A DNA stretch of 64,000 nt, from positions 806,001 through 870,000 of the forward strand of contig NZ_CP054587.1 in NCBI RefSeq assembly GCF_002025255.2. Reading direction: 5' to 3'. The stretch is from Halolamina sp. CBA1230 (lineage in GTDB: Archaea; Halobacteriota; Halobacteria; Halobacteriales; Haloferacaceae). Shown in pieces: positions 1 through 64,000 of this stretch. Numbering within the stretch: position 1 is the first letter of the stretch; the number at the start of each line of letters is the position of its first letter. Under the pieces are notes generated by a model. It had not been told where the DNA came from. It ran no database searches and was given only the letters and a program-made list of their open reading frames with translations. The position numbers were made by a program, and so were the translations under genes.

Positions 1-158
1 ATCACCTCCCGGAGGTTCGCCCGTGCTGCGTCTTTCGCGTCGGGCGGGACGGCGTCCTCGAGATCGAACACGAACGCGTCGGCCTCGGTGTCGACGGCCT
101 TCCGGAGCATCCCCGCGTCGTCGGCGGGGGTGAACAGCGCCGAGCGCCGGCGGCTCAT
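1..158 (-). CDS. HpcH/HpaI aldolase / citrate lyase beta-like protein (N-terminal part)
   Basis: The gene is cut by the left window edge, so only about 52 residues are visible. They begin MSRRRSALFTPADDAGMLRK and continue to DAFVFDLEDAVPPDAK. This is the characteristic start of CitE/HpcH-type TIM-barrel lyases (R-S-x-L-F-x-P, then D-L-E-D-A-V-P), whose acidic residues bind Mg2+ and whose substrates are usually acyl-CoAs or 2-keto acids. Its ATG overlaps the stop of the upstream ABC ATPase gene by four bases (ATGA), so it looks co-transcribed with the peptide transporter. The substrate cannot be told from this fragment. Confidence 0.8.
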   Translation of the reverse strand, partial: MSRRRSALFTPADDAGMLRKAVDTEADAFVFDLEDAVPPDAKDAARANLREV

Positions 159-2266
159 GGCGCGCTCGACCCCTGCTCCTGTGGCACCTCGTCGCCGGTC
201 GTCGCGGTGTCGGTCTCACCCCGGTAGCGATCGAGCAGTTCGGCCTCGACGTCCTCGACCGGGAAGTAGCAGGCCGCCTCGTGGTCGTCGTCGGCCCACG
301 CCGACCGCTCGGGGTCGGCCTCACGGCACTCCTCGGTCGCTTTCGGACACCGGGGCGCGAAGTTACAGCCCTCGGGGAGGTTCACGGGGTTGGGCGGCTC
401 GCCCGGCAGCAGCACCCGGGTTCGCTTCTTCGCCGGATCGACGTTGGGCGACGCCGACAGCAGCGACGCCGTGTAGGGGTGTTTCGGGTCCTCGACGATC
501 TCCCTGGTTCTCCCGACCTCGATCACCTGTCCGAGATACATCACCGCGAGCCGGTCGGTGATCTGGCTCAGGCTGGCGAGGTCGTGAGAGATGTAGACGA
601 TCCCCATGTCGCGCTCGGTGGCCATCTCCCGGAGGATGTTGAGGATGCTGGCCTTGAGCGAGACGTCGAGCATCGACGCCGGCTCGTCACAGATCAACAG
701 CTCCGGGTCGAGCACCAGCGCCCGCGCGATCGCGACGCGCTGGCGCTCGCCGCCGGAGAGCTGGTGGGGGAAGCTGTCGATGAACTTGTCGACGGGGTCG
801 AGCCCCACGTCCGACAGCGTCTGGCGGACGCGCTCGGTGATCTCGTCGCTATCGACGCCCTGGATCTTCAGCGGTTCGGACACCGCCGCACGAACCTTCT
901 GACGCGGGTTCAGCGAGTCGAACGGGTCCTGGAAGATGAACTGCACCTTCGAGCGGAACTCCTTGGTGTTGCCGTCGAGCAGCTCGTCGACGGAGGTCCC
1001 ACGGAAACGGATGTCGCCGTCGGTGTGGGGCTGCAGCGCCGCGATCACCTCGCCCAGCGTCGACTTCCCGCAGCCGGACTCGCCGGCGACGCCGACGATC
1101 TCGTTCTCCCGCACCGTGAGATCGACGCCGTTGACGGCTTTCACGTAGTCCTTCTCGCGACCCAGCACCTGATCCACGATCGACTGGCCCTGTTCGAACC
1201 ACTTCGTCAGGTTCTCGGTCTCGAGGATCACGTCGCCGGCCTCGCGCTGGCTCTGTTCGGTCGTCTCCAGCCCCCACGTCTCCGGGTCGACTGCCTCCTC
1301 GCGGAGCTCCTCGACGCGGTCGGTGTGGTAGCAGGCGGACTGCTGGTTCTCCACGTCCCGGAGTTCGGGGTGGTCCTGCTGACACTCGTCGGTCGCGAAC
1401 GGACAGCGGTTGCTGAACACACAGCTCGTCGGCTCCCTGGTGAGATCCGGTAACGAGCCCGGGATGGAGATCGCCTCGCTGTCGAACTCCTCGATGTCCG
1501 GGAAGGAGTTCTTCAGCCCCATCGTGTAGGGGTTGGTCGGGTTCTTGAGCACGTCGTACGTGTCGCCCTGTTCCATCACCTTCCCGCCGTACAGCACCGA
1601 CACCTGATCGCAGGTCTCGGCGATCACACCCATGTCGTGGGTGATCAGCAGCATCGAGGAGTTGATCTCCTCCTGGATCTCGAGCAGCTTGTGGACGATC
1701 TTGTCCTGGACGATCACGTCGAGCCCGGTCGTGGGCTCGTCGGCGATGATCAGGTCGGGATCGAGCACGAGCGCCATCGCGATAGTGACGCGCTGGCGCA
1801 TCCCCCCGGAGAACTGGTGGGGGTACTCCTCGGTCCGGGACGGGTCGAGGCCGACGATGTCGAACACCTCCTCGACGCGCTCGTTGGCCTCCTGTTTGGT
1901 CACGTCACGGTGTTTGTGCATCGCCTGGCGGATCTGCGCGCCGACGGTCATCACCGGGTCGAGGGAGTCCATCGCGCTCTGGGGGATGTACGCGATCTCC
2001 TCCCAGCGGATCTCCTGCCACTCCTTCTCGGAGCAGTCGAGCAGCTCCCGGCCGTCGAACTTGATACTCCCCGCCTCGACGTTGCCGTTGTCGTCGAGCA
2101 GGCCGAGCACCGAGTGGGCGACCGTGGACTTCCCACAGCCGGACTCGCCGACCAGCCCGTAGTTGTTTCCGTCGCCGATCTCGAACGAGACGCCGTTGAC
2201 GGCGTGGACGTCGGCAGCGTCGGTACGATACGTGATCTTTAGGTCCTCGACTTCGAGTAAGCTCAT
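155..2266 (-). CDS. ABC transporter, fused DppD-DppF type double ATPase
   Basis: Two complete peptide/nickel-type ABC ATPases are joined in one 703-residue chain. The first half has Walker A GESGCGKST near residue 41, signature SGGMRQRV, Walker B LIIADEP and the cysteine-containing oligopeptide C-terminal extension (CVFSNRCPFATDEC). The second half repeats the set: GESGCGKST near 394, SGGERQRV, LLICDEP and CNFAPRCPKATEEC. The cysteine clusters are typical of OppD/DppD tails, where related proteins bind an iron-sulfur cluster. It should energise import by the two permeases just upstream. The ATG overlaps the upstream permease stop by four bases. Most homologous systems encode the two ATPases separately. 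Confidence 0.93.
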   Translation of the reverse strand: MSLLEVEDLKITYRTDAADVHAVNGVSFEIGDGNNYGLVGESGCGKSTVAHSVLGLLDDNGNVEAGSIKFDGRELLDCSEKEWQEIRWEEIAYIPQSAMDSLDPVMTVGAQIRQAMHKHRDVTKQEANERVEEVFDIVGLDPSRTEEYPHQFSGGMRQRVTIAMALVLDPDLIIADEPTTGLDVIVQDKIVHKLLEIQEEINSSMLLITHDMGVIAETCDQVSVLYGGKVMEQGDTYDVLKNPTNPYTMGLKNSFPDIEEFDSEAISIPGSLPDLTREPTSCVFSNRCPFATDECQQDHPELRDVENQQSACYHTDRVEELREEAVDPETWGLETTEQSQREAGDVILETENLTKWFEQGQSIVDQVLGREKDYVKAVNGVDLTVRENEIVGVAGESGCGKSTLGEVIAALQPHTDGDIRFRGTSVDELLDGNTKEFRSKVQFIFQDPFDSLNPRQKVRAAVSEPLKIQGVDSDEITERVRQTLSDVGLDPVDKFIDSFPHQLSGGERQRVAIARALVLDPELLICDEPASMLDVSLKASILNILREMATERDMGIVYISHDLASLSQITDRLAVMYLGQVIEVGRTREIVEDPKHPYTASLLSASPNVDPAKKRTRVLLPGEPPNPVNLPEGCNFAPRCPKATEECREADPERSAWADDDHEAACYFPVEDVEAELLDRYRGETDTATTGDEVPQEQGSSAP

Positions 2267-3183
2267 TCGTCACCTCGTAGTTCGGGGTTGACGACTTCCT
2301 CGAACGCCCGTCCAACCAGGAAGACGGACGTGGTTACCGCGGCGATACCGATCGCGGGCGGGAGCACCCACCACCACGCCTCTCGCATGCCGCCGGACGC
2401 GAACACCTGTCGGAGCATCCGGCCCCACGAGGTGGTCGTCGGGTCGCCGAACCCGAGGAACGCCAGCGACGCCTGCCCGGCGATAGCCCACGCGACGGCG
2501 TAGGCGGTGTAGAGAAAGCCGATCCCGAGCACGTTCGGCGCGACGTGAAGGAACATCGTTCGGAAGTGGCCGGCACCGCTCGAGCGGGCGGATTTCACGA
2601 ACGTCCGCTCCCTCACGGTCAGCACCTCCGACCGGATGACGCGGGCGGGCATCTTCCAGAAGAACGCCACGATCACGGCCGTGATCAGCGTGACGCTGGG
2701 CGTGACGAACGTCAGCAGCAGCAGCGCCATCGGCAGGAACGGCAGCGAGAACGTCAGGTCGGTCAGCCGCATCAGGAACTCGTCGACGCGGCCGCCGAAG
2801 TAGCCGCTGACGAGGCCGACCAGGAAGCCGAGGATGCCGGTGCCGACGCCGCCGAAGAAGCCGACGATGAACGTCGGCCGGGCGCCCGCGAGGAACTGGC
2901 TGAGCACGTCCTTCCCGTAGGTGGTCGTGCCGAGCGGGGCGGCGTCGTTCGGCGGCGACATCCGCATGATGCCGCCGTCCTCGGCCCGCATCGTGTGTTC
3001 GATCGGTGCGTGCGGGGCGAGCTCCGGGCCGAACACCCCGAGGAACGTGAACACGGCGAGGATGGCGAACCCGAGCTTGGCCGCGTTGTCCCGGAGGACG
3101 AACTTCGCCGTTCGGCGCGAACGGCTCAGTACGTCGGCGATTCTGTCCCTGGCCGTGTCCGTATCGATATCTATCGTCGACAT
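2263..3183 (-). CDS. ABC transporter permease, DppC type
   Basis: A 306-residue inner-membrane permease of the dipeptide/oligopeptide/nickel family. It has a cytoplasmic N-terminal stretch, a first membrane span near residues 38-52, a long external loop, then about five spans. The DppC-type loop SARSSGAGHFRTMFLHVAPN is the EAA coupling site that contacts the ATPases. It partners with the DppB-type permease encoded immediately upstream; the two genes share one base (TGATG). The downstream ATPase gene overlaps its stop by four bases. Substrate specificity cannot be inferred from the permease. Confidence 0.92.
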   Translation of the reverse strand: MSTIDIDTDTARDRIADVLSRSRRTAKFVLRDNAAKLGFAILAVFTFLGVFGPELAPHAPIEHTMRAEDGGIMRMSPPNDAAPLGTTTYGKDVLSQFLAGARPTFIVGFFGGVGTGILGFLVGLVSGYFGGRVDEFLMRLTDLTFSLPFLPMALLLLTFVTPSVTLITAVIVAFFWKMPARVIRSEVLTVRERTFVKSARSSGAGHFRTMFLHVAPNVLGIGFLYTAYAVAWAIAGQASLAFLGFGDPTTTSWGRMLRQVFASGGMREAWWWVLPPAIGIAAVTTSVFLVGRAFEEVVNPELRGDE

Positions 3184-4166
3184 CAGAGATCAGCCTCCTC
3201 GACCGTCGGGTCGATCTTGGCGTACATCACGTCGGCCAGGAGGTTCATCACGATCACCGCCAGCGCCATGATGAACACCGCCGCCTGGACCGTCGGGTAG
3301 TCCTGTTGGTTGATCGCCTGTACCAGCGTGCGGCCGATACCCGGCCACGCGAACACCACCTCGAGCGTGATCACGCCCTGGAACAGCATCCCCATCCGGA
3401 GCGCGAAGTACGTCACCAGCGGGAGCATCGAGTTCCTGCCGGCGCGTGCCAGCTGTTCGCGCTCGGAGAGCCCCTTCGCGCGGTGGAGCGTGAGGAACGC
3501 GGACCCCTTCCGTTCGATCACGGAGTTGCGTGCGAGCAACAGGAAGTCGCCGCTGTAGTACAACACCGTCGCGGCGAACGGGAGGAAGTAGTGTTTCGCG
3601 AAGTCGACCGAGAAGTACGTCTCGATGTACCCCTGTGGGTTGTCGAGCGGGCTCCGCATGCCGAACGCGGGGAAGATCCCGAGCTGGTAGGCGAAGATCA
3701 CGAGCAGGAAGATGCCCGTGACGAACACCGGCGTCGAGCGGAAAAAGGTCGTGACGACGATGCTACTCCGCTCGAAGTGGGAGCCACGGTTCCAGCCGGC
3801 GTACAGCCCGGCAATGGAGCTGATGATCGCGGTGGTGATCAGCGCCGGCACCAGCAGCACGAGCGTGTTCATCAGCCGGGGGTAGATGATCTCCGCCACC
3901 GGCCGGGACTCCGCGATGGAGTAGCCGAAGTTCAGCGTGAGCAAGCTCTGGATATACTTGACGTACTGGACGTAGATCGGTTCGTTGAGACCGTACTGGG
4001 CCTCGATCTCGTTGACCTGCTCCACGCTGAGCCCGCCCGACGCGACGAGCGAACTGAACGGTGTCCCCGGCAGCATCCGGAGGGTGACGAAGATGATCGA
4101 GACGGACACCAGCGTGAGGAGGAAGGCGATGACGACCCGTTTGATGAGGAATCGACGAAAGCTCAT
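3183..4166 (-). CDS. ABC transporter permease, DppB type
   Basis: A 327-residue permease. The N-terminus (RRFLIKRVVIAFLLTLVSVS) and the following LRMLPGTPF motif are typical of the DppB/OppB/GsiC family. Six membrane segments are apparent, with the coupling region ARAGRNSMLPLVTYFALRMG before the last two spans. It forms the translocation pore with the DppC-type subunit. It lies 21 bases downstream of the binding-protein gene and shares one base with the next permease, so the four transporter genes form one operon. Confidence 0.92.
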   Translation of the reverse strand: MSFRRFLIKRVVIAFLLTLVSVSIIFVTLRMLPGTPFSSLVASGGLSVEQVNEIEAQYGLNEPIYVQYVKYIQSLLTLNFGYSIAESRPVAEIIYPRLMNTLVLLVPALITTAIISSIAGLYAGWNRGSHFERSSIVVTTFFRSTPVFVTGIFLLVIFAYQLGIFPAFGMRSPLDNPQGYIETYFSVDFAKHYFLPFAATVLYYSGDFLLLARNSVIERKGSAFLTLHRAKGLSEREQLARAGRNSMLPLVTYFALRMGMLFQGVITLEVVFAWPGIGRTLVQAINQQDYPTVQAAVFIMALAVIVMNLLADVMYAKIDPTVEEADL

Positions 4167-4187
4167 ACAGTGAGAGAGAGGGTTGTG

Positions 4188-6101
4188 TTAGGAGAAGTCT
4201 TGCTGGTCCAGGTCCTCGCGGTTGGCGTGGCCGTCCTCGGCGCGCTCGGCGAAGGCGTCCCAGGCGTCGCCGGTGGGCCAGACGAGGTTGTCGTCGCCGT
4301 CGAACGTGTACCCCGCCTCCTGAAGCATCGTTCGGGCCCCCTCCACGTCGTACTCGTAGGTGGGGATGTCGCCGTTGTAGAACGGTGTGAGCATCGGCGA
4401 GAGGAGGTTCTGCCCCTCGATCACGTCGGCACGTCCGCCGAGGACGCCCTCGACGAACCCCTCCTTGTCGGTCGCGTGGCTGAGCGCCTGTCGGAACGTC
4501 TTGTCACGCAGCAGCGGGACGGTGTGGTTGAGGTGGACGTCGAGCGGCGCGTAGTTGCTCGCCGTCTGCTTCTCGATCCCGTCGGTTCCGGCCGCGCGCT
4601 CGGCCTGGCCGTTCGACAGCGTCGTCCCGGTCGCGTCGAGGTCGCCGGACTGGAGCCCGCCGATAAGCGCGTCGGTGTTGCCGACGTTCGCCCAGACCAT
4701 ATCCTCGATCCCGTCGCCGGCGACGAAGTAGTCGCCGAGGATCTCCTCGCGAGTGTCCTCGTCCCACATCCAGTGCTCCGCGTTCTTCTCGACGCGGAAC
4801 TGCGAGCCCTGGTTCCAGCTGACGAACTGGAACGGCCCCGTGCCGACGGGGTTGTCCGGGCTGTAGTTCGCCGGGTTGTCGACGTCCTCCCAGCGGTGCT
4901 TGGGGAGGATCACGCTGCGCACCGCACGCTGGGTGAGGAACGCGGCGTCGGGCTCTGTGAGGTTGAACCGGACGCGGCCGCCGTCGCCCTCCTCGACGAT
5001 CTCGACGCTGTCGATCGGACTGTAGAACGGCCCCATCTCGGGGGAGCTGTACTCCTTGAACAGTTCGACGCTGAACTTCACGTCCTCGGGGGTGAACTGC
5101 TCCCCGTCGTGCCAGGTGACCCCCTCGCGGAGATCCATCTCGACGGTCGTGTCGTCGACGACCTCGTGGTCGACCGCGAGCGCGGGAACGATCTCGAGTT
5201 CGGGTGAGGCGTCGTACAGCCCGTCGTAGAGGTTGGTCAGCCGCTTGGCCTCCGGGCCGCCGGCGGCCCACGCGATGTTGAGTCCGCCCATCGACGCGGT
5301 GATCCCTTTCACCCACGTCGTGGAGTCGCCGGTGGGCTGGAGATTCACCTGTGTCCAGACGAACGAGTCACGCGTCGTCCCGTTGCCGGGCGTCGGGACG
5401 TACCCCTCGAAGTCGGCGGTGTTAGCCGCCGTGATGACTTCGGTGAACGCGATCGAGTTGATGTAGGCGTCCTCGCTGGCCATCTCCTGGATCTGGCCAC
5501 AGAGCTCCGCACGGCGTTCGGTGTCCTCGATCTCCTGGGCCTGCTCGTTCAGGAGCTCGGTGATCTCGTCGTTCCAGTAGTTGAGGTAGTTCCCCGCCGT
5601 TTCGGGGTGCATCCGCATCAGGAACGGGTTCGGGTCGAGCCCCCGCTGGGGGTCCGGCCCGTGAGTGTTCATCGACACCGGCACCGTCTGCCCGGTGTCG
5701 GCCGCCCAGTACTCGTCGTACATCACGTTGGTCGGCACGTCGTCGAGTTCGGTGGGAACGCCCAGATCGTTGAACGCCCGCTGGATCATCAGCGCGTGCT
5801 CCCGCATCCAGGGCTCCTCGTCGCTCGCGAAGTTGATCGTGATCGGCGCCAGCGTCTCGCCCTCGACGGCGGTGTACTCGACCGGGATGTTGTCGTTGGT
5901 CTTGCCGTCGATCGGCCACTCGTTCCGGAACTGGGTCTCGATGGTCTCCGCCTCCGGAACGGGACTGCTCGTTCCGCCACCACCGCCGCCACCGCCACCA
6001 CAGCCGGCGAGGCCTGCGGCACCGAGCGCAGCCGTGGTTGTGAGCATCCGTCGCCTTGTCAGTCGTGACGACTGCTCCGAGGAATCATTTTTGCCAGACA
6101 T
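4188..6101 (-). CDS. ABC transporter substrate-binding lipoprotein, family 5 (DppA type)
   Basis: A 637-residue extracellular solute-binding protein. The N-terminus has a twin-arginine signal (RRRMLTTTAAL) followed by a lipobox (LAGC) and a run of nine glycines, so it is probably Tat-exported and lipid-anchored, as is usual in haloarchaea. Family 5 hallmarks such as DLREGVTWHDGEQFTPEDVK and NPVGTGPFQF are present. I chose the ATG at 6101 rather than the GTG two codons upstream because a TATA-like box lies about 30 bases before it. First gene of the transporter operon. The ligand could be peptides, nickel or another solute. Confidence 0.92.
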   Translation of the reverse strand: MSGKNDSSEQSSRLTRRRMLTTTAALGAAGLAGCGGGGGGGGGTSSPVPEAETIETQFRNEWPIDGKTNDNIPVEYTAVEGETLAPITINFASDEEPWMREHALMIQRAFNDLGVPTELDDVPTNVMYDEYWAADTGQTVPVSMNTHGPDPQRGLDPNPFLMRMHPETAGNYLNYWNDEITELLNEQAQEIEDTERRAELCGQIQEMASEDAYINSIAFTEVITAANTADFEGYVPTPGNGTTRDSFVWTQVNLQPTGDSTTWVKGITASMGGLNIAWAAGGPEAKRLTNLYDGLYDASPELEIVPALAVDHEVVDDTTVEMDLREGVTWHDGEQFTPEDVKFSVELFKEYSSPEMGPFYSPIDSVEIVEEGDGGRVRFNLTEPDAAFLTQRAVRSVILPKHRWEDVDNPANYSPDNPVGTGPFQFVSWNQGSQFRVEKNAEHWMWDEDTREEILGDYFVAGDGIEDMVWANVGNTDALIGGLQSGDLDATGTTLSNGQAERAAGTDGIEKQTASNYAPLDVHLNHTVPLLRDKTFRQALSHATDKEGFVEGVLGGRADVIEGQNLLSPMLTPFYNGDIPTYEYDVEGARTMLQEAGYTFDGDDNLVWPTGDAWDAFAERAEDGHANREDLDQQDFS

Positions 6102-6128
6102 TGTCACGGTTTCTCTCTAGGTCGCTCA

Positions 6129-6138
6129 TACATAATAG
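6129..6138 (-). promoter_or_regulatory. TATA-like box of the peptide-transporter operon
   Basis: On the minus strand an A/T stretch (CTATTATGTA) lies about 28-37 bases upstream of the binding-protein ATG. That is near the spacing expected for an archaeal TATA box serving a leaderless or short-leader transcript. Assigned by spacing and composition only. Confidence 0.45.
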
Positions 6139-6273
6139 TGAGGGTACCTGAAACACAGGGAGAATTGTAAGCAGTCGGTGAGAATTCACATTGGAAATAA
6201 TGGAATAAATACAGCTTCGGCAGGGGTGCACGACGCCCGAAGGGCTAACTGGCGAGCGTCCCACGGCCGACCC

Positions 6274-6867
6274 GTGCCCTCTCACCCTTCGCTCGATGCG
6301 TCCCCGCAGCGACGGCGGGTCGCACGGCTCACGGGGCCTGCGGCCGTCGTCGTCACGCTCGGGGGGATCCTGGCGGCGACGGCGCTCTCGCCGACGTTCT
6401 CCTGGACGACCGGCGCGCTCTCCGATCTCGGCGTCACGCCCGCGAGCGCGTGGCTGTTCAACGGCTCGCTGATCGTCGGCGGGATTGTCGGCACACCGTA
6501 CGCGTGGGCGCTGTACAGCGCCGCGGCGGACCCGCTGAGCCGCCTCCGCGCGGCGGCGTACCTGCTCGCGTTGGTCGCCATGACCGGCGTGGGGCTCGCC
6601 CCCGCCGGCCGGCCGCTCCACCTCCCGTTCGCGGCGACGTTCTTCGTGGTCGCTGCGCTGACCGCGATCGTCGACGGCGTCGCCCGGTTCCGGCTCGCGA
6701 GCGGGAAACTCTCGGTGCTCGCGGGCGTGCTCGCACCCGCCGCCTGGCCCGTGTGGACGCTCCTGCTGGACGGCCGCGGGATCGCGGTGCCGGAGTTCGT
6801 CGGTGCCGTGCTGTTCGGCGTCTGGGTCGTCGCGCTCAGCCCCGAGCGCCCGATGCGGCCGTCGTAG
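6274..6867 (+). CDS. DUF998-type multi-spanning membrane protein
   Basis: A 197-residue hydrophobic protein with about six membrane segments. The first contains the TGPAAVVVTLGGILAATALSP span, followed by SWTTGALSDLG, a motif seen in DUF998 proteins (S-x-L-G/D after TM1). The frame is open to 6178, but the upstream residues look non-coding. The GTG at 6274 gives the best fit to the family start, shortly before the basic stretch RRRVARL. It runs convergently into the K+ channel gene with no spacer: its TAG is followed directly by the opposing stop. The function of DUF998 proteins is unknown. Confidence 0.72.
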   Translation: MPSHPSLDASPQRRRVARLTGPAAVVVTLGGILAATALSPTFSWTTGALSDLGVTPASAWLFNGSLIVGGIVGTPYAWALYSAAADPLSRLRAAAYLLALVAMTGVGLAPAGRPLHLPFAATFFVVAALTAIVDGVARFRLASGKLSVLAGVLAPAAWPVWTLLLDGRGIAVPEFVGAVLFGVWVVALSPERPMRPS

Positions 6868-8493
6868 CTACGTCGCGAGTTCGACGAACGCGTCCACGGC
6901 GTCGTCGTCGCCGGCCACGACCAGCGTGTCACCCTCCCCGATCCGTACGTCGGGCCCGACAGCGGTGATCGTCCGGCCGTCGCGCTCGATCGCGATGACG
7001 GTACAGCCGGTGCGGGCACGGACGTCCGCCCCGCCGATCGTGTGCCCGACCAGCGCGGGCGCCTCGCGGCGGACGACCTCGACCTGGGTCTCGGGGGTGA
7101 TCACCTCCTCGTCCAGCAGCTTCGAGGCGAGCATCCGGCCGCTGACGGTCGGGAGCGAGAGCACGTACTCCGCGCCGGCGCGGTAGAGCTTCGGCCCGGA
7201 GTCGGCGGCGTTGGCCCGCGCGATCACGCTCGTCTCCGGGGCGACACGTTTCGCGACCAGCGTCGCGAACAGCGCGGTGGTGTCGTCCGCGAGCGCGAGC
7301 ACCAGCGCCTCCGCCTCCCCCACGTCGGCGTCCTCGAGCGTGGCCTCCTCGGTCACGTCGCCGACGATGTCGACGCCGGGTTTGTCCTCGATGTCGACGA
7401 TAGTGACCGGGACGCCTGCGGCGGTGATCGCCTCGGCGACCGCGGAGCCGACGACGCCGTACCCCGCGATCGTGATGCCGGCTCGGGCTGCACGGTCCTC
7501 GGCGATACTGTGCTTCTTCATCGTCTCGACGCCGTCCTCCGGGCCAGCGACCAGCAACACGGTGTGTTCGTCGATGACGCGGTCCGGATCCGGTGCCGAG
7601 ACGAACTCGCCGCGGAACCACGCGCCGACGATGTTCGTTCCCGAGAGCTCGTCGACGCCGCAGTCGCCGATCATGCTCCCCGCAAGCGGCGAGCCACGCT
7701 GGACGAGCAGCTCGCCGACCTCGAACTCGTCGACGATCTCGACCGCGCCGCTGAGCTCAGAGGAGACGGCGGCCGACGCCTTTCCCGCCAACGACTCCCC
7801 CAGCACGTCGCGAGGGTAGATCACCTCGTCGGCGCCGGCGTAGCGGTGGTAGTCGGCGTGGTTCTCGTCCTCGACGAGGCTCAACACGCGCGTCTCGGGC
7901 GCGACGTGCTGGGCGGCGAGGATCACGCTGGCGTTGGTCTCGTCGTCCGCGGCCACCACGACCGCACTGGCGTCGGCGGTGGAGGCTGCTTCCAGTGTCT
8001 CGACCGACTCGGGGTCGCCGTGGACCACCTCGACGCCGTCGGCTTCGAGCGACTCGACGGCGTCGCCGTCGGGTTCGACCACGACGTACGGCTGGCCGCG
8101 GGCGCCGAGTTCGGTGATCAGCGCGTCGACGGTCGGCGAGAACGAGCAGATCACCACGTGGCCGTCGCCGTCGAACTCGCGGGGTGGCCCCGACGCCAGC
8201 GCCTCGGCGAACAGCGGCAGCACGAACGCCGGCAGCGTGAGGAAGATGAGCGCGACGCCGGTGAACTGCATCACGATCGAGAGCGCGAGCATCGCGGTAG
8301 AGTCCCACTGGTTGGCTTGCTCGCCGTAGCCGACGGTGGTGAACGTCTCGACGACGACGTGCAGCGCCTCGATGAACCGCATCTCCACCCCCTCCAGCCG
8401 CGCCATCCCGAACTGGTAGAGGAGGGCGTACACCAGGATCACCGCGGCGGTCCCGAGGAGGTACAGCCCCGCACGCCGCGCCGGCTTCGCCAT
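6868..8493 (-). CDS. Potassium channel protein with two RCK (TrkA-N/TrkA-C) modules
   Basis: A 541-residue protein. Two membrane helices (about residues 8-28 and 64-90) flank a pore loop carrying the K+ selectivity filter TVGYGE at residues 53-58. A cytoplasmic RCK/TrkA-N Rossmann domain (HVVICSFSPTVDALI), a TrkA-C domain, and a second TrkA-N (GITIAGYGVVGSAVAEAI) plus TrkA-C follow. Tandem RCK pairs form the ligand-gating ring of MthK/BK-like channels, so gating by Ca2+, nucleotide or another ligand is likely. The first RCK lacks the canonical GxGxxG, while the second keeps GYGVVG. The frame is open upstream to 8856, but MAKPARR is the sensible start. Confidence 0.9.
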   Translation of the reverse strand: MAKPARRAGLYLLGTAAVILVYALLYQFGMARLEGVEMRFIEALHVVVETFTTVGYGEQANQWDSTAMLALSIVMQFTGVALIFLTLPAFVLPLFAEALASGPPREFDGDGHVVICSFSPTVDALITELGARGQPYVVVEPDGDAVESLEADGVEVVHGDPESVETLEAASTADASAVVVAADDETNASVILAAQHVAPETRVLSLVEDENHADYHRYAGADEVIYPRDVLGESLAGKASAAVSSELSGAVEIVDEFEVGELLVQRGSPLAGSMIGDCGVDELSGTNIVGAWFRGEFVSAPDPDRVIDEHTVLLVAGPEDGVETMKKHSIAEDRAARAGITIAGYGVVGSAVAEAITAAGVPVTIVDIEDKPGVDIVGDVTEEATLEDADVGEAEALVLALADDTTALFATLVAKRVAPETSVIARANAADSGPKLYRAGAEYVLSLPTVSGRMLASKLLDEEVITPETQVEVVRREAPALVGHTIGGADVRARTGCTVIAIERDGRTITAVGPDVRIGEGDTLVVAGDDDAVDAFVELAT

Positions 8494-8542
8494 ACCCCGC
8501 GTTCCGTGGGGAGGGATTAAAAACCGCCTGCCCGAACGGTGG

Positions 8543-9775
8543 TCACGGGTGCTCGTTCTCGCCGGTGCGTTCGACCGGCTCGACCGCGAACATCGCGAGC
8601 CCGGCGAGCGCCAGCAGCCCCGCACCGAGCAGGAACGATCGGCTCCACCCCAGCGTCGCCACGAGCACGCTCGTTGCCACGCCGCCGAAGACGCTGCCCC
8701 AGAGCTTCCCCGTGTACAGCACGGCGTAGTTCTCCGAGGAGTGGGCGGTGCCGTAGTACTCCCCGACAAGCCCCGGGAACACGGCGAACGCCGGGCTCCG
8801 GAAGAAGGCCGCGACGCCCACCATGAGGACGAACGCGGTGCCGAGCCCCTGCCCACCGCCCACGACCGCGCCGACGATCGAGAGGGCGCTCAGCAGCAGC
8901 GCGACGCCGACGGTTCGGGTCGGAGAGAAGCGGTCGGCCGCCCCGCCGCCGGCGATCACGCCGGCGCTGTCCCCGAGCGCGATGGTCGAGGCCGCGGCGG
9001 TCGCGGCCGCCGCCGAGAGGCCGAGCCCGTCCGCGAACGCGATCGCCTTCTCGACCAGCATCAGGCCGACGCCGTTGAGGACCGCGAACACGACGTACAG
9101 CACCCAGAACTGCCACGTCCGAACCGCGTCGCGCCAGCCGTACTGCGGGCCCCGGTGATCGACCCCAGTCGTCGAATCACCGTTCGCGTCCGGGCCGTAC
9201 GTCTCGGGGTCCCGGACCACGAGCGCCGCGGCGATGCAGGAGACGGCTACGATACCGCCGAGCACGAGCACGCTGGCCTCGAAACTTCCGGCGACGCCGC
9301 CCCTGATCGCCGGGATGAGCGCGACGCTCAGGCCGCTGTACGTCATCGTCACGATCCCCGTCGCGAGGCCGCGGCGCTCGTCGAACCACTTCACCGGAGT
9401 GTTGATCGCGACGGTGTACACCGTCCCCGCGCCTGCTCCGCCGACGACGATGCCGCCCGCCGCGACCGCGGGCGTCGACGCCACCGCGAACACGCCGTAG
9501 CCGGCCGTGATCAGGAGGCCGCCCACGAACAGCGGGACGCGCGGCCCGTAGCGGTCCCGGATCCAGCCGGCGGGGAACTGCGACAGCGTCTGGGCGACGA
9601 TCAGCAGCGTGAACAGCGTGCCGAGCGTCGCCTCCGAGGCGCCGACCTGTGCGCCCAGCGGCCCACGGATCGACGACCAGACGAACTGGTAGGTGCCGGC
9701 GGCGCCCATCGCGAGCGCGCCGACGACCACCAGCCACCACCGCGAGAACGGGAGCGCGTCGTCGGCGACGGCCAT
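8543..9775 (-). CDS. MFS transporter, OFA (oxalate/formate antiporter) type
   Basis: A 410-residue carrier with twelve predicted membrane helices. The N-terminus (RWWLVVVGALAMGAAGTYQF) and the loop after TM2, QFPAGWIRDRYGPR, are typical of the OFA subfamily of major facilitator transporters, as is KWFDERRGLATGI in the middle of the protein. Its ATG overlaps the stop of the nucleoside hydrolase gene by four bases, so both are made from one mRNA. OFA members carry carboxylates, but the neighbour hints at a nucleoside-related substrate. That is inference from context only. Confidence 0.88.
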   Translation of the reverse strand: MAVADDALPFSRWWLVVVGALAMGAAGTYQFVWSSIRGPLGAQVGASEATLGTLFTLLIVAQTLSQFPAGWIRDRYGPRVPLFVGGLLITAGYGVFAVASTPAVAAGGIVVGGAGAGTVYTVAINTPVKWFDERRGLATGIVTMTYSGLSVALIPAIRGGVAGSFEASVLVLGGIVAVSCIAAALVVRDPETYGPDANGDSTTGVDHRGPQYGWRDAVRTWQFWVLYVVFAVLNGVGLMLVEKAIAFADGLGLSAAAATAAASTIALGDSAGVIAGGGAADRFSPTRTVGVALLLSALSIVGAVVGGGQGLGTAFVLMVGVAAFFRSPAFAVFPGLVGEYYGTAHSSENYAVLYTGKLWGSVFGGVATSVLVATLGWSRSFLLGAGLLALAGLAMFAVEPVERTGENEHP

Positions 9776-10686
9776 CAGACCAGCCGGGAGAGCCGCTCAC
9801 CCAGGAGCGACCGGAACCGCTCCACGTCCACGTCGACGGCAACCCGAGCGGTTCGTTCGGCGTCGGTGACGCCGTACTCGTCGAACATCACCGCCCCGCG
9901 GGCGTCGCCGTCGTCGACGAACACGTCGGTCGGCGCCGACTCGTAGCTCAGCACGTCCGCGAACAGGTCCGCGACCACGAGCGCGTCGTGCTGTGCGGAG
10001 TGCTCCAGGCCGACGCCCTCGCGCACCCAGTCGGGGTAGTAGTCGAGCCACTCGCGGATCGTCTCCGCGGTGCCGGAGTCGCCGTCGACGACGCCCGGCG
10101 GCACCTGCGCGCGGTGGGTGACGTTCAGCCCCGCGATACGCGGGTTCGCGTCCCAGACAACCCGCCTGGCGGCCGCTGGGTCGGAGTAGAAGTTCGCTTC
10201 CGCCATCGGCGTCCGGTTGCCCGTGGCGCGGATCGTACCGCCCATCACGGCCACCTCGTCGAGGCGCTCGGGGAGGTCGGGGTCGCCCATCAGCGCGACC
10301 GCGACGTTCGTCAGCGGCCCCAGCCCCACGAGCGTCAGATCGTCGTGTTCGGTCGCCTGCTCGCGGATGAACGCCGGCGCGTCGGTCGACACTGGCTCGG
10401 CAGTCGGTTCGGGCAGGTCGCCGGTGATCCCGCCCTCGCCGTGGATATCCTCGGCGGTTTTGAGTTCGTGTGCCAGCGGCCGGCCACAGCCGGCGGCGAC
10501 GGGCACGTCGGTCCGGCCGAACAGCGTCAGCACGGCCAGCGCGTTCCGTGTGGCGTTGTCGACGGTCGTGTTGCCGGCGACCGTCGTCACGCCGACTACG
10601 TCGAGTTCGTCGCTCGCGAGCGCCAACCCCAGCGCGACGGCGTCGTCACAGCCCGGGTCGACGTCGAGCAGCACCTTCCGTGACAT
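9775..10686 (-). CDS. Inosine/uridine-preferring nucleoside hydrolase
   Basis: A 303-residue enzyme of the IUNH family that cleaves the N-glycosidic bond of ribonucleosides to base and ribose. The Ca2+-binding motif DVDPGCDDA is at residues 8-16 (Asp8, Asp10, Asp14, Asp15), followed by VVGVTTVAGN. Later conserved stretches include LVGLGPLTNVAVAL, VMGG and EANFYSDPAAAR, and an AQHDALVVADLF region carries the catalytic His/Asp. Start chosen at MSRKVLLDVDPG. First gene of a two-gene operon with the MFS carrier, suggesting nucleoside salvage coupled to transport. Confidence 0.92.
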   Translation of the reverse strand: MSRKVLLDVDPGCDDAVALGLALASDELDVVGVTTVAGNTTVDNATRNALAVLTLFGRTDVPVAAGCGRPLAHELKTAEDIHGEGGITGDLPEPTAEPVSTDAPAFIREQATEHDDLTLVGLGPLTNVAVALMGDPDLPERLDEVAVMGGTIRATGNRTPMAEANFYSDPAAARRVVWDANPRIAGLNVTHRAQVPPGVVDGDSGTAETIREWLDYYPDWVREGVGLEHSAQHDALVVADLFADVLSYESAPTDVFVDDGDARGAVMFDEYGVTDAERTARVAVDVDVERFRSLLGERLSRLV

Positions 10687-10725
10687 GGCCCCCCGTTCTG
10701 GCCCGCCCCGCAAATACCCCTCGAC

Positions 10726-11514
10726 TCAGAGGATCTGCCAGCCGCCGTCGACGTGGAGCAGTTCGCCCGTCACATACTCCGCGCCGTCGCTCGCGAGGAA
10801 CACTGCCGCGGGCGCCACGTCGGTCGGGAAGCCGGCCCGACCCAGCGGGACGGGCTTGAGGAACTCGTTCTCCTCGGCGCCCTCCTGTGCTTCCTCGGTC
10901 CAGCCGTCGAGAAACTCCGTCGCGATCTGGCCCGGAGCGACGGCGTTGACGCGGATGTCGTGTTCGGCGAGTTCGAGCGCTGAGCCGCGGGTGATCATCC
11001 GGATCGCCCCCTTCGTGGAGTCGTACTGCACCTGCCCGAACTGGGCGACGTTGGAGCTGATCGAGGCGGTGTTGACGATGCTGCCCGCGACGCCGCGGTC
11101 GATCATGTCGTTGGCGGCGATCTGGGTGCCGAAGAACACGCCCTTGGCGTTGACCGCGTGGATGCGGTCGAACTCGTCCTCGGTGATCTCCCGCATCGGC
11201 CCGCCGATGTAGAGGCCGGCGTTGTTCACCATCACGTCGACGCCGCCGTACTCCCGGGCGGCCTCGACCGCCACTTCGAGGTCTTCGGGCTCGGAGACGT
11301 CGGTCTCGACGAACGCGGCGGTGCCGCCGTCGGCCTCGATGCGCTCGTGGGTCGGCTCGTCGGCGTCGCGATCCTTCGGCGCCGGGTCGAGGTCGGCGTT
11401 GATCACCGTCGCGCCCGCGTCCGCGAACTCGAGCGCGATCGCGCGGCCGATACCCGAACTGCCGCCGGTGACGATCACCGTCTCGTCGGTGAAGTCGTAC
11501 TGGACAGTGCCCAT
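10726..11514 (-). CDS. Short-chain dehydrogenase/reductase (SDR)
   Basis: A 262-residue classical SDR. Cofactor motif TGGSSGIG is at residues 16-23, NNAG at 97-100, and the catalytic Ser region (NTASISS) plus Tyr164-xxx-Lys168 (YDSTK) are intact. Asp41 after beta2 (INADLD) suggests NAD(H) preference. The C-terminus (LASDGAEYVTGELLHVDGGW) is standard for the family. Substrate unknown; similar proteins act as 3-oxoacyl-ACP, glucose or polyol dehydrogenases. I used the ATG before GTVQYDF; the frame extends 22 codons further but without family similarity. Confidence 0.9.
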   Translation of the reverse strand: MGTVQYDFTDETVIVTGGSSGIGRAIALEFADAGATVINADLDPAPKDRDADEPTHERIEADGGTAAFVETDVSEPEDLEVAVEAAREYGGVDVMVNNAGLYIGGPMREITEDEFDRIHAVNAKGVFFGTQIAANDMIDRGVAGSIVNTASISSNVAQFGQVQYDSTKGAIRMITRGSALELAEHDIRVNAVAPGQIATEFLDGWTEEAQEGAEENEFLKPVPLGRAGFPTDVAPAAVFLASDGAEYVTGELLHVDGGWQIL

Positions 11515-11554
11515 GTTCGGGGCGACGGCCGAACCGCACTTAACGGTAATTAGT

Positions 11555-11605
<51 letters not shown>

Positions 11606-11616
11606 CGCAGTAGGGA

Positions 11617-11681
11617 GGGGATACAGCGTCCCCAGAAATCGGAGATTTCTGATGTGCGAACGAGACGCGCCGCGTCTCGTT
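11617..11681 (+). repeat. Triple-hairpin block in the left end of the IS element
   Basis: Three consecutive inverted repeats occur: GGGGA/TCCCC at 11617-11621/11629-11633, AGAAATC/GATTTCT at 11634-11640/11644-11650, and an 11-base perfect arm AACGAGACGCG/CGCGTCTCGTT at 11659-11669/11671-11681. The last two hairpins recur, with compensating base changes, at 27751-27798. They lie upstream of the DUF2080/tnpB promoter region and are probably structural ends of the element. Confidence 0.7.
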
Positions 11682-11768
11682 AACGCCGCACAGTTCTCAA
11701 ACACGTTTGCCGCTCGGGCCACAGGCCCACCGCTATCTTTATGTATATCTATAGTCTATACATCGGTG

Positions 11769-11915
11769 ATGGATAGATTTGAAATCGAAGGCGAGGAAGT
11801 CCTCGATGGAACCGCAAAACCGTCGGGGAATAGCGCCCACGTCATCGTTCCCAAACGCTGGCGCGGAGCCGACGTGAAAGTTGTCCGCGTCTCAGACCCC
11901 GGCTCAGACGAATAG
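11769..11915 (+). CDS. DUF2080 family transposase-associated protein
   Basis: A 48-residue protein beginning MDRFEIEGEEVLDG and ending with the PSGNSAHVIVPKRWRG motif seen in small proteins encoded directly before tnpB in haloarchaeal IS1341-type elements. The VPKRW core resembles an AbrB/SpoVT-like half-domain, so DNA binding is plausible. Three bases separate its stop from the tnpB start, so translation is coupled. An A/T-rich stretch (TTTATGTATATCTATAG) lies about 20-35 bases upstream as a promoter. Its exact role is unknown. Confidence 0.85.
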   Translation: MDRFEIEGEEVLDGTAKPSGNSAHVIVPKRWRGADVKVVRVSDPGSDE

Positions 11916-11918
11916 ACC

Positions 11919-13148
11919 ATGCACTACAACTACAGGTATCGGCTCGACCCACCGGAAGCCCTCAAAGAGGAGCTTCTGCACCACGTCGATACTTGTAGGC
12001 AACTCTACAACCACGTTCTCCACCTACTCAATGAGGCAGACGACATCCCAGCACGCTACAAGGTACAGGGACAACTCCCCGACCTCAAGTCGTGGTGGGA
12101 TGACCTCGGAGACGTTCACTCAAAAGTCCTCCAGATGGTCGTCAAGCGCGTCTACGACAACCTCTCAACGCTCAAAGCACAGAGGGAGAACGGGCATGCC
12201 GTGGGAATGCTCAAGTGGAAATCACCCCGGGAGTACCGATCTATCACCTACAACCAGTCCGGCTTCGAACTCAAGAAAACGAGTGGTCGGCCGACGTTGT
12301 GGTTGAGCAAGATCGGCGACATCCCGATCCACCTCCACCGAGACGTCCCCGAGAACGCGTCCATCAAGCAGGTCACGGTCAAGCAGGAACCCACGGGCGA
12401 GTGGCACGCCACGTTCGGCATCGACATGGACGAAGCCGCACCCGAGAAACCCGACAATCCAGAGGAGGTCGTCGGCATCGACTTGGGGATTCTCAAGTAC
12501 ACCCACGACACCGACGGCTGCGCCATCGAGAGCCCCGACTTCAGCGAGGAGCGTGAGCGACTCGAACGCGCTCAACGCGACCTTTCACGCAAGGAACACG
12601 GCTCTGCGAATTGGGAGAAACAACGGCAAGTCGTGGCCGAACGCTACGCCGACCTGAAGCGGAAGCGTCGGGACTTCCTTCACAAGTTGTCGAACTACTA
12701 CGCGAGTGAATACGATTTGGTGGCGGTCGAGGACTTGGACGCGAAGGAACTGGTCGAACTCCCCGGCAACTCGCGGAACCGTGCGGGTGCGGCGTGGGGG
12801 ACGTTCCTGCGAATGCTCGAATACAAATGCCAACGCGAAGGAACACACTTCGTCGCTGTTAATCCGAAAGACACGACGAAGGAGTGTGCATCCTGCGGTG
12901 TCAAGACGGACAATCCACTGTGGGTTCGTGAACACTCGTGTCCCTCGTGTGGGTTCGAGGCAGATAGGGACGCGAACGCGGCGTGGAATATTCTTTCTCG
13001 GGGTTTCGAAGATGTAGGAGTGGTTCACTCCGAATCAACGCCTGTGGAGACTGCGCTCCCTGCGGACACCGTTGTGTCTGCAAAGCGCGTCGTGGAAACA
13101 GGAAGCCCCACCCTCAAGAAGCGAACGGCGCAAGCCGTGAGCGAGTAG
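11919..13148 (+). CDS. tnpB: RNA-guided endonuclease TnpB (IS1341 type)
   Basis: A 409-residue TnpB. The RuvC-like nuclease triad is intact: Asp188 (VVGIDLG), Glu271 (VAVEDLD) and Asp351 (ADRDANAAWNI). The zinc finger between them has Cys323-x2-Cys326 and Cys341-x2-Cys344. TnpB proteins are guided by an RNA made from the element's 3' end and cut DNA next to a transposon-associated motif, which favours element retention; they are the ancestors of Cas12. No internal stop or frameshift is seen, so it may be active. Codon use is less GC-rich than the flanking chromosome, as expected of a mobile gene. Confidence 0.93.
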   Translation: MHYNYRYRLDPPEALKEELLHHVDTCRQLYNHVLHLLNEADDIPARYKVQGQLPDLKSWWDDLGDVHSKVLQMVVKRVYDNLSTLKAQRENGHAVGMLKWKSPREYRSITYNQSGFELKKTSGRPTLWLSKIGDIPIHLHRDVPENASIKQVTVKQEPTGEWHATFGIDMDEAAPEKPDNPEEVVGIDLGILKYTHDTDGCAIESPDFSEERERLERAQRDLSRKEHGSANWEKQRQVVAERYADLKRKRRDFLHKLSNYYASEYDLVAVEDLDAKELVELPGNSRNRAGAAWGTFLRMLEYKCQREGTHFVAVNPKDTTKECASCGVKTDNPLWVREHSCPSCGFEADRDANAAWNILSRGFEDVGVVHSESTPVETALPADTVVSAKRVVETGSPTLKKRTAQAVSE

Positions 13149-13165
13149 GGTGTGGGGTAGTTCAC
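12985..13165 (+). ncRNA. Putative TnpB guide RNA (omega/reRNA, sense-overlapping)
   Basis: In known IS200/IS605 elements the guide RNA is transcribed from the 3' end of tnpB and ends at the right end of the element. Sense overlapping transcripts of this kind have been reported from haloarchaeal tnpB genes. Here the last 160 bases of tnpB plus the TAGGGTGTGGGGTAGTTCAC tail occupy the expected place. Boundaries are guesses, and no structure was computed. Confidence 0.35.
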
Positions 13166-13243
13166 TTCCCGACGCGTTCGGAACACGGCGCCGCGAACCG
13201 CGACGCGCCCAAGAGCTATCGGCGCGGACGCCCACACACCGCT

Positions 13244-13525
13244 GTGACCCGCCACGTGACCCGGGAGAAGCACTCCCCGACGTATCTCGACGAGGAGGAT
13301 ATCGACCCCGAGAAGGGCGACATCGCGGTCTGTCGCTGCGGGCTCAGCGACGAGCACCCGTTCTGTGACGGCTCCCACCGCCGAACCGAGAACGAAGGCG
13401 ACGGCGTCTACTGCTACGTCGACGGCGAACGACGCGAGATCGCGAGCATCACGTTCGCGGACGGGGAGACGATCGAGTACGGGGAGGCGGATGGGACGGA
13501 CGCCGACGGCGAGAGGGACGACTGA
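13244..13525 (+). CDS. CDGSH iron-sulfur domain protein
   Basis: A 93-residue protein with the motif CRCGLSDEHPFCDGSH, which fits C-x-C-x2-S-x3-P-x-C-D-G-S-H. Three Cys and one His ligate a [2Fe-2S] cluster in the mitoNEET/CISD family. The GTG start at 13244 gives a protein of normal size for single-CDGSH archaeal proteins; the upstream frame runs back through the tnpB gene and is not coding. The C-terminus is acidic (EADGTDADGERDD). The role of these proteins in archaea is unknown, though redox or cluster transfer is likely. Confidence 0.88.
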   Translation: MTRHVTREKHSPTYLDEEDIDPEKGDIAVCRCGLSDEHPFCDGSHRRTENEGDGVYCYVDGERREIASITFADGETIEYGEADGTDADGERDD

Positions 13526-13571
13526 CACCTCGGCCGAGTGCTTTAGGGCGATGGGGCGAACAGCCACCCGT

Positions 13572-14063
13572 GTGTACCGCACCGGCCATCTCGGCGTGTC
13601 GATGCTGGTGTTCGCCCCGATCGGCTACCTGCTCGTCGCGGCCGGCGAGCCGCTGGCGGCGCTCGTCACCGGCGGCGCGATGCTCTGGCTGGCGATGCTA
13701 CCCGACGTCGACCACCGGATCCCGGGGATCCCCCACCGCGGGCCGACCCACTCGCTGCTGTTCGCCGCGCTCGTGGGCGGCGCGTTCGCCGGCGCGGGCG
13801 CGCTGCTGGCCGACGGCATGGGGACGGTCGACCGCGCGCGGCTCTCGCTGTTCGGCTTCTTCGTCGGGTCCCTCAGCGTCGGCTCCCACCTGCTCGGCGA
13901 CGTGCTCACGCCCGCGGGCGTGAACCTGTTCTGGCCGTGGGGGCGGGAGTTCAGCCTCTACGTCACCCGCGCGGACAGTACGATCGCGAACTGGGGACTG
14001 TTCCTGCTCGGGGTCTTCGCGGTCGCCGCCGCGGGCGTGCTGGCGGTTCAGGGGCTGCCCTGA
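13572..14063 (+). CDS. Membrane-bound metal-dependent hydrolase-like protein (DUF457/YdjM type)
   Basis: A 163-residue membrane protein with about four spans. It carries LAMLPDVDHRIPGIPHRGPTHS, in which the D-x-D-H and H-R-G-x-T-H-S clusters match the YdjM/DUF457 family of predicted membrane metallohydrolases. A further H-L-x-G-D motif follows (SHLLGDVLTPAGV). An in-frame ATG exists at 13551, but a TTTAG box 27 bases before the GTG at 13572 favours the GTG as a leaderless start. The 3' end overlaps the convergent GNAT gene by 16 bases. Confidence 0.8.
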   Translation: MYRTGHLGVSMLVFAPIGYLLVAAGEPLAALVTGGAMLWLAMLPDVDHRIPGIPHRGPTHSLLFAALVGGAFAGAGALLADGMGTVDRARLSLFGFFVGSLSVGSHLLGDVLTPAGVNLFWPWGREFSLYVTRADSTIANWGLFLLGVFAVAAAGVLAVQGLP

Positions 14064-14782
14064 TCGAGCACGAGCACCGCGCCCGTCGCCCAGCGCTCGT
14101 ACCCCAGCGACGCCGCGAGCGCGACCGACGCCGAGTCCGAGTCGAGCGTCCGGTAGCGCACCACCGTGTCGCGGTCGACGTCGAACGCGGTCGCGGTGAT
14201 CTTCGAGGCGACCTCGCGCCCGTACCCCTGTCCACGGTGCTCGGGGTCGACGACGACCCCCACGTCCGGGAACGGCAGATGGGTCAGCGTCGCGACCGCG
14301 ATCAGGTTGTCGTCCCGGAACAGCCCCGCCGTCTGGCCCGGGCGGAACACCGGCGACGCGCGCGCCCACTCGTCCTCGGTGACGCGCTCCTGCAGGCGAT
14401 CGAACGCGTCCCGGTCGGCGCCGACGAGCAGGCGGGCGTCGGTGTCGGCCGGCGAGAACGACGGCTCGTCGACGTAGCCCAGGAAGTAGGGGCCGTGGAC
14501 GGCGTCGACGCCCGCGTCGTGGTCGGTCAGCGCGCGCTCGACCACCTCAGTTGCGGGCAGCTCCGCATCCGCGAGCGCCTCGCGATGGGTGTCGAGCGCG
14601 TCCCTGACAGTCTCGGGCGCGGCGACGACGAGCGTCTCCCCGCGACGGACCAGTCGGATCGTCCCCTCGTTGGGGTTCGTCGTGACCGTGACGCCGGGGT
14701 CCGCGAACGCCCCGGGCGCACAGTCCAGTCGCTCGGCCCAGTGGCGGGCGATCCGATCGTCCGTGTCGGGCGCGAGCGTCAT
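14048..14782 (-). CDS. GNAT family N-acetyltransferase
   Basis: A 244-residue protein. The C-terminal half is a GNAT fold with the acetyl-CoA pyrophosphate-binding motif VVDPEHRGQGYGREV (Q/R-x2-G-x-G/A) and the downstream S-x-x-L-A-x-L-G-Y-E segment. The N-terminal half (about 120 residues) is a degenerate GNAT-like or GCN5-related extension, as in FR47-type proteins. The substrate is unknown. It ends inside the convergent membrane-protein gene, an overlap of 16 bases. Confidence 0.85.
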   Translation of the reverse strand: MTLAPDTDDRIARHWAERLDCAPGAFADPGVTVTTNPNEGTIRLVRRGETLVVAAPETVRDALDTHREALADAELPATEVVERALTDHDAGVDAVHGPYFLGYVDEPSFSPADTDARLLVGADRDAFDRLQERVTEDEWARASPVFRPGQTAGLFRDDNLIAVATLTHLPFPDVGVVVDPEHRGQGYGREVASKITATAFDVDRDTVVRYRTLDSDSASVALAASLGYERWATGAVLVLDQGSP

Positions 14783-14822
14783 CGTTCGACGTGTCGGACC
14801 GCCAGCGGGAAAGTCCCGTGGC

Positions 14823-15923
14823 TCAATCGTCGCCCAGCGAGGGCTGCCCGGTAGCGCCGGCCGCGGCGTCGGCGGCGCCGTTCACGAGGGTCACGTCGAG
14901 CTTGCTGAACGGGATCTCGATGCCGAGGTCGGTCAGGCGGCCGTAGATGCCGCGGTTGAGTTCGTGGGTCGCCTTCGACCCGCGGACGGGGCTCCGGACC
15001 CAGCAGAGCAGTTCGTACTCCAGCGCGGAGTCGCCGAACGCGCGAAACCGCATCCGCGGCTTGGGCGAGTCGAGCACCAGAGATTCCGCCTCGGCGACGC
15101 CGACGACGGCCGCCTCGAACGCGTCGATGTCGGTGCCGTACGCCACGCCGATCGGGACGCGGATCCGTTTGCGGCTCCCGGGCGCGGACTCGTTGACGAT
15201 CTTCGCGGCGTTGAGCACGGCGTTGGGGACGGTCACCAGCACCTCGTCGCGGGTCTGGAGCGTCGTCGAGCGGACGCCGACCTTGACGACCGTCCCCTTC
15301 TCGCCGGAGTCGAGCACGACGAAATCGCCGATCTTGTACGTGTCGTCGAAGTACAGCGCGATCCCCCCGAAGAAGTTCGCGACGGTGTCCTTCGCGGCGA
15401 ACCCGATGGTGATGCCCGCGATGCCCGCGCCGGCGAGCAGCGGCGTCACGTCGATGCGCCAGATCGAGAGGATCGCGGCGGCGGCGGCGACGATGACGAT
15501 CAGCGTCCAGACGTTCGAGAACACCGGCGCGAAGTCGAACCGCGGGCCGGCGTCCTGCACGGCGTCGACCGCGCGGTTGACGATGGCGTTCAGCGCCCAC
15601 GCCCAGACCACCACCAGCACCGAGAGCGCCGGGCGGCTGAACAGCGCGTCGCGGGTCGCGGCGTCGACGGCGAGCGCGTCGAGCACCCCCCCGTCGCCCG
15701 TCAGCAGGAACACCCCCGCCAGCGCCGCCGAGACCACGAGCGGGAGCCGGAGCTCCTCGAACACGATGTCGTCCAGCGCGTTCTCCGTCGAGCGGCCGAG
15801 CCGCCGCAGGAGCCGGACCACGACGCGCTCGACGACGACGGCGGCGACGAGGCTGCTCACGAGGACCGCGACGAGTGCGAGCATGGGTGGCAGCGCGTCC
15901 AGCGCCGACGTGACAGCGTTCAT
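14823..15923 (-). CDS. Mechanosensitive ion channel, MscS family
   Basis: A 366-residue protein with four N-terminal membrane segments and the MscS pore/beta domain. The pore-lining helix LLAGAGIAGITIGFAAKDT is followed by NFFGGIALYFDDTYKIGDFV and VVKVGVRSTTLQTRDEVLVT, all hallmarks of MscS. The C-terminal alpha/beta domain contains the YELLCWVRSP segment. It opens under membrane tension and releases osmolytes, useful on hypo-osmotic shock in a halophile. The gene is monocistronic by spacing (41 bases to the GNAT start). Confidence 0.92.
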   Translation of the reverse strand: MNAVTSALDALPPMLALVAVLVSSLVAAVVVERVVVRLLRRLGRSTENALDDIVFEELRLPLVVSAALAGVFLLTGDGGVLDALAVDAATRDALFSRPALSVLVVVWAWALNAIVNRAVDAVQDAGPRFDFAPVFSNVWTLIVIVAAAAAILSIWRIDVTPLLAGAGIAGITIGFAAKDTVANFFGGIALYFDDTYKIGDFVVLDSGEKGTVVKVGVRSTTLQTRDEVLVTVPNAVLNAAKIVNESAPGSRKRIRVPIGVAYGTDIDAFEAAVVGVAEAESLVLDSPKPRMRFRAFGDSALEYELLCWVRSPVRGSKATHELNRGIYGRLTDLGIEIPFSKLDVTLVNGAADAAAGATGQPSLGDD

Positions 15924-16023
15924 GAGACTCAGAGGCGGCAGGGTAGCTTAACCGTTTCTCGCGGGCGAACGCCTGCTCGCGGATCCGCACGGCTTGAAGT
16001 GGTCGCCCGCCCAACCCCCGGCG

Positions 16024-16605
16024 ATGGCCGACCCCGAACTCGACGACGACGCGATGACCCGTTTCGAGGTACCCGACTTCGAGGACCTGCCCGAGGACCT
16101 CCAGGACCGCATCGCCGAGGAGACCGAGGAGGCCGGGTTCACGCCCAACGTGTTCTCCGCGTTCGCGTACAAGCCGAGCCACTTCCGCGCCTTCTTCGAG
16201 TTCCACGACGCGCTGGTCGACGACACGGCGCTGGACCGCGAGGAGGTGGAGATGATCGTCGTCGCCGTCTCCGGCCGGAACCACTGCTACTACTGCAACG
16301 TCGCCCACGGCGCGCTGCTGCGCATCTACTCGGGGAACCCCGAACTCGCGGACCAGTTGGTCGCGAACTACCGCCAGGCCGACGTGAGCGAGAAGCGGAT
16401 GGCGATGCTCGACGTGGCCGTGAAACTGACCGAACACCCAGACCGCGTGACCGAGGCCGACCTCGAACGCCTCGCGGAGGTCGGGTACAGCCCCGAGGCG
16501 ATGTGGGAGATCGCCGCCGTGACCGCCTTCTTCAACCTCAGCAACCGGATGGCGATGTTCGCGGACATGCGACCCAACGAGGAGTTCCACACGATGGGGC
16601 GTTGA
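16024..16605 (+). CDS. AhpD-like peroxidase-related protein (carboxymuconolactone decarboxylase family)
   Basis: A 193-residue helical protein. The CMD/AhpD core contains the redox motif Cys88-Tyr-Tyr-Cys91 followed by NVAH95, plus an upstream Glu in the EEVEMIVVAVSGRNHC segment. This matches the uncharacterised peroxidase-related branch, in which the two cysteines and the histidine relay electrons to peroxides. The N-terminus (TRFEVPDFEDLPEDLQDRI) and LSNRMA near the end are characteristic. I chose the ATG before ADPELDDD; ten upstream codons in frame look non-coding. Confidence 0.88.
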   Translation: MADPELDDDAMTRFEVPDFEDLPEDLQDRIAEETEEAGFTPNVFSAFAYKPSHFRAFFEFHDALVDDTALDREEVEMIVVAVSGRNHCYYCNVAHGALLRIYSGNPELADQLVANYRQADVSEKRMAMLDVAVKLTEHPDRVTEADLERLAEVGYSPEAMWEIAAVTAFFNLSNRMAMFADMRPNEEFHTMGR

Positions 16606-16626
16606 ACGGTTTCGTTCGCGGGCGCC

Positions 16627-17256
16627 TCAACGGCGCCGGACGCCGACGAAGTACGCGGGGTTGCTACTCCAGCGACGCTCGAACGCCGTCGGGATCGCGA
16701 ACTCGACCTCCCAGTCCGAGCCTGCGAACCGCTCGCGCAGTTCCGCGGGCGTGACCCCGTACACGTCGCCCGCCGTGCGCCGGGCGTCGCCGAGCACGTA
16801 GTAGTGGCCACCCTGCGGGACGACGGCCGCGAGGCCGTCGACGAAGCGGTCCCGTTCGGCGTCGCCGAGCACGTGGAACATCGCGGAGTCGACGACAGTC
16901 GGGAACGAGAGCCCCGCGCGGGCGAGGCCGGCGAGGTCGAGCGCGTCCCACACCGCGAACTCGGCGTCGATCCGCCGGCCGCGGGCCTTCGCCCGGGCCT
17001 GCTCGACCGCGCGCGGCGAGAGGTCGATCCCCAGCACCTCGTGGCCCCAGCGGGCGAGGTACATCGCGAGTTCGCCGGTGCCACAGCCCACGTCCAGCAC
17101 GGGGCCGCGGATCCGGCCGGACTCGGCGAGCGCGACGAACGCCTCCTGTGGCCGGCCGATGTCCCAGTTCGGCACGCCGGCGTAGGCGGCGTCGTAGACG
17201 TGCGAGAGCGGGCGTCCCGTCGGCGGCGCGCTCCCGCCTCGGTCGGCGGTAGTCAT
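16627..17256 (-). CDS. Class I SAM-dependent methyltransferase
   Basis: A 209-residue Rossmann-fold methyltransferase. Motif I is VLDVGCGTG at residues 53-61, the acidic end of beta2 is VLGIDLSPRAVEQA, and motif III has VVDSAMFHVL. The N-terminal YDAAYAGVPNWDIGRPQEAF matches small-molecule methyltransferases related to thiopurine/tellurite-type enzymes. The substrate is unknown. The frame continues upstream to 17445, but the ATG before TTADRGG is preferred because the earlier residues have no family similarity. Divergent from metK, 99 bases away. Confidence 0.87.
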   Translation of the reverse strand: MTTADRGGSAPPTGRPLSHVYDAAYAGVPNWDIGRPQEAFVALAESGRIRGPVLDVGCGTGELAMYLARWGHEVLGIDLSPRAVEQARAKARGRRIDAEFAVWDALDLAGLARAGLSFPTVVDSAMFHVLGDAERDRFVDGLAAVVPQGGHYYVLGDARRTAGDVYGVTPAELRERFAGSDWEVEFAIPTAFERRWSSNPAYFVGVRRR

Positions 17257-17355
17257 ACCGGAGTTTCCGGGCGACACGCCATGAATCCCCCGCTCGGTAC
17301 GGGGGTGCTGACGCCGCGGCAGCGGACTTATGCCGTCGCCGGCGGAGTCCGACGT

Positions 17356-18507
17356 ATGACCGACGCAGTCTCCGTGACCCACCTCCCGGGCGACCCCGTC
17401 GCCCGCCGGCCGGCGGAGTTCGTCGAGCGCAAGGGGGTCGGCCACCCCGACTCGCTGTGTGACGGCGTTGCCGAGGCGGTCTCGCGGACGCTCTCACGGT
17501 TCTACCGCGACGAGTTCGACCGCGTGCTCCACCACAACACCGACAAGGTCCACCTCGGCGCGGGCCGGGCAACGCCCGAGTACGGCGGCGGCGAGGTCGT
17601 CGACCCGATCTACCTGCTCGTCGGCGGGCGGGCGACGACGAGCGTGAACGGTCGGGAGCTCCCGATCCCGGATCTCGCCCGAGACGCCGCGCGCGAGTAC
17701 GTGCTCGACACCGTTCCCGAACTCGACGCCGAGGACCTGGTGGTCGAGACCCGGATCGGCCGAACCTCGGGCGATCTCGCCTCGCTGTTCGACCGCGGCG
17801 AGGTGCCGCTGGCGAACGACACCAGCTTCGGCGTCGGCCACGGGCCGGGCTCACCGGTCGAGCGCTTCGTCCGGACGCTCGAACCCCGGCTCCACGCCGA
17901 GATCGACGCCGTCGGGAAGGACGTGAAGCTGATGGCCTCGCGGCGCGGCGACGCGGTCGACCTCACGGTCGCCGCCGCGGTCGTCGACCGCCACGTCGCC
18001 GGCCGTGAGGAGTACCACGAAGTGCTCGATCGCGTGGACGCGCTCGCCCGCGAGCACGCCGCGGACCGCCTTGACTGCCCGCTCTCGGTCCGGGTGAACG
18101 CCGCCGACGACGACGAGTCGGTGTACCTCACGACCACGGGGCTCTCCGCGGAGGCGGGCGACGACGGCGCCGTCGGCCGGGGAAACCGCGCGAACGGCCT
18201 GATCACGCCGGCGCGACCGATGAGCCTGGAGGCGACCGCCGGCAAGAACCCCGTCACCCACGTCGGGAAGCTGTACAACCTCCTCGCGCTGCGGATCGCC
18301 GGGACGCTCTCGACCGACCTCGGCGCGGCCCACTCCTGTGTGCAACTGCTCTCGCGGATCGGGAGCGCGGTCGACGAGCCCCACGCTGTGGACGTCGAGA
18401 CGACCGTGGAGGACGGGGCTGCGGTCCGCGACGTCGTCGACGACGAACTCGCTTGGATCGACGAACTGACCGAGGATCTGCTCGCCGGCGACGTCGACGT
18501 GTTCTAG
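17356..18507 (+). CDS. metK: S-adenosylmethionine synthetase, archaeal type
   Basis: A 383-residue archaeal methionine adenosyltransferase (COG1812 type), making SAM from ATP and methionine. The signature GHPDSLCDG is at residues 29-37. Other conserved blocks are VHLGAGRA, DTSFGVGHGPGSPVE, GKDVKLMASRRGD and SLEATAGKNPVTHVGKLYN. This family shares little overall similarity with bacterial MetK. The frame is open far upstream, but a TTAT stretch at about 17328 sits 28 bases before the ATG at 17356. The TAG stop shares a CTAG tetranucleotide with the convergent ZIP gene. Confidence 0.93.
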   Translation: MTDAVSVTHLPGDPVARRPAEFVERKGVGHPDSLCDGVAEAVSRTLSRFYRDEFDRVLHHNTDKVHLGAGRATPEYGGGEVVDPIYLLVGGRATTSVNGRELPIPDLARDAAREYVLDTVPELDAEDLVVETRIGRTSGDLASLFDRGEVPLANDTSFGVGHGPGSPVERFVRTLEPRLHAEIDAVGKDVKLMASRRGDAVDLTVAAAVVDRHVAGREEYHEVLDRVDALAREHAADRLDCPLSVRVNAADDDESVYLTTTGLSAEAGDDGAVGRGNRANGLITPARPMSLEATAGKNPVTHVGKLYNLLALRIAGTLSTDLGAAHSCVQLLSRIGSAVDEPHAVDVETTVEDGAAVRDVVDDELAWIDELTEDLLAGDVDVF

Positions 18508-19280
18508 CCGACCGCGGCGTCGACGACCACGAGCAGGACGAAGCCGACGATGAACGCGGCCGTCGCGGCGTCAGCGTACCCGTGGCCGTGGCTGGAGGGC
18601 ACCATCTCCCGGAGGACGACCGCGAGCATCGCGCCCGCGGCGAAGCCGGCGGCGACGGGGAAGATCCCCGCCGCGAGGCCGACGAGCGCGAAGCCGAACA
18701 CCGACCCCATCACCTGCGGGACCGTTCCGGAGAGCGTCGTGTACAGTAGCACCTTCCCCGAGGAGACGCCGGACTGGTTCACCGGGACAGCGAAGGCGAA
18801 CCCGTCGGGAACGTTCTGGAGCGCGATCACGACCGCGAGCACGAGCGCCACCTCCTCGAGGCCGGAGGCGTAGGCGATCCCCATCGCCAGCCCCTCGGGC
18901 GCGTTGTGGATCGTGATCGCGCCGCCGACCAGGACGGCCCGCCGGACGCGGTCGTCGAGGCCGTCGAGGTCGATCCCCTCGGCGTGGCCACGCCAGCGGC
19001 GGTACTCGCCGTGGACGTGCGGAATGATCCGATTCCCGGCGAGCAGGCCGAACCCGCCGACAGTGACGCCGAGCATCACCTCCCACAGCGCCCCCTGTTC
19101 GGTGCCGGGGATGATGAGCCCGAACACCGACGCCGCGACCATGATCCCGCCCGCGAGGCCGAGCGCGGCGTCGTACGTGCGGTGGCTCACGCGGGCGCCG
19201 AACAGGATCGGGATCGCGCCGAGGCCAGTGGCCAGCCCCACCAGCGTGCTCACCACCAGCATCGACTGGAACGGCGTCAT
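18504..19280 (-). CDS. ZIP family divalent metal transporter
   Basis: A 258-residue protein with eight likely membrane segments. The metal site of TM4 reads HNAPEG at residues 125-130; the TM5 counterpart reads QNVPDG at 155-160 in place of the usual H-x2-E-x-x pattern. A His-rich cytoplasmic loop (HVHGEYRRWRGHAEG) lies between TM3 and TM4. ZIP proteins of the GufA branch import Zn2+ or related ions. The changed TM5 site suggests altered selectivity or a single metal site, which is inference. Confidence 0.85.
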   Translation of the reverse strand: MTPFQSMLVVSTLVGLATGLGAIPILFGARVSHRTYDAALGLAGGIMVAASVFGLIIPGTEQGALWEVMLGVTVGGFGLLAGNRIIPHVHGEYRRWRGHAEGIDLDGLDDRVRRAVLVGGAITIHNAPEGLAMGIAYASGLEEVALVLAVVIALQNVPDGFAFAVPVNQSGVSSGKVLLYTTLSGTVPQVMGSVFGFALVGLAAGIFPVAAGFAAGAMLAVVLREMVPSSHGHGYADAATAAFIVGFVLLVVVDAAVG

Positions 19281-19382
19281 CGAGGGGAGGAGGGAGTGCC
19301 GGGCGTAAATACGCTCTGGGGAGAACTCTAAAAGACAGACAAGGGATATCTTGAAGTTGATACCTTGCTAATTAGTGTCAAT

Positions 19383-21023
19383 ATGGAATTACGGGAGCTC
19401 GCCGAGCAAGACTGGAACAGCCACGAGCGGAAACGATTCATAAAGGACGAAACGAAATCGAGTACCGACTCGTTCGACCCGGAGTCGTTCAAACACGACG
19501 GTTTCAGCGACCGTGAGAAATACCTCGAAACCTACGTTCCCGCACTCGCCGAGGAAGAACGGCTCGAGACGGAGTTGAACAATTTCACTCCGCCGCGATT
19601 GAACGCACTCAACGATTCTCCCTATCAAGCGCTCGTCATCCGATACGGGATTCTCCGCCAACTGATTCAACAGCCCGACTACAGTATGCCCAAGGACGGG
19701 CTTCTCGAGAACGTCCAGACGTGGCAACTCGATATTCTGAACGAGTATTCGGAGGACGAATTCCCGGATTCCGACGATCTGCTCCATCTCGCCGAGGCCG
19801 CCGTCGACTACAAGAACGATGTCGACGACTCGGAGCTCCACATGGTGTACAGCTATTTCGAGCTTCACAACCGCTCCCGGGAACAGAAACACGAGTACTA
19901 CACCTGGCTGGATTTCTTCAAACGCCTCTCCGCGATCGAACGGTTCCCGAAAGTTCGGCGTTCCGACAGCCCCGAGCACGCGCTGGACACGATCGAGAAG
20001 GGACTCTGGTCACTTCAGGAGCAGGCGATCGTCTACGAGGTGAACACCGACAGCACGAACGAGCTCGTCGGTATTCCCGAGGAGTATATCGACTACGTCC
20101 GGGACTGGCTCTACTACGAGATGTCCGAAGAGAACTACCTCCGGATGCTGGAGACCCTCGAACCGTTCGACAGACAGTCGCTACTCGTCGACATCCGTGA
20201 ACAGTACGGAATCGAATCGAAGACCGGGGGGCGCAACGACAGGCGCCGCGAGAGTATCGTGAGAGGCGGCGTGTTCCCGAGCGAACTCCTCAGATACGCT
20301 CTCACGAAAGACGAACTCAAGGGGATCGTCGATCGATACGGACTCGACGCTCACAAGCAGAAAACTGAGGAGATGATTTCGGCGATCATCGACTACTTCG
20401 AGCAGTCTCAGAAGTCGGTCGGGGACGACGATCCGGCCGTCGAACTGTATCTGAGCGCGTACGAGGACATCGCCGACGGGACGGTACAACAGGTCCCTCC
20501 ACAGCTACAGGACCTCGTCGATGCGGACAACCCCGGCGACAAACTCGATATCCTCTTCGAGGACGCGACGGCCGAGATATTCAGCGAGGTGTTCAACCTC
20601 GACGGAACGAACCTCCTCGGCCAACGGGCAAACGGTGTCGTCGCGGACGGGGAGGTCGAACAGGGCGACAAGTGGCTGCTGTGGGACAACAAGCGCCGAG
20701 CCCGGCAGTTCAAACTGGGCAGCACCGCACGCAGTAAGATCAAGAGCTACATCGACACCAAGGCCGGACAGCACGAAGTCGAGTGGTTCCTCATTATCGC
20801 TCCCGAGTTCAGCGAGAACGCGGAGACTCACGCCGAACAGCTCGAGATGCAAGTCGGTCGCGATATCCGACTCGTACGCGCTGACGACTTCAAGCAGCTA
20901 GCCGAACAGTGGCGCGAAGAGTACGCCGACGACGGACACGAGCTACCGCTCTCGATCTTCTTCGGTTCCGGGTTGTTCGACCCCGACATGGCGATGCAGG
21001 TTCTGGATCAGCAGTTCTCGTGA
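19383..21023 (+). CDS. Solitary 546-residue protein with PD-(D/E)XK-like C-terminal domain
   Basis: I do not recognise this protein as a named family. Residues 1-380 are mostly helical and charged, with short aromatic motifs (EYYTWLDFFKRL, YVRDWLYYEMSEENYLRML). From about residue 390 a restriction-endonuclease-like core appears: helix LFEDATAEIFSEVF, then Asp422 and beta-strand KWLLWDNKRR with Asp435-x-Lys437. This spacing (D-x12-D-x-K) fits PD-(D/E)XK nucleases. A beta strand (EVEWFLIIAPEF) follows. The gene is isolated between a ZIP gene and NOP5, and its base composition is more A/T-rich than its neighbours. No methyltransferase is adjacent. A defence or DNA-repair nuclease is possible but unproven. 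Confidence 0.75.
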   Translation: MELRELAEQDWNSHERKRFIKDETKSSTDSFDPESFKHDGFSDREKYLETYVPALAEEERLETELNNFTPPRLNALNDSPYQALVIRYGILRQLIQQPDYSMPKDGLLENVQTWQLDILNEYSEDEFPDSDDLLHLAEAAVDYKNDVDDSELHMVYSYFELHNRSREQKHEYYTWLDFFKRLSAIERFPKVRRSDSPEHALDTIEKGLWSLQEQAIVYEVNTDSTNELVGIPEEYIDYVRDWLYYEMSEENYLRMLETLEPFDRQSLLVDIREQYGIESKTGGRNDRRRESIVRGGVFPSELLRYALTKDELKGIVDRYGLDAHKQKTEEMISAIIDYFEQSQKSVGDDDPAVELYLSAYEDIADGTVQQVPPQLQDLVDADNPGDKLDILFEDATAEIFSEVFNLDGTNLLGQRANGVVADGEVEQGDKWLLWDNKRRARQFKLGSTARSKIKSYIDTKAGQHEVEWFLIIAPEFSENAETHAEQLEMQVGRDIRLVRADDFKQLAEQWREEYADDGHELPLSIFFGSGLFDPDMAMQVLDQQFS

Positions 21024-21056
21024 CAGACGCAGTCAGCTACTCTCCCCGTTCGAGAA

Positions 21057-21064
21057 TACATATA
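21057..21064 (+). promoter_or_regulatory. TATA box of the NOP5-fibrillarin operon
   Basis: TACATATA lies 25-32 bases before the NOP5 ATG, the expected distance for a leaderless haloarchaeal transcript. An AGGAGG hexamer also occurs at 21081-21086, but only two bases separate it from the ATG, which is too close for normal Shine-Dalgarno pairing. It would lie just inside the transcript. Confidence 0.55.
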
Positions 21065-21088
21065 CGGGGCCGCATTCATTAGGAGGAT

Positions 21089-21988
21089 ATGAACGATCTG
21101 AGTTCCTCGAGTGCTGGATGGTTCGCCGGCGTCGACCCCGGCGACCCCGAGGCTGCGGCGGCCGCCGTCAGCGAGGGCGAGGCCGATGAACCGCGTGACT
21201 GGCCCGCGCTGGCCGTCGAGTCGGGGTTCGCCGCCGACGAGGACGAGTACTACGACCGCCTCCACGAGGCGACCGTCAGGGCTGCCCGCGAGGCCGCCCA
21301 GGCCGCCGAACGCGCGGACGACCAACAGTTGATCCACTCGTTGCGGGCGATGGACGACGCCGAGCGAACCGCGAACGAGCTCGCCGAGCGACTGGAGGAG
21401 TGGGCCGGCGCGTTACTAGCGGTCGAGACGGACGCGTCGGGGCTCGACTTCGCGGCCGTCGTCGCCGACTACGAGCCGACGGACGCGACCGAGGAGCGGG
21501 CCGTCTCGCTCGCCCAGCGTGCGGTCGACCTCCGCGAGGAGCGCGACGACCTGCGGGCGTTCGTCGAGCGCCGCGCGCCCGAGGTGGCGCCCAACCTCGC
21601 GGAGATGGCCGGCCCCGTGCTCGCGGCGCGGCTGATTTCGCTTGCGGGCGGGCTGGAGTCGCTCGCGAAGAAACCCTCGGGCACCGTGCAGGTGCTCGGC
21701 GCCGAGGACGCGCTGTTCGCGCACCTCCGCGGGCACGCCCCCTCGCCCAAGCACGGCGTGATCTTCACCCACGAGTTCGTCCGCGGCACGCGGCCGGAGG
21801 ACCGCGGCTCGGCGGCGCGGGCGCTGGCCGGGAAGCTCTCCATCGCCGCCCGGATCGACCACTACGCCGGCGAGCGCCGCGAGAGCGTGCACGAGGACCT
21901 CCGCGATCGGATGGCGACGATCCGCGCGCGTGCAGACGGGGATACGGCGGGTGAGGACGATGACGACACGGAGGAGAACGATGAGTGA
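21089..21988 (+). CDS. NOP5/NOP56 family C/D-box RNP scaffold protein
   Basis: A 299-residue archaeal Nop5. The C-terminal Nop domain is clear: GTVQVLGAEDALFAHLRG, then SPKHGVIFTHEFVRG and the RGSAARALAGKLSIAARIDH segment that binds L7Ae-bound kink-turns. The N-terminal domain binds fibrillarin, and the middle is the coiled-coil dimer region (about residues 150-190). It assembles the box C/D sRNP that guides 2'-O-methylation of rRNA and tRNA. The tail is acidic (GEDDDDTEENDE). It overlaps the fibrillarin gene by eight bases. Confidence 0.93.
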   Translation: MNDLSSSSAGWFAGVDPGDPEAAAAAVSEGEADEPRDWPALAVESGFAADEDEYYDRLHEATVRAAREAAQAAERADDQQLIHSLRAMDDAERTANELAERLEEWAGALLAVETDASGLDFAAVVADYEPTDATEERAVSLAQRAVDLREERDDLRAFVERRAPEVAPNLAEMAGPVLAARLISLAGGLESLAKKPSGTVQVLGAEDALFAHLRGHAPSPKHGVIFTHEFVRGTRPEDRGSAARALAGKLSIAARIDHYAGERRESVHEDLRDRMATIRARADGDTAGEDDDDTEENDE

Positions 21989-22613
21989 GCTCCCTGCCGG
22001 CGTCGAACGTCGCACCGTCGCGGGCGAGGAGCGGTTGACGACCGCCGGCGAACCGGTGTACGGCGAGCCGACCGTCGACGGGCGGCGGGTGTGGGACGCC
22101 GGGCGGTCGAAGCTGGGGGCGATGCTCGAACTCGGGATGGACACCCACCTCGCGGGCGGCGAGTCGGTGCTGTACCTCGGCGCCGCCTCCGGGACGACCG
22201 TGAGCCACGTCGCCGACTTCGCGGGGCCGACGTACGCGGTGGAGTTCGCGCCCCGTCCCGTTCGGGACCTGGTCGACGTGGCCGAGAGCCGGCCGAACCT
22301 GTTCCCGCTGCTGGCCGACGCGCGGAAACCCCGGGAGTACGCCGGCGTCGTGGAGTCCGGGCTGGACGTGATCGTCCAGGACGTGGCGACCCGCGGGCAG
22401 GCCGATGTGGCGATCCGGAACGCGGGGTTCCTCGCCGACGACGGTCTGCTGCTGGCGGCGATCAAGGCCCGCAGCGAGGACGTGGTGGCCGAACCAGACG
22501 AGGTGTTCGAGGAGGTTCGGGAGACGCTGGGCGAGGCGTACGAACTGCTCGAGACCGCGCGGCTGGATCGCTACCACGACGACCACCTCGGGGTCGTCGC
22601 GCGCAAGCGGTGA
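21981..22613 (+). CDS. flpA: Fibrillarin-like rRNA/tRNA 2'-O-methyltransferase
   Basis: A 210-residue fibrillarin. SAM-binding motif VLYLGAASGTTVSHVAD is at residues 63-79, with YAVEFAPRPVRDL and VIVQDVATRGQADV following as in archaeal FlpA. It is the catalytic subunit of the box C/D sRNP and needs Nop5, encoded just upstream. Translational coupling is expected because ATGAGTGA contains its ATG and the nop5 stop. The frame stays open upstream inside nop5, but MSELPAGV matches the usual start. Confidence 0.94.
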   Translation: MSELPAGVERRTVAGEERLTTAGEPVYGEPTVDGRRVWDAGRSKLGAMLELGMDTHLAGGESVLYLGAASGTTVSHVADFAGPTYAVEFAPRPVRDLVDVAESRPNLFPLLADARKPREYAGVVESGLDVIVQDVATRGQADVAIRNAGFLADDGLLLAAIKARSEDVVAEPDEVFEEVRETLGEAYELLETARLDRYHDDHLGVVARKR

Positions 22614-22657
22614 GGATCGCCGGGGGCTGATACGCCCGGAGTTCCGGAGCCGGCACC

Positions 22658-22665
22658 CTATTTAG
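22658..22665 (+). promoter_or_regulatory. TATA box before the gamma-glutamylcysteine ligase gene
   Basis: CTATTTAG is centred about 28 bases before the ATG at 22690, matching the spacing for a leaderless transcript. It supports the choice of ATG 22690 over the GTG at 22666, which lies right against the box. Confidence 0.6.
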
Positions 22666-22689
22666 GTGGGGGCGCACACTGTGGAGCAA

Positions 22690-23778
22690 ATGGAGGAACT
22701 GGGCTCCCGCGAGAGCTTCGACCGGATGGGAACCCTCGGCGTCGAGGAGGAGTTCTACGTCGTCGACGGGGCGGGGATGCCCGTCTCGGGGATCGACGAA
22801 CTGGTGTACGGCGACGACGAGCCGCCGGCACCGCTCGCGGGGAAGCTGGACCACGAGCTGTTCAAGTTCACCATCGAGACCCAGACGCCGCTGATCGAGG
22901 ACGTTAGCGAGGCCGAGGAGCAACTGCTCGCGGTGCGGGAGGCGCTGGTCGAGCACGCCGAGAACCACGGTTATCAGATCGCCGCGGCGGGGCTCCACCC
23001 CGAGGCGCGCTGGCGCGAACTCGACCACGCTGAGAAACCCCGCTACCGCTCCCAGCTCGACCGGATCCAGTACCCACAGCACCGCAACACCACCGCGGGG
23101 CTGCACGTCCACGTCGGCGTCGACGACCCGGACAAGGCGGTCTGGATCGCCAACGAGCTCCGGTGGGAGATGCCGCCGCTGCTGGCGCTGTCGGCGAACT
23201 CCCCGTTCTGGAACGGGTTCGACACGGGGCTGGCCTCGGCGCGGGCGAAGATCTTCGAGAACCTCCCCAACACGGGGATGCCGACCGCGTTCGCGGATTA
23301 CGAGGCGTTCGAGCGCTTCGAGCGCCGGATGGTCGAACAGGGCTCCGTCGAGGACCGCGGCGAACTCTGGTTCGACGTGCGCCCCCACACCGGCCACGGC
23401 ACCGTCGAGATCCGCACGCCCGACGGGCAGGTCGATCCCGCGGTCGTCGATGCGTTCGTCGAGGGGGCCCACGCGATGGTGGTCGACCTCGCGGAACGCT
23501 ACGAGGACGGGAAGCGTGATTCGCTCGGCTCGGGGCTGCGCCGTGAGCTTCTGGACGAGAACAAGTGGCGCGCCACGCGCTACGGCCACGACGCGACGTT
23601 CATCGACCGCGACGGCGAGTCGACGATCGGCCTCGCCGAGGCGATCCAGCGCACCTGCGACCGGATCGGGAACGACGCGCTGACCGCGCTGCTGGACGGG
23701 GAGAGCGGGAGTCAGCGACAGCGACGGATTCGCGAGGAACAGGGGAGCGAAGCGCTGCGGGAGGCGCTCCTGCTGTAG
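22690..23778 (+). CDS. gshA: Glutamate-cysteine ligase (carboxylate-amine ligase, GCS2 family)
   Basis: A 362-residue member of the GCS2/YbdK carboxylate-amine ligase family. Hallmarks include [12 protein letters not shown] near the start, [10 protein letters not shown], the repeated histidines of [13 protein letters not shown], and [19 protein letters not shown]. In haloarchaea the enzyme of this family makes gamma-glutamylcysteine, their main low-molecular-weight thiol in place of glutathione, from glutamate, cysteine and ATP. Length and motif order are normal. It stands alone, with a convergent DUF1028 gene one base after its stop. Confidence 0.88.
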
Positions 23779-23779
23779 C

Positions 23780-24469
23780 TCAGTAGCGGATCGGGTACTC
23801 CCGGATCGATCCGGGGACGTCCTCGCCCCAGAACTTCTGCATCTCCTCGTCGTCCATCCCGCGTTCGGTCTCCAGTGCGGCCTCGTACGCCTCCCGGAGG
23901 TCGGCGATCGGCTGGCCTGGCGTGTCGACTCTGAGGTTGTGGTAGAGCTTGTGGGGTTCGCCGTAGACGAGCACGGCGGCGCTGAGGTTGTCGCCCCGTT
24001 TGTCGCCGCCGGTGGACTCGCTGGCCTCGAGCGCGGTCAGCAGGCGATCGGTGAACCGCCCGGTGGTGCGCTCGAACGCCGCGGCGACGGCGTCGATCAC
24101 GTCGGCGCTCGCGAGCAGGTCGCCTGCGACGGTGTACTCCTCGCCGGCGTAGTGGTCGGCGTGCTCGACACATTTCTCGCCGGTGTGGGCGTACGTGTTC
24201 CCGTCGGCGTCGACGCCGTGGAGTTGGAGGCCGACAGACCCCTCGCGACCGGCGAGAAGCGCGTCGGCCGCGGTGGGGAGCGTGAACCCCCAGTCGAGCA
24301 GGGCGAGCAGTGCCTCGCCGTAGTCGGCGCCGGCGTCCCAGGACTGGGTGACGACCGCGCCGTCGGCGCCGACCCACGGGCAGACCGCCCCGACCGCGGG
24401 GAACGCCGAGGCGACGGCGACGCCGAACTGGTCGGACTCCGGGTCGCGGGCCGCGATCGAGATCGTCAC
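23780..24469 (-). CDS. DUF1028 family (Ntn-hydrolase-like) protein
   Basis: A 229-residue protein. It opens with ISIAARDPESDQFGVAVASAFPAVGAVCPW, the defining start of DUF1028. Later blocks GGDKRGDNLSAAVLVYGEPH and TQSWDAGADYGEALLALLD also fit. I set the start at the GTG at 24469 because the family begins at this position; the frame is open for 42 more codons without similarity. DUF1028 proteins have an Ntn-hydrolase fold, and their activity is unknown. No operon partner. Confidence 0.87.
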   Translation of the reverse strand: MTISIAARDPESDQFGVAVASAFPAVGAVCPWVGADGAVVTQSWDAGADYGEALLALLDWGFTLPTAADALLAGREGSVGLQLHGVDADGNTYAHTGEKCVEHADHYAGEEYTVAGDLLASADVIDAVAAAFERTTGRFTDRLLTALEASESTGGDKRGDNLSAAVLVYGEPHKLYHNLRVDTPGQPIADLREAYEAALETERGMDDEEMQKFWGEDVPGSIREYPIRY

Positions 24470-24582
24470 TGCGACACCCCGCTCGTAGTACTCTCGGCCA
24501 CACGCCGAGTGAGGCTGTCGGCGGCTTGAACGTTCCGGCCCCGACCGAACGCTTTTGCCCGACCGCGCCGCCACGGTCGACC

Positions 24583-24894
24583 GTGTACCTCTCACACCCG
24601 GTCCGGCGGATGCGGGACGACCCTGGGGAGGAGACGGCCGCGCTGGTCGTCGAACTCGCCGACGACGCCGAGCCGTCGGAACTGCGCGACACTGTTGCGG
24701 ACGCGGGCGGCGAACTGGTCGACGAGATCGGGTTCGACTGCTGGCTCGTTCGCGTCCCCGAGGCGGGCGTCGCCGACCTCTGTTCGCTCCCGGGCGTGGT
24801 CCGGATCGAGACCGACGCGACCCTCGAGTACGCCGTCGACGAGACAGTCGAACCCGACGGTGGCGGGGAGTCCGCTGTCGACGACGCCGAGTAG
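24583..24894 (+). CDS. Small protein resembling a stand-alone I9 propeptide/inhibitor domain
   Basis: A 103-residue acidic protein with a GTG start 25-30 bases after a CTTTTG box. The core TAALVVELADDAEPSELRD, GGELVDEIGFDCWLVRVPE and LCSLPGVVRIETDATLEY follow the pattern of subtilase propeptides (inhibitor family I9): a strand, a helix, a strand ending in a Pro-Glu turn, and the LPGVVRIE-D strand. It has no protease domain and no signal peptide, so it could be a free intracellular chaperone or inhibitor. The assignment is by pattern only. Its stop abuts the convergent VOC gene. Confidence 0.6.
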   Translation: MYLSHPVRRMRDDPGEETAALVVELADDAEPSELRDTVADAGGELVDEIGFDCWLVRVPEAGVADLCSLPGVVRIETDATLEYAVDETVEPDGGGESAVDDAE

Positions 24895-25290
24895 TCAGGC
24901 GCTCGTCTTGATCTCGACGCGGTAGCCGAACGGGTCGCGGACGTAGACGGCCGGGGCGGTCCCGGTCGCGCCTTTCAGCTCTCGCGGCTCGCGTTCGATC
25001 TCGACGCCGGCGTCCGTTAGCTGCTGCTCGATCGTGTCGACGTCCTCCTCAACGACGATCGCGACGTGGTCGAAGTTCGTCTCCGCGGGTGGCTCGAACG
25101 ACTCGTCCGGGCTGAGGTGGAGCAGGCTCGTCGCCGAGAGCCGGACCGAGAAGATCGGCCGCTCGCCCGCGCGGTAGGCGTCGAGATCCTCCAGGTCGAA
25201 GCCGAGCGTGTCGCGGTAGAACGCGACGGCGTCGTCGACGCGGTCCTCCGGGATGACGAGGTTCGCGTGATCGAGGTGGCTGGGGTTCAC
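24895..25290 (-). CDS. VOC (glyoxalase/bleomycin resistance) family protein
   Basis: A 131-residue protein with two beta-alpha-beta-beta-beta repeats. Likely metal ligands are His in LDHANLVI and His in NFDHVAIVVE, with Glu in the C-terminal FGYRVEIKT. The segment VAFYRDTLGFDLEDLDAYR is typical of glyoxalase I-like and fosfomycin-resistance-like enzymes. The GTG at 25290 is used, since the family begins just before HLDHANLV. Reaction and substrate unknown. Confidence 0.87.
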   Translation of the reverse strand: MNPSHLDHANLVIPEDRVDDAVAFYRDTLGFDLEDLDAYRAGERPIFSVRLSATSLLHLSPDESFEPPAETNFDHVAIVVEEDVDTIEQQLTDAGVEIEREPRELKGATGTAPAVYVRDPFGYRVEIKTSA

Positions 25291-25433
25291 GGACGTTGGT
25301 TGGGCCGACGCGTACAAATCGGTGGGGGCACCGCAGTAGCTAACACCCCCGGACTGGATGGTGGACGCGTGACGGGAACGTTCGACGATTGCTACTTCGC
25401 TGCGGGGCGGTCCGACGCGGAGCGTGGGGGGTC

Positions 25434-26156
25434 GTGAGCGAAACGGCTGCTCGGGAAGTCGACCTCTCGGGCACCACCGTCGAGTACGAACTGCGCCGCA
25501 GTGCTGACGCCACGCGGCCGCGCATCGACGTCGACCTCCACGGCGTGACGGTCGTCATCCCCGAAGGGTCGCGCCGGCGGCCCGGCGAGTTCCTCCGGGA
25601 GAAGGCGTCGTGGGTGGTCGAGAAGCACCGCGAGTTCCAGCGCTACCGCGAGCGCGTGCCCGACCGGACGTTCGAATCCGGCGCGTCGTTCCCGGTGCTC
25701 GGGACGGAGCGGGAGCTAGTGGTCGAGCCGGCACGGCGGAACGAACTCACCGACGAGACGATCCACCTCCGGCGGAGTGCGGTCGAGCAGTCCTCCGTGA
25801 AGCGCGCGCTGGAGAGCTTCTACCGCTCGCTGGCGCGGGAGCAGTTCACGGCGCGGGCGGACCAGTTCGCGCCGGAGATGGGCGTCGAGTACGGGGGGAT
25901 CGAAGTGCGGAACCAGAAGACGAAGTGGGGGAGCTGTTCGAGCAACGGCACGTTGGGGCTGAACTGGCGACTGATGCTGGCGCCGCCGGAAATCGTCGAC
26001 TACATCGTCGTCCACGAACTGGCTCATTTGCGCGAGATGAACCACGGCGAGGCGTTCTGGGCGATCGTGGAGGCGTTCGACCCCGAGTGGGAACAGCATC
26101 GGGAGTGGCTGCGGGAGCACAGCGCCGAGTTGGTGTTCTCGGAGGACGATCTGTAG
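25434..26156 (+). CDS. YgjP-type M48-like metallopeptidase (DUF45)
   Basis: A 240-residue DUF45 protein. The zinc site is His194-Glu-x2-His198 with His204 as third ligand (VVHELAHLREMNHGEAFW). The family blocks RNQKTKWGSCSSNGTL and NWRLMLAPPEIVDYI are intact. YgjP-type proteins sit near type I restriction genes in some bacteria, but no such partner is present here. GTG start at 25434; the 15 codons upstream carry no similarity. It ends 97 bases before the convergent histidine kinase gene. Confidence 0.88.
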   Translation: MSETAAREVDLSGTTVEYELRRSADATRPRIDVDLHGVTVVIPEGSRRRPGEFLREKASWVVEKHREFQRYRERVPDRTFESGASFPVLGTERELVVEPARRNELTDETIHLRRSAVEQSSVKRALESFYRSLAREQFTARADQFAPEMGVEYGGIEVRNQKTKWGSCSSNGTLGLNWRLMLAPPEIVDYIVVHELAHLREMNHGEAFWAIVEAFDPEWEQHREWLREHSAELVFSEDDL

Positions 26157-26253
26157 GGTGTCGAGAGAACCGCGCTGGCTGGGGTCGAACCGGAGCCAGC
26201 CGTGAGTGCGCGGGGAAGTGGCTGAAGGGTAGCGGCGACCAGTCGGGGAAGCG

Positions 26254-27396
26254 TCAGGTCGGCACCGACTGTGGCTGTCGACGCTTCTCGACCGGTTCCG
26301 AGTCCGCCCTCGGAAGTGTGACGGCGAACACGCTTCCGTCCGAACCGGTTTCGGACAGTTCGACGTCCCCGCCGTACCGGTCAGCCAGCCGTGCGACGAT
26401 GGTGAGACCGATACCGTGGTCGGTCTTGGCCGTCGCCGTCTCGAAGAGTACGTCGCGCTCGGTTTCGGGGACCCCTGACCCGTTGTCCGCGACCCGTACT
26501 TCGACCGTGTCCGGTGTTGTCGAGACCGAGAGGCTGACGCGTGGCTGTTCGCTCTCGTTGTGTTCGACCGCGTTGTTGAGCAGGTTGGAGAATATCCGTG
26601 GGAGGAGTTCGTCGGCAGTGACGTACACGTCGTCAGGGATCTTCGCGTCGATCTCCACGTTCCGGTACCGGTCCTCCAGGTTGTCGACTTCCTCCGCAAG
26701 CACGTCAGTGAGGTTCACAGGGCCGAGGTCGGTCCCCTCCTCCAGCGACTGCAGCAGCAGACGCACGTCCTTGGTCGTTCCGGTGAGCTCGGTCGCCTGC
26801 CGGTCGATGATGTCGAGATACTCGTAGACGGGGTCGTCCTCGCTGGACTGCTGTTTGAGCAGCCCGGCGTAGCCGCTGATGACGGCGGCGGTGTTCAGCA
26901 CCTCGTGTCGGAGGAGCGAGTTGAGGTAGTCGAGCATCTCTCGCCGTTCCTCGGACTCTCTCGCTTGGACGGACGCGCGCTCGGCCCTCACGGCGCGTTG
27001 CACCGCCCGTGCCTCGTAGTAACCGATGAGGAACCCGCAACCGGCGCCGATGCTGAGGGACCACCGCCCCCACCCGACGGCAATCAGGAGGTTGGCGGGC
27101 GGCATCGTGAGCATCAGCACAGTGTTCACTAGCAGGAACCCGCCACCTCCGGCGACGGACCACTTCAGAACGCGATACTGCTGGTCGCCGGAGAGCGACG
27201 ACCGCGACAGATACACCCCACCGCCGAGGAGTCCGACGAGTCCGGGGAGGCTCGTCACGAACCCGACCACGTACACTGCATTTATCAAGTAGAGTCGACC
27301 CGAAAATGTAACCCAGATTAACTCAGTTGCGACAATCACTCCTAATAGACAACCGAGCGCAACCAGAACCCTACTTTCGCGGTTGTCAGACTTCAC
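26254..27396 (-). CDS. Membrane sensor histidine kinase
   Basis: A 380-residue kinase. Four membrane segments occupy residues 8-130, with no PAS domain. A linker helix leads to the dimerisation domain with the phospho-acceptor His164 (LLRHEVLN), the haloarchaeal form of the H-box. The ATPase domain has the N-box NLLNNAVEHN, the G1 box VADNGSG and the G2 box GIGLTIV. No response regulator is adjacent, so its partner must be elsewhere or it signals through a bat/HalX-like regulator. The start is GTG. The signal is unknown. Confidence 0.9.
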   Translation of the reverse strand: MKSDNRESRVLVALGCLLGVIVATELIWVTFSGRLYLINAVYVVGFVTSLPGLVGLLGGGVYLSRSSLSGDQQYRVLKWSVAGGGGFLLVNTVLMLTMPPANLLIAVGWGRWSLSIGAGCGFLIGYYEARAVQRAVRAERASVQARESEERREMLDYLNSLLRHEVLNTAAVISGYAGLLKQQSSEDDPVYEYLDIIDRQATELTGTTKDVRLLLQSLEEGTDLGPVNLTDVLAEEVDNLEDRYRNVEIDAKIPDDVYVTADELLPRIFSNLLNNAVEHNESEQPRVSLSVSTTPDTVEVRVADNGSGVPETERDVLFETATAKTDHGIGLTIVARLADRYGGDVELSETGSDGSVFAVTLPRADSEPVEKRRQPQSVPT

Positions 27397-27587
27397 TCGT
27401 TACTGGTGATGTGTCCCCTATCACTCATAATGGTACCGCAGATTCTCCCGGCGTGGGTACCAACGTCGGCCGGGAAAGAGGCTCTGCGACAGGATCTCGG
27501 AGATGTGAATCATCTGTGGGTCGAGACGGAGCTACCGTCGACGACGACTCGCTACGCTCGTCGCTCGGACATTAGTCCCAGCAGAAA

Positions 27588-27658
27588 TGCGCTGGCTGGG
27601 ATTTGAACCCAGGTTGTGACCATGGCAAGGTCACGTGATACCACTACACTACCAGCGC
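27588..27658 (-). tRNA. tRNA-Gly (anticodon GCC)
   Basis: On the minus strand the 71 bases fold into a full cloverleaf: acceptor arms GCGCTGG/CCAGCGC, D-arm around GTGTAGTGGTATCAC, anticodon arm TGACC-TTGCCAT-GGTCA giving GCC, and T-arm TGGGTTCAAATCCCA. The discriminator is A and CCA is not encoded. There is no intron. It reads GGC/GGT glycine codons. The block of mobile-element relic sequence at 27751-27798 lies on its 5' side. Confidence 0.96.
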
Positions 27659-27750
27659 GTTCCTTCTCACTCCCATCAAGTGCGGTTTTGTTCTTAAGAC
27701 TTCCGAAACGCTGCCAATCGACTGCCGGCGGCGGGGTGGCGCCGACGTCA

Positions 27751-27798
27751 CCAGAAATCCGTGATTTCTGGTTGGCGGACGAGAGCTTTGCTCTCGTC
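27751..27798 (+). repeat. Two-hairpin relic of an IS1341-type left end
   Basis: Two perfect inverted repeats, CCAGAAATC/GATTTCTGG (27751-27759/27763-27771) and GACGAGAGC/GCTCTCGTC (27778-27786/27790-27798), match the second and third hairpins of the block at 11634-11681 in order, spacing and outer sequence. The interior bases differ but still pair. No tnpB is nearby. The rest of the roughly 300 bases between the tRNA and the SPOUT gene holds nothing coding that I can support. Confidence 0.65.
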
Positions 27799-27955
27799 AA
27801 CGTCCCTATCCGACATCCACGACACACACTGACGAACGAAAGAAAGCCACCAACGGGCGTCTGGGGCCGTGTGACGGCGTCACAGCCCCCGTGCTGAGTC
27901 GCTACCCTTTTACGGTGTCGTTCGGAAGTGACGGTACAGTCCAGTGGCGAGGCAC

Positions 27956-28792
27956 ATGACGGGCGACACAACAATCGTCGTTCCGTCGTCGCTCGTCCGG
28001 GAGGCCGAGGACAAACGCGAGGCGACCCGAAAGCTCGGGTACGTCGCTCGCGCGGCGGCCATCTACCGGATCGAGCGAATCCTCGTCTTCCCCGATCGGG
28101 AAGCCGAGGGCCGCTGGGGCGGGGAGTTCGTGCGCACGGTGCTGGCCTACGCGGCCACACCACCCTACCTCCGTCGGGAGGTCTGGGACGAGCGCGACGA
28201 ACTGCGCTACGCTGGCGTGCTCCCCCCCATGCGTGTCTCCCCACGGACCGGCTCCGCGGGTGAAACCCCGGAGTCGAGAGAAGGAATCGTGACCGAGGTC
28301 GGACCTGACGACCGCGTCCGGGTCAATTGCGGAATGCAACACCCGATCTCCCTGCTCGTCCCGCCGTCGATGGCGGTCGAGGAGGGGGAGCGCGTCACAG
28401 TCAGGGTCTCTTCGAGAGAACCCGTCCGCGCACGGATCGTCGACGAGGACCCACCCGGGTTCACCGTCGACGCCTGCGGGGACATCCAGGAAGCTCTGGC
28501 CCGCGAGGATGCGGGTCTCTGCATCGGCACGTCGCGCCACGGGGACGAACTCACCCGTTCGCGGCTGGCCGAACTCGCCCCGCGCTACCGGGACGGCGCC
28601 ACCGTCGTCTTCGGCTCGCCGGGCCGTGGGCTTCCGGAGATGCTGGGGGTGTCCCCCGAGGATCTCCCCGTCGAACCCGACTCTCCCGGGTTCGACCTCT
28701 GGCTGAATACGGTTCCAAATCAGGGCAGCGAGGTGGTGCACACCGAGGAAGCGGTGTTCGCCACGCTCGCCCCGCTCGCGCTCAGGGACTGA
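27956..28792 (+). CDS. Putative SPOUT-superfamily RNA methyltransferase (COG2106 type)
   Basis: A 278-residue protein heading the ribosomal gene block. It matches the archaeal COG2106 family: an N-terminal VARAAAIYRIERILVFPD, a central OB-like insert (residues 80-160) starting LPPMRVSPRTG, and the C-terminal trefoil-knot region with GLCIGTSRHGDEL and VVFGSPGRGLPEMLG. Members are predicted uridine-N3 or related rRNA methyltransferases. A CTTTTA box lies at 27907-27912, so either the GTG at 27944 or the ATG at 27956 may be used. Its placement before rpl3 is common in haloarchaea. Confidence 0.85.
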   Translation: MTGDTTIVVPSSLVREAEDKREATRKLGYVARAAAIYRIERILVFPDREAEGRWGGEFVRTVLAYAATPPYLRREVWDERDELRYAGVLPPMRVSPRTGSAGETPESREGIVTEVGPDDRVRVNCGMQHPISLLVPPSMAVEEGERVTVRVSSREPVRARIVDEDPPGFTVDACGDIQEALAREDAGLCIGTSRHGDELTRSRLAELAPRYRDGATVVFGSPGRGLPEMLGVSPEDLPVEPDSPGFDLWLNTVPNQGSEVVHTEEAVFATLAPLALRD

Positions 28793-28810
28793 GCGCGGAG
28801 GAAAACGAAC

Positions 28811-29827
28811 ATGCCACAACCAAGCAGACCACGAAAAGGCTCGCTGGGCTTCGGCCCGCGAACGCGTGCGGCGTCAGAAGTGCCGCGTATCCGCTCGTGG
28901 CCGGACGACGAGGGCTCCCCTGCACTCCAGGGGTTCGCTGGCTACAAGGCCGGCATGACCCACGTCGTCATGGTCAACGACGAGGAGGACTCGCCGCGGA
29001 ACGGGATGGAGGAGTCCGTCCCCGTGACCGTCGTCGAGACCCCGCCGATGCACGCGATCGCCGTGCGAGCCTACGAGGACACGGCGTACGGAGCGAAGCC
29101 GGCAACCGAGGTTTGGGCGTCCGAGTTCCACGACGAACTCGACCGCGCGCTCGACCTGCCGGCGGAGAACGACTTCGAGGGCGACGCCGACGAGCTGCGG
29201 ACGCTCGTCGAGGAGGGTGCGGTCGACGACCTCCGGGTCATCACCCACACCACCCCCGCGTCGCTGCAGAACATCCCCAAGAAGGAGCCGGACGTGATGG
29301 AGACTCGCGTCGGCGGCGGCTCCCTGCAGGAGCGCGCCGACTTCGCGCTCGATCTGGTCGAGGACGGCGGCGAACACGAGTTCGGCGACGTCTTCCGCGC
29401 GGGCGAGTACCTCGACGCCTCGGGCATCACGAAGGGGAAAGGGACGCAGGGTCCCGTCAAGCGCTGGGGCGTCCAGAAGCGGAAGGGCAAGCACGCCCGT
29501 CAGGGCTGGCGGCGCCGCATCGGTAACCTCGGCCCGTGGAACCCGAGCCGCGTTCGCTCGACGGTTCCCCAGCAGGGCCAGACCGGCTACCACCAGCGGA
29601 CGGAGCTCAACAAGCGCCTGATCGACTTCGGCGAGGGTGACGACGCCTCCGTCGACGGCGGCTTCGTCAACTACGGCGAGGTCGACGGGCAGTACGCGCT
29701 CGTGAAGGGCTCGCTACCGGGCCCCGACCAGCGCCTCCTGCGCTTCCGTCCCTCGATCCGGCCGAACGACCAGCCGCGCCTCGATCCCGAGGTGCGCTAC
29801 GTCTCCACGGCCTCCAACCAAGGGTAA
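28811..29827 (+). CDS. rpl3: 50S ribosomal protein uL3
   Basis: A 338-residue archaeal L3. It begins MPQPSRPRKGSLGFGPR, and GFAGYKAGMTHV is the conserved start of the beta-barrel. The GITKGKGTQGPVKRWG loop and the following WRRRIGNLGPWNPSR form the extension that reaches the peptidyl-transferase centre. It is one of the first proteins to assemble on 23S rRNA. It starts 18 bases after the SPOUT gene, so the two are probably co-transcribed. Confidence 0.97.
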   Translation: MPQPSRPRKGSLGFGPRTRAASEVPRIRSWPDDEGSPALQGFAGYKAGMTHVVMVNDEEDSPRNGMEESVPVTVVETPPMHAIAVRAYEDTAYGAKPATEVWASEFHDELDRALDLPAENDFEGDADELRTLVEEGAVDDLRVITHTTPASLQNIPKKEPDVMETRVGGGSLQERADFALDLVEDGGEHEFGDVFRAGEYLDASGITKGKGTQGPVKRWGVQKRKGKHARQGWRRRIGNLGPWNPSRVRSTVPQQGQTGYHQRTELNKRLIDFGEGDDASVDGGFVNYGEVDGQYALVKGSLPGPDQRLLRFRPSIRPNDQPRLDPEVRYVSTASNQG

Positions 29828-29833
29828 CAAACA

Positions 29834-30580
29834 ATGCAAGCAACTATCCGAAACCTGGACGGCTCGAACGGCGACGAGATCGAGCTCCCGGCGGCGTTCG
29901 AGACGCCGTTCCGCCCGGACCTCATCAAAGGCGCCGTCCACGCCGCTCAGGCCAACCGAAAGCAGGACTACGGCGCCGACGAGTTCGCCGGCCTCCGCAC
30001 CCCCGCCGAGTCGATGGGGTCGGGCCGCGGCATGGCGCACGTGCCACAGGAGAACGGTCGGGCCCGCCGGGTCCCGCAGGCTGTGGGTGGCCGCAAGGCC
30101 CACCCGCCGAAAGCCGAGAAGGACCGGGGCCAGAAAGTCAACGACAAGGAGCGCAAGCTCGCGACCCGTTCGGCCATCGCCGCCACGACCGACGCCGAGC
30201 GCGTCGCCGAGCGCGGCCACGCCTTCGACGACGACCTCGAGCTCCCGCTCGTCGTGAGCGACGAGTTCGAGGAGCTCCAGCGGACGAAGGAGGCCGTCGA
30301 GGCGTTCGAAGAGCTCGGCATCCACGCCGACGTCGAGCGTGCCGACGAGGGTCGCCGCGTGCGAGCCGGTCAGGGGAAGGCCCGTGGCCGGAAGTACGAC
30401 GAGCCGAAGTCGGTGCTGGTCGTCACCAGCGAGGAGCCCTCGCGTGCGGCGCGGAACCTCGCCGGCGTCGACGTGGCGACGGCCGAGGACGTGAACACCG
30501 AGGACCTCGCGCCCGGCACCCACGCCGGCCGGCTGACGCTCTGGACCGAGAGCGCCGTCGAGGAGGTGGCCGACCGATGA
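29834..30580 (+). CDS. rpl4: 50S ribosomal protein uL4
   Basis: A 248-residue L4. The basic internal loop GSGRGMAHVPQENGRARRVP, followed by GGRKAHPPK, reaches into the peptide exit tunnel. The globular part carries LPLVVSDEFEELQRTKEAVE and the end DVATAEDVNTEDLAPGTHAG. The length is as in other haloarchaeal L4 proteins. Its stop overlaps the start of rpl23 (ATGA), and six bases separate it from rpl3. Confidence 0.97.
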   Translation: MQATIRNLDGSNGDEIELPAAFETPFRPDLIKGAVHAAQANRKQDYGADEFAGLRTPAESMGSGRGMAHVPQENGRARRVPQAVGGRKAHPPKAEKDRGQKVNDKERKLATRSAIAATTDAERVAERGHAFDDDLELPLVVSDEFEELQRTKEAVEAFEELGIHADVERADEGRRVRAGQGKARGRKYDEPKSVLVVTSEEPSRAARNLAGVDVATAEDVNTEDLAPGTHAGRLTLWTESAVEEVADR

Positions 30581-30831
30581 CGGGGATCATCGAACACCCG
30601 CTGGTCACCGAGAAGGCGATGGACCAGATGGACTTCGACAACACGCTCCAGTTCATCGTCAACGTCGACGCCGACAAGCCGACCATTCAGGAGGAGATCG
30701 AGTCCCGCTACGACGTGACCGTCGATTCGCTGAACACGATGGTCACGCCGCAGGGGAAGAAGAAGGCGATCGTCCGCCTCTCCGAGGAGGACGACGCACA
30801 GGAGATCGCCTCGCGGATCGGGGTGTTCTGA
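30577..30831 (+). CDS. rpl23: 50S ribosomal protein uL23
   Basis: An 84-residue L23 with the conserved EHPLVTEKAMDQMDFDNTLQ start and the C-terminal VTPQGKKKAIVRLSEEDDA. It lies at the exit of the peptide tunnel and is the docking point for SRP and the translocon, a link to SecY at the other end of this gene block. Translationally coupled to rpl4 by a four-base overlap. Confidence 0.97.
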   Translation: MTGIIEHPLVTEKAMDQMDFDNTLQFIVNVDADKPTIQEEIESRYDVTVDSLNTMVTPQGKKKAIVRLSEEDDAQEIASRIGVF

Positions 30832-30834
30832 CAC

Positions 30835-31563
30835 ATGGGACGACGAATTCAGGGGCAGCGGCGTGGCCGTGGGACGCCCACGTTCCGGGCGCCATCTCAC
30901 CGCTACAAAGCTGACCTCGAACACAAGAAAAGCGAGGAGCACGACACGATCTCCGGCGAAGTCGTCGGCATCGAGCACGACCCCGCCCGCAGCGCACCGC
31001 TGGCGGACGTCGAGTTCGACGACGGCGACCGCCGGCTCGTGCTCGCTCCCGAAGGTATCGCCGTCGGCGACACCCTGCAGGTGGGTGTCTCCGCCGAGAT
31101 CAAACCCGGCAACACGCTGCCGCTTGCGGAGATCCCGGAAGGGATCCCGATCTGCAACGTCGAGAGCCAGGTGGGCGACGGCGGGAAGTTCGCCCGCGCC
31201 TCCGGCGTCTCGGCCCAGCTGATGAGCCACGACCGCGACGTCGCGGTCGTCCAGCTACCAAGCGGCGAGGTCAAGCGCCTGCCGCCGGCGTGTCGCGCCA
31301 CCATCGGCGTCGTCGCCGGCGGTGGCCGGACGGAGAAGCCGTTCGTCAAAGCCGGCAACAAACACCACAAGATGAAGGCCCGCGGGACCAAGTACCCGCG
31401 TGTCCGCGGGGTCGCGATGAACGCCGTCGACCACCCGTTCGGTGGCGGCGGCCGCCAGCACCCCGGTCAGCCCAAGTCCGTCTCGCGGGACGCCCCGCCG
31501 GGACGGAAGGTGGGCGACATCGCCTCCAAACGCACCGGTCACAGCGGTGGCAAGGGGGAGTAA
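30835..31563 (+). CDS. rpl2: 50S ribosomal protein uL2
   Basis: A 242-residue L2. It opens MGRRIQGQRRGRGTPTFRAP, has the SH3-like barrel in the middle, and ends with the highly conserved GVAMNAVDHPFGGGGRQHPG, whose histidine lies near the peptidyl-transferase centre in all kingdoms. The tail KPKSV-type segment and ASKRTG are as usual. It follows rpl23 by three bases. Confidence 0.97.
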   Translation: MGRRIQGQRRGRGTPTFRAPSHRYKADLEHKKSEEHDTISGEVVGIEHDPARSAPLADVEFDDGDRRLVLAPEGIAVGDTLQVGVSAEIKPGNTLPLAEIPEGIPICNVESQVGDGGKFARASGVSAQLMSHDRDVAVVQLPSGEVKRLPPACRATIGVVAGGGRTEKPFVKAGNKHHKMKARGTKYPRVRGVAMNAVDHPFGGGGRQHPGQPKSVSRDAPPGRKVGDIASKRTGHSGGKGE

Positions 31564-31566
31564 CAC

Positions 31567-31989
31567 ATGAGCTCGGAATACCGAACCGGCCGCGAAGGGG
31601 AGTTCACCTACCGCGGTCACACGCTCGAGGACCTCGAAGAGATGGAGCTCGACGAGGTCGTGGAACTGCTACCCGCCCGCGTGCGGCGAACCATCGACCG
31701 GGGACTCGGCATCGACCACCGCAAGCTGGTCGAGCAGGCCCGGGAGGCCACCGAGGAGGAGACGGCCAACGATCCGATCCGGACACATCTCCGGGACATG
31801 CCGATCCTCCCCTCGTTCGTCGGCCTCACCTTCGAGGTGTACAACGGCCACAGCTTCGACCGCGTGAAGGTCGAGCCGGAGATGATCGGCCACTACCTCG
31901 GTGAGTTCCACCTCACCCGATCCACCGTCGAGCACGGTCAGGCCGGCATCGGCGCGACCCGGTCCTCGAAGTTCGTGCCACTCAAGTAA
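31567..31989 (+). CDS. rps19: 30S ribosomal protein uS19
   Basis: A 140-residue S19 of archaeal type, longer than the bacterial form because of the N-terminal region ([20 protein letters not shown]). The core has [20 protein letters not shown] and the C-terminal [19 protein letters not shown]. It sits in the head of the small subunit with uS13. Three bases after rpl2. Confidence 0.97.
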
Positions 31990-31992
31990 CAT

Positions 31993-32460
31993 ATGGGAAT
32001 CAGCTACAGCGTCGACGCCGACCCGGAGACCACGGCGAAAGCCATGCTGCGGGAGCGTCAGATCAGCCTGAAGCACAGCAAGGCCATCTCGAAGGCTATC
32101 AAAGGCAAGACGGTCACCGAGGCCGAGGAGTACCTCGACGCCGTGATCGAGGGCGAGCGCTCGGTGCCGTTCAAGCAGCACAACAGCGGCGTCGGCCACC
32201 GTTCCGACATCGACGGCTGGGACGCCGGCCGCTTCCCCGAGAAGGCCAGCAAGGACTTCCTCAAGCTGCTGACGAACGCCAAGAACAACGCCGACCACCA
32301 GGGGTTCGACGGCGAGGAGATGACCATCTCCCACGTCGCCGCCCACAAGGTCGGCGAACAGGTCGGGCGCAACCCCCGTGCGATGGGGACCGCCGACCCG
32401 TGGAACACCGTCGAAGTGGACGTCGAGATCATCCTCGAAGAGGAGGAGGAGGATAACTGA
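31993..32460 (+). CDS. rpl22: 50S ribosomal protein uL22
   Basis: A 155-residue L22 of the archaeal/eukaryotic (L17) type. ISLKHSKAISKAIKGKTV forms the first helices, and the long hairpin that lines the exit tunnel is around MTISHVAAHKVGEQVGRNPR. The tail is acidic (ILEEEEEDN). Its stop and the rps3 start share one base (TGATG). Confidence 0.97.
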   Translation: MGISYSVDADPETTAKAMLRERQISLKHSKAISKAIKGKTVTEAEEYLDAVIEGERSVPFKQHNSGVGHRSDIDGWDAGRFPEKASKDFLKLLTNAKNNADHQGFDGEEMTISHVAAHKVGEQVGRNPRAMGTADPWNTVEVDVEIILEEEEEDN

Positions 32461-33473
32461 TGGCGGACGAACAGCAGTTCATCGAGAACGGGCTCCAGCG
32501 GAGTCAGATCGACGAGTTCTTCGCGGATGAGCTCAGCCGCGCCGGCTACGGCGGCATGGACATCGCGAAGACGCCGATGGGGACCCAGATCGTCCTCAAG
32601 GCAGAGAAGCCCGGCATGGTGATCGGCAAGGGTGGGAAGAACATCCGGAAGATCACCACCGAGCTCGAGGACCGCTTCGACATGGACGACCCGCAGATCG
32701 ACGTGCAGGAGGTCGACGAACCCGACCTCAACGCACAGATCGTCGCGGACCGGCTGGCCAACGCGCTCGAGCGTGGCTGGTACTTCCGCAAGGCGGGCCA
32801 CACCACCATCGACCGCATGATGGAGGCCGGCGCGCTGGGCGCGGAGATCGTCCTCTCGGGGAAGGTCACCGGCGCCCGCTCGCGCGTGGAGAAGTTCAAC
32901 CGCGGCTACATCAAGCACAACGGCGAGCCCGCCCAGACCGTCGTCGACGAGGGTCAGGGCGTCGCCGTGATGAAGCTCGGCACCATCGGCGTCACCGTCA
33001 AGGTGATCGGGCCGGACGCGACCCTCCCCGACGACTTCGAGATCGCGGAGACCTCGGAGCCGCCGGAGGTCGATCAGGCCGTCGAGGAGGAGGGCGTCGA
33101 GGAGCTGCTCGCTGACGTCGAGGAGGACGAAGCCCCCGAGGCGCCCCAGCACGAGGAGCCCGATGTCCCCGACGAGACGCCCGAGGAGGTCATCGACGAG
33201 GAGGTCGTCGAGGAAGTCGTCGAGGAAGCGAAGGAGACCGACTCCTCGCGTGAGAGCGCCGAGAGCGCTCCCGAGGAGGAGGACGTCGGCGTCGCCTCCG
33301 AGGAGGCCGTCGAGACCGCCGAGGAGGAGGAGTCCCTCGACGAGGACGTCGAGGAAGAAGCCGCCGACCTCGTCTCCGAGATGGAGGAGGCCGAGGAGGC
33401 CGAATCCGAGGACGAGGAAACGGCCGACTCCGACGAGGAGTCCGACGACGAAGACGAGGAAACGGAGGAGTAA
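32460..33473 (+). CDS. rps3: 30S ribosomal protein uS3 with long acidic tail
   Basis: A 337-residue S3. Residues 1-185 are the ribosomal core with the KH domain (GMVIGKGGKNIRKI, G-K-G-G loop) and the C-terminal S3 domain (GALGAEIVLSGKVTGARS). From about residue 186 the chain is a nearly pure Glu/Asp-rich extension of some 150 residues with short Val/Ala/Ser interruptions. Haloarchaeal S3 proteins carry such tails; this one looks long. The tail is probably disordered and soluble at high salt. One-base overlap with rpl22. Confidence 0.97.
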   Translation: MADEQQFIENGLQRSQIDEFFADELSRAGYGGMDIAKTPMGTQIVLKAEKPGMVIGKGGKNIRKITTELEDRFDMDDPQIDVQEVDEPDLNAQIVADRLANALERGWYFRKAGHTTIDRMMEAGALGAEIVLSGKVTGARSRVEKFNRGYIKHNGEPAQTVVDEGQGVAVMKLGTIGVTVKVIGPDATLPDDFEIAETSEPPEVDQAVEEEGVEELLADVEEDEAPEAPQHEEPDVPDETPEEVIDEEVVEEVVEEAKETDSSRESAESAPEEEDVGVASEEAVETAEEEESLDEDVEEEAADLVSEMEEAEEAESEDEETADSDEESDDEDEETEE

Positions 33474-33476
33474 TAC

Positions 33477-33719
33477 ATGGCGATTCTCTACACCGAAGAG
33501 ATCCGAGACATGACGCCCGCCGAGCGGGCGGCCGAGCTCGAGGAGCTCGAAACCGAGCTCCTGAACGCTCGCGCCGTCCAGGCGGCGGGTGGCGCCCCGG
33601 AGAACCCGGGCCGCGTCGGCGAGCTTCGCACCACGATCGCCCGGATCAAGACGATCCAGAACGAGGAAGGCGACGACGTTTCGGGCGACGACGTCGAAGC
33701 CGCCGACACCCAGGAGTAA
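33477..33719 (+). CDS. rpl29: 50S ribosomal protein uL29
   Basis: An 80-residue two-helix protein: [20 protein letters not shown], then the loop [20 protein letters not shown], then [14 protein letters not shown] short acidic tail follows. It sits by the tunnel exit next to uL23. It begins three bases after rps3, and the next gene (rnp1) starts six bases after its stop. Confidence 0.96.
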
Positions 33720-33725
33720 CGCACG

Positions 33726-34280
33726 ATGGCACTCACACCCGACACCCTCACACGACACGAACTGAACGGGCTGCCCGTCCGGGTAGCCGACGCCGCCAAC
33801 CCCGACCTCGTCGGGATCAGCGGCCGCGTCGTGGTCGAGACGATGAAGACGTTCCACGTCGACGACGGGCGTCGGGTGCGGCAGGTCCCCAAGGAGGGGA
33901 GCTGCTTCGAGTTCGCTATCGCGACCGCGGACGACGCTGCGAGAGCCAGCGTCGCTCCCGCCGCAGATGAAGCCGCGGACGCCGCCGAGGCGTCCGGGTC
34001 CGTATCCCAACTCGGGACGGAAACTGCCGGGGTTCGCCCCGGCAAGTCTGGCCCGTCCGCCCCGCCCCGGAGTCAGGGTCGGGGGGCGAGTCAGCGAGGT
34101 GGGGAAACGTCCCCGCAGGGGACGGCAAACCACCTCGATGCGACCGGCGAACGAAGTGAGCCGGGAGCCGAGGACGAGTGCCAGGATACGGTCTACGTAA
34201 CGGTGGATGGCGAACGACTGCTCTCACGACCCGCCGCGCGAACCGAGCGCGGGGGTGATTCGACATGGCAATCGGACTAA
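33726..34280 (+). CDS. rnp1: Ribonuclease P protein component 1 (Rpp29/Rnp1) with in-frame insertion
   Basis: A 184-residue Rnp1, the archaeal Rpp29-like subunit that stabilises the RNase P RNA and helps tRNA 5' maturation. The N-terminal part [36 protein letters not shown] and [16 protein letters not shown] is normal for the family, and the C-terminal strand [20 protein letters not shown] closes the barrel. Between about residues 78 and 150 an unusual Gly/Ser/Pro/Arg-rich insert splits the two. Its DNA is packed with perfect hairpins, so it may be an inserted palindromic element. It overlaps rps17 by 16 bases. Confidence 0.92.
34025..34164 (+). repeat. Hairpin-rich insert inside rnp1
   Basis: TGCCGGGG/CCCCGGCA (34025-34032/34037-34044) encloses a TTCG loop. 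CGAGGTGG/CCACCTCG (34095-34102/34130-34137) encloses a second stem GTCCCC/GGGGAC (34109-34114/34118-34123). CCGGC/GCCGG-type arms bound 34144-34164. The translated frame stays open throughout. This density of perfect stems in a coding region is unlike the flanking ribosomal genes. Confidence 0.7.
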
Positions 34281-34594
34281 ACGTAGAACAACCGGAGGAG
34301 ACCTGCTCCGACGAGAACTGTCCGTTCCACGGGGACCTCTCCGTGCGCGGGCAGACGCTCGAGGGCGAGGTCGCCTCCACAGACATGGACAAGACCGTCG
34401 TCGTGGAGCGGGAGTACGACGTTCGTGTACCGAAGTACGACCGGTACATGAAGCGTCGGTCCCGCGTCCCGGCCCACCACCCGCCGTGTATCGACACGGA
34501 GGAGGGTGACACGGTCCGTATCGCAGAGACTCGACCGCTCTCGAAGACCAAATCGCACGTCGTCGTCGACGTCGTCGACGGCGGGGGTGAATGA
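34265..34594 (+). CDS. rps17: 30S ribosomal protein uS17
   Basis: A 109-residue archaeal S17. The OB fold contains [40 protein letters not shown] and the end [16 protein letters not shown]. The N-terminal [10 protein letters not shown]-type segment (here [12 protein letters not shown]) is usual for haloarchaea. It starts 16 bases before the end of rnp1. Confidence 0.97.
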
Positions 34595-34992
34595 TGGAGG
34601 CGCTGAAAGCCGACGTCACGCAGGGTCTCGAGAAGGGCTCGAAGATCACGTGTGCCGACAACACCGGCGCACGCGAGCTCAAGGTCATCAGCATCGCCGG
34701 CTACTCGGGGACGAAGAACCGTCACCCGAAAGCCGGTATCGGCGACAAGATCACCGTCTCGGTCACCAAGGGGACGCCCGAAATGCGTCGCCAGGTGCTC
34801 GAAGCGGTGGTCGTTCGCCAGCGCAAGCCGATCCGCCGACCAGACGGCCAGCGCCTCAAGTTCGAGGACAACGCCGCCGTCATCATCGACGAGAACGAGG
34901 AGCCCCGCGGCACGGAGATCAAGGGGCCCGTCGCGCGTGAGGTCGCGGAGCGGTTCGGCACCATCGCCAGCACGGCGACGATGATCGTCTAA
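34594..34992 (+). CDS. rpl14: 50S ribosomal protein uL14
   Basis: A 132-residue L14. The conserved [57 protein letters not shown] and [14 protein letters not shown] blocks are all present. ATGATGG at the junction allows a start at 34591 or 34594; MEALKAD matches other haloarchaeal L14 proteins, so 34594 is given. It overlaps the rps17 stop by one base. Confidence 0.97.
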
Positions 34993-34994
34993 GC

Positions 34995-35351
34995 ATGACA
35001 CGACAGCCACGCAAACAACGAAACCAGAAGCGAGACGCCGACCTGCACGAGAAGCAGAAGCAGGTTCGGGCCACGCTGACGGCCGACCTCCGCGAGGAGT
35101 ACGGCCAGCGGAACGTCCGCGTCAACGCGGGCGACACCGTCGAGGTGCTTCGCGGCGACCACGCCGGCGAGGAGGGCGAGGTCCTGGAGGTCGATCTCCG
35201 GGACGAGGTCATCCACGTCGAGGAGGTCACCGTGGAGAAGACGGACGGGGAGGAGGTTCCCCGGCCGCTCGACGCCTCGAACGTCCGCGTGACCGACCTG
35301 AACCTCGAGGACGAGGTGCGGGAGGAGCGTCTCGAGGAGGACAACGAATGA
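34995..35351 (+). CDS. rpl24: 50S ribosomal protein uL24
   Basis: A 118-residue L24 of archaeal type (L26e-like). The KOW motif is in [20 protein letters not shown], preceded by the basic N-terminus [20 protein letters not shown]. It is an early 23S assembly protein. It begins two bases after rpl14 and overlaps rps4e by four bases (ATGA). Confidence 0.97.
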
Positions 35352-36052
35352 CGAAACACCAGAAGCGACTCTCGGTACCGAACTCCTGGCCGGTCGCACG
35401 GAAGGAGCAGACGTTCACGGTCAAGGCCGACGCCGGCCCCCACGGTGAGGACGGGGTTCCCCTACTCATCGTGCTCCGGGACGTGCTCGGCTACGTGGAC
35501 TCCCGCAAGGAGGCCCGCTACGCGCTGAACAACGACGCGGTGCTCGTCAACGGCGACGCGATCGCCGACGAGGGCCGGCCGATCGGGATGTTCGACATCC
35601 TGGCGTTCCCGGCCCGCGAGGAGTACTTCCGCGTGTTCCCCGGCGAGGGCGGCCGCCTCGCGCTCACTCCGATCGACGAGGAGAGCGCGGCCTCCCGCCT
35701 CGGGAAGATCACCGACAAGCGCCAGGTCACTGGCGGCGAGTTCCAGCTGTCGCTGCACGACGGCACCACCCTCCAACTGGAGGACGCCGACGAGTACAGC
35801 GCCGGCGACTCGCTGGTGATCGACAACGAGGACAAGGAGATCGTCGCCCACTTCGAGTACGGCGAGGGCGCGCTCGTCACCGCCGTCGACGGCCAGCACG
35901 CCGGCGAGATCGGCGAGGTCGACGAGATCCTCGTCACCCCCGGCTCCGGTCGCAACTCCGTGACCGTTTCCACCGACGACGGCTCCTTCGAGACCGTCGA
36001 GGAGTACGTCGTCACCATCGACGAGAACTTCGTGGGTGATGACGATGAGTGA
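35348..36052 (+). CDS. rps4e: 30S ribosomal protein eS4
   Basis: A 234-residue eS4, a protein found in archaea and eukaryotes but not bacteria. It has the N-terminal [20 protein letters not shown], an S4-type RNA-binding domain ([20 protein letters not shown]), a central domain, and a KOW motif at [15 protein letters not shown]. Haloarchaeal acidity is seen at the end (VGDDDE). Four-base overlap with rpl24 and eight-base overlap with rpl5. Confidence 0.97.
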
Positions 36053-36569
36053 AGCCGAATCGGAGTTCCACACGATGCGCGAACCGGGCATCGAGAAAGT
36101 CGTCGTCCACATGGGCGTCGGCCAGGGTGGTCGTGACCTCGGCAACGCCGAGGAGATCATCGAGGAGATCACGGGCCAGCAGTCGGTCCGAACCAGCGCG
36201 AAGCGCACGGTGCAGGCGTTCGACATCCGCGAGGGCGACCCGATCGGCGCGAAGGTCACCCTCCGGAACGAGGACGCCCGCGAGTTCCTCGAGACCGCGC
36301 TCCCGCTCGCGGACATCAGCGCGTCGCAGTTCGACGAGGCCGGCAACGTCAGCTTCGGCGTCGACGAACACACCGCGTTCCCGAGCCAGGAGTACGACCC
36401 CAACACCGGGATCTACGGACTGGACGTGACCGTCACGCTGGTCCGGCCGGGCTACCGCGTCGCCCAGCGCGACCAGGTGACCCGCTCGATCCCCGAGACA
36501 CACCGCATGACCACCGAGGACGCCATCGCGTTCCTCGAAACCGAGTTCGACGTGGAGATCGACGAATGA
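36045..36569 (+). CDS. rpl5: 50S ribosomal protein uL5
   Basis: A 174-residue L5, which binds 5S rRNA and the P-site tRNA loop. [20 protein letters not shown] and [20 protein letters not shown] are conserved. I chose the ATG at 36045 (MSEAESEF) rather than in-frame GTG/ATG codons three and two positions earlier; all lie inside the end of rps4e. ATGA overlap with rps14. Confidence 0.96.
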
Positions 36570-36757
36570 GTGAACTAGACGGCGAACACACCGGCAACGA
36601 GGAGACCGGCGAGCACGCCACCCAGGGCAGCACGCAGGAGCGGCAGTGCCGACGCTGCGAGCGCACCGAGGGGCTGGTGAGCAAGTACGGCGTCTTCGTC
36701 TGCCGGCAGTGTTTCCGAGAGATCGCCCGCAGCATGGGCTTCCGGAAGTACAGATAA
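36566..36757 (+). CDS. rps14: 30S ribosomal protein uS14, zinc-binding
   Basis: A 63-residue S14 with a full zinc site: Cys28-x2-Cys31 (CRRC) and Cys46-x2-Cys49 (CRQC). The C-terminus [14 protein letters not shown] is the standard archaeal ending. The N-terminal 25 residues are a hydrophilic extension ([16 protein letters not shown]) found in haloarchaea. Two bases separate it from rps8. Confidence 0.97.
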
Positions 36758-36759
36758 CT

Positions 36760-37152
36760 ATGGCAGGAAACGACCCACTGGTGAGTGCCCTCTCCGGCAT
36801 CGACAACGCCGAGAGCGTCGGGCACCTCGACCACACGGTAGCACCCGCCTCGAACGTGATCGGCAGTATCCTCGAGGTCTTCTACGACCGCGGGTACATC
36901 GGCGGCTTCGAGTTCGTCGACGACGGCCGAGCAGGCAAGTTCGAGGTCGAACTGAGTGGCGCCATCAACGACTGCGGGGCGGTCAAGCCCCGCTACTCGG
37001 TCGGCGCTGACGAGTACGAGCAGTGGGAGAAGCGGTTCCTCCCGGCCCGTGACTACGGGTCGCTCATCGTCACGACCAGCCACGGCGTCATGAGCCACTA
37101 CGAGGCCCGCGAACAGGGCATCGGTGGCCAAGTCATCGCATACGTATACTGA
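36760..37152 (+). CDS. rps8: 30S ribosomal protein uS8
   Basis: A 130-residue S8. The start [18 protein letters not shown] and the C-terminal [19 protein letters not shown] are diagnostic. S8 binds helix 21 of 16S rRNA and in bacteria represses the spc operon; whether it does so here is not visible. The frame is open upstream into rps14 but the ATG at 36760 fits the family. Confidence 0.97.
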
Positions 37153-37688
37153 TGAGCAGGACAGAACTCACGATCCCGGACGACGTCTCCGCGGAGCTCG
37201 ACCATCTCGACCTCACCGTCGAGGGACCGAACGGGTCCGTCACGCGACGGCTCTGGTACCCCGACGTGACCGTCAGTGTCGAGGACGGCAGCGTGGTCAT
37301 CACGGCGCCCGACGAGTCGGGCGCCAAGACCCGCGCCACGGTCGGCACCTTCGAGAGCCACGTTCGGAACATGTTCCACGGCGTGACCGAGGGCTGGACC
37401 TACGAGATGGAGGTCTTCTACGCCCACTTCCCGATGCAGGTGGAAGTGCAGGGCGAGGAGATCGTCATCGAGAACTTCCTCGGCGAGCGCGCCCCACGGC
37501 GGACGCCGATCCGGGGCGACACGCAGGTCGAGATCGACGGCGAGCAGCTCACCCTGTCGGGCTCCGACAAGGAGGCCGTCGGCCAGACCGCAGCGGATAT
37601 CGAACAGCTCACACGCGTCAGCGACAAGGACAACCGCGTGTTCCAGGACGGCGTGTACATCACGGAGAAACCCACGGGTGATGCCTGA
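37152..37688 (+). CDS. rpl6: 50S ribosomal protein uL6
   Basis: A 178-residue L6 with two similar alpha/beta domains. [20 protein letters not shown] opens the first, and the second ends [20 protein letters not shown]. It lies near the factor-binding site and sarcin-ricin loop. One-base overlaps (TGATG) with both rps8 and rpl32e indicate coupled translation. Confidence 0.97.
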
Positions 37689-38392
37689 TGGCTGACGACG
37701 CACCCGAGGAGATCGAGGACATCAGCGGCGTCGGGCCCTCGAAGGCCGAGACGCTCGCGGAGGCCGGCTACGACTCCGTCGAGGACCTCAAGGCCGCCTC
37801 CCAGTCCGAACTCGCCGAGGTCGAGGGGGTCGGCAACGCCCTCGCGGCCCGGATCAAGGCGGACGTCGGCGGCCTCGAAGTCGAAGAGGAGACCGAGGCC
37901 GAGATCGAGGACGAGGCGGAAGAAGAGGAAGCCGAGGAGGAGGAGGTCGAGACCGAGCTCCGCCCCCGCGGCCACGCCGACAAGACGCCCGACCTCGACG
38001 ACGAGACCGCGGCTGCCCTCGCCCAGAAGCACCGCGAGGGGAAGCCGAAGTTCAACCGTCAGGACCACCACAAGAAGAAGCGCGTCTCCACCTCGTGGCG
38101 GCGCCCGCGCGGCCAGCTCTCGAAGCTGCGCCGCGGCATCAAGGGGAAAGGCGACACGGTCGAGGCGGGGTTCCGCTCGCCGAAGGCGGCTCGTGGCCTC
38201 CACCCCAGTGGCTTCGAGGAAGTGTACGTCCACAACGTCGACGACCTCGACGGCGTGGACGCCGACACGGAAGCGGTCCGCATCGCCTCGAAGGTCGGCG
38301 CCCGCAAGCGCGAGCGCATCGAGGAGGAGTGTGAGGACGCCGGCATTCGCGTCCTCAACCCGACCTACGTCGAAGTGGAGGTAGAGGAATGA
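37688..38392 (+). CDS. rpl32e: 50S ribosomal protein eL32 with N-terminal helix-hairpin-helix
   Basis: A 234-residue protein. Residues 1-58 form a helix-hairpin-helix-like domain ([38 protein letters not shown]), then an acidic linker, then the eL32 core from about residue 100 ([40 protein letters not shown]). The N-terminal domain is a haloarchaeal feature known from Haloarcula L32e. ATGA overlap with rpl19e. Confidence 0.96.
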
Positions 38393-38856
38393 CGGATCTG
38401 AGCGCACAGAAGCGGCTCGCCGCCGAGGAGCTCGACGTCGGCGAGAACCGCGTCTGGTTCGACCCGGAGGCACAGGACGAGCTCGCGGAGGCGATCACCC
38501 GCGAGGACATCCGCGACCTGATCGCGGACGGAACCATCCGCGCGGAGGACGCCAAGTCCAACTCCCGTGGCCGCGCCCGCGAACGGCAGGCCAAGCGTGA
38601 CTACGGTCACCAGACCGGCGCCGGCTCCCGGAAGGGGAAGTCCGGTGCCCGGCGGGACAGCAAGGAGGACTGGGTCAGCCGCATCCGCGCCCAGCGCGAG
38701 CGGCTGAAGGAGCTCCGCGACGAGGAGGAGGTTCTCGACGCCTCCCAGTACCGCGAGCTGTACAACAAGGCCAGCGGCGGCGAGTTCGATAGCGTCGCCC
38801 GCCTCGAGGCCTTCGCGGAGAACAACTACGACGTCGAGATCGGAGGCGACGACTAA
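38389..38856 (+). CDS. rpl19e: 50S ribosomal protein eL19
   Basis: A 155-residue eL19. Conserved N-terminal [20 protein letters not shown] and the linker [20 protein letters not shown] lead to [10 protein letters not shown], then the C-terminal [20 protein letters not shown]. It forms part of the tunnel-exit region and bridges to the small subunit. Stop and the rpl18 start share one base (TAATGG). Confidence 0.97.
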
Positions 38857-39413
38857 TGGCAACAGGACCACGATACAAGGTGCCGATGCGTCGTCGCCGT
38901 GAGGTCCGCACGGACTACCATCAGCGGTTGCGCCTGCTGAAATCCGGCAAGCCTCGCCTGGTCGCCCGGGTGAGCAACAAGCACGTCAGGGCGCAGCTGG
39001 CCAGTCCCGGACCGGACGGCGACGAGATCCACGCCGCAGCGTCCAGCGAGGACCTGTCGGAGTACGGCTGGGAGGCCCCCACGGGCAATCTCCCGAGCGC
39101 GTACCTGACGGGCTACCTCGCGGGCCTGCGCGCGGTCGACGCCGGCCTCGACGAGGCCGTGCTCGACCTGGGTCTCAACACGGCGACGCCCGGCAGTAAG
39201 GTGTTCGCAGTACAGGAAGGTGCAATCGACGCAGGGCTCGAGATCCCCCACAGTGACAGCGTCCTCGCGGACTGGTCGCGTAACCGTGGCGAGCATATCG
39301 CCGAGTACGCCGAGCAGGTCGAGGGCGATCTGTACAGCGGGGAGTTCGACGCCACGGAGCTGCCCGCGCACTTCGACGACGTGCGCGAGGCGCTCCAGGA
39401 GGACCACGAATGA
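38856..39413 (+). CDS. rpl18: 50S ribosomal protein uL18
   Basis: A 185-residue archaeal L18 (L5e-like), which binds 5S rRNA with uL5. [20 protein letters not shown] and [20 protein letters not shown] are the usual start, and [20 protein letters not shown] lies in the middle. Its stop overlaps the rps5 start by four bases. Confidence 0.97.
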
Positions 39414-40063
39414 GCCAGAACGACGGCTGGGAGCCGGTAACGCGGCTCGGCAAGCAAGTGCAGGACGGAGAGATCACCTCCATGCAGGAGGCGCTGGAGT
39501 CCGGGCTCCCGCTGAAGGAGCACGAGATCGTTGACCAGCTCCTCCCCGGCATGGAGGACGAAGTACTGGACATCAACATGGTCCAGCGCATGACCGACTC
39601 CGGCCGGCGGGTGAAGTTCCGCTGTGTCGTCGTCGTGGGGAACCGCGACGGCTACCTCGGCTACGCCGAGGGCCGCGACGATCAGGTCGGCGGCGCGATC
39701 CAGAAGGCCATCGAAGTGGCCAAGCTGAACGTGATCAGCGTCGACCGCGGCTCGGGCTCCTGGGAGGACCAGGCCGGCGGCGTGAACTCGCTGACCCGGC
39801 GTGCCGAGGGGAAAGCCGGCTCCGTCGAGGTCGAAGTCATCCCGGCCCCGCAGGGGCTCGGGCTGGCCGGCGCCGAGACCGTCCGGAACATCCTCGAACT
39901 GGCCGGCGTGCAGGACGCCTGGACCCAGTCGAACGGGAACACCCGGACGACGGTCAACCTCGCGAAGGCGACGTTCAACGCGCTCGAGAACGCCTCGCAG
40001 GCGCGCACGCCGGACCGCGCACGGCGCGTCCAGCGTGAGGCCGAGGACGGGGTGAGCAACTGA
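39410..40063 (+). CDS. rps5: 30S ribosomal protein uS5
   Basis: A 217-residue S5. The double-stranded-RNA-binding fold spans [20 protein letters not shown] and [20 protein letters not shown]; the C-terminal domain has [20 protein letters not shown]. It acts in decoding accuracy and mRNA entry. ATGA overlap with rpl18 and one-base overlap with rpl30. Confidence 0.97.
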
Positions 40064-40521
40064 TGCGGGCGGTCGTCCAGCTCCGCGGCGAGATCGACAT
40101 GAACCAGGGCCAGCGCGACACCCTGGACATGCTCAACATCGGCCGCGTCAACCACGCGACGCTCGTCCCCGAGACCGACACGTACGACGGGATGGTCGCG
40201 AAGGTCAACGACTTCGTCGCCCACGGCGAGCCCTCCGTCGAGACGCTGGCGCTCGTGCTCGAGACGCGTGCGGACGCGCTCGACGCCGACGCCGACGTCG
40301 ACGAGGAGTACCTCGCCGAGGAGACGGAGTACGACAGCTTCGAGGCGCTCGCGGAGGCGCTGCTCGACGAGGAGACGACGCTGCGCGAGCAGAACATCTC
40401 CCCGACGCTGCGGCTCCACCCGCCACGCGGCGGGCACGACGGCATCAAGCATCCGGACAGCACGAGCGGGGAGCTCGGTCCCCACGAGGAGATCGATCCG
40501 CTCCTGGAGGCGATGCGATAA
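40063..40521 (+). CDS. rpl30: 50S ribosomal protein uL30
   Basis: A 152-residue archaeal L30 (L7e-like). The L30 fold covers VVQLRGEIDMNQGQRDTLDM and LNIGRVNHATLVPETDTYDG; the C-terminal extension ends SPTLRLHPPRGGHDG, as in other archaea. It starts on the last base of rps5 and ends on the first base of rpl15. Confidence 0.97.
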   Translation: MRAVVQLRGEIDMNQGQRDTLDMLNIGRVNHATLVPETDTYDGMVAKVNDFVAHGEPSVETLALVLETRADALDADADVDEEYLAEETEYDSFEALAEALLDEETTLREQNISPTLRLHPPRGGHDGIKHPDSTSGELGPHEEIDPLLEAMR

Positions 40522-41018
40522 TGACCAGCAAGAAACGACGACAGCGCGGCTCCCGCACCCACGGCGGCGGTAGCCACAAGAACCGGCGCGGCGCCGGCCA
40601 CCGTGGCGGCCGCGGCAAGGCGGGCAGCCGCAAACACGAGATGCACCACTACGGGCCCTGGGCGAAGCACGGCTTCACCCAGCCCGAGGAGGTACAGGAC
40701 AACGTCGTCGAGGTGCGCGTCCAGAAGATCGACGAGGACGCCGCGCTGCTGGCGGCCGAGGGCGTCGCCGAGAACGACGACGGCGCCTACACGATCGACG
40801 CTCGCGACGTGGCCGAGGACGGCTGGGAGGCCGACGTTGTGAAGGTGCTCGGCAACGGGCAGGTCCGCCAGGAGCTGCACGTCACCGCCGACGCGTTCAG
40901 CGACGCCGCGAGTGAGCTGATCGAGGACGCCGGTGGCTCGACCACCGTCTCCGAGCGCGCCCAGGAGCGCGCCGAGCGGGAGGCCGAGCAGGCCGCTGAC
41001 GACGAGAGCGAGGACTGA
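40521..41018 (+). CDS. rpl15: 50S ribosomal protein uL15
   Basis: A 165-residue L15. The N-terminal RNA-binding extension is RGSRTHGGGSHKNRRGAGHR, followed by GGRGKAGSRKHEM. The globular C-terminal part ends in an acidic haloarchaeal tail (EAEQAADDESED). Two bases separate it from secY, as in most archaeal and bacterial spc operons. Confidence 0.97.
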   Translation: MTSKKRRQRGSRTHGGGSHKNRRGAGHRGGRGKAGSRKHEMHHYGPWAKHGFTQPEEVQDNVVEVRVQKIDEDAALLAAEGVAENDDGAYTIDARDVAEDGWEADVVKVLGNGQVRQELHVTADAFSDAASELIEDAGGSTTVSERAQERAEREAEQAADDESED

Positions 41019-41020
41019 CC

Positions 41021-42502
41021 ATGAGCTGGAAGGAGACCGCCGAACCGGTGCTCACGCGGATGCCCACGGTCGCGCGGCCGGAGGGGCACGTCCCCTTCAA
41101 GCGCAAGCTGCTGTGGACCGCCGGCATCCTCGTGATGTACTTCTTCCTGACGAACGTCACGCTGTACGGGCTCCAGACCGGAGGCGGCGACTTCTACGGC
41201 CAGTTCCGGTCGATCCTCGCCGGCGCGTCCGGCTCGATCCTCCAGCTCGGGATCGGCCCCATCGTCACGGCGTCGATCGTGCTCCAGCTGCTGGGCGGGG
41301 CGGACCTGCTCGGGCTGGACACGGAGAACGACCCGCGTGACCAGGTGCTGTACCAGGGGCTCCAGAAGCTGCTGGTCGTCGTGATGTGCGTCCTGACCGG
41401 CGCGCCGATGGTGTTCGCGAGCCCGATCCTGAGCGCCGACCCGCAGGTCGCGCAGTCGCTGGGGATCGGTCTCCGCGGCGTCGAGGGGCTGCTGTTCGCC
41501 CAGATCATGGTCGGCGGGATCCTGATCCTGTTCATGGACGAGATCGTGAGCAAGTGGGGCGTCGGCTCCGGGGTCGGCCTGTTCATCATCGCCGGCGTGA
41601 GCCAGCGCCTCGTCAGCGGCCTGTTCGGCTGGCAGGGGCTGACGGGCAACAGTGGGTTCGTCTCCTCCTGGATCGGGATCATCACCGGGAGCACCGAGCT
41701 CCCGGGGTCGCCGCTGACCACCGACGGGCTCAGCGCGATCTTCCTCGGCCAGGGGATGATCCTCGCGATGATCACGACGGTGCTGATCTTCGTCGTGGTC
41801 GTCTACGCCGAGAGCGTTCGCGTGGAGATCCCCCTCTCGCACGCCCGCGTGAAGGGGGCCCGCGGGAAGTTCCCCGTGAAGCTCATCTACGCGAGCGTCC
41901 TGCCGATGATCCTCGTCCGGGCGCTGCAGGCGAACCTGCAGTTCCTCGGGCAGATCCTCCACAGCCAGTGGGCCGGCATGCCCGCCTGGCTGGGCGAGTA
42001 CGACCAGCAGAGCGGCCAGGTCATCGAGGGGATCTTCTGGTACCTCAAGCCGATCCAGGCGCCCGAGCAGTGGATGTGGTTCACGGGCGCGACCGTCACC
42101 GCCGAGTGGTGGGAGGTCGTGATCCGCATCGCCATCGACCTGACGTTCATGGTGGTCGGCGGCGCGATCTTCGCGATCTTCTGGGTGGAGACCACCGGGA
42201 TGGGCCCGGAGGCCACCGCCAAGCAGATCCAGAACTCCGGGATGCAGATCCCCGGGTTCCGGCGGAACCCCCAGGTGATCGAGAAGGTGATGGAGCGGTA
42301 CATCCCGCAGGTCACCGTCATCGGCGGCGCCCTCGTCGGGCTGCTGGCGGTGATGGCGAACATGCTCGGCACCATCGGCGAGGTCTCCGGAACCGGGCTG
42401 CTGCTGACGGTCTCTATCACGTACAAGCTGTACGAGGAGATCGCCGAGGAGCAGCTGATGGAGATGCACCCGATGATGCGCCAGATGTTCGGCTCGGAGT
42501 AA
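41021..42502 (+). CDS. secY: Preprotein translocase subunit SecY
   Basis: A 493-residue SecY/Sec61alpha, the pore of the protein translocon. Ten membrane helices are apparent. The plug region lies after TM1 (GGGDFYGQFRSILAGASGSI), PIVTASIVLQLLGGADLLGL is TM2, and the C-terminal MEMHPMMRQMFGSE closes the protein. VPFKRKLLWTAGILVMYFFL is TM1. It is the last gene of the block; adk, which usually follows secY in haloarchaea, is not there. Confidence 0.97.
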   Translation: MSWKETAEPVLTRMPTVARPEGHVPFKRKLLWTAGILVMYFFLTNVTLYGLQTGGGDFYGQFRSILAGASGSILQLGIGPIVTASIVLQLLGGADLLGLDTENDPRDQVLYQGLQKLLVVVMCVLTGAPMVFASPILSADPQVAQSLGIGLRGVEGLLFAQIMVGGILILFMDEIVSKWGVGSGVGLFIIAGVSQRLVSGLFGWQGLTGNSGFVSSWIGIITGSTELPGSPLTTDGLSAIFLGQGMILAMITTVLIFVVVVYAESVRVEIPLSHARVKGARGKFPVKLIYASVLPMILVRALQANLQFLGQILHSQWAGMPAWLGEYDQQSGQVIEGIFWYLKPIQAPEQWMWFTGATVTAEWWEVVIRIAIDLTFMVVGGAIFAIFWVETTGMGPEATAKQIQNSGMQIPGFRRNPQVIEKVMERYIPQVTVIGGALVGLLAVMANMLGTIGEVSGTGLLLTVSITYKLYEEIAEEQLMEMHPMMRQMFGSE

Positions 42503-42526
42503 CCCCACTGGGGACCCACCTTTTTT
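42503..42526 (+). terminator. Terminator after secY
   Basis: A short stem CCCC-ACT-GGGG (42503-42513) is followed by a T-run (42521-42526) just after the secY stop. A T-run is the main archaeal termination signal; the stem is weak and may be incidental. It closes the ribosomal-SecY transcript and marks the left limit of the accessory region. Confidence 0.6.
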
Positions 42527-42556
42527 CTAGGCTGTCTCCTTACGTTGGGCATACTC

Positions 42557-43177
42557 ATGCCCGACGGCCCACATAGCAAGGTCAAACTCAACGTCCGAGT
42601 CTCACCTTCCAAGAAAGAGGAATGGAAGGACGCACTCGAAGAGGGTGAGACCCTCACATCGTTAGTACAGCGAGCTGTCGATCACGAGATCCGGGACGAG
42701 TATGTCCTGAAGGACGCTATCGAGGAAGTCGTCGCTTCACCTCAGCAATCAGAGGTTGATTTCTCAGAGGTTACGGACCAGGTCGGAGAGTTACAGCAGG
42801 ACATCAACTCGCTCGAAGGCAAAATCGACACACTGTCCGCAGCCAATTCGTCGTCAAGGGAGACGACCGATGTTGTAGAGTTAGCGATGGATGTCTTGCC
42901 GCGGATTCCTTCTTACCCTGGCGACATTCCCCAACACGTGCATGAGTCGTTAGGGGGGAAAGGTGAGATGGATGATCAAGAGTACATCCGGTTCCTAGTC
43001 AAATCGTCTCGTGAGTCTTCTGATTTCTCAATCGAGGGGAGTGCTCAACGTATATCGAACGAAATGGGGGAGCCAGCCCATATCGTCCGTGAAGCCCTCA
43101 TACACCTCGAAACGAACACGACGGAGAACGTGACAAGCGCTGTCGTGGATGGCACCCGCCACTGGATGCAACTATGA
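42557..43177 (+). CDS. Ribbon-helix-helix domain protein upstream of integrase
   Basis: A 206-residue protein. Residues 8-45 (KVKLNVRVSPSKKEEWKDAL, then TLTSLVQRAVDHEIRD) fit a CopG/Arc-type ribbon-helix-helix DNA-binding domain. A coiled-coil stretch follows (VTDQVGELQQDINSLEGKID), then a helical C-terminal region (EYIRFLVKSSRESSDFSIEG, AHIVREALIHLE) that may sense or oligomerise. Its stop overlaps the integrase start (ATGA), so it is probably the integrase's regulator or an accessory recombination factor. The ATG at 42557 is used; four earlier codons overlap the terminator region. Confidence 0.75.
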   Translation: MPDGPHSKVKLNVRVSPSKKEEWKDALEEGETLTSLVQRAVDHEIRDEYVLKDAIEEVVASPQQSEVDFSEVTDQVGELQQDINSLEGKIDTLSAANSSSRETTDVVELAMDVLPRIPSYPGDIPQHVHESLGGKGEMDDQEYIRFLVKSSRESSDFSIEGSAQRISNEMGEPAHIVREALIHLETNTTENVTSAVVDGTRHWMQL

Positions 43178-44298
43178 GAAACAACAAGGGTCAATACTCC
43201 AGTCCTGCTGACAAGCAGATTTCGGAGGAAATGGAGGAATTGCTGGGAATATACCTTGACAGTCTCCAGCAACAAAAATCAGACACGTCTGACAGTACGA
43301 TCGAGACTCGAAGCCGAGAAGTCCGTTACTGGCTTGCGTTCTGTGAACATAACGATATTGAGCCACTTCGTGCGACCACTGCTGACGTACGCGCCTATCT
43401 CCAGACGATCACGGACAAATCTGACACGACGATCGGCAATTACTACGCTTCTGTTCAGTCCTTTTACTCGATCACTCAAAACGACCAGGCACACAAACGG
43501 TTGGAACTTGCTAACGGCCATCCCTGCGACAAGAATGCAGGGATTAGCCTCAAAGATGACTACGGCGTCCATCGGTCTACTCCCGAATATCGAAAACAAC
43601 ACAGCCTCTCTGCCAAGGAGATCGACGGCATTCGAGAGAATTCTGGGGACGTTCTGGCGTTGATACCCGAAAAAGTCGAGATGCTATTCGACAACGTGCC
43701 CGGAAAGACTCCTGAAACGCGATTAAGGAACGAGGTTGCATGCCGGCTGAATTGGTATACTGGATGCCGGAGCGTCGAATTGTCCAGGCTGAAAATACAG
43801 AATATTGACTGGGAAAACTGCGCCATCAACGTCAAATCTGCCAAACTCAAAGCATCCGAGAACCCAGATCTCGTTCGCCGGAACGTATTCTTCCCCGAAG
43901 AATTCAGGTTCCAACTTAAACGATGGTGTGAACGTGTCCGACACGGATTCTCATCTCAAGTGGAACCAGAACACGGAGCCATCCTCTGTACGACTCACAG
44001 CAAGACGATGGACGGAGCACAAATTAATGATATCGTCAAACAGGCTGCCGACAACGCAGGTGTTCAGCGTCCTTTGCGACCAGCGAACCCAGAACCTAAC
44101 GAGGAAATTAAGGAGTGGTTCGTAACGACTCATAGAATTCGACGAAGCGCGATTAGCTACTGGGTCAATGATTGCGAGACTATTGACCTCCATCAGGCAC
44201 GGCGACTCGCAGGCCACGCACGGTTGGATCAAACGATGGAATACGTGGAAGACGACGAAGAACAATTGGCCGAAGATTATCAACAAGCCATGGGGTAA
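43174..44298 (+). CDS. Tyrosine recombinase / integrase
   Basis: A 374-residue XerC-like integrase. The N-terminal SAM-like core-binding domain covers about residues 15-110 (TIETRSREVRYWLAFCEHND). The catalytic domain holds Arg199 (YTGCRSVELSRL), a Lys near 223-225, His320-x2-Arg323 (HRIR), His348 (LAGHARLDQ) and the nucleophile Tyr357. All catalytic residues are present, so it should be active. Its place at the left edge of the accessory region suggests it inserted the element. Confidence 0.92.
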   Translation: MRNNKGQYSSPADKQISEEMEELLGIYLDSLQQQKSDTSDSTIETRSREVRYWLAFCEHNDIEPLRATTADVRAYLQTITDKSDTTIGNYYASVQSFYSITQNDQAHKRLELANGHPCDKNAGISLKDDYGVHRSTPEYRKQHSLSAKEIDGIRENSGDVLALIPEKVEMLFDNVPGKTPETRLRNEVACRLNWYTGCRSVELSRLKIQNIDWENCAINVKSAKLKASENPDLVRRNVFFPEEFRFQLKRWCERVRHGFSSQVEPEHGAILCTTHSKTMDGAQINDIVKQAADNAGVQRPLRPANPEPNEEIKEWFVTTHRIRRSAISYWVNDCETIDLHQARRLAGHARLDQTMEYVEDDEEQLAEDYQQAMG

Positions 44299-44351
44299 TG
44301 AGTTGGTTCTACTGGAATTATATTGGGGTTGCCTCGACTATCAGGCAGATG

Positions 44352-44359
44352 TTTAAATA
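44352..44359 (+). promoter_or_regulatory. TATA box (TTTAAATA)
   Basis: TTTAAATA is centred about 31 bases before the ATG at 44387. It is one of the clearest archaeal TATA boxes in the window and shows that the downstream gene has its own promoter, separate from the integrase operon. Confidence 0.65.
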
Positions 44360-44386
44360 CGACCATGGCATTAACTGCTTCAGAGC

Positions 44387-44713
44387 ATGTCACAACCAAG
44401 TACAGAGAAGAGTGAAACTATATTTGAAAGTGTAAAAGCTATCGAAGCAGACTGCCGAACAGTTGAAGGAATCGCCGAATACAAAGTATATGTCGAAGAA
44501 AATTCGATTTCGGATGATATCGCTGAGGGGGCCGGTATCCGTCGTTGGGTTGAGCACGCTGTCGAAAACCACCTTGAAAGAGAACTCTCAAAAGAAGGGC
44601 ACGATGTCGTCTGTCACGCCCGTGCGAGCGACATCACCGAAGATAGGGCGGTAACTGACGCAGATTTGGAATCAAGCGTATCGGTATATTCGGTGTGGGC
44701 TAAATTTCGTTGA
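44387..44713 (+). CDS. Small haloarchaeal protein of unknown function
   Basis: A 108-residue acidic protein, MSQPSTEKSETIFESVKAIE to SVSVYSVWAKFR. I do not recognise the family. It is soluble, predicted helical in the first two thirds (ISDDIAEGAGIRRWVEHAVE, NHLERELSKEGHDVV), with a short beta-rich end. A strong TATA box precedes it. It sits alone behind the integrase and is oriented with it. Confidence 0.6.
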   Translation: MSQPSTEKSETIFESVKAIEADCRTVEGIAEYKVYVEENSISDDIAEGAGIRRWVEHAVENHLERELSKEGHDVVCHARASDITEDRAVTDADLESSVSVYSVWAKFR

Positions 44714-44860
44714 TTCTCAGGTAGCTCGTTTTGACTTTGAATCTAATGAGAGCCGACCCACGACACGATTAGTGTAGAGGACTCACCTATCGTGCAGTAC
44801 AGACTACTCATTTGAATCGCCAATAGGCTTATCCCCTGACTGATTATTGTGTGTTAGTCA

Positions 44861-45013
44861 ATGCCTTGCATTAATTGTGGTGAAGATACAGAGATAGCGA
44901 GGTTTTCACTCCAATTTGAGCGAGCGAACGGGGACTTGAAAGAACTCGAACTGGAATTATGTGATGACTGTCTTACAGAGATTCTCTCCGAGCGGTGGAT
45001 CTCCAAAGTATAA
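44861..45013 (+). CDS. Very small zinc-ribbon-like protein
   Basis: A 50-residue protein, MPCINCGEDTEIARFSLQFE onwards, ending ILSERWISKV. Two CxxC knuckles, Cys3-x2-Cys6 and Cys34-x2-Cys37, would bind one zinc ion. Such micro-proteins with two CxxC motifs are frequent in haloarchaea, and some act in stress or metabolic regulation; nothing more specific can be said here. It ends two bases before the stop of the convergent methyltransferase-like gene. Confidence 0.65.
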   Translation: MPCINCGEDTEIARFSLQFERANGDLKELELELCDDCLTEILSERWISKV

Positions 45014-45015
45014 TC

Positions 45016-45612
45016 TTAGCCTGGCAACTTCCCTACGAGGCCCCTTACCGACTCTATATTGAGAAACCGCGGCGTTTGCTCGCAATACTGCTCGTATTCG
45101 TCGCCGTAGTGTTCACGGAGCCATGGCTCTTCAGCGAATGGGAAGAGGATGTAGATGAGTGCGGTCAGTGACCCATGTACCGCCAGTTTCTGCGAATTTA
45201 CTGCAAGCATCGCTCCAACGATGAAGGTGACAAACCCGACGCTCTGTGGATTCCGGGTATATTCGTAGATTCCATCGGTTCGAAGATCACCCTCCCGTCC
45301 ACTACTTTCCATCCACCCGAGTTCGAAGAGTGCTGAGAGCGAAAACGCCATGCCGAACACAGAGAGGAGTGTGCCGACAATTCGAAGGGATACACTCGTA
45401 ACTCGGAACGAGTCCCAGTCACGGTAGGCCAGCACGGGAAATCCGGTGAAGACTACCGAGAGTGCCGACCAGTTGAACCACCAACGCCATTTACTGTCAC
45501 CGATCGGCCAGAGACGTCGATCGGGGACAAACACACTGACAACGTATCCAACAATCAGGACAGCATCGGCGATCATCGTGGTGAGAAAGGCACGATCTGA
45601 TCGGGACGCCAT
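45016..45612 (-). CDS. Isoprenylcysteine carboxyl methyltransferase-like membrane protein
   Basis: A 198-residue protein with four to five membrane helices. The C-terminal region fits the ICMT/PEMT-type methyltransferase fold: DGIYEYTRNPQSVGFVTFIV (R-x-P after a helix turn) and EEPWLREHYGDEYEQYCEQT. In this superfamily the R-N-P and E-E residues bind SAM. The true substrate in archaea is unknown; lipid or protein methylation are options. The start is the ATG at 45612. Divergent from the next membrane gene, 193 bases apart. Confidence 0.82.
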   Translation of the reverse strand: MASRSDRAFLTTMIADAVLIVGYVVSVFVPDRRLWPIGDSKWRWWFNWSALSVVFTGFPVLAYRDWDSFRVTSVSLRIVGTLLSVFGMAFSLSALFELGWMESSGREGDLRTDGIYEYTRNPQSVGFVTFIVGAMLAVNSQKLAVHGSLTALIYILFPFAEEPWLREHYGDEYEQYCEQTPRFLNIESVRGLVGKLPG

Positions 45613-45805
45613 AATCAAGATTGGTTATCATCAGGGTAAAAGCATTAGTGATATTAATTGCTAGCTGTATTTTCATTCTCACTCAGCCCATGGGGAAATC
45701 AAATACCCAACTAGTGGAGTTCTTCGGAACGCGACATTTTGTTCCCATTCAACGGGAGAATGGCTGATGAACGGAACGACTAATTGACTAGCGGGGCAAC
45801 CGGCT

Positions 45806-46978
45806 ATGATGGACGATTCCGGACGGAGCGCAACATTAGGTATTCTGTCGTCACTGATGTCCTTTGCTACCGTCTGGCTCCTACTAGGTGTTCTCCCCGG
45901 TACTGTCGCTGCACATGGAACAACTACGGGAGGTCTGTCCCACTGGCACGGTATCGCTCTCTTGGTACTGGGAGGCGTCATAACCGGAGTAGGAATCCTA
46001 GCGAAGCGATACGACAAGGGAACACTGAGGATGATTCTCTCTACTGTCTTCGTCGGAATCGTCGTTGCCGCTATCGGCGCAGTGCTGTTTGACGTCCACT
46101 CCCCAGACCCTGTCTATAGTGCCAGTAGGATGCCGTTCCCGCGCTCATTCTATCCATTTATTGGGGCCGCTGTTGGGTTATCTGCCATCGTCGTGAGCTT
46201 CTTCCTCGGATGGCTACGGTGGCCGACCCGCCCGCGGTACACCTTCCTGGGCATGCTGATGGGCGGCTGGATACTCTACCCGTACATCGTTCCCGGATTC
46301 GCCAGCAAGAACCCGCTCGGGTACGCGCTCGTGCTGGGAACTCCGGTCGCCGTCGGGTACGTCCTTTGGACCGATGCAAGCGAAGTTCTTCGAGTCATAA
46401 TGAACGACCCTCTCGCTCGCCGGTTCGGAACCGGAATCGGCATCGTCACCGGCCTGTTTTTCCTCTCGATCACGGGGTATCTCTCCTTCTTCCCTGAAGA
46501 GGGCGTCCCGCAACAGACAGTCATGACGGTGATTCCGGCACAGTATCAGCTCGTCGTCTGGCCGACGTTCGAACTGCTGATCCCAGAAGTGCCCTTCTTC
46601 CTCGCTCTTTCGCCAGGCGTCGTCGTTATCGTTGGGACACTCTCCGTGCTGGTCGGGATTCAAGCCAGCCTCATCGCGCGGAAATGGCGGGTTGACGAGC
46701 AGGTCGGTGCAACAATGAGTACGGCGAACACATCCGCTATTGTCGGCACATGTACGTGTGGCTGCTGTGGTCCGCTGGTCGCAAAGGTCGCCGTCCTCGT
46801 CGCCGGCCCGACGATCACGGCCCCATTGTACTGGGTGTTCGTCGATACATCGTCGCCACTGAGTGTGATCTTCATCGTCGGAAGCATGTTGCTGTTCACG
46901 GGCAGCATCCTCTACTCGATTGGGTCAGTATATCATCCAGACCGCTCTACTGATATCGCGTCAGTACAGGCTGACTGA
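45806..46978 (+). CDS. Polytopic membrane protein with Cys-x-Cys-x-Cys-Cys motif
   Basis: A 390-residue protein with about ten membrane segments, the first possibly a signal anchor ending near TVAAHGTTTGG. The striking feature is Cys316-Thr-Cys318-Gly-Cys320-Cys321-Gly-Pro near the end, in or just before a membrane helix (LVAKVAVLVAGP). Cysteine clusters of this type bind soft metals. The gene lies directly upstream of a CDF exporter and a metal P-ATPase, which supports a metal-handling role (inference). Family not recognised. An ATG three bases downstream is an alternative start. Confidence 0.75.
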   Translation: MMDDSGRSATLGILSSLMSFATVWLLLGVLPGTVAAHGTTTGGLSHWHGIALLVLGGVITGVGILAKRYDKGTLRMILSTVFVGIVVAAIGAVLFDVHSPDPVYSASRMPFPRSFYPFIGAAVGLSAIVVSFFLGWLRWPTRPRYTFLGMLMGGWILYPYIVPGFASKNPLGYALVLGTPVAVGYVLWTDASEVLRVIMNDPLARRFGTGIGIVTGLFFLSITGYLSFFPEEGVPQQTVMTVIPAQYQLVVWPTFELLIPEVPFFLALSPGVVVIVGTLSVLVGIQASLIARKWRVDEQVGATMSTANTSAIVGTCTCGCCGPLVAKVAVLVAGPTITAPLYWVFVDTSSPLSVIFIVGSMLLFTGSILYSIGSVYHPDRSTDIASVQAD

Positions 46979-47027
46979 AAGTCTATTTACCGACGCCGTC
47001 CGCAACTAGCCTGCTACGGAGTCCACT

Positions 47028-47921
47028 ATGGGAGATGGTCATAGTCACAACGGGGAGGGTCGAAGCACCCGAAAGCTCGCCATCGTCGCTGGAATCAATC
47101 TTGTCGGGTTCGTTGCAGAGCTCGTTGGGGGGCTTCTCTTCGGCTCGGTCGCACTCATCGGGGACGCCCTTCACATGCTGTTCGACGCTGTGGCATACGT
47201 GCTCGCGCTCGGGGCAGTTTACGTCGGTCGGCGAACGGAGCCCGGGAGCCGCTGGTCGTACGGGCTGAACCGACTGGAACCGCTCGCTGCATTCTTGAAC
47301 GGCGTTCTGTTGGTCCCGATGGTCGGCTACCTCGTCTGGGAATCGTACCAACGATACCTGCAGCCGGTCGAAATCGAACCACTGCAGACAGCCGCATTGG
47401 CGGCTGGTGGATTAGTTCTCAACATTGCCTCCGTGTACGTGATTCAGGGTGGGTCGATGAGTCTCAACGAGCGTGGCGCGTACTATCACCTCCTCGGAGA
47501 TACCGGTGCATCCATCGCTGTGATCGTCTCAATGCTGGTCGTCCAGTTCTCCGGGTCGAAGCTTGCGGATCCGATTACTGCCGTCATCATCGCGGTGATA
47601 ATCGTCTGGTCCGCTGTCGAGTTGATTCGTGAAAGTGGCGCAATCTTCCTGCAGCGGAGTCCAGTTTCCGTGGAGGACGTCCGACAACGACTCCTCGAAG
47701 TCGGTGGCGTAGCGAGCGTCGAAGACGCGCACATCTGGGAGCTATCCAGCTCTCTCCGTATTGCGACCGTCCACGTTCGTGATCATGCGACGACGGTCGC
47801 AGAACGGGACTCTCTCAACGAACGGATTTCCACGATTCTCGCCTCAGAGTACGATGCGGATCACGTCACGGTTGATCTCGTGTCCGCCGGAAACGACACC
47901 GAGAGGCGGCGGGAACACTGA
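47028..47921 (+). CDS. Cation diffusion facilitator (Zn2+/Cd2+ efflux, CzcD/ZnT type)
   Basis: A 297-residue CDF protein with six membrane helices and a cytoplasmic ferredoxin-like C-terminal domain. The transport site has H-x3-D in TM2 (DALHMLFD) and H-x3-D in TM5 (YYHLLGDTGAS), the pattern of Zn2+-selective members. Short His motifs (GDGHSHNGE) occur at the N-terminus. It exports metal in exchange for protons. It is transcribed in the same direction as the flanking metal genes, with gaps of 49 and 106 bases. Confidence 0.93.
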   Translation: MGDGHSHNGEGRSTRKLAIVAGINLVGFVAELVGGLLFGSVALIGDALHMLFDAVAYVLALGAVYVGRRTEPGSRWSYGLNRLEPLAAFLNGVLLVPMVGYLVWESYQRYLQPVEIEPLQTAALAAGGLVLNIASVYVIQGGSMSLNERGAYYHLLGDTGASIAVIVSMLVVQFSGSKLADPITAVIIAVIIVWSAVELIRESGAIFLQRSPVSVEDVRQRLLEVGGVASVEDAHIWELSSSLRIATVHVRDHATTVAERDSLNERISTILASEYDADHVTVDLVSAGNDTERRREH

Positions 47922-48027
47922 CCACTCGAAAGTTAATATCTCAACTCCAGAAATTTGTTAATCACTACTATCTAATGGGGTGTTATTGGCAGAAGAATTG
48001 TTAACCTCTCGCCGTCTACCCTGCAGC

Positions 48028-50628
48028 ATGACCGGTGGAGAGGATTCACATCACGATCACGACCACGATCATGGCGGACATGATCATGATCACGACCACG
48101 GACACGGTGGTTCTGAAAACGAAGTAGCCGGTGACCTCGCGGGGGAGGAGTCGGTCCAGCTTACGGTTCCGGAGATGGATTGCCCGTCCTGTGCCGGGAA
48201 AGTCGAAAAGAGCGTTCGAAAACTCGACGCCGTCGAGACGGTCCACCCACAGGTGACGACCGGGACGCTCACGGTGGGGTACGAATCGGACGGGACGACG
48301 CCGGAGGATGTCGCGGAGCGTGTCGAGAAAGCCGGCTACGAGGTCGAGGCCGGTGTGGGTGAGGTAACCGAGACGTTCACCGCCCCGGAGATGGACTGCC
48401 CGTCCTGTGCCGGGAAGGTCGAGAACGCGGTCGAAGGCGTGGAGGGCGTTACCGCCTATCGAACCCAGCCGACGACCGGCAAAATCACCGTGACGTTCGA
48501 CCAGTCGCAGACATCTGCAGACGAGGTCACTCGCGCAATCGAGAACGCAGGGTACGAAATCACCGACTCGACTGCCGGCGGAGGTGACGGCGCTGTCGCC
48601 GAGACTGAGAGCGTCTGGCGTAGCACCCGGGCCATCAAGACGTGGGTCAGTGGGGGCTTCACCCTCCTGGGGTTGCTATTCGAGTTCGTCCTCGGTGGAC
48701 TGAACGTCGAACTCCTCGCTACCGCCGGTGTGGCGCTCTCGACTGCCGACGTGTTGTTCCTCGCTGCCGTCGTGACTGGCGGACAGGAGATCGTTCGGGG
48801 GGGCTACTACTCGCTGCGAAACCGGAACCTCGACATCGACCTGCTGATGAGTCTCGCCATCCTCGGGGCCGTGACGGTCAGCCTCGTCTTCGGCGAAGCC
48901 CTCTACATGGAGGCGGCGACGCTCGCGTTCCTGTTCAGCGTCGCCGAACTGCTGGAACGCTACTCGATGGACAAGGCCCGGAACTCTCTGCAGGAACTGA
49001 TGGACCTCTCGCCCGACGAAGCGACGGTCCGGCGCGACGGCGAAGACGTGACGCTCCCCGTTGACGAGGTCGAAGTCGGCGACGTAGTCGTGGTGAAGCC
49101 TGGTGAGAAGATTCCGCTTGATGGCGAGGTGCTGGAGGGCGAGAGCGCGGTGAATCAGGCCCCCATCACCGGAGAGAGTGTCCCGGTGGACAAGACGACG
49201 GGCGACGAGGTATACGCTGGCACGGTCAACGAACAGGGCTACTTGGAGGTGCAGGTCACCTCCGAGGCGGGCGACAACACGCTCTCGCGCATCATCGAGA
49301 TGGTCGAGGACGCGCAGTCGAACAAAACTGAGCGCGAGCAGTTCGTCGAGCGGTTCGCGGGCTACTACACGCCGCTAGTCGTCGTCTTCGCGGTGCTGGT
49401 GACGCTCGCGTCGCCGGCGGTGCTCGGCGCGACACAGACCCAGGCGATCGTCTATGGGTTGACGCTACTGGTGCTCGCCTGTCCGTGCGCGTTCGTGATC
49501 TCGACGCCCGTCTCGGTCGTCTCGGGGATCACCAGCGGCGCGAAGAACGGCGTCCTGATCAAGGGCGGCAACCACCTCGAAGCGATGGGCGAGGTCGATG
49601 CGGTCGCCCTCGACAAGACGGGGACGCTCACGTTCGGCGAACTCACCGTCACCGACGTGATCCCGCTCGGGGAGAACTCCGAGGACGATGTCCTCCGGTG
49701 TGCGAAGGGACTCGAAACCCGGTCGGAGCACCCCATCGGCGACGCTATCGTCGAGCACGCAGAGACACGGGGTGTCAGCGACCGCAGCGTCTTGGAGTTC
49801 GAAAGTATCACCGGAAAGGGTGTCCGAGCCGACCTCGACGGCACCGCCCACTACGCGGGGAAACCCGGGCTGTTCCAGGAACTCGGCTTCGACCTCAACC
49901 ACGTCCACGCTGCGACGGACGGCGGGATGGTCACACAGAAGAGCCGGCAGATGTGTGAGCGGAACGACTGTGTAGACCTGCTGGAGTCCGTCGTCCCCGA
50001 CCTCCAGTCCGAGGGGAAGACGGTCGTTCTCGTCGGCACCGAGGACGAGATCGAGGGTGCCATCGCCGTCGCCGATGACGTCCGCGAGGAGGCGAAACAG
50101 GCGGTTTCCCGCCTCCACGATCTCGGTGTCGAACACGTCGTGATGCTGACGGGGGACAACGAACGAACCGCCCGTGCCATCGCCGAAAAGGTGGGGGTCG
50201 ATGAATTCCGTGCCGAACTCCTCCCCGAGGACAAGGTTGACGCGGTGCGAGAACTCAACGAGCAGTACGGTGGCGTGGCGATGGTCGGCGACGGGATCAA
50301 CGACGCCCCCGCACTGGCGACGGCGACTGTCGGCGTCGCCATGGGGGCGGCAGGGACTGACACCGCCATCGAGACCGCCGACATCGCCTTGATGGGCGAC
50401 GACCTCTCCCGACTGCCGTACCTCTACGAGCTCTCCCACGACGCGAACAGCGTAATCCGGCAGAACATCTGGACCAGCCTCGCAGTGAAAGCTGGCCTCG
50501 CGCTCGCCGTGCCGTTCGGGTTCGTCCCGATCTGGGCCGCAGTTTTGATCGGCGACGCCGGGATGACTCTCGGCGTCACTGGGAACGCGATGCGACTCTC
50601 CCGTATCACGCCTGAGATGGGAGAATAG
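48028..50628 (+). CDS. Heavy-metal translocating P1B-type ATPase (ZntA/CadA-like)
   Basis: An 866-residue pump. The first 45 residues are rich in His/Asp and may buffer metal. Two HMA domains follow with MDCPSCAGKV at about residues 49 and 121, then eight membrane helices. The CPC transport motif is at residues 485-487, the phosphorylation site DKTGT begins at 529, TGES and GDGIND (754-759) are intact. A CPC motif with MDCPSC sensors and a CDF neighbour points to Zn2+/Cd2+/Pb2+ export rather than Cu+. A cysteine/aspartate loop (RQMCERNDCVD) sits in the nucleotide domain. The ATG before TGGEDSHH is chosen. Confidence 0.94.
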   Translation: MTGGEDSHHDHDHDHGGHDHDHDHGHGGSENEVAGDLAGEESVQLTVPEMDCPSCAGKVEKSVRKLDAVETVHPQVTTGTLTVGYESDGTTPEDVAERVEKAGYEVEAGVGEVTETFTAPEMDCPSCAGKVENAVEGVEGVTAYRTQPTTGKITVTFDQSQTSADEVTRAIENAGYEITDSTAGGGDGAVAETESVWRSTRAIKTWVSGGFTLLGLLFEFVLGGLNVELLATAGVALSTADVLFLAAVVTGGQEIVRGGYYSLRNRNLDIDLLMSLAILGAVTVSLVFGEALYMEAATLAFLFSVAELLERYSMDKARNSLQELMDLSPDEATVRRDGEDVTLPVDEVEVGDVVVVKPGEKIPLDGEVLEGESAVNQAPITGESVPVDKTTGDEVYAGTVNEQGYLEVQVTSEAGDNTLSRIIEMVEDAQSNKTEREQFVERFAGYYTPLVVVFAVLVTLASPAVLGATQTQAIVYGLTLLVLACPCAFVISTPVSVVSGITSGAKNGVLIKGGNHLEAMGEVDAVALDKTGTLTFGELTVTDVIPLGENSEDDVLRCAKGLETRSEHPIGDAIVEHAETRGVSDRSVLEFESITGKGVRADLDGTAHYAGKPGLFQELGFDLNHVHAATDGGMVTQKSRQMCERNDCVDLLESVVPDLQSEGKTVVLVGTEDEIEGAIAVADDVREEAKQAVSRLHDLGVEHVVMLTGDNERTARAIAEKVGVDEFRAELLPEDKVDAVRELNEQYGGVAMVGDGINDAPALATATVGVAMGAAGTDTAIETADIALMGDDLSRLPYLYELSHDANSVIRQNIWTSLAVKAGLALAVPFGFVPIWAAVLIGDAGMTLGVTGNAMRLSRITPEMGE

Positions 50629-50800
50629 TGCCGTAGGTCCACTTCGTACGAACCCTTACGAGAAGGCTACCAATCTCTGTTTCCGGAGCGGTTAGAAGAG
50701 TGGATTCAGTCGTCGCTACTCCCGCGTCGCATGTTCGCTGGCTGTCTCAACATGTTCTTCGCCAGTCGCAGCTCTCTCTGAGGCAGAGCGAAACGTCGTT

Positions 50801-51082
50801 CTAGCTCACGAACACCATATAGAGCATCACGACTGCAGCCCAGAGGATCCCGATCAGGATGACCATCTTGATGTGAAAGATGAATATCTCTTCTTCCTCC
50901 TCCTCGCTCGCTTCCTCGTACTGAACGCGTTCTGTCTCTCCGAGCCGTTCTTCGTGTTTCTCTCCGAGATGCAGGTCGTGTGTTCGGTCACTGGTAAACG
51001 GCCGGTCGCAGTACGGGCACTGCTGTACGCTCTCGTGGCTATCCGATAGACGAACATCTGGGTGAATCGGTTGTTCAGTCAT
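50801..51082 (-). CDS. C2H2 zinc-finger protein with C-terminal membrane anchor
   Basis: A 93-residue protein. A single C2H2-like finger is seen at Cys22-x2-Cys25 and His38-x4-His43 (QCPYCDRPFT, HDLHLGEKH). An acidic linker of glutamates follows, and residues 73-92 are one hydrophobic helix (MVILIGILWAAVVMLYMVFV). Last gene of a four-gene minus-strand operon, overlapping the end of the 476-residue membrane protein by four bases. It could be a small membrane-associated partner of that protein. Function unknown. Confidence 0.78.
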   Translation of the reverse strand: MTEQPIHPDVRLSDSHESVQQCPYCDRPFTSDRTHDLHLGEKHEERLGETERVQYEEASEEEEEEIFIFHIKMVILIGILWAAVVMLYMVFVS

Positions 51083-52509
51083 ACGTATGCTGGGTTCACG
51101 TACGGTTGGGCGATGATCCACAGGCCCGTCATCGTATAGAGTACCATGACGACGATGAACGGGTACTGACTCCGAATTGGCTTCAGGCTTCCTGGGAACA
51201 GCGAGAGGGCGAGTGAATGCGCGATCCAGACTCCTAACACGTGACCCGCGACGATCAGGAGGAGTTTGATGTTGATGAACCATGCGGGGATGGTCAGCGT
51301 GTACAACGTTTCGGGCGCTGCGAATGGGTTCGAAACGGCGAGAGCCAGTGCCGGCGAAAGGCCGAGGAAGTACGTGAGATAGTGGGCGACGTGATAGGCC
51401 GCAGCAATCGGAATCAATGCTGGGACGAACCACCCCTCGATGAACTCTGTAGTCACGGGCGTTTCAGTGCGCTTTCGGGAGCGAGCGGCGGCGAACCGGT
51501 ACGCTCCATAGAACACAGCGAACCCTGTCCCAAGCCCGAAGAGATACACGAGCGGATACGGAATCCCGCCCTCGACGATCGCCCTCGTCAGACGGTTCCA
51601 ACTCCCCGTGGTCACGACGCCGTCGAACGATGTGCCCCAGAGAAGCGCAATCGTGAATGCAACCGTATCTTTCGATGCGGCGGTATCGCTTTCGGCGAGA
51701 GACGCTCCGGGGAACTGGACCGTGTACCCGTCGTCGGTCTTCTGAATCGGGGCGATACGCCCGTACACGCGAAACACCCCGGAAATCGGGTCAACTGTCT
51801 CGAACCACGTTTCTTCTCCGAATACAACAGCTCCAGAGAGGGTCACTACCGAGTATGCGACGATCACCAACGAAAGCAGACGTGGTACTGCATCGACGGG
51901 TGTGACGACCTCAACGTACACCAGGAGCAAGAGGAACACAACGCTTGGCCAGCGGCCATATCGTTCCGGATACGGCCGATCGAGAGAGGGGAGTCGGCTT
52001 GCAATCGACTTCCACGGGTTGAGTATCGGCCACGAGTTCCCGATGAAGTACGTACTCATGGAGTAGCCTGCCCACCACCCTGCCCAGACGATCAGTATTG
52101 CAGCGTTGTACTGGGGCCGAACTGTCCCAACCAGCCCTCGGTACACGACGAAGACGACGGTCGCTATTCCGAAGAGTTCTCCAGCCGTTTTGAGTACCGA
52201 TTCCAGAGGTGGGAATTCGGGAAGCGAAAGGGAGCGAGTGTTGACATCGCGGACCGACTCGTGGTCAGTGAGAAAACTGGTGAAGACAAACGACCCGGCA
52301 ACGACCGCTCCACCGGTGAGAACCGTCAACCACGTCGGAATCGACGCTGACCGGGTCGCTGTACCCCCGACAGACCCTCCCCGTGCGCTGACCAGCCCGG
52401 TTACGATCGGGAGCGCAATTACGACCGCAAGTACGGTTCGACGCTGTTTCATTACTCTCAGCGCCTGTCGCAACTTCTCTGTCGAGACTATCTCACGACT
52501 CTTGTTCAT
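51079..52509 (-). CDS. Large polytopic membrane protein of unknown function
   Basis: A 476-residue protein with about twelve membrane helices. Notable motifs are NPWKSIASRLPSLDRPYPER followed by YGRWPSVVF, and histidines in a later helix (YHVAHYLTYF) and near GHVLGVWIAH. Intramembrane histidines of this kind often ligate heme or metal. Related proteins are, as I recall, sometimes auto-named fenitrothion hydrolase; I cannot confirm that and would not rely on it. It overlaps both neighbours by four bases (downstream zinc-finger gene, upstream three-helix protein), so all are co-translated. Confidence 0.75.
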   Translation of the reverse strand: MNKSREIVSTEKLRQALRVMKQRRTVLAVVIALPIVTGLVSARGGSVGGTATRSASIPTWLTVLTGGAVVAGSFVFTSFLTDHESVRDVNTRSLSLPEFPPLESVLKTAGELFGIATVVFVVYRGLVGTVRPQYNAAILIVWAGWWAGYSMSTYFIGNSWPILNPWKSIASRLPSLDRPYPERYGRWPSVVFLLLLVYVEVVTPVDAVPRLLSLVIVAYSVVTLSGAVVFGEETWFETVDPISGVFRVYGRIAPIQKTDDGYTVQFPGASLAESDTAASKDTVAFTIALLWGTSFDGVVTTGSWNRLTRAIVEGGIPYPLVYLFGLGTGFAVFYGAYRFAAARSRKRTETPVTTEFIEGWFVPALIPIAAAYHVAHYLTYFLGLSPALALAVSNPFAAPETLYTLTIPAWFINIKLLLIVAGHVLGVWIAHSLALSLFPGSLKPIRSQYPFIVVMVLYTMTGLWIIAQPYVNPAYV

Positions 52510-52784
52510 TGTTGAAGGTATAGCGAATACAGAATCACTCCCAGTCCGGTAGCGACAAACACGCTGTTTGCCAGAACGCCTTCTGCCAGCGGCACTGAGA
52601 AGAACTGGTTCGCAACGCCGGAGAGAAGCGCCCCGACAGTAATAATTGCGAAGCCGATACAGAGCAGCTGGAGCGACCGTTCTGGTGTTTTCCTGTATGC
52701 TTTGTACGCGACGTAGGAAATCGCTCCGCCGAGAACGAAGATGATCGATTTGACGACGGCGATTCCGAGTTCAACCATCGTCAT
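52506..52784 (-). CDS. Small three-helix membrane protein (DUF7521-like)
   Basis: A 92-residue hydrophobic protein with three membrane helices: LGIAVVKSIIFVLGGAISYV, LQLLCIGFAIITVGALLSGV and LANSVFVATGLGVILYSLYL, with a basic loop YKAYRKTPERS after the first. This matches haloarchaeal proteins that occur next to winged-helix regulators. The ATG overlaps the regulator's stop by four bases. A second ATG two codons downstream is possible. Function unknown. Confidence 0.78.
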   Translation of the reverse strand: MTMVELGIAVVKSIIFVLGGAISYVAYKAYRKTPERSLQLLCIGFAIITVGALLSGVANQFFSVPLAEGVLANSVFVATGLGVILYSLYLQQ

Positions 52785-53155
52785 ATCTCATCACCCATCT
52801 TCGACCAGAGGTCGCTCAGTCGATCCTCCGGGGGCCGTTCTCTCTCATCTATCTTAATACTGAATTCGCCATTGTCATCCATGGTTACTGCGACTCCTTC
52901 GAAACTCCGAACGTATTCTGTCATCTGCCCTGTTTCTGAATCGACTGTGACCTGTTTTCGAACGAGAGAGGCTGTCGTGAGTTGGTTCAGCTTTCGGTAC
53001 AAGGTCGTCTCCGGAAGATCACAAAGATCCGCGATCTCATTGGGCGTTCGTGGCTCGGTCGTTACCCGGAGGATTTCTCGACAGTCCGGATCGTCGAGTA
53101 CAGCGAAAACTGTGGACAACGGGCGTTCTGCATCTCCCGAGTCATCTTCCTCCAT
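52781..53155 (-). CDS. Winged-helix transcriptional regulator
   Basis: A 124-residue ArsR/PadR-like winged-helix protein. STVFAVLDDPDCREILRVTT forms helix 1, PNEIADLCDLPETTLYRKLN the helix-turn-helix, and LVRKQVTVDSETGQMTEYVR the wing. No metal-binding cysteine pair is obvious in the recognition region. First gene of the four-gene operon, so it probably controls its own promoter and the membrane genes behind it. Signal unknown; a TATA-like box is 20-27 bases upstream. Confidence 0.85.
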   Translation of the reverse strand: MEEDDSGDAERPLSTVFAVLDDPDCREILRVTTEPRTPNEIADLCDLPETTLYRKLNQLTTASLVRKQVTVDSETGQMTEYVRSFEGVAVTMDDNGEFSIKIDERERPPEDRLSDLWSKMGDEI

Positions 53156-53173
53156 CGTGGTTTATTTGGTTCG

Positions 53174-53182
53174 GTTTAACCC
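53174..53182 (-). promoter_or_regulatory. TATA-like box of the four-gene membrane operon
   Basis: GGTTAAACC on the minus strand is a near-palindrome 19-27 bases before the winged-helix ATG. It could be both TATA element and part of an operator for the regulator. Only 62 bases separate this gene from the TFB stop. Confidence 0.45.
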
Positions 53183-53217
53183 GGGTGGGGACGGACGGGT
53201 ATTCTCCGAGAGCCCAC

Positions 53218-54180
53218 TCATTCCTGCTCTCCACTTCCAGTATCAGCATAAATCTCCAGTAGCTCCTGATACCGGTTTCGTATCGTTACTTCACTGACGT
53301 TCGATACCTCTCCGACTGCTTCCTGTGTCAGTGACTGGTTTGTGAGGTACGCCGCCGCGTACAGGGCTGCACCTGCCAGCCCAGCCGGACTTTTACCGCT
53401 ATGTGCCCCTCGCCCCTTCATAGTCGAAAGGATGTCGATAGCTAGCCGTTCAGACTCGCTTCCGAGATCTAAGTCCGACGCGAATTGGGGGATGTATTCA
53501 CACGGGTCCTCCGGTTCGATACCGAGAGATAGTTCACGGGAGATGTACCGGTAGGTCCGTTGGAATCGCATCTTTTTGACTCGACTGACAGTCGCAAAGC
53601 GCTCCAGCGTACGCAACGACCCGTGTTGTCTGGCGGCTGCATATAGTGATGCTGTCGCCATCCCCTCAATTGACCGCCCACGCAGGAGATCCTCGTCTAC
53701 GGCCCGCCTATAGATAACACTCGCTGTCTCTTGAACCGATCTGCTGAGACCAAGCGCGGATGCCATCCGGCGGATTTCCCCAAGGGCTTGTCGAATATTT
53801 CGATCGCGGGAATCCTTCGTCCTGAACCGTTCGTTCCACGTCCGAAGGCGACCCATCTGCCGCCGCTTCTCGGTCGAGAGTGTCTGGCCATAGCCATCCT
53901 GTTTTCTCCCGATCTTCGTACTAAGCCCGTCATCGTGCAGGAGATTTGTAACGGGAGCTCCAACGTGCCGGCCATCGTCGTCTTCGTCGGAGAATGACCG
54001 CCAGTCGGGACCTCGATCAATGGCGTCTTCGTCGAGAACTAGGCCACAGCTATTGCAAGCAAACTCCCCGTACTCTTGGGTCTGAACGATCGACCCACTA
54101 CACTCCGGACACGATTGCACCGAGCGGGTATTGTTTTCCTTTGTGCTACTGTCTTCGCCAGAACGTTTCACACGATCCAT
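53218..54180 (-). CDS. tfb: Transcription initiation factor IIB (TFB)
   Basis: A 320-residue TFB. The N-terminal zinc ribbon uses Cys24, Cys27, Cys42 and Cys45. The B-reader/linker region has DRGPDWRSFSDEDDDGRHVG, and two cyclin-like repeats follow (for example SIEGMATASLYAAARQHG, LAGAALYAAAYLTNQSLTQE) with a C-terminal recognition helix EVTIRNRYQELLEIY. Haloarchaea encode several TFBs with different target sets. This copy lies in the accessory region beside the membrane operon and may serve it or act more widely. Confidence 0.94.
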   Translation of the reverse strand: MDRVKRSGEDSSTKENNTRSVQSCPECSGSIVQTQEYGEFACNSCGLVLDEDAIDRGPDWRSFSDEDDDGRHVGAPVTNLLHDDGLSTKIGRKQDGYGQTLSTEKRRQMGRLRTWNERFRTKDSRDRNIRQALGEIRRMASALGLSRSVQETASVIYRRAVDEDLLRGRSIEGMATASLYAAARQHGSLRTLERFATVSRVKKMRFQRTYRYISRELSLGIEPEDPCEYIPQFASDLDLGSESERLAIDILSTMKGRGAHSGKSPAGLAGAALYAAAYLTNQSLTQEAVGEVSNVSEVTIRNRYQELLEIYADTGSGEQE

Positions 54181-54330
54181 AGTTCGATGGCGCTTCTCTT
54201 TATTGATCTCGCCCAGTGCAGCATGACCACCAGATACAGCGCACTAATGGAAATAGAAGCGGGCGACGCCCAAAATTTGGGAGTCCGGAAAACAGCCTTT
54301 CGCGGGGCGTTTCAATGCGAGTGTATCTAA

Positions 54331-54483
54331 ATGACTGAAGATGACCTTTTTCGCAATGACCTCCCGAACCAAGAACCCGATACAGAGCCAGCCGAGGACG
54401 GGTGGCTCGCACAATACGTCAAAATCGGTCTCGGAATCGTCGGACTATACGGAGCCTCTGTACTTCTCCTATCGGTGATTTGA
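54331..54483 (+). CDS. Very small single-span membrane protein
   Basis: A 50-residue protein, MTEDDLFRNDLPNQEPDTEP then AEDGWLAQYVKIGLGIVGLY, ending SVLLLSVI. The first 27 residues are acidic and cytosolic, and residues 31-50 form one hydrophobic helix at the extreme C-terminus, like a tail-anchored protein. Similar small acidic proteins with a C-terminal span are common in haloarchaea. Function unknown. Coding is supported by the clear amphipathic split and by the lack of competing frames. Confidence 0.55.
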   Translation: MTEDDLFRNDLPNQEPDTEPAEDGWLAQYVKIGLGIVGLYGASVLLLSVI

Positions 54484-54610
54484 TAGGGCTTGTCGGGCCG
54501 AAAACACCGACGTGAAGTTCCCAGTACTTAGGAAGGTGTTTTGCAAACAGAATCTTCCGGATTGCTGTCTGGACTGTCACGGCCGTCAGAATATCGGCAG
54601 CGACGTAGTG

Positions 54611-55063
54611 CTACGACCGAGCTGAAACGTTACGGAGCCATCGCAAAGCATCGTCGCGGTTGTCTAGATGAAAATATCGCATATCGTCGGGGGCAACTGG
54701 CCAGACTGGCCGAATGGCTCGCCACTGGTGAAAGAGTAGTTTTGCCCAGAATGAGTCTCCGACGCACGCATAGGAACGGATGTCGAACTCGGGCCCGTAT
54801 CGAAGGTCTGGAACAATCCCGTGGAGATGGGTGAGATACGTCCTTGCTGTCCAGTTAGGGACTTCCTCATACACTCGGACTGAGCCGTGTTGCTTCGTTC
54901 GCTCGATGAGTAGCGAGTAGAACTCCTCGTACCCGTCCGCAGTACCACTCCCGACACGTACCGCAACGAGATCGTCCTCTGTTGCGTCCAGTATCTCAAA
55001 CATCCTTAACGAACGCAGTCGAACAGGTGTGGCAAAGTTCCCACGGTCACTTGACGAATCCAT
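54611..55063 (-). CDS. SpoIIAA-like (STAS/SEC14 fold) protein
   Basis: A 150-residue protein. From residue 21, MFEILDATEDDLVAVRVGSG, YEEFYSLLIERTKQHGSVRV and SYACVGDSFWAKLLFHQWRA match the SpoIIAA-like family, a STAS-related alpha/beta fold that binds lipids or partner proteins. The ATG at 55003 would fit the domain start. However, a TATA box (AATATATGG) about 30 bases before 55063 supports the longer form given here. Function in archaea is unknown. Confidence 0.72.
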   Translation of the reverse strand: MDSSSDRGNFATPVRLRSLRMFEILDATEDDLVAVRVGSGTADGYEEFYSLLIERTKQHGSVRVYEEVPNWTARTYLTHLHGIVPDLRYGPEFDIRSYACVGDSFWAKLLFHQWRAIRPVWPVAPDDMRYFHLDNRDDALRWLRNVSARS

Positions 55064-55079
55064 TCGCAAACTCTACTGA

Positions 55080-55494
55080 GTGGCTGTTCCACCATATATT
55101 GTGTCGAAAATAGATTTCAACAATTCCTCCATCTACCAGTACCTGCCCATTCTAGCAGATATGGACCATCCAGAATTTCTCCGCAACGACGGCATCTTTG
55201 ACACGCTAGCCATCGTTGGGTTTACTGCGAGTTCCGGCGACGACCTGCCAGCCATCGATACGGACGGTAATCCGCCTACAACCGGTGACTCACCGTCGCC
55301 GACAGAGACGTCGTCAAGCGCGCAGACGAGTTCACTGCGGAGGGGTTGACGACGACTACTTGTACGTCAGTTCGCACGGCATCCGTCGGCGGTTTTCGGA
55401 GCAGCGAGGACAGTTTCGCCACTACGGGCCGTATCTGAACGCGCCGACTACCGATGTCGTGAATGAGGCGGTTGAGGAAGTTGATCCTGAGTAG
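55080..55494 (+). pseudogene. Possible broken gene (two overlapping frames)
   Basis: An open frame from 55080 to 55349 (SKIDFNNSSIYQYLPILADM) and another from about 55330 to 55494 (DDDYLYVSSHGIRRRFSEQR to VNEAVEEVDPE) meet at about 55335. A one-base shift would join DVVKRADEFTAEGL-like reading to DDDYLYVSS. I cannot name the family. The first frame also overlaps the promoter of the divergent SpoIIAA-like gene, so it may start later, for instance at the ATG at 55161. Low confidence. Confidence 0.3.
55092..55100 (-). promoter_or_regulatory. TATA box of the SpoIIAA-like gene
   Basis: AATATATGG on the minus strand is centred 33 bases upstream of the ATG at 55063, giving a leader of about six bases if transcription begins 27 bases downstream of its centre. 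Confidence 0.5.
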
Positions 55495-55668
55495 TCGAAC
55501 CTAGCCCTCTGTTTAGAGCGCGCCCGGTCCTCTTTCCTGACTGCAGTAAACAGGAATCGCCGATAGAAATTGCATCATCGCTAGTACCGGTCAAATACTG
55601 GCAGGCGAAGGACGCTCTGAGGCAGAGTTTTAAAAATGAAGAGTTACTCAGTTTTTCGGAGCGATACT

Positions 55669-55950
55669 ATGCAAACGACACAAGCAGGCGAACGAATGCG
55701 GAAGCTGGAAAAGGCAAAGAACGTCCTCGCGGAGTTGGAGGATGAGGTGGACGCCGAGTTGAGCGGTGCCCGGTTTTCGTTGAGGCAGGCCGGACAGACC
55801 ATCGATATAGAGAACACATTCGTGTCCCACCTCCAGGAGGCGATGGGAGAGGTCGCAGGCTTCGCCATTGAGGCGGGTCTCGACGACATTGCCTCGGACG
55901 CCACCGAGGTCATAGTCGAGCTGGAGCAGAACGAGTCGGACGACGACTGA
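55669..55950 (+). CDS. Small acidic protein of unknown function
   Basis: A 93-residue protein, MQTTQAGERMRKLEKAKNVL to ELEQNESDDD. It is almost wholly helical and coiled-coil-like (RMRKLEKAKNVLAELEDEVD), with a middle stretch FVSHLQEAMGEVAGFAIEAG. A TTTTAAAAA box at 55627-55635 ends right at an in-frame ATG (55636), so the ATG at 55669 is the better start. Not recognised; it may be a haloarchaeal regulator or chaperone-like helper. Confidence 0.6.
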   Translation: MQTTQAGERMRKLEKAKNVLAELEDEVDAELSGARFSLRQAGQTIDIENTFVSHLQEAMGEVAGFAIEAGLDDIASDATEVIVELEQNESDDD

Positions 55951-56150
55951 ACGGCCACGCGATCTACTCGGCCCATCTTCTCACCGCAGCTGCGGCTGGT
56001 CAGTTGAGTGTAAGGGAGTCCCGGTGAATCCCATGGCGGTGTGATTCAGCTGGACGCCCGTTCAGCGATAAACTCTACAGTATCATTCATCTCCCGCGTC
56101 GCAGAAAAACGTTCGCTCCGTGACCGCGGGCAACCCAACGACTAAACCGT

Positions 56151-56168
56151 GTCAACACCAACGTTGAC
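56151..56168 (+). promoter_or_regulatory. Inverted-repeat operator candidate before vapB
   Basis: GTCAAC-ACCAAC-GTTGAC is a perfect 6-base inverted repeat with a 6-base spacer between a TATA-like CGACTAAACC (56139-56148) and the antitoxin ATG at 56175. VapB-type antitoxins bind such palindromes to repress their own operon. Assigned by position and symmetry. Confidence 0.55.
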
Positions 56169-56174
56169 GTAACC

Positions 56175-56435
56175 ATGGCGACGGCAGACGAGCAGATCCG
56201 CGTGAGCGACCGGGTGAAACGCATCCTCGACCGGCACCGCGCCGAAGGCGAGAGCTACAACGACGTGCTTGAGCGCGTCCTCGATCAGGAAACGGGCGGC
56301 GACTTCGACGACGGGTTCGGACGCTGGTCTGACGACGAGGCCGACCGCGTCCGCGAGCAGCGCGAAGCAGCCAAGGAGGAGCGAAAGGCGCGGATGCGTC
56401 GGCGGAGCAGTGAAGGCGAGGACGCCGACGCATGA
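56175..56435 (+). CDS. VapB-like antitoxin
   Basis: An 86-residue protein. The N-terminal ADEQIRVSDRVKRILDRHRA and EGESYNDVLERVL is an archaeal RHH-type antitoxin domain, and the basic/acidic tail (REAAKEERKARMRRRSSEGE) would wrap the toxin. Its stop overlaps the start of the PIN gene (ATGA), the normal antitoxin-toxin arrangement. It should both neutralise the toxin and repress the operon through the adjacent inverted repeat. Confidence 0.85.
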   Translation: MATADEQIRVSDRVKRILDRHRAEGESYNDVLERVLDQETGGDFDDGFGRWSDDEADRVREQREAAKEERKARMRRRSSEGEDADA

Positions 56436-56833
56436 AGGTTCTCGACGCGAGTTTTCTCATCGACTACTACGACGGCCACCCGGCGACCAAGAAGTTCTAC
56501 GACGCCAACGGCGGCGAAGAGGAGCGGTGGGTGATCCCCGTGCCGGCCTGCGCCGAACTGCTGGTCGGTGAGGGGAACCTCCCTGATGGCGATGTCGAGT
56601 CTGCTCGAACCGCGCTCGCGTGGGCAGAGACGCACACTGTTGATGAGCACACCGCTGTGCTCGCTGGGAAGATCGCGGACGAAATCCCTGCGGAGGGGCC
56701 ATACCTCGACGGCCCCGACGCGATGATCGCGGCTGTCGGGCGCGAGGTCAACGCACCGGTGGTGTCCCGCGACGGCGACCTCACCCACGAGGCGACGAAG
56801 GGCGTCATCGACGTCGAAGAGTACCTCGACTGA
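56432..56833 (+). CDS. VapC-like PIN-domain ribonuclease toxin
   Basis: A 133-residue PIN protein. The acidic Mg2+ site is Asp5 (VLDASFLIDY), Glu42 (ACAELLVG), Asp96 (LDGPDAMIA) and Asp114/Asp116 (VVSRDGDLTHEA). VapC toxins cleave tRNA or rRNA. All key residues are present, so it should be active. The pair probably stabilises the accessory element. The target is unknown. Confidence 0.9.
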   Translation: MKVLDASFLIDYYDGHPATKKFYDANGGEEERWVIPVPACAELLVGEGNLPDGDVESARTALAWAETHTVDEHTAVLAGKIADEIPAEGPYLDGPDAMIAAVGREVNAPVVSRDGDLTHEATKGVIDVEEYLD

Positions 56834-57685
56834 CGCAGACTGCCCGCGGTGTGGTTGATGCTGTCTGGGATGGTACTCAACTTGTTGCTAAACGACGATA
56901 TTCGCCGCTGAACCCTCCGTCACTGGCCGCCTCGTGTCTTCCCGATAGAGTCCACACAGCCTAGCCCCTTTCTCAGGACCCCTGCTGGTAGTGTCCCGTA
57001 CTGGCAGCGCCTGCGGGTCTGCTAGTTGAACTCCGCGGCAAGACAACACTCGCTCCATCACCGAGGTAGAGCTGGAAGACACGATCGGCCCATCGGTTGA
57101 CGCCACGGGTGAGGGGTGGCACTGAGAGTCGGTAGGGCAGATTGACAGCACGACTATATCGTGCCGCCGCGGGCTCGGACCGGCTGCCACCGACAGCAGA
57201 GAATGCCGCGTAGGATCACTCAGGTACCTGACTGGATATCGAGTAAGTCGGTGTTGGGACGAACGATTAGCAGGACGTTTCGGAATGCACCCTATCTATA
57301 CGGGGGGTGTCGTGAATTTCATCACCGTTCTATCTACCGGTTTCCAATTTCCATGTATGGTTCCCGACAGGGGGTTAAGACGGGTCCAGTAGTAATCGGG
57401 GAATCACAGTCAATATCCAAATATGAACAGTTGAATCCCGAGCGTCGAGTGGTTTTGTAGATGATGTAGAGCACCTCTATCTAGTGTTTAATGGTATTTA
57501 CACTCGACACTTGGTGTGGGGGAATATATTATCAGTCGTATGATTTGATTGGCGGTCGATACACGAGATAGATTAGCCGATATCATACTATCAGTGGAGC
57601 TAGAACGCGTTGAGTACTGCACCACAAGCGAAATCGTGGGTACCGCACGGTCGTCGGCAGTGACATACGGAATGAAATCTCGGTA
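56834..57685. other. Gene-poor stretch
   Basis: About 850 bases without a gene I can support. Open frames of up to 100 codons exist on both strands (for example minus 56888-57190 and plus 57161-57460), but their composition (Arg/Ser/Pro-rich, no hydrophobic periodicity) looks random. The right half is A/T-rich and may be decayed mobile DNA or plasmid backbone. Confidence 0.5.
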
Positions 57686-58141
57686 CTAGTCTTCCTCGTA
57701 TTCGTAACCCCAGTCACGGAGTTCATCGGCGACTTCTTCAGGATGCTCTGCTGCGACGCGGACCAGTGCTTCACGCAAATCCGTGAGTAACACGTCCGTC
57801 CCAAGTTCACTCTCAACCGCCCGCTTCACGTCATCTTCAATGGCTTCCGTTTCCTCTCGAAGGAAGTACTGGATCATCTTCCGATCGTCCTTGACACTAT
57901 TCCGGCCGTAGATGTAGGGTAACCCCTCACGGTCAGTGCGACTCGTTGATTCAATGGACTCTGAGTGGTCAGCTGTTGCACTATCCGCTTGCTCGTGGTC
58001 TTGGGTCTCCGCGGTGTCTTGCCCATTCTCCTCAGGAGTATCCGTGGTCTCTGCCTCGTTGTCAGCGGATTCCTCCGCGTCGTCGTTGTTTGAATCCGTT
58101 TCAAAGGGGTCACTCCCGGATCCGGATTTCATGCCAGTCAT
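57686..58141 (-). CDS. Acidic partner protein of ParA
   Basis: A 151-residue protein. Residues 1-70 are a low-complexity Asp/Glu/Ser/Thr tail (NNDDAEESADNEAETTDTPE), and residues 75-145 form an alpha-helical domain: GRNSVKDDRKMIQYFLREET, then VKRAVESELGTDVLLTDLRE and AEHPEEVADELRDWGY. Its start overlaps the parA stop by four bases, so it is likely the ParB-like adaptor that binds the nearby repeat array. That role is inferred from position. Confidence 0.72.
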   Translation of the reverse strand: MTGMKSGSGSDPFETDSNNDDAEESADNEAETTDTPEENGQDTAETQDHEQADSATADHSESIESTSRTDREGLPYIYGRNSVKDDRKMIQYFLREETEAIEDDVKRAVESELGTDVLLTDLREALVRVAAEHPEEVADELRDWGYEYEED

Positions 58142-58971
58142 TGGTCTACCTCTTCGATATGAGTCGCAAGGGTACGTAGTTTGTCGAGCGTGTCCACTTC
58201 GTAGTCACGATGCCGATTCCGATAGTACCCGACGTAATGGAACGCCGTGCATTGTTCATCCCAGCACCCCTCGAACAACGAGGCTCGATTACGGAGGATT
58301 ACGGGGGCATCATATCCGAGTTCTTGAATCTGTGTGAGGTACTGATCTTGATTGGTCGTCTGCCCAACTCCGTTTGGGACGACAGCAAGTACGCCGACGT
58401 CGAATCCGAGCTCTGTGCTGAGGTTCGTGACGATGTCTTCGATACCTGAAATCGACTGAAGCCCCTTACCGGTGGGTTCGACTGGGAGGACAAGCGATCG
58501 GGTCGCGGACACAGCGTTGTAGAGTTGGACTCCTGCTGTCGCTGGAGGGTCCACGATAAGTACGTCGTAGTCCTGGTTGACATCCGCGTTCATCAAGACT
58601 TGGCGGAGTCTGTCGTGCGGGTTGAATGAGTCGCCCAAGTCCTCGGCCATTTCTTGAGCTTTATTCAGGAGTTGTGGAAGGCTCTCTAGCATGTTGTGGG
58701 AGGGGATGAGATCGAAGCCAAACGGTGTGTCGTGGATGAGGTCGTCGAACGAGCCACCCGGGCGGTCGATGAGATGTCGGGCGATGTTGTCGGCGTCATC
58801 GTCGTCACGGGAGGTGTCAACTCCGAGGAGGTACGTTAACGATCCCTGTTGGGGGTCCAAGTCAATAACCAAGACGTCCTGGTCTCGTTGACTGTGGGCA
58901 TCAGCGAGGTTTGCGGTGAGAGTGGTCTTCCCAACGCCGCCTGACTCGGAATAGACGGTGTAAGTGAGCAT
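58138..58971 (-). CDS. ParA/Soj-type partition ATPase
   Basis: A 277-residue ATPase of the ParA/MinD family. P-loop SGGVGKTTL is at residues 10-18, switch I VLVIDLDPQQGSLTYLLG and switch II VLIVDPPATAGVQLYNAV follow, with LVLPVEPTGKGLQSISGI later. The signature lysine of the deviant Walker A (K-G-G-x-G-K-T) is Ser10 here, so dimer catalysis may differ from bacterial ParA. It should segregate a plasmid or integrated element together with the acidic partner. A repeat array lies just upstream. Confidence 0.9.
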   Translation of the reverse strand: MLTYTVYSESGGVGKTTLTANLADAHSQRDQDVLVIDLDPQQGSLTYLLGVDTSRDDDDADNIARHLIDRPGGSFDDLIHDTPFGFDLIPSHNMLESLPQLLNKAQEMAEDLGDSFNPHDRLRQVLMNADVNQDYDVLIVDPPATAGVQLYNAVSATRSLVLPVEPTGKGLQSISGIEDIVTNLSTELGFDVGVLAVVPNGVGQTTNQDQYLTQIQELGYDAPVILRNRASLFEGCWDEQCTAFHYVGYYRNRHRDYEVDTLDKLRTLATHIEEVDQ

Positions 58972-59005
58972 GGATACAAGTAAGTCTCACACACGTAAAA
59001 GGATA

Positions 59006-59074
59006 ATTAGACTAATTAGTTATACTATGTAGTTAGACTAACTATTAAGACCAACTATTTAGCCATGTTAGACC
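59006..59074. repeat. Iteron-like array upstream of parA (candidate centromere/operator)
   Basis: Near-repeats of (A/G)TTAGACTAA(C/T)TA begin at 59006 and 59032, with TTAAGACCAACTA at 59045 and a half copy GTTAGACC at 59067. The TTAGAC-type cores start at 59007, 59033, 59046 and 59068. Each unit is close to palindromic. The array lies 35-100 bases before the ParA start in very A/T-rich DNA, the usual place for a parS-like site and the operon's promoter, and may also be near a replication origin. Confidence 0.55.
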
Positions 59075-59202
59075 TACTTCTATCCCGGTCGATACGGGAC
59101 GGGTTCGGTTCTGAATCGTCGTTGGCGAGTGGTTCGCTTACGAATTTTCTATGTTAACCAATAGTCGAGTGTCTTCCTCCCGAGTGTTGGTTAATACAGC
59201 TG

Positions 59203-59457
59203 TTACTCGAAATCCAAGAGAGCATTGAGAGTATCAATTAGTCTGGCATCTACACCGCGAACTATCGCAGAATAGGCCGTTGATTTCGGACGGGTTCCAT
59301 CGGCCAGTTTTCGAAACACCATTACGAAACTCATGTAACGCCATCCGTACGCATTCGGGTGATTATTGACCAGCCGTAACAAATCGTAATGTATCAGAAA
59401 CCCTTCATTGGGGAGAGATTCCGGAATCTTCCGGGCCTGATAATCGGTGCGGAACAC
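59203..59457 (-). CDS. Small hypothetical protein
   Basis: An 84-residue frame with a GTG start, FRTDYQARKIPESLPNEGFL to LNALLDFE. Its composition (aromatic and hydrophobic residues well spread, for example HPNAYGWRYMSFVMVFRKLA) looks protein-like. No family is recognised, and no clear promoter was found. It may be a fragment of a larger plasmid protein. Confidence 0.4.
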   Translation of the reverse strand: MFRTDYQARKIPESLPNEGFLIHYDLLRLVNNHPNAYGWRYMSFVMVFRKLADGTRPKSTAYSAIVRGVDARLIDTLNALLDFE

Positions 59458-59562
59458 GGCTATACACGTCCGGACGGGAGAGTTGGTGGGAAAATCAGGA
59501 CCAGTGTAATACCTGTATATGACCCCATCTAGGGGGTGTGTAGATGATGTCTGGAAAATTCG

Positions 59563-60789
59563 TTACCAGTTGATTGATAGGATTTGTTCGCGGGTGAGCT
59601 CGGGGCCGTTTGGCCCGAGCGTATCTTCCCACTTTCGCCAAGTGGTGGACCAGTCACTGACGATCCAGGCAGTGTTGGAGTCGTTGTATGCTGCCTGGAT
59701 TTGCTCGCGGCCTTTCGAAATGCTATAATCGGAGTCGAATGTGCCGTTGGGTAGTTCCGCGAGTCTCTCACGGAGCCAGTAGTTGAAGACCTTATACGCG
59801 GTCGCTCGGGTATCGAACACGACGATCGGCTGGAATCCCTTATTGAATAACTCGCGGAGTTTCCGGTAGGTTTGTTCGTAGTTCCCCCAGCCATGGTGGT
59901 CGGTCAGGATTTCGATTGCGTACCGCCGGCCAGCTGCATCCTTACTCACGACATCGACGACGCCAGCATCAAGCTCGGCGTATGGTTGGACTTCGTGGCC
60001 AGCGATTAGTTCATCAAGCACGGTGAGCCCAACGGTGACGCGGTGCGTCAGTCCCTCATTGAGATCACCGTGCAAGTCCGGGAGGTCGTCGTCGTTGTTA
60101 ATTCGGGTGCGTCCTGCCTGTGTGAGGTCGTACCAGACTGGTTTGCGGAGGAGGGTCGTTGATTTCAGAAATCCGGAACTATAATCAAACCAGTCTGCGT
60201 CGGCGAACGTGAGAATAATTTCCCACCCAAGATTGGTATTGTAGTAGAGGTGGTTGAGGTCATCATGGTCGAGGTCTGCTGTGAGGTCGGTGACGGCTGG
60301 GCATTGGTCCCAGAGTAAGTGGACGCCACAGACGGACTCCCCATTCCACAACCGAGCAATACGGTCAAGGAAGATAACACGGTCTTCCGTATCGTGGATG
60401 GTTGGTTCGGCGGAGCCTGCGATGCGGCGCTCGTGTAACTGCTCCCATTCGGTTTCATCGACGTCCTGGGGTTTTGGTGGGTTCAGAGGGTCATAGCGGA
60501 ATTCGGCTTTGAATTCGCTTCTAGAGTACCACTTAATCGATGGCCGATCAAACGACGAGTACACTTCGACGTAATCGCTCCCCCGCATCGCGGAACTGAA
60601 ATCAAACGCCAGTTCTTCTTTATCTAAGTCATCTCCGTTCCGCGGAATCCGATCGTAATTACTGACGTCTTCATCGGATCGCATCGGCATGATCTCGTAG
60701 GTAATGTCGTATCCTTCTCCTCCATAGAGTGGGGCGTCCACAAACCAATCTTCGCTGTCGGGATTCCGGTTGAATGGACTCAATCGCAT
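59563..60789 (-). CDS. 408-residue protein with winged-helix and PD-(D/E)XK-like regions
   Basis: Residues 1-150 have no recognisable features except a conserved-looking RPSIKWYSRSEF segment. Residues 205-262 look like a winged helix (SSGFLKSTTLLRKPVWYDLT, HRVTVGLTVLDELIAG). Residues 270-330 resemble a nuclease core: Asp279 in GVVDVVSKD, Glu293 in YAIEILTDHH and the strand FQPIVVFDT. The catalytic lysine is missing (E-I-L). The order of domains resembles replication-relaxation family proteins of plasmids, though I cannot confirm this. It lies beyond parA in the same orientation. Start at MRLSPFNRN. Confidence 0.7.
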   Translation of the reverse strand: MRLSPFNRNPDSEDWFVDAPLYGGEGYDITYEIMPMRSDEDVSNYDRIPRNGDDLDKEELAFDFSSAMRGSDYVEVYSSFDRPSIKWYSRSEFKAEFRYDPLNPPKPQDVDETEWEQLHERRIAGSAEPTIHDTEDRVIFLDRIARLWNGESVCGVHLLWDQCPAVTDLTADLDHDDLNHLYYNTNLGWEIILTFADADWFDYSSGFLKSTTLLRKPVWYDLTQAGRTRINNDDDLPDLHGDLNEGLTHRVTVGLTVLDELIAGHEVQPYAELDAGVVDVVSKDAAGRRYAIEILTDHHGWGNYEQTYRKLRELFNKGFQPIVVFDTRATAYKVFNYWLRERLAELPNGTFDSDYSISKGREQIQAAYNDSNTAWIVSDWSTTWRKWEDTLGPNGPELTREQILSINW

Positions 60790-61224
60790 ATCAAAGATTA
60801 GTACCTCTACTGGAAAAAGCATTAGCCCCGAATACCGCTTAGAGGCTCTCTACCGTATATTATAATCGGTTCTGGCAGACTCACAGTACGACCATATTGT
60901 GACGAGTGTCGTCGGTGGTCACCCATCAATTGAAACTATCAGAATAGCGGTTTGATTGCCGCCGGTTCCGTGTAGCCACTCAATGAATTCTGTAGAAATC
61001 ATTACATCGTCCACTGCGCGCGATACATCAACCGACTGTGGTAGTTGGCTAGCTGACCGTCGTCGTAACAATGATTCATCGAAATTGCCACGCCAGCGGT
61101 ATGGCACCGAAAAGCGATAAACAAAGCTAGAACGCATGTGTGTATCAAATATAGGGCTTGAGTCACCTCTCAGAGGCTAACCATTTTAAATACCTGTTTC
61201 ATACCAGTGGTGCTGTTAGAAATC
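60790..61224. other. Intergenic stretch with one dubious frame
   Basis: About 435 bases. A 72-codon minus-strand frame (60919-61137) exists but has no family resemblance and a composition close to random, so it is not called. The right end holds a clear TATA box for the next gene. A CCTCTCAGAGG palindrome lies at 61166-61176. Confidence 0.45.
61184..61192 (+). promoter_or_regulatory. TATA box (TTTTAAATA)
   Basis: TTTTAAATA is centred about 37 bases before the ATG at 61225, which implies a leader of about ten bases. GTG codons at 61207 and 61210 are too close to the box to be leaderless starts. It probably drives both plus-strand genes that follow. Confidence 0.6.
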
Positions 61225-61791
61225 ATGAAACACCAGACAAACTCCGCGGAGGAGCAGACAGCCACCTTCTCCCAAGAACGATCTGCAGGTAGACAAGTAG
61301 AGATCACCGTTACCCCGGATATCGTTTCAGCCGCGATTTACGTGCACGACACGCGCAACGGGTGGTCGCAAGCTCATAGTGACATGCTTCCCGCCTCTGA
61401 AGTCAAGACCCGTCGCGTGAACCAGTACACCCATCTCGAAACGGATGGGTATAGCGAAGGCGCAGACGAAGGTCATGGTCACCTCTACGTTCTGGCAATC
61501 ACTCCTGCTGGGGAGATCGAATCCCTTCGCTCAAATCCTCGATTGCCAGATCAAATGAAAGCTGAGACTGGCATCACTGAGACCACAGAGAACCACTTCC
61601 CCAACGATTCCAGTCGATCACACTGGACCAACCGGATTACCGTGCATCGGAACGACATTGAAGACACGATCAAGGCCGGCGGACGTGTCCTCGTCATCGA
61701 AACGTACCGGGATGCTACCTATCGGCCGGGGAACGAAGGGGGGACTGGCTTCGGAATTCGAAACGTTACCGAGCTTGACCTCGACAAGTAA
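61225..61791 (+). CDS. Hypothetical protein, first of a two-gene pair
   Basis: A 188-residue soluble protein I do not recognise. It appears beta-rich, with VEITVTPDIVSAAIYVHDTR and GHLYVLAITPAGEIESL, then a polar region and the strand GGRVLVIETYRDATYRP. The ending GGTGFGIRNVTELDLDK is compact. No membrane segments, cysteines or signal peptide. It precedes the Cys-His-Asp protein by 28 bases and shares its promoter, so the two probably act together. Confidence 0.65.
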   Translation: MKHQTNSAEEQTATFSQERSAGRQVEITVTPDIVSAAIYVHDTRNGWSQAHSDMLPASEVKTRRVNQYTHLETDGYSEGADEGHGHLYVLAITPAGEIESLRSNPRLPDQMKAETGITETTENHFPNDSSRSHWTNRITVHRNDIEDTIKAGGRVLVIETYRDATYRPGNEGGTGFGIRNVTELDLDK

Positions 61792-61819
61792 CAACAAAAC
61801 AAAATTGCGATATACACCA

Positions 61820-62311
61820 ATGAATCAAGCCAAGAACTGCGCGGAAGGCACGAATTCCCCCGTTCATGACTATGTGGCGGATCATGGCCGAGCCATTTCG
61901 AAGACCGATCTTGAACAGGCCTCGATTGCTGGCCACGAGGTCACGCTTTCGAAAGATGTGACCGCTGATGAGCGTGCACTGATAGAGAACGCAATTCAAG
62001 CAACCAGACCGGAAACCAAGGCGTGTTTCGGAAACGCGTACAGCCTCTGGGAGTACGATACCCGATTCAAATACACAGAAGGGGTCGCCGTCATGGCAGA
62101 CCTATCGCTCGACGGAATCAACCACGCTTGGAGTATGCTTGACGGGACAAAACTCGTCGATCCGACCGCTCCCTTGGATGACTACTACGGCGTCGTAATC
62201 GAGGATGAGACGATTTCGCAACTCTCCGAAGCGGTCTCACCTGCACACGGCATCATTAGCAACCACAAGAATCGGTTCGAGTTCCTTCGGGAGCGCGGCT
62301 ATGTCGAATGA
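61820..62311 (+). CDS. Predicted papain/transglutaminase-like Cys-His-Asp enzyme
   Basis: A 163-residue protein. Cys69 (TKACFGNAYSLWEYD) starts a helix, His102 lies in the strand GINHAWSML and Asp114 in DGTKLVDPTAP. The order Cys, then tyrosine/Glu-Gly strand (KYTEGVAVM), then H-A-W, then V-D-P-T matches small papain-like and transglutaminase-like proteins known from phages and plasmids. A peptidase, amidase or crosslinking activity follows from the fold, but the substrate is unknown. The ATG at 61820 was chosen. Second gene of a two-gene unit. Confidence 0.65.
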   Translation: MNQAKNCAEGTNSPVHDYVADHGRAISKTDLEQASIAGHEVTLSKDVTADERALIENAIQATRPETKACFGNAYSLWEYDTRFKYTEGVAVMADLSLDGINHAWSMLDGTKLVDPTAPLDDYYGVVIEDETISQLSEAVSPAHGIISNHKNRFEFLRERGYVE

Positions 62312-62371
62312 CACAGGCGCTTCTTTTGACGGGCGTTCGTGACGGGGTCGGCCCTGGATAACCGCTACACG

Positions 62372-63151
62372 CTAGACGATTTTACTGGCAGCGTGTTTGT
62401 ACTGAGCGTACTGTTCGGCCGCCCATTCGACGGCGTCGTCAGAATCGTTGACGATCGCGCCAGGAACGCCACCCTCGTTATAGAACGTAATCCCGGCAGT
62501 ATCCGAGTCAGGACGGTCCATCACCCAGAGCCCGTAGGGGAACGACTCATAAGTCCGGTACACGGTCACGGCATCGAAGTTGGTGAGTGCATCGAACTCG
62601 TCACTGTATTCCTGTTCAATCAACTCTAACACTTCAGACTCGATTATCACTTCGAACTCGAACGAGCCCTGATTTAGCCGATCGATGTACTCCTCGAAGA
62701 ATTCTCGATACACCACAGGAGCGGTTCCGACCATTTTCGTTGCGTCTTGCATTAGCCGCTGTCCAGGGCGGAACGCGATGTCCGGCGATTTGACGGACCG
62801 GTACACATCAGCGTCCCGGATGATGTCCTCCCCGATCGGTGCATCATCAGGTAATTCTGTGAGAATTGGTCTCGCTTCTTCGTACTGCTGTAGCCTCCCA
62901 AGGTACTCTTGATGCGTTTGGAGCATCAACTCGCCGAGGGTCGTCCCGCGGTATAGACTCGAATTCGGTGCTGTGCGCTCAACGCACCCGATCTCTTGGA
63001 GTTCCTCGATTGCCCGGTCAACCGTCGAGCGCGAGCAGGGAAGCGCCTCTACCAATTCAGGTTTGGTCTGCGGTTCGTTCAGCAGTTGCTCAAGCACCTG
63101 CTGGCGCTTGGAAAGAATCTGATGGGCCGTGATATCAGCCTCGACAGCCAT
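62372..63151 (-). CDS. Winged-helix regulator with FilR1-type sensor domain
   Basis: A 259-residue regulator. Residues 10-65 form a winged helix (KRQQVLEQLLNEPQTKPELV, ALPCSRSTVDRAIEELQEIG), and residues 100-255 match the FilR1/IclR-like ligand-binding domain of archaea (DADVYRSVKSPDIAFRPGQR, VYREFFEEYIDRLNQGSFEF, GITFYNEGGVPGAIVNDS). Such regulators are abundant in haloarchaea, and their ligands are largely unknown. It converges on the two-gene pair, 60 bases away. Confidence 0.85.
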   Translation of the reverse strand: MAVEADITAHQILSKRQQVLEQLLNEPQTKPELVEALPCSRSTVDRAIEELQEIGCVERTAPNSSLYRGTTLGELMLQTHQEYLGRLQQYEEARPILTELPDDAPIGEDIIRDADVYRSVKSPDIAFRPGQRLMQDATKMVGTAPVVYREFFEEYIDRLNQGSFEFEVIIESEVLELIEQEYSDEFDALTNFDAVTVYRTYESFPYGLWVMDRPDSDTAGITFYNEGGVPGAIVNDSDDAVEWAAEQYAQYKHAASKIV

Positions 63152-63299
63152 ACGATATCCGACTGACAGTATCCTTCACGGTCGAATATATCTGACTATC
63201 TATGATGATTCCAACATCTCGTGACAGATTATCGCTGGCCGTGAATTCTCACGTCGAATGAAGATAAGATGAACCTCGACATACGGCTCAGCAGGTACG

Positions 63300-63680
63300 A
63301 TGACTCGACAAAGGGGGGTTAACGAATGGAACGATCCATACAAAATCATCGATACAGACGACCCCACGACTGTCCCGGACGAACGGAAGCAGGCGATCCT
63401 AGAGGCAATCATCACCGCGTACGACGACCAACACACCACGACGCCGCTTGACGCAAATACATCGTTCCGCCTAGAAGGGTTAACGCCCGTAGACGATTCC
63501 TCGGGCACCGAATACAAGTTCGAGGTTCAGCGATTCATCGGCGGCACGCCAGCGAAGCGCCACGCCGGACACGTCCACCGTACCGATGACGAGTGGGAAG
63601 CGACGTACGAGGATCAATCGTTGGGCAGCGGATTCCTGGACAGTGTACGGAACCTCCTCCCGTACACCTCTCCCGAATAA
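63300..63680 (+). CDS. Hypothetical acidic protein
   Basis: A 126-residue protein, MTRQRGVNEWNDPYKIIDTD to LLPYTSPE. Soluble; residues 25-45 are helical (RKQAILEAIITAYDDQHT), and later strands TEYKFEVQRF and EWEATYEDQ alternate. No family recognised. The frame has normal haloarchaeal composition. It lies alone, 148 bases from the divergent FilR1-type regulator. Confidence 0.55.
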   Translation: MTRQRGVNEWNDPYKIIDTDDPTTVPDERKQAILEAIITAYDDQHTTTPLDANTSFRLEGLTPVDDSSGTEYKFEVQRFIGGTPAKRHAGHVHRTDDEWEATYEDQSLGSGFLDSVRNLLPYTSPE

Positions 63681-63786
63681 GGTTGGTAAACTCCCAACAG
63701 CGTACCTTCCAAATTCAGAGGGTGAATCAGCGAGAGACTGCGCTGAGGAATCGAAGCGCCAGCTATAGCGTGGTCGCCAGCCAAAG

Positions 63787-64000
63787 ATGAGTCTCGCCAC
63801 CGAGTACTTAGACACTGAACAGCATATCCGTCGCGCCCATCAGGCCAGGCTCCTCGCGCTAGGCATACTACTTGTCGGCGTCTTCCTCGTGTTCTGTTAC
63901 GGGCTCGTCACTGTACTCGGCGTCGCCGCGTGGCTCGTCGTCGCTCTCGCTGCCGGCGTAAACGCGCGACAACTCGTCGCCGCCAAGCGGGGCTATGCAC
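63787..64000 (+). CDS. Membrane protein (N-terminal part, cut by window edge)
   Basis: The first 71 residues are visible: MSLATEYLDTEQHIRRAHQA, then two hydrophobic helices RLLALGILLVGVFLVFCYGL and VLGVAAWLVVALAAGV, and RQLVAAKRGYA at the edge. The gene continues outside the window. Nothing further can be said about its function. Confidence 0.6.
   Translation, partial: MSLATEYLDTEQHIRRAHQARLLALGILLVGVFLVFCYGLVTVLGVAAWLVVALAAGVNARQLVAAKRGYA

Follow-up and report, generated by a model that had tools for sequence, protein, structure and literature searches.

A horizontally mobile gene of Halobacteria encoding a predicted FokI-type nuclease with a proposed role in defence

Described restriction nucleases and the Halolamina locus

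Type II restriction endonucleases are hard to detect by similarity (PMC10609329), and defence by single genes has been little explored in archaea. In the Type IIS restriction-modification (R-M) system of FokI, the cleavage domain (PF09254; PDB 1FOK/2FOK) is placed after a larger N-terminal module. Mrr-type Type IV enzymes are solitary restriction-like nucleases that are patchy in Halobacteria and show no anticorrelation with Dam there (PMC6471742). Restriction endonuclease-like genes without a linked methylase have also been described, and many of these solitary genes are fragments or parts of separated systems (Ershova et al. 2012, PMC3488263).

In this study, we analysed a window of 64,000 nucleotides from Halolamina sp. 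CBA1230 (NZ_CP054587.1, positions 806,001 to 870,000) and describe a gene on its forward strand (19383..21023) that encodes a protein of 546 amino acids. The window protein appears to share with FokI the type and size of the cleavage domain, its C-terminal position behind a larger N-terminal module and the order of its elements, namely E-helix, (P/A)DG, DxK, then helix and strand. However, Ala stands in place of the Pro of the FokI PDG, no similarity to the FokI recognition domain was detected, and the two cleavage domains are linked only via a family of haloarchaeal proteins (hereafter the bridge family), to which the window domain has about 20-25% identity. Unlike the FokI system, the window gene has no adjacent cognate methylase, and no conserved partner was found in 19 copies. 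The window family resembles Mrr-type enzymes in being solitary and patchy in Halobacteria, but the window protein is unmatched by the Mrr_cat and mREase_IV models and belongs to a different PD-(D/E)XK branch. It likewise resembles the solitary restriction endonucleases of Ershova et al. in having no linked methylase; whereas many of those are fragments or belong to separated systems, the window gene is a full-length, conserved and repeatedly transferred single gene. Among the anti-phage defence proteins of PADLOC-DB 2.0.0, no match to the window protein was obtained even at E=10.

The open reading frame begins with ATG at 19383 and its stop codon ends at 21023, which agrees with the coordinates given in a preliminary description of the window, and it lies, as also reported there, in an A/T-richer island between housekeeping genes. 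An alternative TTG start 18 bases upstream is possible, but homologues align from the ATG. On the left side lies a gene for a ZIP zinc transporter (18507..19280, reverse strand; PF02535), followed one gene further left by S-adenosylmethionine synthetase, and on the right side lie Nop5 and fibrillarin (21089..22613, forward strand; PF01798 and PF01269). The GC content of the nuclease gene is 57.8%, compared with 67.5% in the surrounding 20 kb, and sliding windows gave 0.53-0.61 across the gene against 0.70-0.74 on either side. The same tendency holds in the family, since the nuclease gene falls below the average of its locus in 18 of 19 copies, the exception being locus L047. A promoter-like element, ATCTTGAAGT, is located 35 bases before the ATG (19348..19357, forward strand), and similar sequences of the form (A/T)TTGAAGT occur 33-36 bases 5' of the ATG in most copies, at otherwise unrelated sites; the element travels with most copies of the nuclease gene. 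Another A/T-richer patch of the window (GC 0.58-0.61) holds a 409-residue open reading frame (11919-13148, forward strand) that reads like TnpB of the IS200/IS605 group, with a C-terminal CxxC zinc motif and DRDxNAAWNI.

A predicted FokI-type domain behind a conserved N-terminal region

The C-terminal third of the window protein is very probably a PD-(D/E)XK nuclease domain of the FokI type, spanning residues about 372-509 (20496..20909, forward strand). The preliminary description had proposed a PD-(D/E)XK-like domain, and profiles of the bridge family uphold this call and sharpen it to the FokI type. With the Pfam FokI_cleav_dom model (PF09254), the window protein gave a sub-threshold match over residues 369-462 (E=0.037, 13.9 bits against a cut-off of 25 bits), and the best single member of the family reached E=0.013. 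The bridge family consists of haloarchaeal FokI-domain proteins of about 450 amino acids (loci L077-L082 and L085; alignment A3), and it was found independently, by searching Halobacteria with the Pfam FokI model, which returned seven matches above the curated cut-off. Its nuclease domain is homologous to residues 375-509 of the window protein, with E=7.8e-5 between the two families by hhalign and values down to 7e-8 by hmmsearch. With HMMs built from the bridge family alone, and 2000 shuffled and 19 reversed sequences as controls, all 19 members of the window family scored 22.5-32.6 bits against a best control of 10.7 with the first model, and 15.8-34.2 bits against a best control of 6.2 with the second. 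In a comparison with the PDB, the bridge family in turn matched FokI itself (E=2.6e-4), and the alignment paired the PDG and DTK motifs; FokI still came out at the top rank when a mixed profile was used (E=0.012).

Through the bridge family, the putative catalytic residues Asp422 (20646..20648, forward strand) and Asp435 and Lys437 of the D-x-K motif Asp435-Asn436-Lys437 (20685..20693, forward strand) align with the aspartate of the FokI PDG and with the FokI DTK, respectively. Their numbering in the preliminary description was correct, and all three are invariant in 19 of 19 copies as well as across the bridge family. The placement of Asp435 in a beta strand is predicted from homology to FokI. 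AlphaFold models had a pLDDT of 37.8 for the full length and 41.5 for residues 366-546, both from 5-sequence alignments too shallow to use, and a Foldseek search with the latter low-pLDDT model returned matches at noise level only. The bridge family and the window family are separate families, with about 23% identity in the shared domain and no similarity detected in the N-terminal half; that half of the bridge family is another unrecognised region, carrying a FPYWGFKGMNGMMFFN motif ahead of the FokI-type C-terminal domain. Scans of viral collections found no member of the bridge family.

The N-terminal part of the window protein (about 370 residues, 19383..20495, forward strand) had been described as free of any recognised domain, and this still holds, as no match above threshold was found for residues 1-370 in Pfam, NCBIfam, PADLOC or the PDB, and hmmscan of the whole protein, of all 19 members and of consensus segments gave nothing credible for this region. 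Pfam called neither a recognised DNA-binding domain nor an EVE, SRA, YTH or similar reader of modified bases. Residues 1-370 are predicted to be mostly helical in a low-confidence model, and they were seen only together with a nuclease domain of the window type. By eye, residues 309-345 (20307..20417, forward strand), which are conserved in alignment A1, resemble a helix-loop-helix of the SAP or HeH kind; Pfam called no SAP domain there, and we regard the resemblance as a lead rather than a result. Matches to Cas2, Exo5 and Ku-like proteins were weak and confined to single members or to the consensus, and were set aside as chance.

Conservation, decay and mobility of the family

Among 391 genomes of Halobacteria, counted as one genome per species, 18 further intact full-length homologues were found with 61-84% identity to the window protein, the closest (84%) on a contig of Halolamina salifodinae. 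Intact copies occur in 18 of these genomes, with 19 copies in total when the window's own is included, and six pairs gave dN/dS of about 0.04-0.13. These homologues and ratios establish the window open reading frame as a real gene under strong purifying selection. The family alignment has a mean column identity of 79%. Its N-terminal and nuclease parts are equally conserved, thus the whole chain is under selection. In 393 genomes of the phylum searched with a full-length profile, homologues were confined to Halobacteria, and a match in G264 with 30% identity was dropped as a homologue because it falls in a quinone-oxidoreductase-like open reading frame. Of 7 genomes of the genus, 5 lack the gene, as do about 95% of the searched genomes of Halobacteria.

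Decayed copies of the gene also exist. In G246 (locus L049), a MITE-like insertion of about 130 bases splits the gene. Its inverted ends are imperfect, and a direct repeat of 13 bases, CCTTCAAACGGCT, borders it as the target duplication. In G350 the gene is split at contig ends, and G048, G218 and G210 retain fragments.

Several lines of evidence indicate that the nuclease gene moves between genomes. In another Halolamina genome (G004, locus L071), just a short spacer separates the ZIP sequence from that of Nop5, and comparison with this empty site delimits the inserted segment approximately at 19316..21047, as left homology stops near 19316 and right homology begins near 21047 by eye (BLAST resumes at 21119). 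Thus about 1.7 kb, essentially the nuclease gene alone, has been gained or lost. Neither transposon-type terminal inverted repeats nor a target duplication was found at this segment, and in the 160 bases on each side terminal direct or inverted repeats were no stronger than in shuffled sequence. The 19 copies are spread over about 15 different neighbourhoods, copies of the Natrialbaceae type (f7) fall in separate branches of the protein tree, and one genome, G313, carries two divergent copies. The Halorubrum virus Humcor1 (MW344765), a provirus whose induction was seen in a virus stock (PMC7911831), encodes a family member, HrrHm1_140, annotated as 'hypothetical protein'. In Halorubrum rubrum, a member lies between the corresponding viral genes of a provirus-like region that is related to Humcor1. 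A further copy is present on plasmid pNVE500 of Natrinema versiforme. The best reading of these observations is that the nuclease gene is horizontally mobile. Its nuclease family, which is well conserved and has been transferred repeatedly, is unnamed in Pfam, NCBIfam, PADLOC and PHROGs.

The nuclease gene had been described as solitary and without a methylase partner, which extends to the family, as no neighbour family is shared across the 19 copies beyond the syntenic backbone, with neighbouring genes called by a simple composition heuristic. Most copies, including that of the window, are not within an evident defence island. Individual copies do adjoin restriction genes, namely Mrr and a D12 methylase in G016 (the only genome in which a D12 methylase was seen beside the nuclease gene), Mrr in G074, and Type IIG and PLD-SNF2 genes in G404. 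In five genomes (L032, L037, L040, L043 and L045) the nuclease gene is located 5' of a neighbouring DUF7115 gene and occurs in both orientations. A UPF0175 gene pair in one Halorubrum and an Mrr gene in another stand between the nuclease gene and DUF7115, and this intergenic spot, whose cargo varies, is a possible haloarchaeal cargo hotspot. A gene for a YdjM-family membrane protein directly adjoins the nuclease gene in Humcor1 (L061) and in two Halorubrum chromosomes (L032 and L037), and in both Halolamina loci it is found at a distance of a few kb; this may reflect chance or a weak association.

Proposed function and alternative explanations

We propose that the family is probably a horizontally mobile, stand-alone restriction-type nuclease that would defend its carrier, whether cell, provirus or plasmid, against foreign DNA. 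This reading is drawn from the intact FokI-type site, the transfer of the gene on its own, its carriage by virus and plasmid, its frequent loss and its occasional restriction neighbours. Of the earlier suggestion of a stand-alone defence nuclease, the stand-alone part is borne out by the 19 copies, and the defence part fits virus and plasmid carriage and patchy transfer and stays conjectural. The N-terminal 370 residues may act as a target-recognition or sensor module, recognising a DNA site, a modified base or a structure linked to infection, and the C-terminal domain would then cut DNA by means of Asp422, Asp435, Lys437 and a divalent metal. By analogy with FokI, cutting would probably follow the pairing of two copies. 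The DNA of the carrier might be spared by dependence on modification, by a non-adjacent orphan methylase, by absence of sites or by conditional activation, and any specific mode of targeting is at best tentative. If confirmed, the family would extend the restriction factors of haloarchaea by one that stands alone, would couple FokI-type cleavage to a new targeting domain, and would exemplify the carriage of a stand-alone restriction nuclease by archaeal viruses.

One conceivable version is a single-gene antiviral system not described so far, in which the N-terminal domain would sense not a fixed unmethylated site but a virus-specific signal, such as a modification, a replication structure or a viral protein. 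With such sensing the gene could move freely between hosts, and viruses could carry it as a means of superinfection exclusion.

A narrower form of the defence reading, and an equally tentative one, is that of a Type IV-like nuclease cutting a specific modification absent from its hosts. This would account for transfer without self-toxicity, the 19 copies are stand-alone nucleases without a methylase as Type IV enzymes are, and Mrr-type Type IV genes lie beside two of them. On the other hand, no Type IV profile and no modified-base reader was matched in Pfam or PADLOC. Moreover, among 18 carriers and 20 non-carriers we found no anticorrelation of the nuclease gene with methylase genes. D12 methylase genes occur in 9 of the carriers and 10 of the non-carriers, C5 methylase genes in 12 and 11, respectively, and DndE is present in one carrier, in a coarse comparison that ignores sequence context and is still compatible with a particular modified site. 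The preliminary suggestion of a modification-dependent nuclease thus gains nothing from these tallies, and a simple dependence on C5, D12 or Dnd marks is not supported; the tallies argue against the idea that those marks are generally not tolerated, and they give no argument against a specific site.

The same tallies bear on an unlikely alternative, in which a Type II(S)-like restriction enzyme would rely for protection on a methylase from another locus of the genome, namely a haloarchaeal orphan methylase, since neither C5 nor D12 methylases track the nuclease gene. Such separated systems have a documented precedent, in that 57 of 272 solitary restriction endonuclease genes have a predicted distant methylase (PMC3488263), and orphan methylases are widespread in Halobacteria (PMC10609329). 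The FokI-type domain and the D12 methylase beside the G016 copy would also suit this explanation, but toxicity would be expected wherever a gene that moves by itself between families enters a host without the methylase.

Spread by cutting recipient DNA, as a selfish homing-type nuclease or a component of transposition, would explain a single gene at many sites with a clean empty site, its carriage on one virus and one plasmid, and its repeated placement beside DUF7115. However, homing returns to one target site, whereas the 19 copies lie in about 15 neighbourhoods, and the gene has no intron or intein context, no terminal repeats in the adjoining 160 bases that exceed those of shuffled sequence, and no transposase or conserved partner. 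We consider this explanation improbable. A role as a host nuclease of DNA repair or recombination is very improbable: PD-(D/E)XK folds do serve repair, and a Dna2-like helicase-nuclease gene adjoins the nuclease gene in one genome (L048), but a gene missing from most genomes of the genus and the class also has decayed copies and is carried by a virus.

Follow-up and report, generated by a model that had tools for sequence, protein, structure and literature searches.

Four open reading frames on the minus strand fill positions 50801 to 53155 of a 64,000-nucleotide stretch of DNA from Halolamina sp. CBA1230, which was analysed as a whole and is called the window below. A preliminary description of this locus had read the four genes as one membrane complex with a stress- or metal-linked part in redox reactions or transport. 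We asked whether the four genes belong together beyond this genome, and what function their gene context and conserved residues suggest. The genes are numbered 1 to 4 in the order of transcription (Table 1).

Table 1. Genes and residues of the four-gene stretch and of its surroundings in the window (positions count from the first letter of the window).
Feature	Position	Strand	Basis
Gene 1, winged-helix regulator HTH_20, 124 aa	52781..53155	-	ORF and Pfam
Gene 2, DUF7521 three-helix membrane protein, 92 aa	52506..52784	-	ATGA overlap with gene 1 (52781-52784)
Gene 3, membrane protein of 476 aa, 10-11 helices, no Pfam or NCBIfam family	51079..52509	-	ATGA overlap with gene 2 (52506-52509)
Gene 4, DUF7410 C2H2-like zinc finger and C-terminal membrane helix, 93 aa	50801..51082	-	ATGA overlap with gene 3 (51079-51082)
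Gene 3, codon 43, Arg in the window, after signal-peptidase-like motif V-S-A	52381..52383	-	Alignment
Gene 3, D296 (codon 296), conserved Asp	51622..51624	-	Alignment
Gene 3, H373 and H376 (codons 373-376), one long membrane helix	51382..51393	-	Model, alignment
Gene 3, H423 and H431 (codons 423-431), next membrane helix	51217..51243	-	Model, alignment
Gene 4, zinc-finger residues C22, C25, H38, H43	50954..51019	-	Alignment, model His positions
TFB transcription factor, just upstream of gene 1, same strand	53218..54180	-	Pfam
P1B heavy-metal ATPase, two HMA domains, convergent with the operon	47980..50628	+	Profiles
CDF cation efflux protein	47028..47921	+	Profiles
390-aa protein without family (cluster 61), also near gene 3 in loci L064, L083 and L102	45806..46978	+	
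Integrase	43231-44298		

Three of the four products belong to Pfam families. Gene 1 matched HTH_20 (PF12840; 43.5 bits, curated cut-off 27; E = 3e-11), gene 2 matched DUF7521 (PF24365; 108.5 bits, curated cut-off 27; E = 2e-31) and gene 4 matched DUF7410 (PF24166; 48.8 bits, curated cut-off 27.5; E = 6e-13), which bears out the winged helix, the three-helix protein and the zinc finger of the preliminary description. The DUF7410 model comprises 22 residues and describes the finger only, whereas the acidic linker and the C-terminal membrane helix of gene 4 lie outside it. A search of the literature available to us returned no paper on either DUF7521 or DUF7410. For gene 3, profile searches of Pfam and NCBIfam gave no family; a match to Adeno_PX (E = 0.025, 18 residues, under the family cut-off) was put down to chance. 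The four-base overlap that had been noted at every junction was found as ATGA at all three. Such overlaps are ordinary here, as exactly 4 bp are shared by 134 of 968 same-strand neighbour pairs in the gene calls of the window and of the named loci described below.

The stretch joins two modules, a regulator pair (genes 1 and 2) and a conserved membrane pair (genes 3 and 4). We fetched 169 loci with gene 3, a set in which some places appear twice, bacterial plasmid loci are included and many stretches reach only 1.5 kb past gene 3. Genes for DUF7521 and HTH proteins adjoin gene 3 in one of them, the window's own (L001). A conserved four-gene operon was therefore rejected and the notion of one complex of four is left unsupported: the preliminary description had itself named rare co-occurrence of the four genes as the result that would refute it, and they stand together at a single locus.

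The regulator pair recurs within the Halolamina genome. DUF7521 was matched 11 times in this genome, 10 times over the cut-off. Nine further stretches around these matches were inspected, with HTH-type ORFs judged by eye and not by Pfam: in seven (L150-L154, L156, L158) such an ORF lies directly upstream of the DUF7521 gene, with a 4-bp overlap in four (L150-L153), L157 carries an HTH-type ORF followed by two DUF7521-like ORFs, and in L155 no HTH-type ORF was called. None of the nine stretches adjoins gene 3, and the other two gene-3 copies of the genome are located elsewhere. An HTH-type ORF joined to DUF7521 by a 4-bp overlap, as in the window, is found four more times in its genome. Of the loci examined, the window's is the only one in which the pair runs on into genes 3 and 4.

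Genes 3 and 4 are a widespread pair without described function. Of 391 genomes in the class, 277 gave a match to gene 3, and these represent 65 of 86 genera. Neighbourhoods were compared for the best 80 of 246 confirmed gene-3 matches in named genomes, several Haloferax species included; they were ranked by their match to the query alignment and are not a random sample, and counts refer to the 78 named loci with a called gene matching the gene-3 profile (L137 and L139 were dropped). In 74 of these 78 loci the gene directly downstream of gene 3 is a gene-4 homologue, the exceptions being L075, L083, L102 and L143, and a start codon giving the 4-bp overlap of genes 3 and 4 is available in 49 of the 74. 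On plasmids pHMA155 and pHME505 the order is reversed, with the zinc-finger gene upstream of gene 3; when compared with DUF7410, the finger of pHMA155 scored under the cut-off and that of pHME505 gave no match. With gene 4 as the query, 84 of 170 genomes in the window's family gave a match. All 11 gene-4 matches listed for the genomes numbered up to G060 adjoin a gene-3 match in one order or the other by our own reading. Against the pairing, the Halolamina genome itself contains one gene-4 match compared with three copies of gene 3. Literature searches on haloarchaeal oxidases, copper insertion, CtaG in Halobacteria and hmoCAB yielded no title on the pair among the matches listed.

In haloarchaea, gene 3 frequently lies near genes for haem-copper oxidases. 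A COX subunit gene was present within the fetched stretch (at most 10 kb on each side) in 57 of the 78 named loci. The recurring neighbours included a COX1-COX3 fusion, COX2, COX4_pro, a separate COX3 (which the COX1 profile also catches, because of the fusion), DUF7546 and a prenyltransferase of the UbiA family, to which CtaB belongs. The association was also evaluated in a sample of 60 genomes, as drawn by the class-wide gene-3 search and less biased than the named loci. A COX3-domain gene was found within 10 kb of 32 of 55 gene-3 loci, against a chance expectation of approximately 0.9% per locus computed from gene density (binomial tail 2e-50, relatedness ignored). The 55 loci are spread over 39 genomes, 29 of which have a locus near COX3; the remaining 23 loci are away from COX3, some of them on short contigs. 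COX1 was present in 58 of the 60 genomes, and both genomes without it were also without gene 3. Given that 19 of the 58 COX1-bearing genomes gave no gene-3 match, gene 3 is not needed for every oxidase.

According to a review of assembly factors in bacteria (PMC9145763), CtaG and Cox11 are two very different proteins, either one of which is seemingly required for CuB assembly. Neither was detected in 61 haloarchaeal genomes: Caa3_CtaG matched none of the 61, with Bacillus subtilis and Corynebacterium glutamicum as positive controls, and Cox11 matched none, with Caulobacter as positive control. CopD matched 52 of the 61 genomes (25 over the cut-off) and SCO 48 (46 over the cut-off), so that other candidate copper-delivery proteins exist in haloarchaea generally; CtaG and Cox11 were the two that went undetected among the four families. 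The profile search of the Halolamina genome returned neither CopD nor SCO. A SCO match was missing in 10 of 40 genomes with gene 3, compared with 1 of 19 COX1-bearing genomes without it. This complementarity was not used as support (Fisher p 0.085, phylogeny uncontrolled).

The AlphaFold2 model of gene 3 (mean pLDDT 92.2, pTM 0.87) reads, by our own inspection, as 10-11 membrane helices, and the count of twelve in the preliminary description had to be lowered accordingly. Its intramembrane histidines were recovered in the model as H373, H376, H423 and H431. Among 60 aligned haloarchaeal proteins, D82, E200, D240, H376, H423 and H431 are kept in all 60, H373 and D296 in 59. The 11 bacterial homologues retain H376, H423 and D296 throughout, H431 in ten and H43 in nine; H373 is lost from Sagittula and from all six aligned actinobacterial homologues, and three bacterial proteins lack E200. 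Of the 58 rows that have a residue at position 43, the window's among them, 56 carry His; the two exceptions are the Arg of the window and the Ala of one Haladaptatus paralogue. Directly before His43, 53 of these 56 haloarchaeal rows show a signal-peptidase-like motif with Ala at -1 and either Ala or Val at -3, a pattern in the alignment which suggests that the mature protein may begin with His43. Most actinobacterial homologues are annotated with starts that leave a short tail with little room for a signal peptide, and the idea of a mature N-terminal His is therefore not uniform across the family.

Comparison of the fold pointed to no clear relative. Foldseek returned no match in the PDB at E <= 0.001 for either the whole gene-3 model (pLDDT 92) or its His-bearing C-terminal half (pLDDT 90), and a library of viral structures gave none for the whole model. 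Matches from a second look (TTYH2, class B GPCRs, a designed channel, ABC transporters) were scattered and of low Z, at best 5.5 for the whole model and 5.6 for the C-terminal half, and were set aside. Two matches to mycothione reductase in a profile search of solved chains (E = 0.33 and 0.68) were taken as chance. These comparisons gave no link, in sequence or in fold, between gene 3 and any solved copper protein.

Relatives of gene 3 also occur in bacteria. A tblastn search of plasmids found matches in 61 records, including Rhizobium, Sulfitobacter, Mycobacterium and Variovorax, and was followed by a second search seeded with the Mycobacterium homologue. Four of the 12 annotated bacterial regions that we read show a neighbour that is a copper enzyme or copper chaperone (a thirteenth region, from Rhizobium sp. 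007, is unannotated and was left out of the count). In Mycobacterium dioxanotrophicus the homologue is followed by one zf-HC2 gene and then by subunits C, A and B of a methane/ammonia monooxygenase (CuMMO). The homologue of M. chubuense NBB4 lies six genes after CuMMO subunit B, just ahead of a soluble monooxygenase cluster. A gene for a PCuAC copper chaperone adjoins the homologue in Sulfitobacter, and in M. gallinarum a multicopper oxidase gene does so, with a P1B ATPase nearby. The other eight regions (Variovorax, Pseudonocardia, two from Rhodococcus, Sagittula, Neorhizobium, M. rufum and Fuscovulum) have no clear copper enzyme beside the homologue. In the Pseudonocardia region a gene annotated with a galactose-oxidase domain lies about 3 kb from the homologue.

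The copy in the window is a diverged paralogue that has lost the predicted N-terminal His. It lies next to metal-efflux genes in a region of lower GC that carries an integrase. In a FastTree phylogeny its branch is long (0.8) and joins five oxidase-linked copies with 84% local support, although the placement of long rows is unsure. It departs from its relatives at 18 columns, H43 included, in which at least 85% of them agree. GC content drops from 0.66-0.70 (30-42 kb) to 0.49-0.64 (42-64 kb), and the operon DNA found only short partial matches in six other genomes of the genus. Low GC, the integrase and the patchy matches within the genus fit arrival on an island. The metal efflux genes and the TFB gene placed beside the operon by the preliminary description were confirmed by profile searches. 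Zn/Cd-type profiles give the P1B ATPase a higher score than Cu-type profiles do, though it passes the subfamily cut-offs of both; the metal of the window copy may therefore not be copper. Of the other gene-3 copies, the one on contig C2 of the same genome has genes for a P1B ATPase and a DsbD_2 protein in its vicinity.

Taken together, gene context and conserved residues lead us to propose, tentatively and with somewhat less than even confidence, that the products of genes 3 and 4 work together as a conserved module of two membrane proteins. The module would handle a metal, most likely copper, on behalf of membrane cuproenzymes, and the enzyme served in haloarchaea would often be a haem-copper oxidase. 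The earlier guess of a metal- or redox-linked role is supported for genes 3 and 4, on other evidence than before (the oxidase neighbours and the copper-enzyme neighbours of some bacterial homologues); genes 1 and 2 are a separate recurring module. The first helix of gene 3 would be removed by signal peptidase, leaving His as the mature N-terminal residue on the outer face. This His might take up the metal and hand it over to an intramembrane site of H376, H423 and H431, with H373 and D296, from where it could pass to the oxidase (CuB of subunit I, or CuA) or into the cytoplasm. The zinc-finger protein of gene 4 would be tail-anchored with its finger in the cytoplasm and might act as a regulatory or docking subunit. 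The window copy is without the N-terminal His and is preceded by a separate switch, the HTH/DUF7521 pair, so that its task is probably of the same kind but called up by another signal, perhaps with a changed metal preference. A bolder form of the proposal appears somewhat unlikely to us: that the pair is an undescribed copper-insertion machine of the membrane with a fold unrecognised in the PDB, common to haloarchaeal haem-copper oxidases and actinobacterial copper monooxygenases, which by means of a signal-peptidase-exposed N-terminal His and an intramembrane His site substitutes for CtaG/Cox11 in haloarchaea without them, the window copy having been rewired to another switch.

Much of the same evidence may be read differently. 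Gene 3 could be a general permease for metal ions (iron, copper or zinc) with a zinc-finger subunit, found near oxidases only because their assembly needs metal, and the window copy would then be a plain part of an efflux island. Its position beside P1B ATPase and CDF genes agrees with this, as do the P1B ATPase near the contig C2 copy and the genes for P1B ATPase, CDF and Iron_transport proteins around plasmid copies; some plasmid copies, lying near Fe2+ transport genes (PF10634), point to iron. Against these stand the 78 named loci, in which the P1B and CDF cluster profiles match one locus each compared with 57 for COX, even if the small number of sequences behind the P1B and CDF profiles means that other ATPases and CDFs may have escaped them; moreover, no known permease stood out among the weak fold matches. 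We consider a general permease unlikely. The paired histidines on neighbouring helices and the oxidase context would also suit an accessory redox subunit of the oxidase, with haem b bound between the histidines and electrons drawn from menaquinol or halocyanin. Such a role is improbable, however, given that H373 is lost in the six actinobacterial homologues, that an oxidase gene stands beside the homologue in none of the 12 annotated bacterial regions and that no solved cytochrome fold stood out among the weak matches.

Two further readings concern the window itself. The long branch, the changes at conserved columns including H43, and the lower-GC surroundings with their integrase would be expected of a decaying passenger on a mobile island that has no present role; yet the four reading frames and all junctions are intact, and H373, H376, H423, H431, D82, E200, D240 and D296 are all kept, which makes decay decidedly improbable. 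The original idea that all four genes form one stress-response membrane complex drew on the three ATGA junctions and on the co-oriented TFB gene. It is now the least probable reading, and very improbable at that: overlaps of this kind are common, the HTH/DUF7521 pair occurs elsewhere in the genome without genes 3 and 4, and of the 169 fetched loci the window's own is the only one where it stands beside gene 3.

The proposed copper-handling role of genes 3 and 4 would bear on a concrete gap. The described CuB assembly factors went undetected in 61 genomes, and a conserved pair that lies beside many of the oxidases offers itself as a candidate for the step that is missing; the relatives near bacterial copper monooxygenases would link two problems, the route of copper to membrane-embedded sites and the protein that carries it. 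Among known systems, Caa3_CtaG (PF09678), a tentative CuB assembly factor, is similar in being a multi-helix membrane protein with conserved His and Asp whose gene is often clustered with oxidase genes, as described in PMC9145763, and differs in the seven helices predicted for the B. subtilis protein compared with 10-11 in the gene-3 model. Its profile matched neither gene 3 (E <= 1) nor any of 60 family members (E <= 0.1), and the profiles of CopD (PF05425), CopC and CtaG_Cox11 (PF04442) likewise found no match in gene 3 or family members. An analogy may also be drawn with the copper importer YcnJ, of the CopC-CopD type. PMC13344008 describes for YcnJ an outer-face His site (H24) and an intramembrane His (H295), both needed in its support of haem-copper oxidases, H24 being the N-terminal His of the CopC domain, able to bind copper in a 'histidine brace'. 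An outer-face His and an intramembrane His site are what we propose for gene 3, with the difference that gene 3 is without a separate CopC domain. In its place there is only the predicted His at the N-terminus, and the window copy is missing even this. In LPMO and PmoB, too, an N-terminal His binds copper in a histidine brace. A possible likeness of His43 to the N-terminal His of such proteins is read from the sequence motif (53 of 56 rows), and the window copy has Arg in its place. With one proposed ligand lost and a different switch in front of it, the window copy provides a naturally occurring variant in which the importance of these residues could be probed.

At two places in the genome of Halolamina sp. 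CBA1230, the window and a second locus (L153), a pair of HTH regulator and DUF7521 membrane protein genes has a TFB gene upstream on the same strand; at L153 one small ORF separates the TFB gene from the pair. TFB and HTH/DUF7521 genes may possibly form a TFB-switch cassette. On plasmid pHMA155 of Haloarcula marismortui (L145 1-1952), HTH, DUF7521 and arylsulfotransferase genes follow one another with 4-bp overlaps, near P1B ATPase and CDF genes; DUF7521 was confirmed by Pfam, and the other genes are named from the annotation of the record.

Features of the window and of related loci
Feature	Locus	Position	Remark
TFB gene upstream of HTH/DUF7521 pair	window	53218-54180	same strand as pair
TFB gene upstream of HTH/DUF7521 pair	L153	5499-6467	same strand as pair
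~145-aa family	L048	5719-6165	with cluster 5 relatives
Phage-type integrase	window	43231-44298	in lower-GC stretch
PEMT-family gene	window	45016-45576	in lower-GC stretch
Small two-gene unit, VapBC-like in appearance	window	56175-56833	by eye
ParA-like ORF	window	58138-58971	by eye

GC content is lower across window positions 42500-64000, which hold the last four features of the table and adjoin a region assigned by eye to r-protein and SecY genes. The product of 45806-46978 belongs to no Pfam family, and its relatives lie near gene 3, the 476-aa membrane protein, in L064, L083 and L102; the window copy carries a signal-like N-terminal stretch with AAHG at its end and a C-terminal CTCGCCGPL motif.

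Plasmid-borne copies of gene 3 have DUF7350/Iron_transport-type genes nearby (L145, L148, L064), L145 also a DUF7405 gene whose DyP peroxidase match fell below the cut-off. At oxidase-linked loci, a ~145-aa protein family without Pfam match (cluster 5) recurs just upstream of gene 3, often with DUF7546 in between. The third gene-3 paralogue of CBA1230 (contig C2; L045 7467-13670) has genes for DsbD_2 and a P1B ATPase in its vicinity.

A bacterial homologue of gene 3 occurs in Mycobacterium dioxanotrophicus (L146 8001-10178), followed by a gene annotated as a zinc finger (zf-HC2), which by annotation and position echoes haloarchaeal gene 4.
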